Below, piece after piece: positions 1-34,675 of a stretch of 34,675 bases of DNA. This DNA comes from Singulisphaera sp. (lineage in GTDB: Bacteria; Planctomycetota; Planctomycetia; Isosphaerales; Isosphaeraceae): NCBI GenBank assembly GCA_027451445.1, contig DAIDJG010000300.1:1-34675 (forward strand), written 5' to 3'. The position numbers and the translations under genes are program-made. Position 1 is the stretch's first letter. Each line of letters opens with the position of its first letter. The notes below the pieces were generated by a model. That model had not been told where the DNA came from and ran no database searches. It saw only the letters and a list, made by a program, of their open reading frames with translations.

Positions 1-386
1 CCTGACCACTTGCAAATCCCGTGCCTTCTCGTCTGACCCGGATCGGCGTGCGCCGACGGCGCCCCCCTCTTCAGCCGCGAGGGCCGACGTTTGGCGGGCC
101 GGCGCTGCGCCGCGGCATTGATCGGACGTCCCCTGCCAATCTCGCGGCGACAGGCCGATGAGTGTGCGGAACTCGATGAGTCGGAAGCACGAAATTGGTG
201 TCCACGAAATTGGGCCGGGTCGCCCTGGAGGATTGCTCTCCCAGGGCGATCCGGCCGGATTCCGTCACCGCTAATTCGCGGGGGCGCTGTCCAAGGAGTT
301 CCTGAAGCGCATGCGGGTTGTTACCCACGGTCTTCGCGTCCCCATTCGTCTGGGTTAGAATATGCGTTATGGTAAGGAGCATTCTC
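1..386. other. Gene-free left edge
   Basis: No open frame here has a convincing start, ribosome site or recognisable protein. The stretch is GC-rich and ends in the leader of the toxin-antitoxin pair. A weak -10-like TAGAAT lies at 356-361, 25 bases before the antitoxin start, but the -35 position 17 bases upstream is poor, so I do not call a promoter. Confidence 0.5.
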
Positions 387-638
387 ATGACGACCTTGAC
401 TCCAGAGCAATGCCAGGCGATTTCGCAAAGTGGGGACCAGCCCACGGTTCTCGTCGATCCCACGACGCAGACCGAGTACGTGGTTTTAAAGGCTGAGGTC
501 TATCAGCGGATGAAAGATCTCGTTGCCGGCCCCTTGAAGATCGAAGAGCAACGGGCGTTCTTGCGACATATCGGAGAACGGGCAGGTTGGGACGATCCCG
601 CGATGGATGTCTACAACGATCTTGATCCGCGCCGATGA
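387..638 (+). CDS. Putative antitoxin of a MazF-type pair
   Basis: This 83-residue protein is inferred to be the antitoxin that neutralises the toxin encoded immediately downstream. I do not recognise it as MazE or another named DNA-binding antitoxin; the call rests on position and size. The N-terminal half is a beta-rich stretch around VDPTTQTEYVVLKAEVYQRM, and the C-terminal half is charged with WDDP and DLDPRR, as expected for a segment that folds on the toxin. The start at 387 was chosen over upstream ATGs (318, 369) because AGGAG at 375-379 is correctly spaced from it. Its stop overlaps the toxin start by four bases (ATGA), implying translational coupling. Confidence 0.72.
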   Translation: MTTLTPEQCQAISQSGDQPTVLVDPTTQTEYVVLKAEVYQRMKDLVAGPLKIEEQRAFLRHIGERAGWDDPAMDVYNDLDPRR

Positions 639-970
639 AACGCGGCGATGTGGTGATCGTCGATTTCCCTTACAGCGACCGGACCGGAAGCAAAATGCGA
701 CCGGCGCTCGTCGTGCAAGCGGACACTCTGAACCAATCAAGAGCTGATACAATTCTCGCCGTCATTACTTCAACCTACGGTGGAAGGGCGGCGGAACTGT
801 TCGTTGATATCGCGCTGGAGCCCGGCTCTGGCTTGAAGTTCAATTCCGCTGTCCAATGCGACACCCTTGTGACCCTCGACCGGTCACTCGTATTGAGAGT
901 CATCGGCTCGCTTTCCGTCCAGGCGATGAAGCGGATCGATGATTGCCTCAGAACTGCGCTCGGGCTGTAG
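635..970 (+). CDS. MazF/PemK-family endoribonuclease toxin
   Basis: Predicted sequence-specific mRNA interferase of 111 residues, a normal length for the family. The N-terminus MKRGDVVIVDFPYSDRTGSK followed by MRPALVVQADTLN matches the MazF pattern of an RGD/E-xxxVDFP strand, a basic loop and an RPALVV strand; LAVITST at about residues 48-54 fits the next conserved strand. The toxin cleaves RNA in the cytoplasm when the antitoxin is lost. It overlaps the antitoxin by four bases and nothing else follows on this strand, so the pair is a stand-alone two-gene operon. Cleavage specificity cannot be read from sequence. Confidence 0.9.
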   Translation: MKRGDVVIVDFPYSDRTGSKMRPALVVQADTLNQSRADTILAVITSTYGGRAAELFVDIALEPGSGLKFNSAVQCDTLVTLDRSLVLRVIGSLSVQAMKRIDDCLRTALGL

Positions 971-1157
971 CAATCGCAGGTTCGAGAACTTACCGAGAGC
1001 CGAGCGCCGTGTTTTAGCCGGCGGCATTTTTCCGACGTAATTCGCTCCGATGCCAGCTAAGGGCGAGCCCGACAAACCGATGCATGGATTTAGTAAAATA
1101 TTCTATTATTTTGTGAACTAATAGTGACTTCACCTACGGATGACATCGCTTCTCGTT

Positions 1158-2624
1158 CTAATCTTTCGGTGCAAGGTCCGGATGGGCGGCCGCCCACTTC
1201 AGATACTCCTGAATCGTCGTGAACCGCTCAAACCGATACAGCCGCCCCTTGTCTTCGACGGGCTCCATCGAGTTGAACTGCCAGGAATCGCCCGTGCGTT
1301 TCATCCAGGCCGCGAGCTTCGCCTCCATTTCGTTTCGAAGCGGCGCCGAGGCAGGGTCTTGCGCAAGATTCTTGAGCTCGTAGGGGTCTCGGTTGAGGTC
1401 GTACAACAACCACGGTCCCGCCTCCGTTCGCGCGTACATGGCGTTGTCGGTTCGCACCCCGCGCCAGGGATTGGGCGTGCCGTCACCGGCGAATGGGACG
1501 AAAATCTGAAAGAAGACGGAGTCCGGCCCACGGCCCGAAGTGCCTCGCACAACGTCGGACAGGTCGGTCCCTTGCATCTCGGCGGGCACAGGGAGACCGC
1601 AGAGCGAGAGCAACGTTGGTGCCAGGTCGACATGGGACAGTAGCGCATCAACCTGACGTCCAGGCTGCGCAACGGCCGGATAGCGGAGGATTCCCGGCAC
1701 CCGGATCGACTCCTCCCAGGGCTTGCGCTTCAGCCTCTGACCGTGCGATCCAAGCATGTCGCCGTGGTCAGACGTGAAGACGACGATCGTGTCCTGGTCG
1801 AGCCCCAGATCCTTCAGGCCGTCCAGTAAGCGGCCGACCTGTTCGTCCACGGCCGCGATCGCGGCGTCGTAAGCGGCGATCTCCTCGCGACCGGCGCCTT
1901 TGACATCTTCGACCCAATTGGGACGCACATCGACCGTCGCAGGATCGTACTGCTTCACGAAACGCTCGGGGGCGCCGTAGGGATCGTGCGGAGGGCCCAT
2001 CGCGACTTCGAGGAAGAACGGTTCGCGAGGCATTTGACGCAGAAACTCCAACGCAAGGTCAGTCCAGACTTCCGGCTCGAACGTGTGGCGCGTGATGGGA
2101 ACGTCCGTGTCCCGGAAGTAGACCGGCTGGAAGTGCGTATGGGCGCACTCGTGAGCCGCCCAGAAGTCGAACCCCTGCCGTCGAGGCCCCGGCGGTACGA
2201 AGCCGGGAAGGCGAGGCCCGCCGTCAAGATGCCACTTGCCGATGAAGCCTGTGCGATATCCCTGCGCTGCGAGCAACTCCGCAAGCGTCACTTCCGACTC
2301 TCGCAGGTGAAGATCGTTGGCGATCATGCCATTTTTATGAGGGTACTTGCCCGTCAACATGATCGCGCGCGCGGGGCAACACACGGGCGTGTTCGCGAAG
2401 GTGTTGCGGAACAGCACCCCATCGGCCGCCAGCCGGTCGAGGTGCGGCGTCCGAACAGTCCGATCGCCCATGCAGCCCATGGCCTGCCCGCGCATCTGGT
2501 CGGGAACGATGAGCAAGATATTGGGCCGTCGTACCACTTCCGCCCCGCGTAAGACCGGCGGAAACGTCTGGAGAATCACCACAAAAAAAAGGCCGGCCAG
2601 GATCGAAGCTTGGATCGTTTTCAT
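1158..2624 (-). CDS. Exported formylglycine-dependent sulfatase
   Basis: Predicted type I sulfatase of 488 residues that hydrolyses sulfate esters, probably of sulfated polysaccharides, outside the cytoplasm. The N-terminus has a basic start and hydrophobic core (residues 6-20) typical of a signal peptide, followed by RRPNILLIVPDQMRG with the metal-binding aspartate. The signature CCPAR at residues 82-86 carries the cysteine converted to formylglycine, followed by LTGKYPHKNG. Further family features are GKWHL, and FTSDHGDMLGSHG near the second metal-binding aspartate. The start at 2624 was preferred to one 44 codons upstream because it gives a clean signal peptide and has AAGGG just before it. 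No sulfatase-maturing enzyme is visible here. Substrate is unknown; planctomycetes carry many such paralogues. Confidence 0.93.
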   Translation of the reverse strand: MKTIQASILAGLFFVVILQTFPPVLRGAEVVRRPNILLIVPDQMRGQAMGCMGDRTVRTPHLDRLAADGVLFRNTFANTPVCCPARAIMLTGKYPHKNGMIANDLHLRESEVTLAELLAAQGYRTGFIGKWHLDGGPRLPGFVPPGPRRQGFDFWAAHECAHTHFQPVYFRDTDVPITRHTFEPEVWTDLALEFLRQMPREPFFLEVAMGPPHDPYGAPERFVKQYDPATVDVRPNWVEDVKGAGREEIAAYDAAIAAVDEQVGRLLDGLKDLGLDQDTIVVFTSDHGDMLGSHGQRLKRKPWEESIRVPGILRYPAVAQPGRQVDALLSHVDLAPTLLSLCGLPVPAEMQGTDLSDVVRGTSGRGPDSVFFQIFVPFAGDGTPNPWRGVRTDNAMYARTEAGPWLLYDLNRDPYELKNLAQDPASAPLRNEMEAKLAAWMKRTGDSWQFNSMEPVEDKGRLYRFERFTTIQEYLKWAAAHPDLAPKD

Positions 2625-2979
2625 CCCTTGCAAATCGCCTCGTTGAGGTTCCGGATCGGGCTCGCCACAGTGGTCCGGGCCGCGAGTGCGACAGGAGAAC
2701 CAGCCAGCTCTCACGATCCAGGAACGGATGATGTAACGTGACCGCCGCAACAACACCAGGTGGTCGTCCGGACGCCCACGCCTTTCTCGCTACTCCCTGC
2801 TCACGAATTCAACACATCAAAACGCGATCAGATTCTCCGAGTCTTTCGAAAAGCTCTCTATTGCGTGCGTGGCCGATATTCCGCATGCCCTCGCGATTAC
2901 TTGAGACCTAAAGCCGGCCCGATTATAGTAATGCGTCCATACGTCAGTTTTGACGACCGCGTAAAGACCGAGAGCGAAC

Positions 2980-4491
2980 ATGAGCGACGAACTTGCCGGC
3001 GCGACTCGTCTCGTCGCCACGGGAATTCCGGGGCTGGATGACATCCTCGGTGGCGGCGTCACCCCCGACCGTGTCTATCTGATCGAGGGTAACCCCGGCT
3101 CGGGGAAGACCACGCTGGCCCTTCACTACCTGTTCGAGGGCCGCCGGCTCGGGGAATCCGGCCTCTACGTGACGCTCTCCGAAACCAAGATCGAACTCGA
3201 CGACGTGGCGAAGTCGCACGGCTGGTCGCTGGACGGCATTAAGCTCCTGGAGTTGGTCGCCCCTGAGTCGGAGCTGGAGCCCGACAATCAGCTCGCCATG
3301 TTCCAGCCTTCCGAGGTTGAGCTGGGCGAGACCACGAAGGCCGTCCTCGCCGAGGTTGAGCGCACGAAACCCAAGCGAGTCGTCATCGACAGCCTTTCCG
3401 AGATGCGACTGCTCGCCCAGAGCCCGCTGCGCTATCGCCGCCAGATCCTCGCCCTGAAGCAGTTCTTCATCGGCCGCGAGTGCACGGTGTTCCTCCTGGA
3501 CGACCTGACGTCCGAGACGGAAGATCTCCAACTCCAGAGCATCGCCCATGGTGTGGTGAGCCTGGAACAGCTCTCGCCCGAATACGGAGCCGAGCGGCGA
3601 CGCCTCCGCGTCACCAAGCTGCGCGGACAGTCGTACCGGGGTGGCTACCACGACTTTGTGATCCGGCGGGGGAGGCTCGACGTCTTCCCGAGACTCATCG
3701 CCGCCGAGCACAATCTCGGCCAGGAGCGAGGCCTCCTGAAGTCTGGCAACGACGAGTTGGACGCCCTGATGGGCGGGGGCCTCCAGTTCGGTACCAGTGC
3801 GGTGCTCCTGGGCCCGGCTGGAACGGGCAAATCGACGACGGCCCTCCAGTACGCCAGGGCCGCCGCAGCGCGCGGCGAGCGGGCGGTCGTCTTCGCCTTC
3901 GACGAGCGGCTGGAAACCATCCTGGAGCGGACCGCGGGACTCGGCATGGATATCGCAGGTGACGTCCAGGCGGGCCGCATCACGATCCAGACGGTCGACG
4001 CGGCCGAACTGTCGCCGGGCGAGTTCGCGCACCGGGTCCGAACGGCCGTCGAAGGGAGCGATGGCACACCGGGGGCGAAAGTCGTCGTGATCGACAGCCT
4101 CAACGGCTATCTCCACGCCATGCCGGAGGAGCGGTTCCTCGTGGCCCAGCTCCACGAACTCCTGACCTACCTCGGGCACGCGGGTGTCGTGACGTTCCTC
4201 ATCGTTGCGCAGCACGGGCTGCTTGGCAACATGCAGACCCCTATCGATACCACGTACCTGGCCGACACGGTCGTCCTATTCCGCTTCTTCGAGGCGATGG
4301 GCCGGGTCCGGCAGGCCATCTCGGTCGTCAAGAAGAGGAGCGGCAAACATGAGCGGACCATCCGCGAGCTGCGGCTCGATAGCGGCGGCGTCTCGCTCGG
4401 GGAGCCGCTCAAGGACTTCCAAGGCGTGCTCACGGGAACGCCGTCCTTCCGCGGCGCGGATGAGTCGCTCATGAGGCCCGCCGATGGTTGA
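2980..4491 (+). CDS. KaiC-like double-domain ATPase
   Basis: A 503-residue RecA-fold ATPase with two tandem KaiC domains. Domain 1 has Walker A GNPGSGKT at residues 37-44 and Walker B VVIDSL at 134-139; domain 2 has Walker A GPAGTGKS at 278-285 and Walker B VVIDSL at 369-374. Each domain begins with the typical TGIPGLDDILGGG or SGNDELDALMGGG segment. The acidic residues after the Walker A strand (SETK, DERLE) resemble the catalytic glutamate region of KaiC. No kaiA or kaiB is nearby, so a clock role is not supported; KaiC-like ATPases in such bacteria usually accompany histidine kinases. The gene overlaps the downstream kinase gene by eight bases. The ribosome site is weak. Confidence 0.92.
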   Translation: MSDELAGATRLVATGIPGLDDILGGGVTPDRVYLIEGNPGSGKTTLALHYLFEGRRLGESGLYVTLSETKIELDDVAKSHGWSLDGIKLLELVAPESELEPDNQLAMFQPSEVELGETTKAVLAEVERTKPKRVVIDSLSEMRLLAQSPLRYRRQILALKQFFIGRECTVFLLDDLTSETEDLQLQSIAHGVVSLEQLSPEYGAERRRLRVTKLRGQSYRGGYHDFVIRRGRLDVFPRLIAAEHNLGQERGLLKSGNDELDALMGGGLQFGTSAVLLGPAGTGKSTTALQYARAAAARGERAVVFAFDERLETILERTAGLGMDIAGDVQAGRITIQTVDAAELSPGEFAHRVRTAVEGSDGTPGAKVVVIDSLNGYLHAMPEERFLVAQLHELLTYLGHAGVVTFLIVAQHGLLGNMQTPIDTTYLADTVVLFRFFEAMGRVRQAISVVKKRSGKHERTIRELRLDSGGVSLGEPLKDFQGVLTGTPSFRGADESLMRPADG

Positions 4492-6043
4492 GGACTCGGC
4501 TTTGGAACTCGAAGAGCGGATTCTCCTGCTCGCCGCGACGAGGAAGGATGCAGCCGCGGCGGGCAAGCTCTTCGCTTCGGCCGGGCTCACCCCGGCGCTC
4601 TGCGAGGACATCGCCGAGGTCTGCTCGGAAATCCGGAGGGGGGCGGCCGTGGCGATCCTCCCCGATGAGGCCATCCTCGGCGACACGGAGGGTCGGCTGC
4701 GTCGCCTCCTCAGCGAGCAGCCCCCGTGGTCGGACTTTCCGCTCATCATCCTGACGCCTCCCAAGCAGATCCAGGCCGCCGTCCGCCAGCTCGAGTCGGT
4801 CGGGTACATGACGCTCGTCCGCCGGCCCATCGAGATTCACGCCCTGGCGAGCCTCGTCCGGACCGCTCTCCGCGACCGCCGCCGGCAGTACGCGATGCGG
4901 GCGGCCCTCGCCGAGCGCGAGGAGCAGGCCCGTGCCCTCCGCGAGGCCGACCGGCGCAAGGACGAGTTTCTGGCGATGCTCGCCCACGAGCTGAGGAACC
5001 CGCTCGCGGCGGTCAATAACGCCGTGACGGTCCTGAAGCTTTCCCCCGATGCGGAGAATCGCAATTGGGCGAGCGACGTCGTCGAGCGGCAGGTGCGGCA
5101 TCTCGCGAGGCTCATCGACGACCTCCTCGATGTCTCCCGCATCACCAGCGGGAAGATTCGTCTCCGCAAGGAGTTCATCGACGCAGGCGCGGTGATCGAC
5201 CAGGCGATTGAGTCGGCCCGGCCTCTCATCGACGAGCGGCGGCATACCTTGACCGTCTCGGTTGAGCAGGACGACCTGCCGCTCTACGCCGATGCGACGC
5301 GGGTCGGACAGATCGTGCTGAACCTGCTCACCAACGCCGCGAAGTACACCGACAACGGTGGCGCCATCCAGCTCACGGCCCGGCGGGAAGGTCAGTGGGT
5401 CGCCATCAGCGTGCGGGACAACGGGATGGGCATCCCGCCCGAGAAGCTGCCCCAGATGTTCGGGCTCTTCACCCAGGGGGACCGCTCCTTGGCCCGTTCG
5501 GAGGGCGGCCTCGGCATCGGGCTGACCGTCGTGCAGAAGCTGGCCGAGATGCACGGTGGAAGCGTCGAGCCCCGTAGCGACGGCCCCGGCCGGGGGAGCG
5601 AGTTCGTGGTACGGCTCCCCCTGGCACAGAAGCGCGGAGCGGCCAGGCCCGAGGCCCAACGGGGCCAATTCAAGGTCCGAAAAGGCTCTCGTATTCTCGT
5701 GGTCGACGACAATGTCGACACCGCCGTCGGGATGGCCCGGCTCCTCAAGACGCTCGGGAATGAGGTCCTCGCCGTTCATAACGGACCTGCGGCCCTCGAG
5801 GCCGCCCGCACGTTCCGCCCGGACTTCGTGCTGCTGGACCTCGGCCTTCCGGGGATGGATGGTTACCAGGTCGCATCGGCGTTGCGGGAGGATGAGGCTT
5901 ACAAGGACACCATCATCATCGCGATCTCGGGCTACGGCCAGGATGAAGACCGTCGTCGGTCGCAAGCGGCGGGGTTCGACCACCATCTGGTCAAGCCCGT
6001 GGACTTCGACTCGCTCCTCTCGCTCATGGGGCAGCCGGATTGA
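4484..6043 (+). CDS. Hybrid histidine kinase with N-terminal pseudo-receiver
   Basis: A soluble 519-residue hybrid sensor kinase. Residues about 11-130 look like a receiver-type fold but lack the paired N-terminal aspartates, so this is probably a degenerate receiver used for sensing or binding. A short coiled linker (about 131-160) leads to the HisKA domain with phospho-accepting His168 in AMLAHELRNPLA. The HATPase domain has the N box (Asn284), DNGMGI at 312-317 and GGLGIGL at 341-347. The C-terminal receiver (about 402-515) has Asp408/Asp409, phospho-accepting Asp452 in LLDLGLPGMDG and Lys504. No membrane segment is present. Overlap with the KaiC-like gene suggests the ATPase state is read by this kinase; no output regulator is adjacent. 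Confidence 0.93.
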   Translation: MVEDSALELEERILLLAATRKDAAAAGKLFASAGLTPALCEDIAEVCSEIRRGAAVAILPDEAILGDTEGRLRRLLSEQPPWSDFPLIILTPPKQIQAAVRQLESVGYMTLVRRPIEIHALASLVRTALRDRRRQYAMRAALAEREEQARALREADRRKDEFLAMLAHELRNPLAAVNNAVTVLKLSPDAENRNWASDVVERQVRHLARLIDDLLDVSRITSGKIRLRKEFIDAGAVIDQAIESARPLIDERRHTLTVSVEQDDLPLYADATRVGQIVLNLLTNAAKYTDNGGAIQLTARREGQWVAISVRDNGMGIPPEKLPQMFGLFTQGDRSLARSEGGLGIGLTVVQKLAEMHGGSVEPRSDGPGRGSEFVVRLPLAQKRGAARPEAQRGQFKVRKGSRILVVDDNVDTAVGMARLLKTLGNEVLAVHNGPAALEAARTFRPDFVLLDLGLPGMDGYQVASALREDEAYKDTIIIAISGYGQDEDRRRSQAAGFDHHLVKPVDFDSLLSLMGQPD

Positions 6044-6079
6044 AGTCAGGATCGCTTCCAAGCGAAAGTCCGATCCCAG

Positions 6080-6380
6080 CCGTTTTTTTCGTTTTGACGG
6101 GAACGATATATAACTCCCCCCCTTTGGGAAGGGGGGGGTAGGAGGGTGGGCCTTGACCACTGCTCACGGCCAGTGGCATTCGACCGTTGCAAACCCGGTG
6201 CTTCCTGCAAACGGTCGTAATCGTCCACGCGTTTGCAGAGGCTGGGTCGATTGCCGCGGTTACTCACCACCGCCCCAACCCCCCCTTCCCAAGGGGGGGA
6301 GTTATATAATCCTCGCTTTGAAAGGAAACGGGTGAGCGCACCGGGGCGACCGGTCGTATGCAACGCAAGCGTTATCCGCT
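6080..6380. repeat. Repeat family 1, copy A (G/C-run palindromic element)
   Basis: About 300 bp of non-coding sequence in which two hairpins face each other. The left half has ATATATAACTCCCC then TTTGGGAA then a G run, and the right half is its inverse, ending GGGGGAGTTATAT. The two halves together form one large inverted repeat around a roughly 150 bp centre. The right flank, from the AGTTATAT end through GGTGAGCGCACCGGGGCGA to GTTATCCGCT, matches copy B at 32333-32677 in the opposite orientation, and the centre also aligns with copy B. No protein is encoded. It may be a miniature inverted-repeat element or a structured intergenic sequence. Confidence 0.8.
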
Positions 6381-6478
6381 ATCGGGCTTCAGTCGATGCA
6401 TAAACTGCGCGATCCGACCGGAATCTGCAAACCGAATCCCTGGCAACAGAACGGTTACTACTTACGAGGACTGACCGA

Positions 6479-7333
6479 ATGACTCGCGTGAACTACCGCA
6501 CGGTCGTCGTGGAAGGGCTCGATGTCTTTTATCGCGAGGCCGGCGCTCCCGATGCACCCAAGCTGCTGTTGCTTCACGGCTTTCCCAGCGCGAGCCACAT
6601 GTTCCGTGAGCTCATTCCACGACTGGCAGACTCCCTCCATGTTGTTGCACCCGACCTCCCAGGGTTCGGTCGTACGACGCTGGCGGGGCGGGACAAGTTC
6701 GCCTACACGTTCGACAATCTTGCCCGGGTTGTGGAGCGCTTGACCGAGCGCGTTGGGTTCGATCGATTCGCGGTTTACGTCTTTGACTATGGTGCGCCGA
6801 CGGGCTTTCGCCTCGCGTTGTGGCATCCGGAGCGGATCTCCGCGCTCATCTCCCAGAACGGCAACGCCTATGAAGAAGGGCTGAGCGACGCCTGGAATCC
6901 GATCCGCGCGTACTGGCAGGATCCGTCGCCGGCCAATCGCGAAGCGCTACGGGCCTTCCTGACTCCGGAAGCCACGCGTTGGCAGTACACGCACGGCGTG
7001 TCCGACGTCGCCGCCGTCTCTCCGGACGGCTCCTCGCTCGATGACTTCTACCTGGCACGGCCTGAAGCGGACGAGATTCAGCTCGACCTGTTCCGCGACT
7101 ACGCGAGCAACGTGGCGCTCTATCCGGCGTTCCAGGAGTACTTCCGCACGCACCAGCCGCCGTTCCTGGCAGTGTGGGGCGAGAACGACCCCTTCTTTCT
7201 TCCTGCCGGTGCCGAGGCGTTCCGGCGCGACATTCCGGGCGCGGACGTCCGATTTTTCCCGACCGGGCACTTCGCGCTCGAGACGCACGTCGAGCCGATC
7301 GCCGCGGCGATCCGGGAATTCCTTTCCAGGTGA
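6479..7333 (+). CDS. Alpha/beta hydrolase, haloalkane dehalogenase/epoxide hydrolase-like
   Basis: Predicted cytoplasmic hydrolase of 284 residues. LLLLHGFPSASHMF carries the oxyanion-region HGFP motif, and VAPDLPGFGRT is the next conserved strand. The nucleophile position holds aspartate, Asp103 in VYVFDYGAPTG, instead of serine, as in haloalkane dehalogenases and epoxide hydrolases that form an ester intermediate on Asp. The proposed triad is completed by Asp237 (WGENDPFF) and His264 (PTGHFALETH). Residues about 130-215 form the cap domain. GAGG eight bases before the ATG supports the start. The gene stands alone, downstream of repeat copy A. Substrate cannot be assigned; close relatives are annotated only as alpha/beta hydrolases. 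Confidence 0.9.
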   Translation: MTRVNYRTVVVEGLDVFYREAGAPDAPKLLLLHGFPSASHMFRELIPRLADSLHVVAPDLPGFGRTTLAGRDKFAYTFDNLARVVERLTERVGFDRFAVYVFDYGAPTGFRLALWHPERISALISQNGNAYEEGLSDAWNPIRAYWQDPSPANREALRAFLTPEATRWQYTHGVSDVAAVSPDGSSLDDFYLARPEADEIQLDLFRDYASNVALYPAFQEYFRTHQPPFLAVWGENDPFFLPAGAEAFRRDIPGADVRFFPTGHFALETHVEPIAAAIREFLSR

Positions 7334-7778
7334 ATGCACGGGCTTGGGTCGCACCTTGCGGCCGAAGAGCGTTTGTCGCTTCAACTGGGATCGGAGGTTG
7401 GGTGATCCGGAGGATTCCGACGCCGTTTTGGCCCCGAGCCTTGGCGTCGGCGCTCATTTGGAGCGTGTGTTCCACTCCCGTCGAACCGCAATTCCGCAGT
7501 GCAAAACTCGCGTTACAATACACGTCTTGAGGGGTTTTCCGAAGCTCTTTCCCAAGCGTTTCGACGAAAAACGCCACGCACGAAACGTGTAGCATTACAG
7601 ACGTTATTAAAAAAGATATGGAAAACCCGTTTGAATTCGATCTGGGTAAATCCGACAATAAAATCGCCATGAAGAGCTCGCGCCTGCTTGACGGTTTAGG
7701 AACGGTTAGTCACAATCATGCCGCGTCGGTGTTCGATTCGTATTAAGAAGCAAATTGACAAACGTGAGGAATCCATCG
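7334..7778. other. Intergenic stretch before the cysteine-rich protein gene
   Basis: About 445 bp with no supportable gene. Composition falls toward AT from about 7590 onward, as expected for a promoter region, but I cannot pick a convincing -35/-10 pair. No repeat or strong hairpin was noticed. Confidence 0.5.
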
Positions 7779-8420
7779 ATGAAATGGAAATGGGCGAAGA
7801 CGCTCTTTGCCGTCGTTGTCGTCGCGAGCTCAACGTCCGCCGTCGTGCTTGCTGATGCGTGTCCAGCGGACTGTCCCGTGCCTCCCGATCCCACCGGGTT
7901 GGGCTGCTCGATCGGCTTACGGAACTGCATCGGCAGTTGCGGGAATGCCACAGTCTTAAGCCAAGTTCGCGGCTCGGTCGCTGGCGTCTATCCTGGCAGT
8001 TGCGACTCCTGCGGGCAGAAGGGCAAGGGCAACGTCACGGTCGGCCCCGGCAAAACGACTTACAGCACGGCCTGGTCCATCAACCTTCCTTATGGCATCG
8101 GTACCGTGAGCGGGGGTTCGGCGCAGGATACAGTCACGCTCACCGGGACGATCAATTGCATTGATTGCCAATCAATCTCGGTTCCTTACTACGTCTACAA
8201 CGACACCGTGACCATCCAAGTCCCCTACACGCTCACCCAGAAAGTGGGATTCCCCAATACCTACTGCTGGTGGCCGTTCTCGTACACGCTTGTGACGGCA
8301 GCCTGCCCAAACACGTATACCGCGACCACGACGTACACGGTGCCCGAGGGTGCTCTCGGAGCAACGACGACTAATTCGTGCCCACCGTGCACAGGGCCTC
8401 CTTGCTGCAACCCGATCTGA
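7779..8420 (+). CDS. Cysteine-rich exported protein, unknown function
   Basis: I do not recognise a family. The product is 213 residues with a clear signal peptide (KWKWAK, hydrophobic core AVVVVASSTSAVV, likely cleavage after VLA). The mature part has 15 cysteines, clustered at the start (CPADC, LGC, RNC, GSC), in CDSC and CIDC pairs and in a terminal CPPCTGPPCC knot, separated by Thr/Ser/Tyr-rich beta-like segments. This suggests a disulfide-stabilised surface or envelope protein, not a heme or metal protein, since no CxxCH is present. The start was chosen for GAGGA at 7766-7770, eight bases upstream. It precedes the 8543-12847 gene run by 122 bp and may or may not be co-transcribed. Confidence 0.75.
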   Translation: MKWKWAKTLFAVVVVASSTSAVVLADACPADCPVPPDPTGLGCSIGLRNCIGSCGNATVLSQVRGSVAGVYPGSCDSCGQKGKGNVTVGPGKTTYSTAWSINLPYGIGTVSGGSAQDTVTLTGTINCIDCQSISVPYYVYNDTVTIQVPYTLTQKVGFPNTYCWWPFSYTLVTAACPNTYTATTTYTVPEGALGATTTNSCPPCTGPPCCNPI

Positions 8421-8542
8421 GTTTGTCCGGCTTTCAGTTTGGGGCCTGCCCTGAAGGTGCTTCGGGGCGGGCCGAAGCCGCCGCGCGATGCGTTCCCAGG
8501 AATACCAACGACTCCCTTGAATTCTCAGCAAGTGACACCGCA

Positions 8543-9934
8543 ATGAGCACCGACAGCAAGCGAGCAGCCCGTATTCTCGTGTCGATGATTGCAACGGGGC
8601 TCGCCGCCTGGCTCTCGGCGCAACATGCTTGCGCCGAACTCGCAGACACGTACAAAGATTATCTAAAGAACGGGCAGCAGGCCCGTGATGTCGAGGTTCT
8701 CAAGTCGTGGGCGAGTCGTTTCGAAATCGATTTGGCCAAAGCGGGACCGAAAGATCCCGCATTCTATCATGGTTTGGTGGTTCTTGGCGACCTGTATGAT
8801 CGCATCGGCGATAGGGCGGCGAGCTTGAAGGCACGCGAGACAGTCTTCCGCGCCGTGGACGCACCGTCCCAGCTACGTCTCCAGGCTGGGATCGCTATCC
8901 TGTTTGTAAAGGACCGCATCAACACCAGGCCTACCGAACTGCTCACACTTGGCCGGGAGGTGCGCGAACTGTTTGCCAGTAGCGACCTTGGCCCCAGTCG
9001 GCCAGCGTTCGTGGCTGAGATGCGGATGATCGATTTCAAAATCGCACAATGGACGATCGCCGCGGGGAAGGCCCAATCAGAGCAAACGTCAACGCAAGGG
9101 CAGACAGCCCGAGCCGAGGACGTGCGGATCGCATCTCTGCGGCAGGCGGCGGAAGAGCTCGACCGCTATCTCGAGGGCTGGCCTTCCCTGTCCTCGCCTG
9201 ACCAGTCACGTCTGCTCGCACTCAATTACGGGCCGGCGGCCGGCCTCTATCTGCGAGGCGAGATTGATCAGGCCCTGGGTTCCCTCGCCGCGGGGCGAGG
9301 CGATCGCGAGGCCGCCACCGATGATTTCAAGCGGGCGCGCGGATTCCTGAATAAACTGTTGGACGAGTTCCCAAAGCATCCGGTCTATTCCCAACCCGCA
9401 GCCGTGCTCTTACTCCAGATCAAGGAGTGGGAGGGAACCAATCAGCCCGACTACGTCGATTACGTGAAAGGCCTCCTGTCGCGAGTGGCACCCGGACACA
9501 CCGTTATTAATCATTTGACCGATGTTTCGACGGGTCTTGCCGCAGGACGCACGCGAGACCTCGCCAACACCATGTTCGATTTGGTGCTCGATCGCGAACA
9601 AGCGTGGTTTCCCGCCGAGTACCGTGGTCACATCAATTACCAGGTGGCGTTGCTCGAGAGCACGGTGAATCTCATCGGCTCGGGCGATTTGAAGGCGGCG
9701 GATTCGAGGCTGAGCCTGCTCAAGGAAACCCCGATCAAGGATCCTTTTCTCGTCAAGCGGCGTGACGAAGTTGCTCAAATCTACGCCCGAACGTTCGATG
9801 CTGCGCCAGCGTCGGTAAAATCGCCGGCGTCGCGTCGGTTTATGGTTATTTATGCAAACGTAGCCATCCTTGGCCTCGTGGCACTGGCCGTGCTTGCACG
9901 ACAGTTCCGCCGCCGGCGGGAGCGAGAGGTGTGA
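8543..9934 (+). CDS. Exported, C-terminally anchored protein, possibly helical-repeat
   Basis: No named family recognised. The 463-residue product starts with a signal sequence (hydrophobic ILVSMIATGLAAWLSA, probable cleavage after HACA) and ends with one membrane helix (about residues 437-455) followed by a basic tail RQFRRRREREV, so the bulk should lie on the outer side of the cytoplasmic membrane. The middle is almost wholly alpha-helical with spaced Ala/Leu/Tyr pairs such as LVVLGDLYDRIGDRAASLKA, resembling tetratricopeptide-like repeats. The start at 8543 was chosen because it begins the signal peptide; a longer frame reaches back to 8378 but would bury it. The stop overlaps the next gene by four bases (GTGA). 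Confidence 0.8.
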   Translation: MSTDSKRAARILVSMIATGLAAWLSAQHACAELADTYKDYLKNGQQARDVEVLKSWASRFEIDLAKAGPKDPAFYHGLVVLGDLYDRIGDRAASLKARETVFRAVDAPSQLRLQAGIAILFVKDRINTRPTELLTLGREVRELFASSDLGPSRPAFVAEMRMIDFKIAQWTIAAGKAQSEQTSTQGQTARAEDVRIASLRQAAEELDRYLEGWPSLSSPDQSRLLALNYGPAAGLYLRGEIDQALGSLAAGRGDREAATDDFKRARGFLNKLLDEFPKHPVYSQPAAVLLLQIKEWEGTNQPDYVDYVKGLLSRVAPGHTVINHLTDVSTGLAAGRTRDLANTMFDLVLDREQAWFPAEYRGHINYQVALLESTVNLIGSGDLKAADSRLSLLKETPIKDPFLVKRRDEVAQIYARTFDAAPASVKSPASRRFMVIYANVAILGLVALAVLARQFRRRREREV

Positions 9935-11055
9935 CGGACCTGCAAGCCGAATCCCGCAATCCAACGCGCCGCACTCTGTGGCAACGAACGATCGCTGCGC
10001 TTGGCGTGGTTGCGGCCGGCGTGGCTCTCTCCCTCGCCTGGTCTCGGCCCGACAAGCCCGTCGCGGACCTCGAGACAACGGTCCATGATTTCGGAGTCGC
10101 CCTGTCGGGTAAAGAAATCAGTCATGTTTTCAGGCTGAACAATAACTCGGATCATCCGATTGGCATAACATCGCTTCAGGCGGCGTGCTCGTGCACGACC
10201 GTCGCCGCGCCCTCCGGCGGCATTCCGCCCGGTGGCCTAGACCTTCCTGTAACCATGCGGACCGACGGGGCGAGCGGGCCGATCGAGAAGGCCGTCAAGA
10301 TCGAGTTGGCCGATGGGCGCTCCAGGCGCTTGGTGATTCGGGGCATCTTGCTCGAGACATGCCCGCCTGTCGTCCACTTGGGGCGGGTGCGCCGGGGGGA
10401 GAACGCGCGTGGAGATTTCAAGATCCACGTCCCTCTCGAGGATCGTTCCTTAGTGGCCCGACTGGATTACGACCATAGTCTGGCGCAAGTTACCCATCGC
10501 GAGAGTGGCCCAGGGACTTTCGACTTCGAGGTGATCCTCTCTGATTCCGCCCCTGAAGGTCTCGTTCAGATCCCACTAACGATCCATCTGTCGCGCCCCG
10601 AAGGTGCGACCTACTCGACCCGCCTTGAAGCCTACATTCTGCGGCGGATCGAGGCTGACCGCGAGCGTCTCCTGCTCTCCGCCGTCGGAGACGAAGGCGG
10701 CCTTGCTGGTGACGTGCGTCTCTACTCGCCGTATCACGAACCGTTCACCGTCCAGGGGCTGCATCCGGATCAGCCCGACCGCCTTTCCGCGACATCACAG
10801 CCATCACCGAATGGCTTGGGGGTCATCATATCCGTTGCCTGCCGGCCTGGTCCACGCACCGGCGCTGACCCCGGATTCTTTACGGGGACAATCGTCGTGG
10901 ACCTCGTGGTGTCCGGGAAACCTTACCGCCGAGACGTGCAAGTCTTCGGCCTAACCCCCTCCGTTCCACCACCGCGAGCGGAGCATGATTCGGCCGGTCC
11001 TGGCGCATCGTTCCCGTCAGAGGCGTCCCCGCCTTCGGTCCGGCCAGGGCCCTGA
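9931..11055 (+). CDS. DUF1573-type membrane-anchored protein
   Basis: A 374-residue protein, GTG start, coupled to the previous gene by a four-base overlap and preceded by GAGAGG. Residues about 20-38 form a single N-terminal membrane helix. The segment VHDFGVALSGKEISHVFRLNNNSDHPIGI followed by ACSCTT (Cys86, Cys88) is the hallmark of DUF1573, an immunoglobulin-like ASH/HYDIN-type fold widespread in planctomycetes. A second beta-rich unit follows (CPPVVHLGRVRRGE), and the C-terminus is a Pro/Ser-rich tail. Function is not known for the family; the position suggests a partner of the preceding exported protein and the following glycosyltransferase. Confidence 0.85.
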   Translation: MTDLQAESRNPTRRTLWQRTIAALGVVAAGVALSLAWSRPDKPVADLETTVHDFGVALSGKEISHVFRLNNNSDHPIGITSLQAACSCTTVAAPSGGIPPGGLDLPVTMRTDGASGPIEKAVKIELADGRSRRLVIRGILLETCPPVVHLGRVRRGENARGDFKIHVPLEDRSLVARLDYDHSLAQVTHRESGPGTFDFEVILSDSAPEGLVQIPLTIHLSRPEGATYSTRLEAYILRRIEADRERLLLSAVGDEGGLAGDVRLYSPYHEPFTVQGLHPDQPDRLSATSQPSPNGLGVIISVACRPGPRTGADPGFFTGTIVVDLVVSGKPYRRDVQVFGLTPSVPPPRAEHDSAGPGASFPSEASPPSVRPGP

Positions 11056-11080
11056 AGGGCCCTGGGACAGGAATACCACC

Positions 11081-12847
11081 ATGACCCGTTCCCGACTGTG
11101 GGTTGTCGCTCTCCTGTGTATCCATAGCGTTTTGTTGCTGTTAAATATCAACAAAACATTCATTACTGTAAATGAGACGATGCATTTGGCCGCCGGTTTG
11201 AGCAATTGGCGGACCGGGCGTTTTTCTGTGTACCGCGTCAATCCGCCTCTACCTCGGATGCTGGCAAGCGTGCCAGCGCTCGCGGCCGCCCCTCGGTTGG
11301 ATCTCAGCGATCTAAGAGACGATCCAACGACGCGGTCGGAGGTCGCCGTCGGCGCTTCCTTTGTTTCAAGCAACCGGTCACGCCTGTTTCGCCTCATCTG
11401 TATCGCCAGATTGCCCGGCGTTGTCTGGTCGGCATTGGGGGGATGGCTGATCTATCGCTGGGCATCCGAGTTGCACGGCGAGGCCGCCGGACGTCTCGGG
11501 TTGGTGCTGTGGTGCGTTGAGCCCTACGTCTTGGGTCACGCCGCATTGATTACCGCAGACGTTCCCGCTTCGGTGGCGGGTCTAGCCGCCACGTACTCAT
11601 TCCGACGATATCTCCTGGAGCCCTCCCTTGGTCGGGCCCTCACCGCGGGCGCGCTGCTGGGAGTCGCCGCCCTGACAAAGTTTACCCTACTCGTCCTCTA
11701 TGTTCTCTGGCCTGCCTTCTGGCTCGCGAGCCTCTTCGTCGTTCGACGGGCGCCGGATGGCCGTAGGAGCGTGTGGGCGCAAATCGGCCACCTGTTCCTT
11801 ATGGTTGCCGTCAGTCTCGACCTGATCAACATGGGCTACCTTGGCCAGGGCTCGTTTCAACGGCTTGGCGATTACCCTTTCGTCAGCCGGGCGCTCGCAG
11901 GAATCCCGTCACGAGAGTTTGGCCCATTCGCACACACCGGTAACAGGTTCCGCGGTACGTGGATGGGGTCCGTTCCTCTCCCACTCCCGGAGGACTACGT
12001 TCGGGGCATCGACGTACAACGTGTCGACATGGAGGGACGGTGGCCATCGTATCTCGCTGGCAAGTGGCGCCGTCCGGGCTGGTGGTATTACTACGTGTAC
12101 GCGTTGGCCGTGAAGCTCCCCTTGGGGACAATCGCCCTGTTTCTTTGGGGGGCGGCTCGAACGCTGGCCCGGAGTCGGCACGGCCTTCAGAGAGCCGATC
12201 GGCTGATGCCTTTGGCCGCTGCCGTGACCATTCTGGTGGTCGTAAGCTCGCAGTCGGGCTACACGCAGCACTCGAGATACGCGCTCCCCTTGCTACCTTT
12301 CTTGATGATCACCGCATCGTCGCCAGCAAGTGACCACCGTGCCTTTGCGCGGCGGTTCGCGTGGACATTATGCGCAGCGTCGGTTCTCAGTAGTATCTAT
12401 GTGTATCCGCATAGCCTTTCTTATTTCAACGAAGCGGCTGGCGGCCCCCTTCGTGGCCACGACCACCTTGTCGACAGCAACATCGACTGGGGACAAGACT
12501 TGATCCACCTCAAGGATTGGCTCGAGGCGCATCCGGAGGCCCGGCCGCTCAGGCTGGCCTACTTCAACCTGATCGACCCCGCAATCATGGGGATACGCTT
12601 CGAACTGCCACCTTCCAGCCTCAGGTTTGGCGGTTTGGAAGTCCCGGCACGCAACTCCGAATCGGACGCCCCGCGTTCCGGCTACTACGCCGTCAGCGTC
12701 AATTTTCTCCGGGGCCATGAATCGGCATGTCCAGACGGCAGAGGCGGGCTTCATCACGTTGGACCAAACGAATTCGCACACTTCCTGGCTCACAAGCCGA
12801 TTGCAACGGCAGGATATTCTATTTACATATACAATATCGAAAAATAA
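11081..12847 (+). CDS. GT39-like membrane glycosyltransferase
   Basis: A 588-residue polytopic membrane protein resembling dolichyl-phosphate-mannose-type (GT39/ArnT-like) glycosyltransferases that move a sugar from a lipid carrier to a protein or lipid outside the membrane. After a first helix (WVVALLCIHSVLLLL), the first outer loop carries the acidic NETMHLAAGLSNW and a VNPPLPR segment, typical of the catalytic loop in this superfamily. Several further helices follow up to about residue 450 (GRLGLVLWCVEPYVLGHAALI, ALTAGALLGVAALTKFTLL, LPLGTIALFLWGAA), then a soluble C-terminal region with DSNIDWGQDL, common in planctomycete homologues. The start at 11081 begins the first helix, 25 bases after the DUF1573 stop, consistent with one operon. 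Acceptor unknown. Confidence 0.85.
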   Translation: MTRSRLWVVALLCIHSVLLLLNINKTFITVNETMHLAAGLSNWRTGRFSVYRVNPPLPRMLASVPALAAAPRLDLSDLRDDPTTRSEVAVGASFVSSNRSRLFRLICIARLPGVVWSALGGWLIYRWASELHGEAAGRLGLVLWCVEPYVLGHAALITADVPASVAGLAATYSFRRYLLEPSLGRALTAGALLGVAALTKFTLLVLYVLWPAFWLASLFVVRRAPDGRRSVWAQIGHLFLMVAVSLDLINMGYLGQGSFQRLGDYPFVSRALAGIPSREFGPFAHTGNRFRGTWMGSVPLPLPEDYVRGIDVQRVDMEGRWPSYLAGKWRRPGWWYYYVYALAVKLPLGTIALFLWGAARTLARSRHGLQRADRLMPLAAAVTILVVVSSQSGYTQHSRYALPLLPFLMITASSPASDHRAFARRFAWTLCAASVLSSIYVYPHSLSYFNEAAGGPLRGHDHLVDSNIDWGQDLIHLKDWLEAHPEARPLRLAYFNLIDPAIMGIRFELPPSSLRFGGLEVPARNSESDAPRSGYYAVSVNFLRGHESACPDGRGGLHHVGPNEFAHFLAHKPIATAGYSIYIYNIEK

Positions 12848-13609
12848 CGATGCTCTATCTCGAACAAAGGTGCTGTACACATATAATCCGTGTGAATTGA
12901 GCTTGATAATTGCAACGAATCCAGATCTTCGTTCCCTTGGTTTCCGTTCGTTCAACATTGGTTTCAACCGAGTGGCGTAGGCCCTAATGAGAGTTAAGTG
13001 AATATATTGGTAGTATAGTTTACATGTAATGGTCCGTTCGGCGCAAGCCCTGGCCGCTTCGGGGGGATATTTTGGTGATGGTTTCGACCGCGCCCACCGC
13101 CGGCGGGCGCAAGTGATTGCCCCTTGTGCTCAGGTTTCGGCCAGAACGACCACGATGATGTCGGCCAACCGGCACCAGCCGTTACCGACACTCCGATTCC
13201 CCCCTGACTGAAATTCCATTATCGGACGGTTTGCCCGCGGTGCGTGCAATGGGGCGGTATCCGAAGGGCTAATAATATGTTATATTGTTAACTTATTACA
13301 TAATAATTTATGAATACGTTTATTTGAATGGGTGCGCGCATTCGACGAAGCTCGCCGGTTGCCATCGGGACGGGGGCAGCTCGGAAAAGACTGAGATCGC
13401 TGGCACCGAATCACTCGGAGGGTGGTCTCGGCGGAAGCGAAGCGAACGACGAGTCAGCTTTATTACGCGTTCACGCCGAGCAGCGCGGCGATCAAGCGGT
13501 TGATGGTTGTTCACTGAGTTGAAGAATTGTCGGCCGGAGGCGCCCGAGGGGCGTCGTCCTTTGAGATGCCGACAGGGAGTTAGCCCGAAGGTCTTTCCGT
13601 GCCGATGGT
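12848..13609. other. Gene-poor region with AT-rich patches
   Basis: About 760 bp without a convincing gene. Two AT-rich islands stand out against the GC-rich surroundings, at about 12985-13030 and 13268-13325. The second contains an imperfect palindrome centred on GTTAAC (13288-13293). Short open frames on both strands here show no ribosome site or recognisable protein. Confidence 0.5.
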
Positions 13610-13888
13610 CTATAGCGATTTGGGAGCGTGTCCGTCCGCAACGCGGGCCGCATCCCACAGCCAGTGCACGAGAACGATCAAGAGCACGGCCAGCCCAAAG
13701 GCAAGGGAAGCGATACCAATCTCACCGTACGCGTGTTCCCTGATCGCCCATTCGGTCGCCTCGCGCGGCCCCGAATACGAGTATGCAGCCGGCCAAGCCA
13801 ATCCCCTGGCGGAAAGCCGGAGCCAGATTCCGAGGAGAGCGACAGTGGACCCGAGCGCGGTAACGACCAACCTCTTCTGAAACCCCAT
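13610..13888 (-). CDS. Small two-helix membrane protein, hypothetical
   Basis: Not recognised. A 92-residue product with two predicted membrane helices: residues about 7-24 (VVTALGSTVALLGIWLRL) and about 57-77 (IGIASLAFGLAVLLIVLVHWL). The loop between them contains SYSGPREATEWAIREHAYGE. The ATG is preceded by GAAGAGA at a usable distance. It is the last in a group of minus-strand genes, 261 bp beyond the lipoprotein stop, and could be a separate transcript. The balanced hydrophobic pattern makes it more likely to be real than the opposite-strand frames. Confidence 0.55.
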   Translation of the reverse strand: MGFQKRLVVTALGSTVALLGIWLRLSARGLAWPAAYSYSGPREATEWAIREHAYGEIGIASLAFGLAVLLIVLVHWLWDAARVADGHAPKSL

Positions 13889-14149
13889 ACCGAAATCTCT
13901 TCAAAAATTCAATTGTACCTGAAGAGTTCCCCGCTTCGATCACGACCCGTCGCGGACACACTCAGCGAAACCTCGCCTCACCCTGACGTCGCAACAACCC
14001 CATCTTGCCTCAATCTGGCGTTCCGGTCAAGCATCACCGCTTATTTTAAATGGTTTCCGCGCACACGGAAATCGCAAACACGGTCCGACCTCTCGCCCGC
14101 TCCGTGGCGCGCGGTGTGCCCCATTGGCGGAACTTGAGCCGACCTGCGC

Positions 14150-14626
14150 TCACTTCGACTTCACGTCGAAGTCCAGGCCATTGATGCCGCCGGCCGGAAT
14201 CTCCGCCGGAAAGGTCCCTGTCGGCCCGTCGCCTTCGTCGGCCGTTTTTTTCTTGCCCCCGGAAAGGGCCGTCGCTTCGGCTAATTGTTGACCGGGATCG
14301 TTCTTGGGAGTGGGTTCGTCCGATGCGCTGTCCGAGGCTGACGCGGCACGACCCTTCGAGATCTTGACCGAGTATTTTCCGGGAGCGAGACCCATGCGGC
14401 CAGCACTCGATCGGACCATGTAATTGCCCGACGGACCGGTGGTGTCACTGCCCAGCGTTGAGTCGCGATTCGAACGATCAGGCATGAATTCGACCAGCGC
14501 CCCTTCGTAGGGTTTGCCGTTCAGCGTGACCGTGCCGGTCACCTTCACAAGCGCGGGTCCGCCGTCGCCACATCCGGGAAGCGCGAACGCGATTGAGGTC
14601 AACACGAACGGGATGATGTGTCTCAT
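14150..14626 (-). CDS. Lipoprotein with carboxypeptidase regulatory-like domain
   Basis: A 158-residue exported lipoprotein. The signal sequence ends in the lipobox LPGC, giving a lipidated Cys19. The mature part begins VKVTGTVTLNGKPYEGALVEFMPD, the opening strands of a transthyretin/carboxypeptidase regulatory-like domain, and continues with TTGPSGNYMV and LAPGKYSVKI. A Ser/Asp/Lys-rich insert (about residues 93-135) precedes a terminal beta strand LDFDVKSK. In planctomycetes such small proteins commonly follow DUF1559 genes, as here (206 bp downstream of one). No enzymatic residues are present; a structural or surface-binding role is likely but unproven. Confidence 0.85.
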   Translation of the reverse strand: MRHIIPFVLTSIAFALPGCGDGGPALVKVTGTVTLNGKPYEGALVEFMPDRSNRDSTLGSDTTGPSGNYMVRSSAGRMGLAPGKYSVKISKGRAASASDSASDEPTPKNDPGQQLAEATALSGGKKKTADEGDGPTGTFPAEIPAGGINGLDFDVKSK

Positions 14627-14832
14627 AGTCTCGTTGATTCAATTCCAGTGGAACTTCGGGGCCGATCCGTTGGCGAATCGCCAAGGTCCAGTTCGAAAAC
14701 GTGAGCGCCTCCCGACCGTCCAGGCACGCGAACATTGCAACCTGAAACGATCGGAGGAGCGCGGGCCGGCTAACCCTCCCCACGCATCCTCCGGCGCAAT
14801 GGACATAGCAGCGCCGTCCTCGGGAGACCGCG

Positions 14833-15828
14833 TCAAAAGGCGTCGGTGCTGACGATCTCGGATCCCTGGATCGTGCTCAGCGCAAACCAGGTTTGTGGGT
14901 TGATCGAATTCTTGATGAACCTCACGCTCCCATCGCCGAACAACATGTTCAGCCCGCCAGGATGCTTGCTGCTGAAGTTCCAGGCGTAAGGCAGTTGCTT
15001 GCCGGTCCCACCGGGAGGAGAGGCGTTGGGCTGCGAGTATTCCTGGAGGACCAGAACGGAGCTGAGCGGGGATAGAATACGGCCGTGGACCGCCGTGTGC
15101 GTCCCCGCCGCCCAGTAAGGTCCGTATGAGGGCGATTGCTTGATCTGCACCGACTCGCCGACCAGCATCGTATTGCTCAGGCCGTCCCGGACTTCTGCGA
15201 TCCGGACCGAGTTATCCGTAAAAAATGGTGGTTTGTAGAATGTGTTCACACCAACATATGTATATCCGCAGTTATAATCTGTGTATTGACCCGTATTGAA
15301 CAAGTGATTGCTGCGAGCCACGCCGTTCCGCTCGTAAAACTGCGATGTTACACCTGGGCTCGAGGTGATCACTTGAGGCGGATCGTCGGAGGGGCAGAGG
15401 TAGGCGCTCAAGATGGTGGACGTCACGGTCGAATTCACATAGTCGCTCCCTACCACCGTGTCGCCGTATGGGCTCGACACGCTGAAGGGTTGGGTGAAAT
15501 TGGCGGCGTTGTAGAGCGCCTGCTGTTCCATCTGTCCCAGAATCATCGCAAAGCCCGTGGTGTTCGTCACGTTGTACGGGCTCGGCGCCCCCGGGGTCCC
15601 GGCTACGTTACAACGGCCTGAACGGATCATGGGCGGCGGAAAGCCGCCGTTGGCACTCTCGTAGTTATGCAGGGCGAGGCCGACCTGCTTCAAGTTGTTG
15701 ACGCACTGAGCCCGGCGGGCCGCCTCGCGTGCGGCCTGCACGGCGGGCAGCAACAGGGCGATCAGGACTGCGATGATCGCGATGACGACGAGAAGCTCGA
15801 TCAGAGTGAACGCGCGACGAGAATTCAT
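14833..15828 (-). CDS. DUF1559 protein with prepilin-type N-terminus
   Basis: A 331-residue exported protein of the large planctomycete DUF1559 family. The N-terminus [31 protein letters not shown] is split by prepilin peptidase before the Phe of FTLIELL and leaves the pilin helix. [28 protein letters not shown] follows, then a beta-rich globular body and the C-terminal [19 protein letters not shown] motif that defines the family. The start at 15828 has AGGAGT at 15835-15840, whereas the frame extending to 15885 lacks a ribosome site and would mask the prepilin leader. Such proteins are thought to be pseudopilins or surface structural components; individual roles are unknown. Confidence 0.95.
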
Positions 15829-17112
15829 AAGACGACTCCTCAAAGGACGTGACGCAGAACGCGTAAGCGATGAGTGCGAAGACATCGATGAGCTACGATC
15901 GCTCGGAGCGAACGAGCGCGGAAAACCACCGCGAGACGAGCGGCCGGAGAGGAACCCTTGCTTTAACTTTTACTGATTCCCGACGAAGGACTGGACGGTG
16001 AATGCGGAACCTTAGCGCAGCGACGCACCTCATGAACGCAGGGGCCGAACGCTTGCGAATTGAGGAAAGGACTTGAACGTCCGTAAGCTTTCGCCCTGCG
16101 GAATCACCGGATCTTCAAAGCTCGTTCAAGTTTCAAGAAGTGTCAAAAAAAAATCAAGGGGGCAATACGTTTTCAGCCACAGTTTTATGGATGAAATGGT
16201 TCGGACTACGATCGGGACTGGGTTGAATGAATTGCTTAAACTACCGCCTTTGACGGTGAGAGCTGTAGCGCTTCGAGCGATCCGGTGCGCTTTCGGCCGT
16301 GCCATGCTACCGACTGGCGATGGAGGTTGGCGGTCCGACGACGGCTCACTCATCGCGTTTGGCACGGCTCTTATTTCATGGGTGTTCCATGGACGTGGTT
16401 GAGTACTGGTGGGGCGTCGGCCGGGATCGGCGAAGGAAGAAGTTCCCAACGGGCGGACAGGCTTCGGAACTGCCGGCGGCCTCGTCACCGAGCCGACGGG
16501 GTAGGGGGCGGCATCTCGAGCGCCGAACGGTTGGATTGCGCACGGTGGCAACCAATCAAAACACAGAAGCATCAGAACTCCCTCCCCCCTTGTGGGGGAG
16601 GGTTGGGGTGGGGGGTTCCGGACAACCCATGGCCGTGCGATGGCCCCCCCACCCCAGCCCTCCCCCACGATGGGGGGAGGGAGGAAGCTTTACCCACGCC
16701 CGTAACGTTAAGGCGCGTCCAGAAGTTTGGGATGATGGTGAGCGGGGACCGTCGGTGGCTGGTCGTGTGCAACCCAACGGTTAAGAGCTCTCGATTGATT
16801 TGGCACCCCGGTCAAGCGAGTTGCCCAAATACCATCGGTTTCCCCTCGATGACCTTGATCGTTGACAGTTCTGCGTTGGTACATAACCACGCGCCACTTG
16901 CCAATCATCTCAAATTAACCTAGAGTTGGTCCGAGGTTGGCTTTCGTGAAAGAGACGAGGGCCGAATTGTGCCCTGATTTGAACTTTCGAATTCGCGAAG
17001 TCAAGATTCCTTGGACCATTAGAGCAAGCCAAACCTCACTCGACGACGCTGTCGAGCGCATTGCGACAAATTGGCGCATTGACAAACACTCTTGTATGGG
17101 AGCCACAAAACC
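15829..17112. other. Long non-coding region containing repeat family 2 copy 1
   Basis: Almost 1.3 kb without a supportable protein gene. It contains a run of nine A bases at about 16144-16152 and repeat family 2 copy 1 at 16518-16790. Open frames across the repeat code for low-complexity Pro/Gly/Arg peptides that only reflect G and C runs. The last 200 bp should hold the promoter of the pilin gene, but no clear -35/-10 pair was identified. Confidence 0.55.
16518..16790. repeat. Repeat family 2, copy 1 (full form)
   Basis: A 273 bp non-coding element with imperfect terminal inverted repeats: left GAGCGCCGAACGGTTGG, right end reading inward GAGCTCTTAACCGTTGG-like on the opposite strand. Inside are two G/C-run hairpins in inverted arrangement (CTCCCTCCCCCC...GGGGGAGGG and CCCTCCCCCA...GGGGGGAGGG) followed by a conserved unique block starting CTTTACCCACGCCCGTAAC and ending near TCGTGTGCAACCCAAC. 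The same sequence recurs at 17748-17942 in the same orientation, minus one hairpin. Open frames across it are artefacts of the repeats. Confidence 0.85.
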
Positions 17113-17304
17113 ATGGCTATTCCAGTTTCAAGCCTTGCGCGCTTCTTGAAGAACGAGGATGGACCTACGGCCGTTGAGTACGCCATGATGCTCGCCTTGA
17201 TCATTGTGGCGTGCATCGGCATCCTCCAGACTCTGGGTGACACCATGTTCTGGAACGCCTTTGAGGACGCTCGCGACGCCGCCAGTGGTAACACTGTCGA
17301 CTGA
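17113..17304 (+). CDS. Flp/Fap-type pilin subunit
   Basis: A 63-residue pilin of the Flp (tight-adherence) type. A short leader (MAIPVSSLARFLKNEDG) is followed by PTAVEYAMMLALIIVACIGILQTLG: the Gly cleavage site, the conserved Ala-Val-Glu-Tyr with Glu at position +5 and a single hydrophobic helix, which is nearly the whole mature pilin. The start was set by GGGAG at 17098-17102, ten bases upstream; a longer frame to 17092 has no ribosome site. No tad or cpa assembly genes are in the window, so this is an orphan subunit relying on a secretion apparatus encoded elsewhere, or part of a multi-copy set. Confidence 0.88.
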   Translation: MAIPVSSLARFLKNEDGPTAVEYAMMLALIIVACIGILQTLGDTMFWNAFEDARDAASGNTVD

Positions 17305-18551
17305 CGTCAAATCGATGCCCTCGAGGCAATATCACCCGTCGCCAGCGCAGGTCTGAGGAGTGATCGTCGGGTGGCCAGTACCCTTCAACTCGGAGCCGGG
17401 TTGATAGGGCACGGCCACCCGTCTCGACCATCGGCGCGACCCGTTGCTGCGCCAAGCAGTCAAGCTTGGCTGGCTGTTCGCGGTCGAGGTCCTGAACAAC
17501 TCGCGTCCTTCACAAGGACAGTTGAAGTTGCGCGTTTTGAGTTCGGCGTCTGCGACGGCGCAAGGCGTTCCACCCGCTCTCGGGGAGCGAATGGCGTGGT
17601 TCGCCAGCGTTCGGGCATCGAAAGTCGTCTTTCGCTCCGCGAAAGAACGTGCGTTTTCTGACCGCTCGGTTCCTTCGCCAACGGCCATCGGCAAATCCAC
17701 GTGCCAGAACGTCAGACGAAAGCCGCCGCGTCCCGCGAGGGGCGTTCGAGCGCCGAACGGTTGGATTGCGCCCGGCGACAACCAATCAAAACACAGAAGC
17801 ATCAGAACTCCCTCCCCCACGGTGGGGGGAGGGAGGATGCTTTACCCACGCCCGTAACGTTAAGGCGCGTCCAGAAGTTTGGGATGATGGTGAGCGGGGA
17901 CCGTCGGTGGCTGTTCGTGTGCAACCCAACCGTTAAGCGCTCTCGGCTGAACCTCCCATTCTGGCTCATCGGAGCGCGAAGCGTATCCAGTGTCGGGGGG
18001 CGGAACGGAGCGTAAGGCCCGTCGACTCGCCCGTTCCTGCGCGGACGGTCGACGCGATCGCCACTGGCCTTCGCGTTGTCGACGCGCTACGGTTTGCGCG
18101 CGGTCCCCCCTTCTATATGCTCCGGGTAACTCGTTAGTTCTTACCGGCGTCGTCGTGGATAAATGCCGATTCGGCCGGGTCTTCCAACCAATTTGGGTGG
18201 CAAGGATTTCGTCGTTTTCGTCGCGCCGGACGTGCGCCGATTCCCGGGGTTTGGAGCCGTGATACGGGGTGTCCTTTCGTCTTTTTCCTCGTGGGGCAGA
18301 TCGCATAGCCCGTTCTCGCGTGTCCGCCCCCGCGTGTCCGACGATACCCCTCCGGAGAAGTCCGTTTCACCGTTTTCGACCAGGAGGGCGAGATGCGCGT
18401 GAAGGCCGATTGGCCTGCCCGACGACTCGGACCAGACTCAGGGGCGATAACTGCCTTTCGCGAAGGGAACCTCGTTGCGACCTGGCGAGCGCTGAAGCGT
18501 GGGATCAGTGCGCTGACTGCCGGAGTTGCAAGGCCGGTCCTCAGGTCTTCT
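17305..18551. other. Long non-coding region containing repeat family 2 copy 2
   Basis: About 1.25 kb without a supportable gene. It holds repeat family 2 copy 2 (17748-17942) and a perfect small hairpin TCTTTCGC-TCC-GCGAAAGA at 17628-17646. Frames on both strands across 18000-18550 are Arg/Pro/Ser-rich with no recognisable protein and look like chance reading frames in GC-rich DNA. Confidence 0.55.
17748..17942. repeat. Repeat family 2, copy 2 (one hairpin lost)
   Basis: A 195 bp direct copy of the element at 16518-16790. It has the same left end GAGCGCCGAACGGTTGG and right end CCAACCGTTAAGCGCTC, which together form a 17 bp terminal inverted repeat with two mismatches. The unique block after the hairpin is nearly identical to copy 1. 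Only one hairpin (CTCCCTCCCCCACGGTGGGG) remains: the 78 bp between the two hairpin halves of copy 1 are missing, as if the inverted halves had been collapsed by slippage or excision. Confidence 0.85.
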
Positions 18552-19734
18552 TCATGGGTGGTCTTTCCTTGAGGGAGCGCGGTGTTCCAGGGCGTGTTGG
18601 GCCGCCAGGATTTCGCGCCGCAAGGTTTCTTCGGCCGGCAGACGAGCCAGGTATTTTGAGGCGAACACCTGGGTCTGGATGCCGCCGGTGGCGTACTTGA
18701 CGACGGTATCGTTCTTGTCGGCACAGAGGATGATCCCGACCGGGCCCGACTCGTCAGGCAGGCTCAGGTGCTCGCGCGCGTAGTTGAGATAGAGATTCAT
18801 CTGACCGGCGTCGGCGTGCGCGAACCGGCCCGTTTTCAAGTCGATGACGACCAGGCAGCGCAGCCCTCGGTGATAGAGGAGCAGGTCGATCCGGTACCAC
18901 TCGTCCCCGACGCGGATTCGCTTCTGGCGCGCGATGAAGGTGAACCCAGTCCCCAGTTCCAGGAGGAACCACTCCAACCGGTGGATGATCGCCTCTTCCA
19001 GGTCGGTCTCGCTGTACTCGTCCTTCAGGTCGAGGAACTCCAGAAGGTAAGGGTCGCGGACCTCGTCCTGTGCCGAGATGGCGTCCCCAGGCTCGGCGTT
19101 TTGTCCTCGGGCGCGCATGGCGTCTTGGCGTTTCGACGCCGAGGTCCGCTCGAAGAACTGCGTCCCGATCTGGCGGTCGAGTTGTCGGACCGACCAGCCG
19201 CCTCGGATGGCTTCCGACTCGTAAAAGGCGCGGGCGTGCGGCTTGTCGACGGACATCAGCCGCGTGTAGTGCGACCACGAAAGCGGAAACGCGCCGAGGA
19301 GAACAGTCGGGTCGGGAACAACGGCAGCATCGGTCTTTGATGGGGATTGTGGGGACGGTGTACCCACTTTCTCGACGGGGTCCGAGAAGATCGCCAGCCT
19401 CGAAAATGCCAGACGGTGTCTGACATATTCGCCAGCCGAGGTAGAACGCCCTCATCTGTTGGAGGTTGACCCGGCTGAACCCTCGCCCAAACTTCGCCGT
19501 GAGGTCCGCCGCCAGGCGTTTGAGTAGTCCCTCGCCGTAACCCGCTCGTGCCTCGCCCCCTTGCTCGAATTCGACGATCCGCCGTCCCACTTCCCAGTAG
19601 GTTGCGGTGAGGACGCTGTTCACGGCGCGCGCGGCGCGGCGACGGGACTGCTCCAGCAACTCCGTAAGCCCGGCCACGAAGTCGCCGTAGTCGGGATCGG
19701 ACATAGCGGCTGGGATGGTCCTACGCCTCGCCAT
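18552..19734 (-). pseudogene. YhcG/DUF1016 PD-(D/E)xK nuclease, frameshifted
   Basis: Two reading frames together encode a complete YhcG-like protein of about 390 residues. The N-terminal DUF1016 helical domain (YGDFVAGLTELLEQSRRRAARAVNS to MRAFYLGWRICQTPSG) is read in one frame down to about 19380. The rest, from about 19376 to 18552, lies in a second frame offset by +1: FPLSWSHYTRLMSV, ARAFYESEAIRGGWSVRQLDRQIG, then the nuclease core RIDLLLYHRGLRCLVVIDLKTG with the catalytic Asp and Asp-Leu-Lys. The break is near GGGG at 19377-19380 (CCC-C on the coding strand). A single-base deletion, a sequencing error or +1 frameshifting at CCC-CGT would all fit. GGAGG sits just before the ATG pair at 19732-19737. 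It lies downstream of the restriction genes on the same strand. Confidence 0.82.
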
Positions 19735-19737
19735 CAT

Positions 19738-20143
19738 TCCTCCCCAACGTCGGCGTCTCAGAATTCTGGCCGGGCATGCAATCAGGGTGGATTGTGATGA
19801 CTGCGTCGCTGCCTGATCCCTCGTATTTGATACATGAAAACGAGACTTTGTTCTACCAAATCTCTTCAAACATCCTGGATTCAGTGCGTGGCCAATATTC
19901 TCCCCAGGTTCAGGAATTCCTCAGATCGACTCATTTTAGTTTGCCCTGTGGGGAGATTCCAGGACATGCTGTCTCGCTGGGCGGTTCCCTTCCGCGGTTT
20001 CGCGTCAGGGCGCCAGCAAAGTGCCTGTCCTGTCCTGCGGTCGGCTCGCCCCGGGATGCTTGTTCGACCCGTTGAGCGCCAAAGCTTTGGGTCAGGCCGG
20101 TGACACGCCGGAGTTGCAATGTCTGTCCGCTGGTCTTTTCCCT
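19738..20143. other. Spacer between res and the YhcG-like gene
   Basis: About 400 bp with no gene. A stretch at about 19830-19901 resembles 2812-2882 upstream of the KaiC-like gene, sharing GTGCGTGGCC and ATATTC at the same spacing; otherwise nothing notable. The size of the gap suggests that the YhcG-like gene has its own promoter. Confidence 0.45.
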
Positions 20144-23119
20144 TCACGCCGTAAGTACGTCGTCGAGGTTCGTCGCCTTGACGAAGCGGGCGGAATCTCT
20201 ACGGACTTCCAAGGCCTTGAAGTGGGCTTCCCCGCATCGAATCTTTGCGCTCTCGTGGCCGCGCAGGTCCTCCGCAAAAAGGCTGCCCTTCGTCTCAACG
20301 ACAAGATAGAGTCGCTCGTCTCCGTTCAGGTCGACCAGGATGGCCCAGTCAGGGTTGTAGTTTCCCAAGGGCGTGGGAACCGTGAACCAGCCAGGTAGCT
20401 TGGCGTAGACCTTCACGGCCGCGTTCTTCTCCAGTTGTTGGGCGAACGACTTCTCAATGCCTTCCGAATCGTAGACGACAAACTCGTGGACTGACTTTGT
20501 CGCCGCGAGCATGTTCTTCAGATAGCCGGTCAGCTCCTCTTGCTCGAACAGCTCTTGAGCGTAGTAATGCCCGTCGCCGAGGCGCTCGTACTTGATTCCG
20601 TCGACAAGGACCAGTCGCTTGGTTCGGTTGATGGCCTCGGCAGCCTGGTCGATGAACTGCTGCGGGTTCTTTTTGAAGTCGTCGAGTCGCTCACACTCGG
20701 TGAGAATACGGACGATGCTCCGGCGGGTGAGCTGTGTCTTGTCCTGAAGATCCGTAAGCAGGTCGGGCAGCTCCACGTCGGCTTCTTCGATGACGATCGG
20801 GGCGGAAGTCGCGGTCTCCTGGGCCGCGACGCCGGCCTTGCCGATCGCCAGGTCGGCCTTACGCCATTGCAGCCGAGTTTTGCTGATGGGTGGGCTGACA
20901 TTCAGCGCGAAGATGCACTTCTGGATCAAGGCCTCGTTGTCGAAATAGACGCGATAGGTTGTCTTGTGCTTGATCCGGTCCCACAGCGCCTTGAACTCCT
21001 CGCTCTGGAGAACCGCCTGGCGGGTTTTGACGTGCTGGCGTTCGTCGGCGTTCTTGATCTCGAGCCTGCCGGCAAGCTTCCTCAGAACGTCTTTCACCTG
21101 GGGGAGATGGACGCGGAACTCCTCGGGAAGCGTTAGCGTCTCGTCCTTCAAAGCCTGTCTCAGCGATTCCTGAATCTTCCCCTTTGAGTCGACCAAACCA
21201 CTCTTCTTGAGGTGATCCCAGATCGCTTCAGACCGCGCGACACCGAGGGGCGTCGCCTGGCCGCTCTCGTCCTTCACGGCGATGCCGGCGAACTGGTGTT
21301 TCTCGACGATGCCGAAGCGGATTCCTGTATCCGCTTCGATCTCCTTCTGCAGATTCTCAGCAAACTTCTCGTAGCTCTCCGTGGCGATGACGGTCAGCGT
21401 GTTCACGTCGAACCCGCGGAGCCGCTCGCCTTGCTGGTTGACGCAGAGGCGGAGGCCGCGGCCGATCGTCTGGCGGCGCTCGCGCTCGGTCCCCATGTCA
21501 CGCAGCGCGCAGATCTGAAAGACGTTCGGGTTATCCCACCCTTCCTTCAAAGCGGAGTGCGAGAAGATGAACTTCAACTTGCTCTCGAAGCTGAGCAACT
21601 TCTCCTTGTGCTTCATGATCAGGTTGTAGGTGTCATCGTCGGCCCTGGTCGCACCGGTCGTATCCTTGAAAACCTCGATCGTCTTGCCGGCCACTTTCTT
21701 CCGGTCGACCGAGAAGTAACCGTCGTGGACCTCCTCGGCGGTGGATTTCGTATCCACTTCCTTGAAGAGGCTTTGATACTTGGGCTTCCTGGCGGCCTTT
21801 GCGTATTCGTCCTCGAAGATCACGGCATACGGACCCTTCTCGGGCGTGCCGTCGTCCGAATAGCGACGATATCGCTCGACCGCGTCGATGAAGAACAGAC
21901 TGAGCACCTTGATCCCGTGCGGGGCCAGGCGGAGCTCCTTGTCGAGGTGCTCTTCGATGGTCCTCCGGATCATCAGCCGCTTCAGGTCGTCATCGACAAC
22001 GCCGCCGATGGACTGGCCGATGCGGAGCGGCTGTTCCTGATTCGACAGTTGCACGAACTCGTCGCCAGCACGGCAGCCGATGTTCTCGATGGTATAGCCC
22101 GAGTAGAGGGCGCGGTGTGTCGTCTGCTCCAGGTCGTCTCCCGCTTGCACCGTCACGGTCTTGCGCTGGACCGACGACGCTTGCTGGACGTCGAGCTCGA
22201 CCTTGGCCGTGATGCGATTGGCCCGATTGCTCACGGAGACGAGCTTGACGTAGGACTTGTTGTGGTCGCCCTCGACAGCCGCCGAGGCGACCTCGATCTG
22301 CTTGACGAGCTTCCGCTCGTAGGCGTCCACCGCATCGAGCCGGAAGACCATGTGGTGCTTGTCGGCGTGGGTCGCGGAGTAGCGCAGCGTGCAAAGCGGA
22401 CTCATGGCGCCGAGGGCCTCCTTGCCACGCCCCTGGAGGCCGCCGTCGACGCTCTGCGGCTCGTCGACGAGGATGACGGGCCGGGTGGCCTTGATCAGGT
22501 CAATGGGCTTGTAGTCGTCGGTCTTCTCGCTCTCCTTGTAGAGGTTGTTGACGTCCTGCTTGTTGATGGCCCCGACGGTCACGACCATGATTTGAACATG
22601 CGGGCTCGTCGCGAAGTTCCGAACCTGCCCGAGCTTCGAGGAGTCGTACAGGAAGAACTCGAAGGGGGTGTTGCTGTAGAGACTTCGGAAGTGCTCTTCG
22701 GTGATCTGGAGCGTCTTGTAGACGCCCTCCTTGATGGCGACCGAAGGGACCACGACGACAAACTTCGTGAAGCCGAACCGCTTGTTCAGCTCGAAGATCG
22801 TCCGGATGTAGACGTACGTCTTTCCGGTCCCGGTCTCCATCTCGACGGTGAAGTCGCCCGACGAGAGCGCGTCGGACGGCCGAAGCCCGTTCCGGAGCTG
22901 GATCGCCTCGAGGTTCTGGAGGATCTCGTCGTCGAGCAGTTGGAGGCGGTTCCCAATCCCAAGGTCGTTTTCGAGCCCGGCGAGCGCCAGGACACCCTTG
23001 CCGAAGCTTCGAGTTACCGTGAACTCGCTTCGGCAGATTTCCTGTCCGCGGAAAAGGTCGCACACCGACTCGATCGCGGCCAGTTGGTAATCCAGATTCG
23101 ATTCGAAGTGGAATTTCAT
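20144..23119 (-). CDS. res: Type III restriction enzyme, Res subunit
   Basis: The helicase-nuclease subunit of a type III restriction-modification enzyme, 991 residues, a usual length. It uses ATP to communicate along DNA between two unmethylated sites and cleaves there together with Mod. Visible motifs: Walker A METGTGKT at 94-101, Walker B DEPQ at 219-222, motif III RYSATH at 246-251 and the arginine-rich motif VI region QTIGRGLRLCVN. The C-terminal PD-(D/E)xK nuclease shows NPDWAIL at 922-928 and VVETKG at 940-945 (Asp924, Glu942, Lys944). All key residues are present, so it is probably active. It starts nine bases after the RhuM gene stop. Confidence 0.95.
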   Translation of the reverse strand: MKFHFESNLDYQLAAIESVCDLFRGQEICRSEFTVTRSFGKGVLALAGLENDLGIGNRLQLLDDEILQNLEAIQLRNGLRPSDALSSGDFTVEMETGTGKTYVYIRTIFELNKRFGFTKFVVVVPSVAIKEGVYKTLQITEEHFRSLYSNTPFEFFLYDSSKLGQVRNFATSPHVQIMVVTVGAINKQDVNNLYKESEKTDDYKPIDLIKATRPVILVDEPQSVDGGLQGRGKEALGAMSPLCTLRYSATHADKHHMVFRLDAVDAYERKLVKQIEVASAAVEGDHNKSYVKLVSVSNRANRITAKVELDVQQASSVQRKTVTVQAGDDLEQTTHRALYSGYTIENIGCRAGDEFVQLSNQEQPLRIGQSIGGVVDDDLKRLMIRRTIEEHLDKELRLAPHGIKVLSLFFIDAVERYRRYSDDGTPEKGPYAVIFEDEYAKAARKPKYQSLFKEVDTKSTAEEVHDGYFSVDRKKVAGKTIEVFKDTTGATRADDDTYNLIMKHKEKLLSFESKLKFIFSHSALKEGWDNPNVFQICALRDMGTERERRQTIGRGLRLCVNQQGERLRGFDVNTLTVIATESYEKFAENLQKEIEADTGIRFGIVEKHQFAGIAVKDESGQATPLGVARSEAIWDHLKKSGLVDSKGKIQESLRQALKDETLTLPEEFRVHLPQVKDVLRKLAGRLEIKNADERQHVKTRQAVLQSEEFKALWDRIKHKTTYRVYFDNEALIQKCIFALNVSPPISKTRLQWRKADLAIGKAGVAAQETATSAPIVIEEADVELPDLLTDLQDKTQLTRRSIVRILTECERLDDFKKNPQQFIDQAAEAINRTKRLVLVDGIKYERLGDGHYYAQELFEQEELTGYLKNMLAATKSVHEFVVYDSEGIEKSFAQQLEKNAAVKVYAKLPGWFTVPTPLGNYNPDWAILVDLNGDERLYLVVETKGSLFAEDLRGHESAKIRCGEAHFKALEVRRDSARFVKATNLDDVLTA

Positions 23120-23128
23120 GGAGGCGTT

Positions 23129-24205
23129 TTACTCCGCGGAACCTGGCTGATTCGGAGGGAGCTTTTTCTTCTTCGGCGCTCGGCGTTTCGCGGTGTCTTC
23201 CAGCGAATCGAGATTCGTGCGCTCCCCTTCGGCCTCGAGTAATGCTCGACGGCGCATGGCAAATCGCTCGTATTCGGCTTCGGCTCGACCATCGGCGTCC
23301 TGCTTGCTGATCGACCCCGCGTTGGTCAGCACGGCACGGTCGTTGAAAGCCAGAAACTCGTTGAGCTTCGTTTCCCAGTCCTTCAAGAACACCTGCTTCC
23401 GCCGGCGCGCCTGATCCTCGGCAAAGTCGAGCCACATCGTGACGATCCGATTCAACTCCCGAATCTCATCCTCATTGAGGTAGTTCTTGGCGACGGTCAC
23501 ATCATGCTTCCGGACCACGTCGCCCTTCCAGGTGTTGAGCCCCATGTTCGGTTGCGTGTGGTCGGCGCGGCGCGCGATCAGCTCGGCGGCCGTCTGGCCG
23601 GTTGCCGCATAATGAAGCTTGTTTTGAATGATCTTGAAGAATTCGACAGTCGTCTTTTGAGCTGGGTCGTAATCGGCGGCGAGCGCGAAAATCTCCCGGA
23701 CCCGAAGGTACATGCGGCGCTCGCTGGCGCGAATGTCCCGAATCCGTTCGAGTAGCTCATCGAAGTAGTCGGGTACGCCGGAACCTTCGACGGGCGGGTT
23801 CTTCAACCGCTCGTCGTCCATCGTGAACCCCTTGACGAGGTACTCCTTGAGTCGCTCCGTCGCCCAACGGCGAAACTGGGTCCCACGCGGCGAGCGGACA
23901 CGGTAGCCGACGGCGAGAATCACATCGAGGTTGTAGTGCTTTACGGCCCGACGGACCTCCCGGCCTCCCTCCTGGCGAACTTGTAAGTATTCCTTACAAG
24001 TTGCCTCCTCGTCGGCCTCTGATTCTTCATAAATCGCCTTGATGTGGAGGGTTATGTTCTGGGGGGTGGTCTGGAACAACTCGGCCATGAGCGCCTGACT
24101 GAGCCAGAGCGTCTCCTTCTCGAAGCGGCACTCAATCCGCGTTTGACCGTCGTCCGTCTGGTAGAGGACGATTTCGCCTTCGGGTGGCGGTTGCGGGACC
24201 GACAT
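23129..24205 (-). CDS. RhuM-family protein
   Basis: A 358-residue cytoplasmic protein of the RhuM family, first named from a Salmonella pathogenicity island and often found inside restriction-modification loci. Typical segments are GEIVLYQTDDGQTRIECRFEKETLWLSQALMAELFQTTPQNI at the N-terminus (a DNA-binding-like winged-helix pattern), then HYNLDVILAVGYRVRSPRGTQFRRWATERLKEYLVKGF, the most conserved block. The C-terminus is charged, with a Lys-rich tail (KRRAPKKKK). Its biochemical role is unknown. Position between mod and res, three bases from mod and nine from res, makes it an integral member of this operon. Confidence 0.9.
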   Translation of the reverse strand: MSVPQPPPEGEIVLYQTDDGQTRIECRFEKETLWLSQALMAELFQTTPQNITLHIKAIYEESEADEEATCKEYLQVRQEGGREVRRAVKHYNLDVILAVGYRVRSPRGTQFRRWATERLKEYLVKGFTMDDERLKNPPVEGSGVPDYFDELLERIRDIRASERRMYLRVREIFALAADYDPAQKTTVEFFKIIQNKLHYAATGQTAAELIARRADHTQPNMGLNTWKGDVVRKHDVTVAKNYLNEDEIRELNRIVTMWLDFAEDQARRRKQVFLKDWETKLNEFLAFNDRAVLTNAGSISKQDADGRAEAEYERFAMRRRALLEAEGERTNLDSLEDTAKRRAPKKKKLPPNQPGSAE

Positions 24206-24207
24206 GC

Positions 24208-26130
24208 CTACAGACTCCGGACGTTTTCCAGCCCGTGCTGCTGGAGGATGGCGGTGAGGTTCGACTTGGAGACGTCGTCGGCGAAAGCGCTATCGCGGAA
24301 GACAACCTGCGTCTCGCCCGCGGGGTTCAACTCCTGGTGCCAGGACGCGATTCCGTGGGCCAACGGCTCGAGGTCCTCCCGGGCGATCTTGGGGGTGAGG
24401 CAGACAAAGACTGAGCCGGCGCCGACGCTGTGCACGGTCTTGCTTTCGATCGTCTTGGACTCGATCGGGACCGTCAGCTCAAGACCAAGCTTGAGAAGCA
24501 ACTCGAACAGGACATCCTGCTCACTCCGGTCGGGTTTGATGTGCTCAACCGAGTCCAGGAGCGATTTTGGCAGATCTTCGCCGATGGCGTCCCATGCTCG
24601 GATGTTGCTCGTGTCGAGCTTGAAGACACGGAAACCATAATCGGCGGTAAGAAGAGGGCTCTGTTCGCGTAAATTTTCTGCCGCTCGCTTCAGCCGGAGC
24701 TTGGTGAGATCGGCGATAGTCGGAAACGCCTCTTGCCCCGTTCGTTCAGGGAGTTGCACGAGAATAAAGCGGCGATTGCCGGAATCTTGTTGATTGAGCT
24801 CCATGATTGCTTGGCCTGTGGTGCCAGACCCGGCAAAGAAGTCGAGGCACAAATCGTCCGTGTCCATGGACTGATAGGCAACCAATTTGATCAATTCGAC
24901 CGGTTTTGGAGTGAATGCGTCTGCCTGTGGAACTAGAGACCGCAGTGATTTCGTGGCAGCGTCGGTTGAAAGTTCGGGTCCGAACCAGGTGGATTTAGGT
25001 TTGGCGACTCGCTCCTGACCGTCCTCTTCAAGGTAAACCCTGTACGAAACATTCCAACGGTCTTTGTTCTCCACCTTGGTGGCCTGCAGGGTTTGCACGG
25101 CTTGCTTGACGCGAGAATATCCCCAACGCCAGCAACCATCTGTCTCGTCGCTTTTCTTCGGATAGATTTCCTGAGAAAACCGGCTCGATCGTTCCATGGA
25201 GCATTCTCCCGATCCGGGATCGGCGTAGATCGGGAAGTAGAGATTGGGCCTGGCCTTGCGAGTATCAGCTCCACCGCGCTTACGCAGATCGCGCCACTGA
25301 AACTTGAGGCCGTCTTCATCAGCGTGCTTGTATTCAGACAGTTGCTTGCTCGTCAGAGGCAGTCCCAGAGACTCGAAGTCGTGCATCGAATAAATCAGCA
25401 AGTATTCGTGTGAAGTCGCAATGTGCGTTCTGTCGTTGCGGCCTTTGAGGTTGTTAACGACACAGATTTGGCCAGCAAAACACTCCTCGCCAAAGACTTC
25501 ATTCATAATGCAACGAAGATTGTTTACCTCGTTGTCATCGCAGGAGGCAAAGATAACACCGTCATCACTCAATAAATTATGTGCAAGTTTAATCCTCGGA
25601 TAAATCATGTTTAACCAGTCAGTATGGAACCGCCCGGAGGCTTCCGTGTTGGTGCTCATACGGTGGCCGTTCCCGCTGACCTGGCCTGTAATCTCCAGAT
25701 AGTTCCGTATGCTGTCCTGAAAGTTGTCTGGGTAGACGAAGTCCTTGCCCGTGTTGTAGGGCGGGTCGATGTAGATGAGCTTAATTCTCCTGGCGTAGCT
25801 CTTTTGCAGGAGCTTGAGGACCTCAAGGTTATCTCCTTCGATCACCATGTTCTGACTCGTATTCCAATCAACACTTTCGTCCGGAAAAGGTCGGAGCGCC
25901 CCGGTCGAAGGCGTAAGGGCCAACTGTCTCGCCTTTCGCTTCCCATGCCAGTTGAGCCCGTACCTCTCCTCCCGTTCGTCGACAGCCCCGCCAAGAACCT
26001 GCTTGAGCACCTCGAAGTCAACCTTGCCTTCGGTAACTACTTCCGGGAACAACTCCTTCAGCCGGTCGATATTCTCGGCAAGGAGGTCGGCGCTCTTCGA
26101 TTCGTCGGACTGGGCGGTGATCTTTTGCAT
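24208..26130 (-). CDS. mod: Type III DNA methyltransferase, Mod subunit
   Basis: Adenine-N6 DNA methyltransferase of 640 residues that recognises the target site for the type III enzyme and protects self DNA. TSQNMVIEGDNLEVLKLL leads to the catalytic motif IV DPPYNTG at 122-128, and the S-adenosylmethionine motif I FAGSGTT is at 432-438. The order IV then I places it in the beta class, as expected for Mod. The region between (about 220-400) is the target-recognition domain, so the recognised sequence is set there. It begins 16 bases after the DUF4391 gene. Together with Res it makes a full type III pair; alone it would still methylate. Confidence 0.95.
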   Translation of the reverse strand: MQKITAQSDESKSADLLAENIDRLKELFPEVVTEGKVDFEVLKQVLGGAVDEREERYGLNWHGKRKARQLALTPSTGALRPFPDESVDWNTSQNMVIEGDNLEVLKLLQKSYARRIKLIYIDPPYNTGKDFVYPDNFQDSIRNYLEITGQVSGNGHRMSTNTEASGRFHTDWLNMIYPRIKLAHNLLSDDGVIFASCDDNEVNNLRCIMNEVFGEECFAGQICVVNNLKGRNDRTHIATSHEYLLIYSMHDFESLGLPLTSKQLSEYKHADEDGLKFQWRDLRKRGGADTRKARPNLYFPIYADPGSGECSMERSSRFSQEIYPKKSDETDGCWRWGYSRVKQAVQTLQATKVENKDRWNVSYRVYLEEDGQERVAKPKSTWFGPELSTDAATKSLRSLVPQADAFTPKPVELIKLVAYQSMDTDDLCLDFFAGSGTTGQAIMELNQQDSGNRRFILVQLPERTGQEAFPTIADLTKLRLKRAAENLREQSPLLTADYGFRVFKLDTSNIRAWDAIGEDLPKSLLDSVEHIKPDRSEQDVLFELLLKLGLELTVPIESKTIESKTVHSVGAGSVFVCLTPKIAREDLEPLAHGIASWHQELNPAGETQVVFRDSAFADDVSKSNLTAILQQHGLENVRSL

Positions 26131-26146
26131 GGAACTCGTCCTGTCG

Positions 26147-26890
26147 TCAAAGGTTAGCGACGGCCTCGGCCAGTTCCGCTTCGAGCCGGCGGATTGTCAG
26201 ATTCAAATCGACGCGGCGGTTGAGCTGCGTCTCCTTGGTGGCCTGGGTCCGCAGGCTCCGAATCTCGTGCTCAAGTCGATCATGAAGCTCCAATGCCGAG
26301 CGGCGAGCCGCCGTGGACTCAGGTGAGGAGCAGCGCATGAAGCGACCAGTGATTCGCGATGCCTTCAGGGCTTCAACCCACTCGATCCAGCCCTGGTAAA
26401 CGGCCATTAAGTTGGCACGAGGTTGCGACCCGATCGCGAGCCCGGCATACAAGGAGGAATCCGCCGGTAACAGGTCCACAGATACAAGTGCTCCGTTGAG
26501 AACGGTTGCGCCTGCCTCGTTCTGGGAAGATCTCTTGTGCGCGAGTGAGAGGGTCAGGTTCTCAGCCTGCGCCGCTACGAGAACGACAGGATATGGTATC
26601 GCCCGATGAACCAGTTCGGAGAGCCGTGTCGATTTCGCCTCCGACCGAAGGACCAGTGTGAGCACCGCGATCTCCAGATACGCACGGGTGTCGTCCCGAT
26701 AATCGGGTACGCCAACGGTACTCGGCTTGAGGGCGGCGATCCAGCGAAGTTCTTCGAGTCCGTCCTGGATATGGCGCTTATCCGCAGCCGTGGGAGTGCC
26801 TTTCTCCAGCAAGAGCTTTTTCGGCACGCGCTGATCGACGCGAGCGTCGGAGGGGAGCGCCAGGGCGTCGATAATGGCGGCGATCGTCAT
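26147..26890 (-). CDS. DUF4391 family protein
   Basis: A 247-residue protein matching the DUF4391 pattern: VPKKLLLEKGTPTAADKRHIQDGLEELRWIAALKPSTVGVPDY at the N-terminus, then a conserved central beta-strand region and a C-terminal coiled-coil (about residues 195-247, RRSALELHDRLEHEIRSLRTQ...RRLEAELAEAV). Function is not established; family members occur next to SNF2-like helicases and type III Mod/Res genes, as here. It overlaps the helicase stop by four bases (ATGA), so the two are translated together and likely bind each other. The coiled coil could be the contact to helicase or Mod. Confidence 0.85.
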   Translation of the reverse strand: MTIAAIIDALALPSDARVDQRVPKKLLLEKGTPTAADKRHIQDGLEELRWIAALKPSTVGVPDYRDDTRAYLEIAVLTLVLRSEAKSTRLSELVHRAIPYPVVLVAAQAENLTLSLAHKRSSQNEAGATVLNGALVSVDLLPADSSLYAGLAIGSQPRANLMAVYQGWIEWVEALKASRITGRFMRCSSPESTAARRSALELHDRLEHEIRSLRTQATKETQLNRRVDLNLTIRRLEAELAEAVANL

Positions 26891-29800
26891 GAGCCCGCAT
26901 CCTCAGGCAGAACGACCAGCAACGCGACGACCTCGAAGTCATTGATCCCCGCGAATTCACCCTTCATGGCATGCGTGCCGCCGGGTGCGAAGAGGCTCGC
27001 GACGGCACGTTCCTCTTTTTTGCCCACAACGGAGGACACGGCCCTGGCGAGTAACTCCTGAACGGGTTCCATGTCCTTACCGTCGCGGGTCTGCTTGTCG
27101 AACCGAGTGCAGGCCGGCGTATCGGGAACGTCGCGTCCGATGGCGATTCGCTTGAGGCGGTCGAGCACCTGCTTTGCCTGGGTGTAGGGGAGTAGCACGG
27201 AGCCGTCTTCACCCACGTGAACCAGATAGTGGGGCGCGAGCGGGTAGCCCGACTCCGCGAGACTGCCGGCATTCTCGCCCACCGCCTCGAGGCAGAAGAT
27301 CACGCCCGGCGGTATGCCCGAATCTTCCGGGAGCGACGTCGTCACGGCGAACGTCCCCAGGGGAAGCGCCTCGAGACGGCCCGGGTGGGCCTTGAGAAAG
27401 CGCGCCAGGTCGATGCGGAAGTCGTTCAGCGTCAGGTCGGCGATCGAGACGCCGGTCGATAGGTCCTCGAGGTCGATGACAGTATCTTGCAGCTTGAGCA
27501 GTTGTTTCCTGCGGTATTCCAGGTCGTTCATCTGGTTGCCCGACTGCTGCTCAATGAGGTTCTCTTCGCCGGTCGCCGAGATGTCGAGCAAGACCATCCG
27601 CCCGCTCACGCGCTGTTCGAGGTTAATGTACTCCTCCAGCTCCATGTTGGGCCAGAAGTTCACGAGCTGGATCTGGGCGTTGGGTGAGCCGATCCGGTCG
27701 ATTCGGCCGAAGCGCTGAATGATGCGCACCGGGTTCCAATGGATGTCGTAGTTGATCAGCCAGTCACAATCCTGGAGGTTCTGGCCCTCAGAGATGCAGT
27801 CGGTAGCGATCAGGAGGTCGAGCTCGCCTTCGCTCGCAAGCTCCTCGGGCCGCTCCTTCGAGCGGGGGGAAAAGGCTGACAGGATCGAGGCCAGGTCTTT
27901 CCGCAGGGACGGCAAGGTCGTCTGGTTTCTGCCTGTGCCCGTCACGAGGGCGGTTTCGATTCCGAGCGTCGTTCGAGCCCAGGGGGCCAAGTGTTCGTAG
28001 AGGTAGCCGGCTGTGTCGGCGAAGGCCGTGAAAACGATGACTTTGCGATTGCGCGGGTTGATCGGATTGCGGCACTTCTCCTCAATCATCGCGCGGAGTT
28101 CGGTGAGCTTCGCGTCGCGCGCTGCGGTGATCTGGGCCGCCGCGGCGTGCAGCGCTTCCAGCCGGTTGCGGTCCTCGATCAGGTCCTGCTTCCAGCGAAC
28201 GAGATCGACGTCGTTCAGAAGGACTTTGATCTTTCGGCCGACTAGCAGGCTCTCGAAGGCGGGATCGTCGATATCGACGTCTCCGATGTCGATCTCCTCC
28301 ATTACTCCCGCGTTGGCTTCGATCCGATCGAGCGTCAATTGGACGTCCCTGAGCTGCCGTGCGACCGTCAACGTGAACGAAGGCACGGCGCTCTCCATGC
28401 GCTTGAGCACGTTCACCCGGAGCAGATGAATCAAACTCTCCTCGCGGTCGACCTGCCGGAAGTACCCTTCGCCGCCCTTGAGTCGGGTGCTGTACTTGGC
28501 GTCGTAGGCGGCCTGTTTGTGCGGGAGCACGTACCGGAGCGGGGCATACGCCGAGAGGTTGAGGCGGCGAATTTCGAGGTTGATCTCGCGGATCGAGCGA
28601 AACGCGCCGGCGAGGTCGACGTCGGGTTTTCGGTTGATCGGCTTGAGCCGGTCCGGAAAGCGGCCAGTCTCGCTCGTGCCGTAGTATTTTTCGACATGCT
28701 TCCGCGACCGGGCGATCGTGAGGAGGTCGAGCAGCGTGAAGTAGTCGAAGCCCAGCATGTCGATGAGCTGGGTGGGTGTTCGCTCGGGCTCAGACAGGTC
28801 GAGCCAGCGGTTGAACTGCTTCTGTGCGAGTCGGGTGGTGCTATCGATGCTCGTGATCCCGTGTTCCGCGAGGGCGGTATCTTCGCCTTCCGTCGCAAAC
28901 GCGATCTGGTTTCGCAGGTCGGCGAGGCGATTGTTGACGGGCGTCGCCGACAGCATGAGAACGCGGGTCCGGACCCCTTCCTTGATGATTTGCCGCATGA
29001 GCCGGTCGTAGCGGGTCTCGCTTCCCTGGCGCGGGGTCTTCTTGTTCCGAAAGTTATGCGACTCATCGATGACGACGAGGTCGTAATTGCCCCAATTGAC
29101 GTGCGATAGGTCGATATCGCCCGAGAGCCCGCCATCGCGGGACAGGTCGGTGTGGTTGAGGACGTCGTAGTTGAGGCGGTCGGGAGCAAGGCTGTTGCGC
29201 CGGTCGTTCGCCTTGTAGAGCGTCCAGTTGTCGCGCAGGCGCTTCGGGCAGAGGACGAGCACGCGGTCGTTCCGGAGCTCGTGGTACTTGATGATTGCGA
29301 GGGCCTCGAACGTCTTACCGAGCCCCACGCTATCGGCGATGATGCAGCCGCCAAACCGATTCAACTTGTCGATTGCGCCAATAACCCCATCGCGCTGGAA
29401 CTTGAAAAGCTTGTTCCAGACCACGGTGTTGCGGATTCCGGTCGCGGACTTGACGATTCGTTCTTCGTCGAGTTCTTCGCCAAGGTTTTTGAAGAGATGA
29501 AAGAGGATGAGGAAGTAGATCAAAGACGGTGGCTTGTGTTCGACGAGATCATGAAGATTCGCGAGCAACGAATCCTTCGTGACAGCCGAGGCCGGCAAGT
29601 TGCTCCATTGGTTGGTGAACCAGAAACGGAACGGGGTGCATTCGTCGGCGTTCTCTGACGACTGGATCAGACCGAACTGATTGCCGGGCGTTATGCCCAG
29701 GCCCTCGGTGGTAAATGCACAGTTTCCCATGATAACCCGGTCGCGCGCGGGGTCCTCATTCCCGGCGATGAGCGCGGCCTGAGGGATGACGCCCGAAACG

Positions 29801-30096
29801 GAGCGGACTTCCGCTTTTCGTTCGATCCAATTCGCACACTCTTTCGCCAACCATCGCGTCTGGAGTCGGTTTCTGAAGGGCCGGTCCGATCCACTGCCGA
29901 CAAGCGAGCCATTGAGCGACTCACCCATGGGCAAGATCAGCCGGCATTGGGCCAGGTGAGCCAGGAGTTCCCGCACCTCACCAAATGCGAACAGAGAAAA
30001 CGCGGGCGAAGCGCAGTCGAGCCGAGCGTTCGGATTGAGGCAACGCCTCAGTTCGTCGATCACGCGATCGTTGCCGGAGTTTTTGATAAGACGCAT
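26887..30096 (-). CDS. SNF2-type DEAD/DEAH helicase with degenerate PLD-like N-terminus
   Basis: First gene of the minus-strand defence operon, 1069 residues. The N-terminal 165 residues resemble a phospholipase D-like nuclease domain (CASPAFSLFAFGEVRELL, MGNCAFTTEGLG, then GNQFGLI), but the catalytic HxK appears replaced around Pro105-Gln106-Ala107-Ala108, so it is probably inactive. The helicase core has Walker A DSVGLGKT at 255-262, DESH at 344-347, SATP at 383-386 and the C-terminal SNF2 lobe with IATDCISEGQNLQDCDWLINYD and IIQRFGRIDRIGS. A charged helical insert (about 560-690) separates the lobes. This architecture is typical of defence-linked DNA translocases. The start at 30096 is the first ATG after a 238 bp divergent intergenic region. 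Confidence 0.9.
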   Translation of the reverse strand: MRLIKNSGNDRVIDELRRCLNPNARLDCASPAFSLFAFGEVRELLAHLAQCRLILPMGESLNGSLVGSGSDRPFRNRLQTRWLAKECANWIERKAEVRSVSGVIPQAALIAGNEDPARDRVIMGNCAFTTEGLGITPGNQFGLIQSSENADECTPFRFWFTNQWSNLPASAVTKDSLLANLHDLVEHKPPSLIYFLILFHLFKNLGEELDEERIVKSATGIRNTVVWNKLFKFQRDGVIGAIDKLNRFGGCIIADSVGLGKTFEALAIIKYHELRNDRVLVLCPKRLRDNWTLYKANDRRNSLAPDRLNYDVLNHTDLSRDGGLSGDIDLSHVNWGNYDLVVIDESHNFRNKKTPRQGSETRYDRLMRQIIKEGVRTRVLMLSATPVNNRLADLRNQIAFATEGEDTALAEHGITSIDSTTRLAQKQFNRWLDLSEPERTPTQLIDMLGFDYFTLLDLLTIARSRKHVEKYYGTSETGRFPDRLKPINRKPDVDLAGAFRSIREINLEIRRLNLSAYAPLRYVLPHKQAAYDAKYSTRLKGGEGYFRQVDREESLIHLLRVNVLKRMESAVPSFTLTVARQLRDVQLTLDRIEANAGVMEEIDIGDVDIDDPAFESLLVGRKIKVLLNDVDLVRWKQDLIEDRNRLEALHAAAAQITAARDAKLTELRAMIEEKCRNPINPRNRKVIVFTAFADTAGYLYEHLAPWARTTLGIETALVTGTGRNQTTLPSLRKDLASILSAFSPRSKERPEELASEGELDLLIATDCISEGQNLQDCDWLINYDIHWNPVRIIQRFGRIDRIGSPNAQIQLVNFWPNMELEEYINLEQRVSGRMVLLDISATGEENLIEQQSGNQMNDLEYRRKQLLKLQDTVIDLEDLSTGVSIADLTLNDFRIDLARFLKAHPGRLEALPLGTFAVTTSLPEDSGIPPGVIFCLEAVGENAGSLAESGYPLAPHYLVHVGEDGSVLLPYTQAKQVLDRLKRIAIGRDVPDTPACTRFDKQTRDGKDMEPVQELLARAVSSVVGKKEERAVASLFAPGGTHAMKGEFAGINDFEVVALLVVLPEDAGS

Positions 30097-30199
30097 GCTG
30101 AACTCTCTTGAAAGCAGCTAATGCGCTTATGAGGCTACATACCTCCAAGGTGCGAAGCAAGCGGTGACTTCGAGAATCCGGTTCAGCCGCGGGGAAGGC

Positions 30200-30252
30200 A
30201 AACTCAGTGTCACATCTGTTTTCGCTGCGAACACAGATGTGACACCGAGTTT
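30200..30252. promoter_or_regulatory. 20-bp-arm palindrome in the divergent promoter region
   Basis: Left arm AAACTCAGTGTCACATCTGT (30200-30219) and right arm ACAGATGTGACACCGAGTTT (30233-30252) are inverse complements with one mismatch, around a 13-base loop. It lies between the helicase start (30096) and the start of the ART-like gene (30335), just upstream of a promoter-like sequence, so it could be an operator. A further copy of the right arm sits beyond the downstream gene, so it could instead be the end of a mobile cassette. Confidence 0.7.
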
Positions 30253-30274
30253 CTTGGGATTGCCAACGTCCAAA

Positions 30275-30303
30275 TTGTTCCGGCTCGCCGCTTTTCGTAC
30301 AAT
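30275..30303 (+). promoter_or_regulatory. Promoter-like sequence for the ART-like gene
   Basis: TTGTTC at 30275-30280 and TACAAT at 30298-30303 are separated by 17 bases, a good spacing for a housekeeping promoter. The -10 differs from the consensus at one position; the -35 is weaker. The start codon follows 31 bases later, and the palindrome ends 22 bases upstream. Confidence 0.4.
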
Positions 30304-30334
30304 CAACCGTGCCAGGACGAGGTGATTTCGAGCG

Positions 30335-31072
30335 ATGCCGCGATTCTCCGATTACCACCGAACCGTCGTCGGCTATCACGGCACGCAGCTCTCCGTTGCC
30401 CGAAGGATCGTTCTCCGCCAGGAAAACTTCACCTGGTACGATCGGGAGGGCGACTGGATGGGTAACGGAGTCTACTTCTGGGAGTACGGACCGAAGCAAG
30501 CTTGGTGGTGGGCTGAGCAACGCCGAAAGAAACGAAAATGGGAAGAGCCCGTGGCTGTCGTCGCCTCAATGATCCGTCTTGGCTTCTGTTTCGATCTTCT
30601 CGACCCGGATAACGCTAAGGACTTGAAATCGTTCCATGACGATTATGTCGAGGTTCAGAACGCTCTCGGTGTGCCGATCCCCAGGAATCACCGCCGGCAC
30701 AAGAAACTCGACAAGGTCGTTTTCGAGTACGCGTACGCAGCAATCGAAGCGGAGAACGAACGCAACGGAGAGAAAGCCAAGGTCGATACATGCCGTGGCG
30801 TTTACGTGCATCCGAACTCCGGTGGCAGACTTTGGAACGCAAGCTGGGTCGAGCACAGAACGTTCATCCAGCTTCTCGTGCGGAATACCGATTGCATCTT
30901 GGGAAGTTGGCTCGTCGAACCTGATGAGGAGAGTGACGATGGGGAAAAAACGGCAGGAGACACCGGGGTCGATCCAAATCCTGCGGGCCGCCAAGGCATC
31001 CCGCAAGATGACAATCAAGGAGCGGGTCCAACTCATGCTGAAAGCGGGCCTCATCAGCAAGGAGCAGGCTGA
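30335..31072 (+). CDS. Candidate ADP-ribosyltransferase-like effector
   Basis: A 245-residue protein with no confident named family. The N-terminus has VGYHGTQLSVARRIVLRQ, then WYDREGDWMGNGVYFWEYGPKQAWWWAEQ. The HGT strand, a helix, a small-residue GNGVYFWE strand and a following Trp/Ala helix form the pattern of the NAD-binding core of PARP/diphtheria-toxin-like ADP-ribosyltransferases; a later conserved WVEHRTFIQLLVRN segment could supply the catalytic acidic residue (Glu in VEH). This is inference from pattern only. The last 45 residues are acidic and low in complexity, and the DNA there is shared with the next gene. The gene is divergent from the restriction operon and has its own promoter-like sequence. 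It could be a toxin, a phage-responsive effector or an unrelated enzyme. Confidence 0.62.
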   Translation: MPRFSDYHRTVVGYHGTQLSVARRIVLRQENFTWYDREGDWMGNGVYFWEYGPKQAWWWAEQRRKKRKWEEPVAVVASMIRLGFCFDLLDPDNAKDLKSFHDDYVEVQNALGVPIPRNHRRHKKLDKVVFEYAYAAIEAENERNGEKAKVDTCRGVYVHPNSGGRLWNASWVEHRTFIQLLVRNTDCILGSWLVEPDEESDDGEKTAGDTGVDPNPAGRQGIPQDDNQGAGPTHAESGPHQQGAG

Positions 31073-31118
31073 GAAAGCCGAGCACGTCGAAGACGCGGTG
31101 AAGCCTAAGGGGCAGTAA
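30939..31118 (+). CDS. Small basic protein overlapping the ART-like gene, possible antitoxin
   Basis: A 59-codon gene with an excellent ribosome site (AGGAG ending eight bases before the ATG), starting inside the 3' end of the ART-like gene in another frame and continuing 46 bases beyond its stop. The product MGKKRQETPGSIQILRAAKASRKMTIKERVQLMLKAGLISKEQAEKAEHVEDAV has a basic N-terminus and a helical C-terminal half. I do not recognise it. The strong ribosome site and coherent helical composition argue that it is real, whereas the shared tail of the upstream frame is low-complexity. A role as antitoxin, immunity or partner protein for the upstream gene is inferred from arrangement only. Confidence 0.6.
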   Translation: MGKKRQETPGSIQILRAAKASRKMTIKERVQLMLKAGLISKEQAEKAEHVEDAVKPKGQ

Positions 31119-31484
31119 TGGCCACGCACCAAACGCGGAGTGTTTGGGCGGATTTGGAAACATTGGTCGTGCTGTCTGGTGGAGCGCCGAGGTCGTCCAC
31201 CTCACCCAGATTTGACACCGAGTTTCTTGTACCCACATGGTCGACAAAGACGGGAATATGCGTTGGTGACTCGAGGTAACAACCTCAGTGCAGTACGAGT
31301 GCCGCCGCCTCGTCCGCCCAATTCTCAACTTGATCTTCGAGCACGACTTCGGTTCCGTGATCACCGAACTCCGCGACCGTGTCGTTGAAAATGTCGAGTT
31401 CAAAGCCCTGATAGTGAAGGCTGACAACCGGCGCCGCGCAGGCGTATTCCCGCGACGTTGTCGTTCCAGACCGTTTTTCCGCTA
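31119..31484. other. Spacer with repeat arm and possible gene remnant
   Basis: Contains a third copy of the palindrome arm at 31207-31229. A frame at 31288-31485 encodes RPILNLIFEHDFGSVITELRDRV and ENVEFKALIVKA, which look protein-like, followed by nonsense-like Arg-rich sequence; it may be the remnant of a gene broken by the cassette or by decay. No ribosome site supports it. Confidence 0.4.
31207..31229. repeat. Third copy of the palindrome arm, 3' of the ART-like module
   Basis: CAGATTTGACACCGAG followed by TTTCTTG matches 30234-30256 (CAGATGTGACACCGAG followed by TTTCTTG) at 22 of 23 positions. It is a direct repeat of the right arm and an inverted repeat of the left arm at 30200-30219 (two mismatches over 19 bases). 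The two-gene module lies exactly between them. Confidence 0.75.
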
Positions 31485-31496
31485 ATGGATGGGATC

Positions 31497-31742
31497 ATGG
31501 ACCGTTCGCATTGCGTCATGAAAATCCAGGAGATTGTGGCGGATAACCGCAACGACAGACGGTCGATCCTTCAGCTCGGATACAACCTGGGCCGCCTTAG
31601 CGAGCTGACGGGGCTGGGGCGGGAACCCTTTTGGGATCGCTGGAAAGAGGCCGTCGCCGACTGGGATCACCCCCGGATTCTGGCGTTGGCCCAGGAGTTG
31701 CAGTTGAGCGTTTCGTCGGATTCCCGCTCTGACGGGCACTGA
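31497..31742 (+). CDS. Small hypothetical protein
   Basis: Not recognised. 81 residues from the ATG at 31497, or 85 from the ATG at 31485; the former has GGATGGGA just upstream. The body (SILQLGYNLGRLSELTGLGREPFWDRWKEAVADWDHPRILALAQEL) is an ordinary amphipathic helical sequence with Trp and Asp/Arg balance unlike the chance frames nearby. No membrane segment or signal peptide. It stands alone downstream of the ART-like cassette and could be a small regulatory or immunity protein, but nothing in the sequence shows which. Confidence 0.45.
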   Translation: MDRSHCVMKIQEIVADNRNDRRSILQLGYNLGRLSELTGLGREPFWDRWKEAVADWDHPRILALAQELQLSVSSDSRSDGH

Positions 31743-32071
31743 GGCAAGTCGACCCGACGTCGGCTGACTTCCGCCTCTGTGAGGTCCGATCCATTCTCCC
31801 CATAAGACGCCCACACGGTTTCGCGCCAGTTTACTTAAACGGATTGCAAGCAGAGAGCGATGGTTCGCTGACGAACTACGATCTCGAACCCAGCGCAAAG
31901 ATGCCCCGGGTTCGACGACCGGCTCAAACTCCTGAGCCAGTTTTCACAGAGTATTCTCTTGCTTTTGGCTCCTGGGACGATCACGATGAATCGGATCAAT
32001 AGGAGTTGTGAGGCGAGGACTTCCCAGATTATTCGATCAGCTTAGTTTCGCCTCGTTGGGAGGAATTAGGA
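31743..32071. other. Intergenic stretch with two adjacent stem-loops
   Basis: About 330 bp without a gene. Two perfect stems follow each other: TCGAACCC (31884-31891) with GGGTTCGA (31908-31915), and GGCTCA (31921-31926) with TGAGCC (31933-31938) followed by AGTTTT. The second could be a weak intrinsic terminator; together they could belong to a small RNA or a leader of the BON-like gene. Confidence 0.45.
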
Positions 32072-32299
32072 ATGCTGGGTAATCCGAGTTTGCTGGAACC
32101 AACGCTCGTTCAGCAAGTGGAAGCTCGAGTTCGGCAAGCCAGTCACGATCGGATCCGGAACCTCGAGGTGAGCGAGGTGCAGGGACGTCTGGTGGTTCGG
32201 GGTCATGCCCCCTCACACCATGCCAAGCAACTCGCGCTTTACGGTCTTCTCGAGTTGGTGCCGAGCGATCAGTTCCGGGCCCACATCACGGTGGGTTGA
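32072..32299 (+). CDS. Small BON-like domain protein
   Basis: A 75-residue protein with no signal peptide. The pattern LVQQVEARVRQASHDRIRNLEVSEVQGRLVVRGHAPSHHAKQLALYGLLELV, an alpha helix, a beta strand with VxG-x-LVVRG, then a second helix, matches the BON fold (a small phospholipid- or ligand-binding module), and such short cytoplasmic BON-like proteins are common in planctomycetes. GGGAGG and a following AGGA precede the ATG. It is a single-gene unit. The family function is unclear; the call is by fold pattern only. Confidence 0.72.
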   Translation: MLGNPSLLEPTLVQQVEARVRQASHDRIRNLEVSEVQGRLVVRGHAPSHHAKQLALYGLLELVPSDQFRAHITVG

Positions 32300-32332
32300 G
32301 CGGCAAGTTCTCGTCCAATCACATCATGTCTT

Positions 32333-32677
32333 AGAGCGGATAACGATTGCATTGCATACCGCCGATCGCCCCGGTGCGCTCACCCATCGCTTCTCAAAGC
32401 GAGGAATATATAACTCCCCCCCTTGGGAAGGGGGGGTAGGGGGGGTGGGGAGTAGCCGGCGCTATTGGCTCGAGCGTCTGCACGCGTGTGGAGGATGACC
32501 GTCGTTTCCTGGGAAATGACGGGTTCGCGACGGCCGAATGCCGTTCGCCGTGAGCGGAGGTCGAGGCCCCACCCCCCCTAACCCCCCCTTCCCAAGGGGG
32601 GGAGTTATATGTCGCTCCCGCGCAAACGGAAAATGACGGTTGGCCATACTGTGTACTATTCGAACGTTAAGCGCTCT
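32333..32677. repeat. Repeat family 1, copy B (inverted relative to copy A)
   Basis: About 345 bp, the reverse-orientation counterpart of 6080-6380. It begins AGAGCGGATAACG and ends CGTTAAGCGCTCT, an imperfect terminal inverted repeat. Inside are GAGGAATATATAACTCCCC with a C-run/G-run hairpin and, 150 bp on, the inverse hairpin ending GGGGGGAGTTATAT. The flank GCCCCGGTGCGCTCACC matches the copy A flank as its reverse complement, and the central part also aligns. Unlike copy A, both outer ends are recognisable here, so this is the better template for the element's limits. Confidence 0.82.
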
Positions 32678-32743
32678 AGCGTTTCCCCTTATCGCCGCCG
32701 TTCCCGGGTTTGAGCGAGAAGGGGCCCTTTGCTCGCATAACTG

Positions 32744-34675
32744 CTATCGCAACGGCTCGTGTTCGACACCCCAGGTGGCGTACCAGCCCTTCAGGCTCGC
32801 GAGTTCCTTGCGAGCACGTTCGCTGGGGCGGACGATTGTCACGGGTCTCGGCGCGGCGAGGGCGGCGAGTTGCGCGATGTCGAACTCGCGCAGGAGCCCG
32901 AACCCGTAAAGTTCGGGTGACTGATTGTACGAGGCTTTGCTTTCGATCAACTCTTTGAGGCTGCCGTAAGTTTCCTGGAGTTCGATGCGAGCGATTGCAG
33001 AAGGCTCCAGGGCTGCGGCTGCGAGCGCCATGGCGGAGACTCGGGGACCGATCGCCATGATGGAAACGGGCTCCAACTTTCGTTGCGAATGCATCCAACG
33101 AGCTGTGGCCGCGATCTCGCTCGCCTGGACACCGAGCGGACGGTCGCCGACGGTGGCGAGAAGGAGCGCAAACAGGTAGTCACGTTCCGCGATGCGCGAT
33201 TCGCCAACGTAGAACGGGTCGACCGCGCAGACACGCTCTCCCTTCTCTACGAGTGCACGAATGGAGGTCGCGGCCGACTGCCGCCCCTGATCGGCGAGAA
33301 GGAGGGTCGTTGCCTTCGGGTCTCCCTTGACGCACTCGACGACGGGTACCGACCACGCTGGACCGACCTTGAGCCGCCAGAGCGTGATCTTGAGATCGTC
33401 TTTCGTCTCGACACCGATCTGTGTTGCGTCGGCGTCGTCGTTCCTCGCTCGAAGGAGACTGCGCAGTTTTGCGCTGCGCTCGTCGCGCCAGGATTGGGCC
33501 GCACTCCGATCGTTCGGCATCGCGGGCCCTGCGGGCAGATTGCGGCTGAGTCCGAGGGCGAGACTGTGCAGGCTGCCATTGTCGGACGGAAGTTCGACTT
33601 TGAGTGCGTCGGCCGTTTTCACCTCGGTTTCGGACGGGATCTCCTTGGCGTCGTAGGCAGAGTCGCCCGCGAAGAAGTGGTCGCCGAGCATACGGTACAG
33701 GGCCTGGCGGTTGTCCACGAGATAGTTATGCGTGCCGGGATCATGGTTGACGTGGGAGCGAAGGCGGTCCTCTTTACCGTAAAGCTGGAAAATGGGTTTC
33801 GCCGCGTCGAGGAGCGGCGAGAGGGCGTGGTCGGCCGCGAAGCAGCAGTTGTCCTTGGCGTTGAACGTGAGAAGAGTCGCGCGAGGGGCCATCAGGGCGG
33901 TCATCTCGGCGTAGTCGGTCACGGTGGCGAGGTCGGATGGGGTCTGCTCGGAGTCGCCGAGGTCGCTGAAGTTTTTGATCCGGGTGTGGAAGCTTGAGTA
34001 GCCCGCGACGGGATCGGTTAGCGTCACACGGGTGTCGAAGGAGCTGATAAAGATCGTTTGCCAGCCGCCTCCGGAGAGACCGGTCACCGCGACGCGAGCG
34101 GGATCGGCGTTTTCGAGTGAGAGAAGGAGGTCAATACCGCGCTTCATGGCAAGGTAGTGCGTGGCGATCCCGCTCGTGCCGCAGAGATCGATGTGGTTGA
34201 TGAGGTCGTGTCGCGAGTTGCCGTCGGCGAATTGACCCATGCCAAACCACTCGGTGTTGAGCGCGATCATCCCACGCTTCGCCAGGTTGATGCAGCGAAT
34301 CTGCTTGTAATCGGCCGCCTTGCCTTTCGCATCGTGACCGTTGACGTTGAGCACGACGGGGACTTTACCAGCGAGCTTTTCCGGTTCGTAGAGGAGCGCA
34401 GGGATCCATAATCCGGGCAGCGCCTCGAACCGGACTTTCTTGATGCGATAGCCCGGTCCGCCCTCGATCGTTTCGAGCCATTCGACCCCGGTTTTCGCGT
34501 CACGCCAGGCTGCCGCTTCGCCTCGAAAGATCACCTGGTCGAAAACCGCCGCGCGCGTTTTCGCCGCGTGCTGTTCCCACGCGTTGACGTTCTTCACGTC
34601 GGGCATTTTGGGAATCCGCGTCTCCACGTAGTCGATCGTCTCGTTCAACGTTTTGCGCGGGCCGATGATCTCGCG
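32744..34675 (-). CDS. Large alpha/beta hydrolase, acetylxylan-esterase-like, partial
   Basis: At least 643 residues; the 5' end lies beyond the window, because the frame stays open past the TTG at 34648 to the last base (the extra residues REIIGPRKT suit the family). The first domain is an alpha/beta hydrolase with VPVVLNVNGHD at the oxyanion strand, nucleophile Ser in GLSGGGW (codon at 34073-34075) and HVNHDPGTHNY carrying candidate catalytic His. A second, more degenerate hydrolase-like domain follows. This two-domain form is a common planctomycete family annotated as acetylxylan esterase or prolyl oligopeptidase-like, acting on acetylated or esterified carbohydrate. A signal peptide, if any, would be in the missing part. 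Confidence 0.85.
   Translation of the reverse strand, partial: REIIGPRKTLNETIDYVETRIPKMPDVKNVNAWEQHAAKTRAAVFDQVIFRGEAAAWRDAKTGVEWLETIEGGPGYRIKKVRFEALPGLWIPALLYEPEKLAGKVPVVLNVNGHDAKGKAADYKQIRCINLAKRGMIALNTEWFGMGQFADGNSRHDLINHIDLCGTSGIATHYLAMKRGIDLLLSLENADPARVAVTGLSGGGWQTIFISSFDTRVTLTDPVAGYSSFHTRIKNFSDLGDSEQTPSDLATVTDYAEMTALMAPRATLLTFNAKDNCCFAADHALSPLLDAAKPIFQLYGKEDRLRSHVNHDPGTHNYLVDNRQALYRMLGDHFFAGDSAYDAKEIPSETEVKTADALKVELPSDNGSLHSLALGLSRNLPAGPAMPNDRSAAQSWRDERSAKLRSLLRARNDDADATQIGVETKDDLKITLWRLKVGPAWSVPVVECVKGDPKATTLLLADQGRQSAATSIRALVEKGERVCAVDPFYVGESRIAERDYLFALLLATVGDRPLGVQASEIAATARWMHSQRKLEPVSIMAIGPRVSAMALAAAALEPSAIARIELQETYGSLKELIESKASYNQSPELYGFGLLREFDIAQLAALAAPRPVTIVRPSERARKELASLKGWYATWGVEHEPLR

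Follow-up and report, generated by a model that had tools for sequence, protein, structure and literature searches.

Inverted pairs of triplex-type G/C modules between IS630-type ends in a Singulisphaera genome

A repeated element in the window and across the genome

The window analysed here (34,675 nucleotides of Singulisphaera sp. DNA; GenBank assembly GCA_027451445.1, contig DAIDJG010000300.1) contains two copies, A and B, of a repeated element, as well as two members of a second sub-family (Table 1). Copy A adjoins a histidine-kinase gene and, judging by length, the end of A that can no longer be recognised is expected near the stop codon of this gene; a paralogue of the kinase gene (75% identical) is located at positions 3436-4873 of contig C511 (genome G000). 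Between A and B, a run of defence-like genes extends over positions 18552-30096 and includes genes for type III restriction (20144-23119), a methyltransferase (24208-26130) and an SNF2-type helicase (26887-30096), together with matches to PDC-S05 and PDC-S02. Two overlapping small open reading frames at 318-970 appear toxin-antitoxin-like by eye, and PADLOC returned no match for them. The window gave no Rfam match at the gathering threshold, and B contains no open reading frame of 100 or more amino acids.

The initial annotation described A (6080-6380) and B as copies in opposite orientation, and our search of the element's own genome confirms this relationship (80% identity over ~300 bp, E 4.4e-70). 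The limits of B are wider than previously noted, because the element starts with TAGAGCGGATAACG and ends with CGTTAAGCGCTCTA; its terminal inverted repeats, TAGAGCGGATAACG and TAGAGCGCTTAACG, both start with TA. Between these ends lies an inverted pair of G/C modules with the sequence C7TT-GGG-AAG7-TA-G7TG. Comparison of A with B gives identities of 83% for the end, 83% for the spacer and 93% for the module in the left half, 70% for the core, and 78% for the module, 61% for the spacer and 34% for the end in the right half.

Table 1. Location of the element copies and their parts in the window
Feature	Position	Strand	Remarks
Copy B, putative full-length MITE	32332..32678	+	347 bp; TA at either end
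B left terminal inverted repeat region	32332..32360	+	TAGAGCGGATAACG...; 23/29 bases as in the left end of the G010 IS630-family element
B left G/C module	32408..32452	+	predicted class II triplex-type motif; 9 triads, 1 mismatch; hairpin
B core	32453..32567	.	varies among copies
B right G/C module, inverted	32568..32612	-	9 triads, 1 mismatch; hairpin
B right terminal inverted repeat region	32651..32678	-	TAGAGCGCTTAACG on minus strand
Copy A, older	6076..6380	-	end near 6380 degraded, opposite end unrecognisable
A G/C module	6106..6150	+	third arm mutated, fails triplex rule
A second G/C module	6264..6308	-	8 triads, 1 mismatch
Second sub-family copy	16516..16792	+	related ends, CCCTCCCCC-type module pair
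Second sub-family, collapsed copy	17746..17944	+	core and half of each module lost, single hairpin remains

Further copies, whose absence would have counted against the initial interpretation, do exist: in the 10.88-Mb assembly (622 contigs), B matches 97 pieces and A matches 136. Four other near-full-length copies of B (on contigs C561, C11, C426 and C430) are 88-93% identical to it, and many older or broken copies accompany them. Exact hairpin stems occur at 209 places and an 18-base pattern of the outer end has 65 exact matches, while the reversed control patterns gave none in either case. Several sub-families can be distinguished, which have their ends in common and differ in their insides; besides that of B, they comprise elements of 274-278 bp with another G/C hairpin and elements of 203-233 bp with hairpins of other sequence. 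A collapse that removed the core together with one half of either module, and left a single hairpin, has occurred not only in the window but also on contig C90 (locus L055). The translated open reading frames around the two second sub-family copies of the window repeat one another, which suggests a local duplication.

Ends shared with IS630-family insertion sequences

The ends of B also bound IS630-family insertion sequences of ~1 kb in other genera of the family (genomes G002 and G010). At one G010 locus (L111), two such ends lie ~1 kb apart and enclose an open reading frame for a transposase of 313 amino acids; the left one agrees with the first 29 bases of B at 23 positions. An end matrix trained solely on ends from the genome of the Singulisphaera window was applied to 30 relatives of this transposase and detected an adjoining end for 14 of them, as compared to none of 20 control loci. 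B shares its terminal inverted repeats with IS630 elements, is short and multicopy, and has no transposase gene inside. Because its ends are those of ~1 kb IS630-family insertion sequences elsewhere in the family, B is, on sequence grounds, classified as an IS630-type miniature inverted-repeat transposable element (MITE), with A as a presumed older copy from which one end has disappeared.

Elements of the IS630 family use TA as their insertion site and duplicate it, and a preference for CTAG is announced in the title of a work cited in this context (PMC2170065). In our data, the base preceding TA is C or T at 60 of 65 ends; given that TA itself belonged to the search pattern, only this flanking pyrimidine counts as independent evidence of target choice. 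The genes flanking A were also followed in 12 relatives in search of an empty site, which yielded gene fragments and paralogues only and no junction.

The draft assembly itself returned no homologue of the partner transposase, which is present in 26 of the 59 genomes searched. This absence is no proof, because the body of at least one multicopy insertion sequence is missing from the assembly. Moreover, many bacterial MITEs have, to our knowledge, no known partner, and we therefore do not consider the missing transposase decisive. Four DDE_3 matches in the genome were also considered as partners and rejected, since none of the four loci has two ends of the type found in B.

Triplex-type modules: conservation, insertion and distribution

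The class II rule for potential intrastrand triplex motifs asks for a pyrimidine arm, a purine arm and a mirrored third arm, with loops of 1-6, a stem of 6-15 and, above 7, at most one mismatch (PMC4666352). This rule is passed by 46 of 51 sampled modules as compared to 3 of 51 controls, in which the module tail was swapped for random sequence from the same locus. B passes with both of its modules and A with one of its two, and by this definition the B modules are assigned to the class II potential intrastrand triplex motifs, also referred to as BoxC, PIT or TM repeats. The left module of the second sub-family copy at 16516 carries an A/T step at the matching place in all three arms (CCCTCCCCC, GGGGGAGGG and GGGTGGGGG), comparable to the motif described in E. 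coli (PMC4666352). The rule returned no motif for the collapsed copy at 17746 and none for the right module of the 16516-16792 copy, though we believe that the latter stretch was cut wrongly. When treated as single-stranded DNA, B as a whole folds far better than shuffled sequences (z -9.9), and isolated modules fold slightly better (z -1.1 to -2.3). The G/C module is also a possible candidate for quadruplex formation.

The modules are strikingly uniform in copies that have otherwise diverged. Across eight old copies, mean identity to B reaches 97% and 91% for the two modules, compared to 51-69% for ends and spacers and 67% for the core. Of the initial description of conserved arms and flanks around a diverged centre, the conservation of the G/C modules thus holds, but in these older copies the ends and spacers fare no better than the core. 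To guard against a search bias towards copies whose modules are intact, we also used the core alone and the ends with spacers alone as queries. For the end-and-spacer query, an exact 25-base stem was present in 12 of 20 copies (mean identity 85%), with 1.0 expected; for the core query, the exact left stem was present in 8 of 14 copies (mean 83%), with 0.8 expected. The former sample represents 20 of 31 places, after removal of the query itself, one place cut by a contig end and nine with E >=0.016, and the latter 14 of 23, after removal of the query itself, two places at contig ends and six with E >=0.09; one locus without a module (L328, 52%) was retained. Uniformity extends to the unpaired loop, which, counted by eye, reads GGG/CCC at 50 of the 50 places among the matches listed for this genome. 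In the congener G001, the loop is ACG/CGT at 16 and different at 6 of the 22 places among the matches listed, again counted by eye. Compensatory changes in the stems, the lack of which would likewise have counted against the initial interpretation, could not be demonstrated, because the arms are too uniform: they are nearly invariant, and the few changes in single arms (loci L289, L300 and L320) are uncompensated.

The module hairpins are also landing sites for other insertion sequences. The end of one such element, used as a 127-base query, lies inside a module hairpin at all five of its places in the genome. In the set of fetched loci, where modules are over-represented, ends fall within the hairpin in 14 of 14 cases for this element, 3 of 4 for a second and 4 of 4 for a third, and one complete derivative of 217 bp has TTCCCAA on either side. 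We did not find the identity of the insertion sequence ending in TTTTGAAGTTGCGC, whose 127-base end occurs only near contig ends.

To define the settings of the modules, every exact-stem place listed on contigs C2-C146 was collected and grouped into 35 loci. A recognisable IS630-type end (score >=6) is found at 11 of these, and in 16 of 70 module flanks as compared to 0 of 62 control windows; four of the 16 are training sequences of the matrix. At the remaining loci, the ends have decayed or the setting is a different one, such as back-to-back pairs or a second end type, CTTACGCGTTAACTTAACG. Given that 24 of the 35 loci are without a recognisable IS630-type end, MITEs explain part, and not all, of the module copies. 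Inverted ends of the CTTACGCGTTAACTTAACG type are located within the G tails of modules and have modules of their own (L045, L251, L267, L268, L271 and others).

Exact stems are also present in G001 (29), G005 (20) and G007 (3) and were not found in 17 other relatives searched. In the genera of these three genomes, module pairs are located between ends of similar general type (L108, L115, L093 and L086), and the sequence around the element is the same in G005 (L118) and at an Isosphaeraceae locus (L375). As G005 belongs to the family of the window, this agreement makes Isosphaeraceae the most likely family. The exact module pattern gave no match among named genomes, a set that may leave out the window's own genome, and a broader pattern retrieved at least 112 stretches, including some from planctomycetes, cyanobacteria, Nitrospirae and Nitrospinota. 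In Oscillatoria princeps, three of six loci read have a module pair between inverted ends of the TATAGC type, so that TM pairs inside MITE-like ends apparently occur in one cyanobacterium too. The loci read in Tychonema and Microcoleus showed no module pair between inverted ends. In these two genera, G7/C7 module arrays without visible inverted ends were noted (L371, L380, L374 and L360), some of them apparently within genes.

Spread of the module pairs and relation to known repeats

The element is most likely a non-autonomous MITE of the IS630/Tc1 type that carries a pair of triplex-type modules as cargo, and whose modules remain alike as the vehicle decays. The TAGAGCG...ACG ends would have been recognised and bound by an IS630 transposase, which was not detected in the draft assembly; this enzyme would then have excised the element and inserted it at TA, preferably within YTAR, presumably with duplication of the TA. 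With the inverted class II triplex-type pair as cargo, each past jump would have spread one pair. Copies would subsequently have decayed, whereas the 200-odd modules of the genome may have stayed alike by being copied onto one another, through gene conversion or module mobility, perhaps with help from selection; other insertion sequences also land in the hairpins. The initial proposal of selection or spread through structure is borne out insofar as the element is dispersed and conservation is unusually high in the parts that bear structure, but the vehicle is probably a MITE of the IS630 type, and it is the pair of G/C modules that is conserved rather than the flanks.

A tentative alternative is that the G/C module is itself mobile or self-copying, whether by slippage, by gene conversion or with the help of an unknown enzyme, and that MITE ends are just one of its several homes. 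Modules that remain intact where ends have decayed agree with such a unit, as do the loop, which among the matches listed is fixed in this genome as GGG/CCC and mostly ACG/CGT in G001, and the occurrence of modules beside another end type, back-to-back and as end-less arrays in Tychonema and Microcoleus. However, the near-full-length copies of B share module position, spacers and ends, so that the element as a whole accounts for much of the spread, and neither a duplication nor an enzyme for the module alone was found. Selection on the modules as a regulatory, RNA-end or chromosome-structure signal seems improbable, although it would fit their strong conservation amid decayed surroundings. Besides the lack of an Rfam match in the window, a related E. 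coli motif was reported to show no promoter or terminator activity (Holder et al., PMC4666352, as far as consulted), and pairing alone would not predict an unpaired loop that is fixed and differs between genomes. The loop should be free to vary if selection acted on pairing only, and we therefore favour homogenisation between modules, or module mobility, as the means by which they have been kept alike.

Short palindromes in inverted pairs also recall REP/BIME repeats, which a RAYT (Y1) transposase mobilises, and the genome does hold nine Y1_Tnp matches. This origin is very improbable, however: a module is present at none of these nine loci and at none of 11 Y1_Tnp loci in relatives, and the 51 modules have no constant GTAG or CGTC tag. 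Finally, A and B could act as an inversion switch for the intervening 26 kb, an idea for which their opposite orientation and 80% identity over ~300 bp might speak. We give this hardly any credence, since the ends of A are degraded and the pair is not special in a genome with 209 near-identical stems.

Beyond the IS630-type MITE with its module cargo, we speculate that the triplex-type module is a self-propagating or self-homogenising unit, which colonises IS630-type MITEs and travels with them in both Isosphaeraceae and cyanobacteria, becomes uniform in each genome by being rewritten to a single sequence specific to it, and offers other transposons a docking site. While this possibility is doubtful at present, it would, if true, explain in general terms the spread of TM/PIT repeats through bacteria. 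The presence of TM pairs in MITEs provides a testable route of spread, and as the vehicle decays around a frozen cargo, it can also be tested whether structure-prone DNA is copied between its copies. Given that the same modules collect insertion sequences, they may also shape the positions of rearrangements in these large genomes.

IS630 MITEs, TM motifs and the targeting of palindromes by insertion sequences are each known separately. Judging by titles and abstracts, none of the papers located presents TM pairs as the cargo of a MITE, which is weak evidence of absence as most subscription journals were outside the search. As in the ISY100/IS630 family (PMC2170065, in the parts consulted), the element appears to use a TA target and has ends common to related elements, here in this bacterial family; unlike them, the window copies have no transposase. 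RUP of Streptococcus pneumoniae, a MITE linked to IS630-Spn1 (PMC2229807), is likewise gene-less, short and multicopy with IS630-type ends, and it has a TA target, as B probably does. However, RUP measures 107 bp and has no DNA motif reported in the consulted parts of that source, while B measures 347 bp and has a paired G/C module cargo, and its partner transposase was not found in the assembly. Insertion sequences are known to land in REP palindromes (PMC1525189, as far as consulted), and here they land in palindromes as well, although the targets are triplex-type modules inside MITEs. A further likeness is to the BoxC/PIT/TM repeats (Holder et al. 2015, PMC4666352, in the parts consulted), which have the same order of a C arm, a G arm and a second G arm with short loops, the same inverted pairs and the same collapse of a pair into a single hairpin, the palindromic TM pairs of E. 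coli being reduced to a hairpin by small deletions. For that species, no link of these repeats to mobile elements was seen by the authors, whereas in Singulisphaera the pairs lie inside MITE ends.
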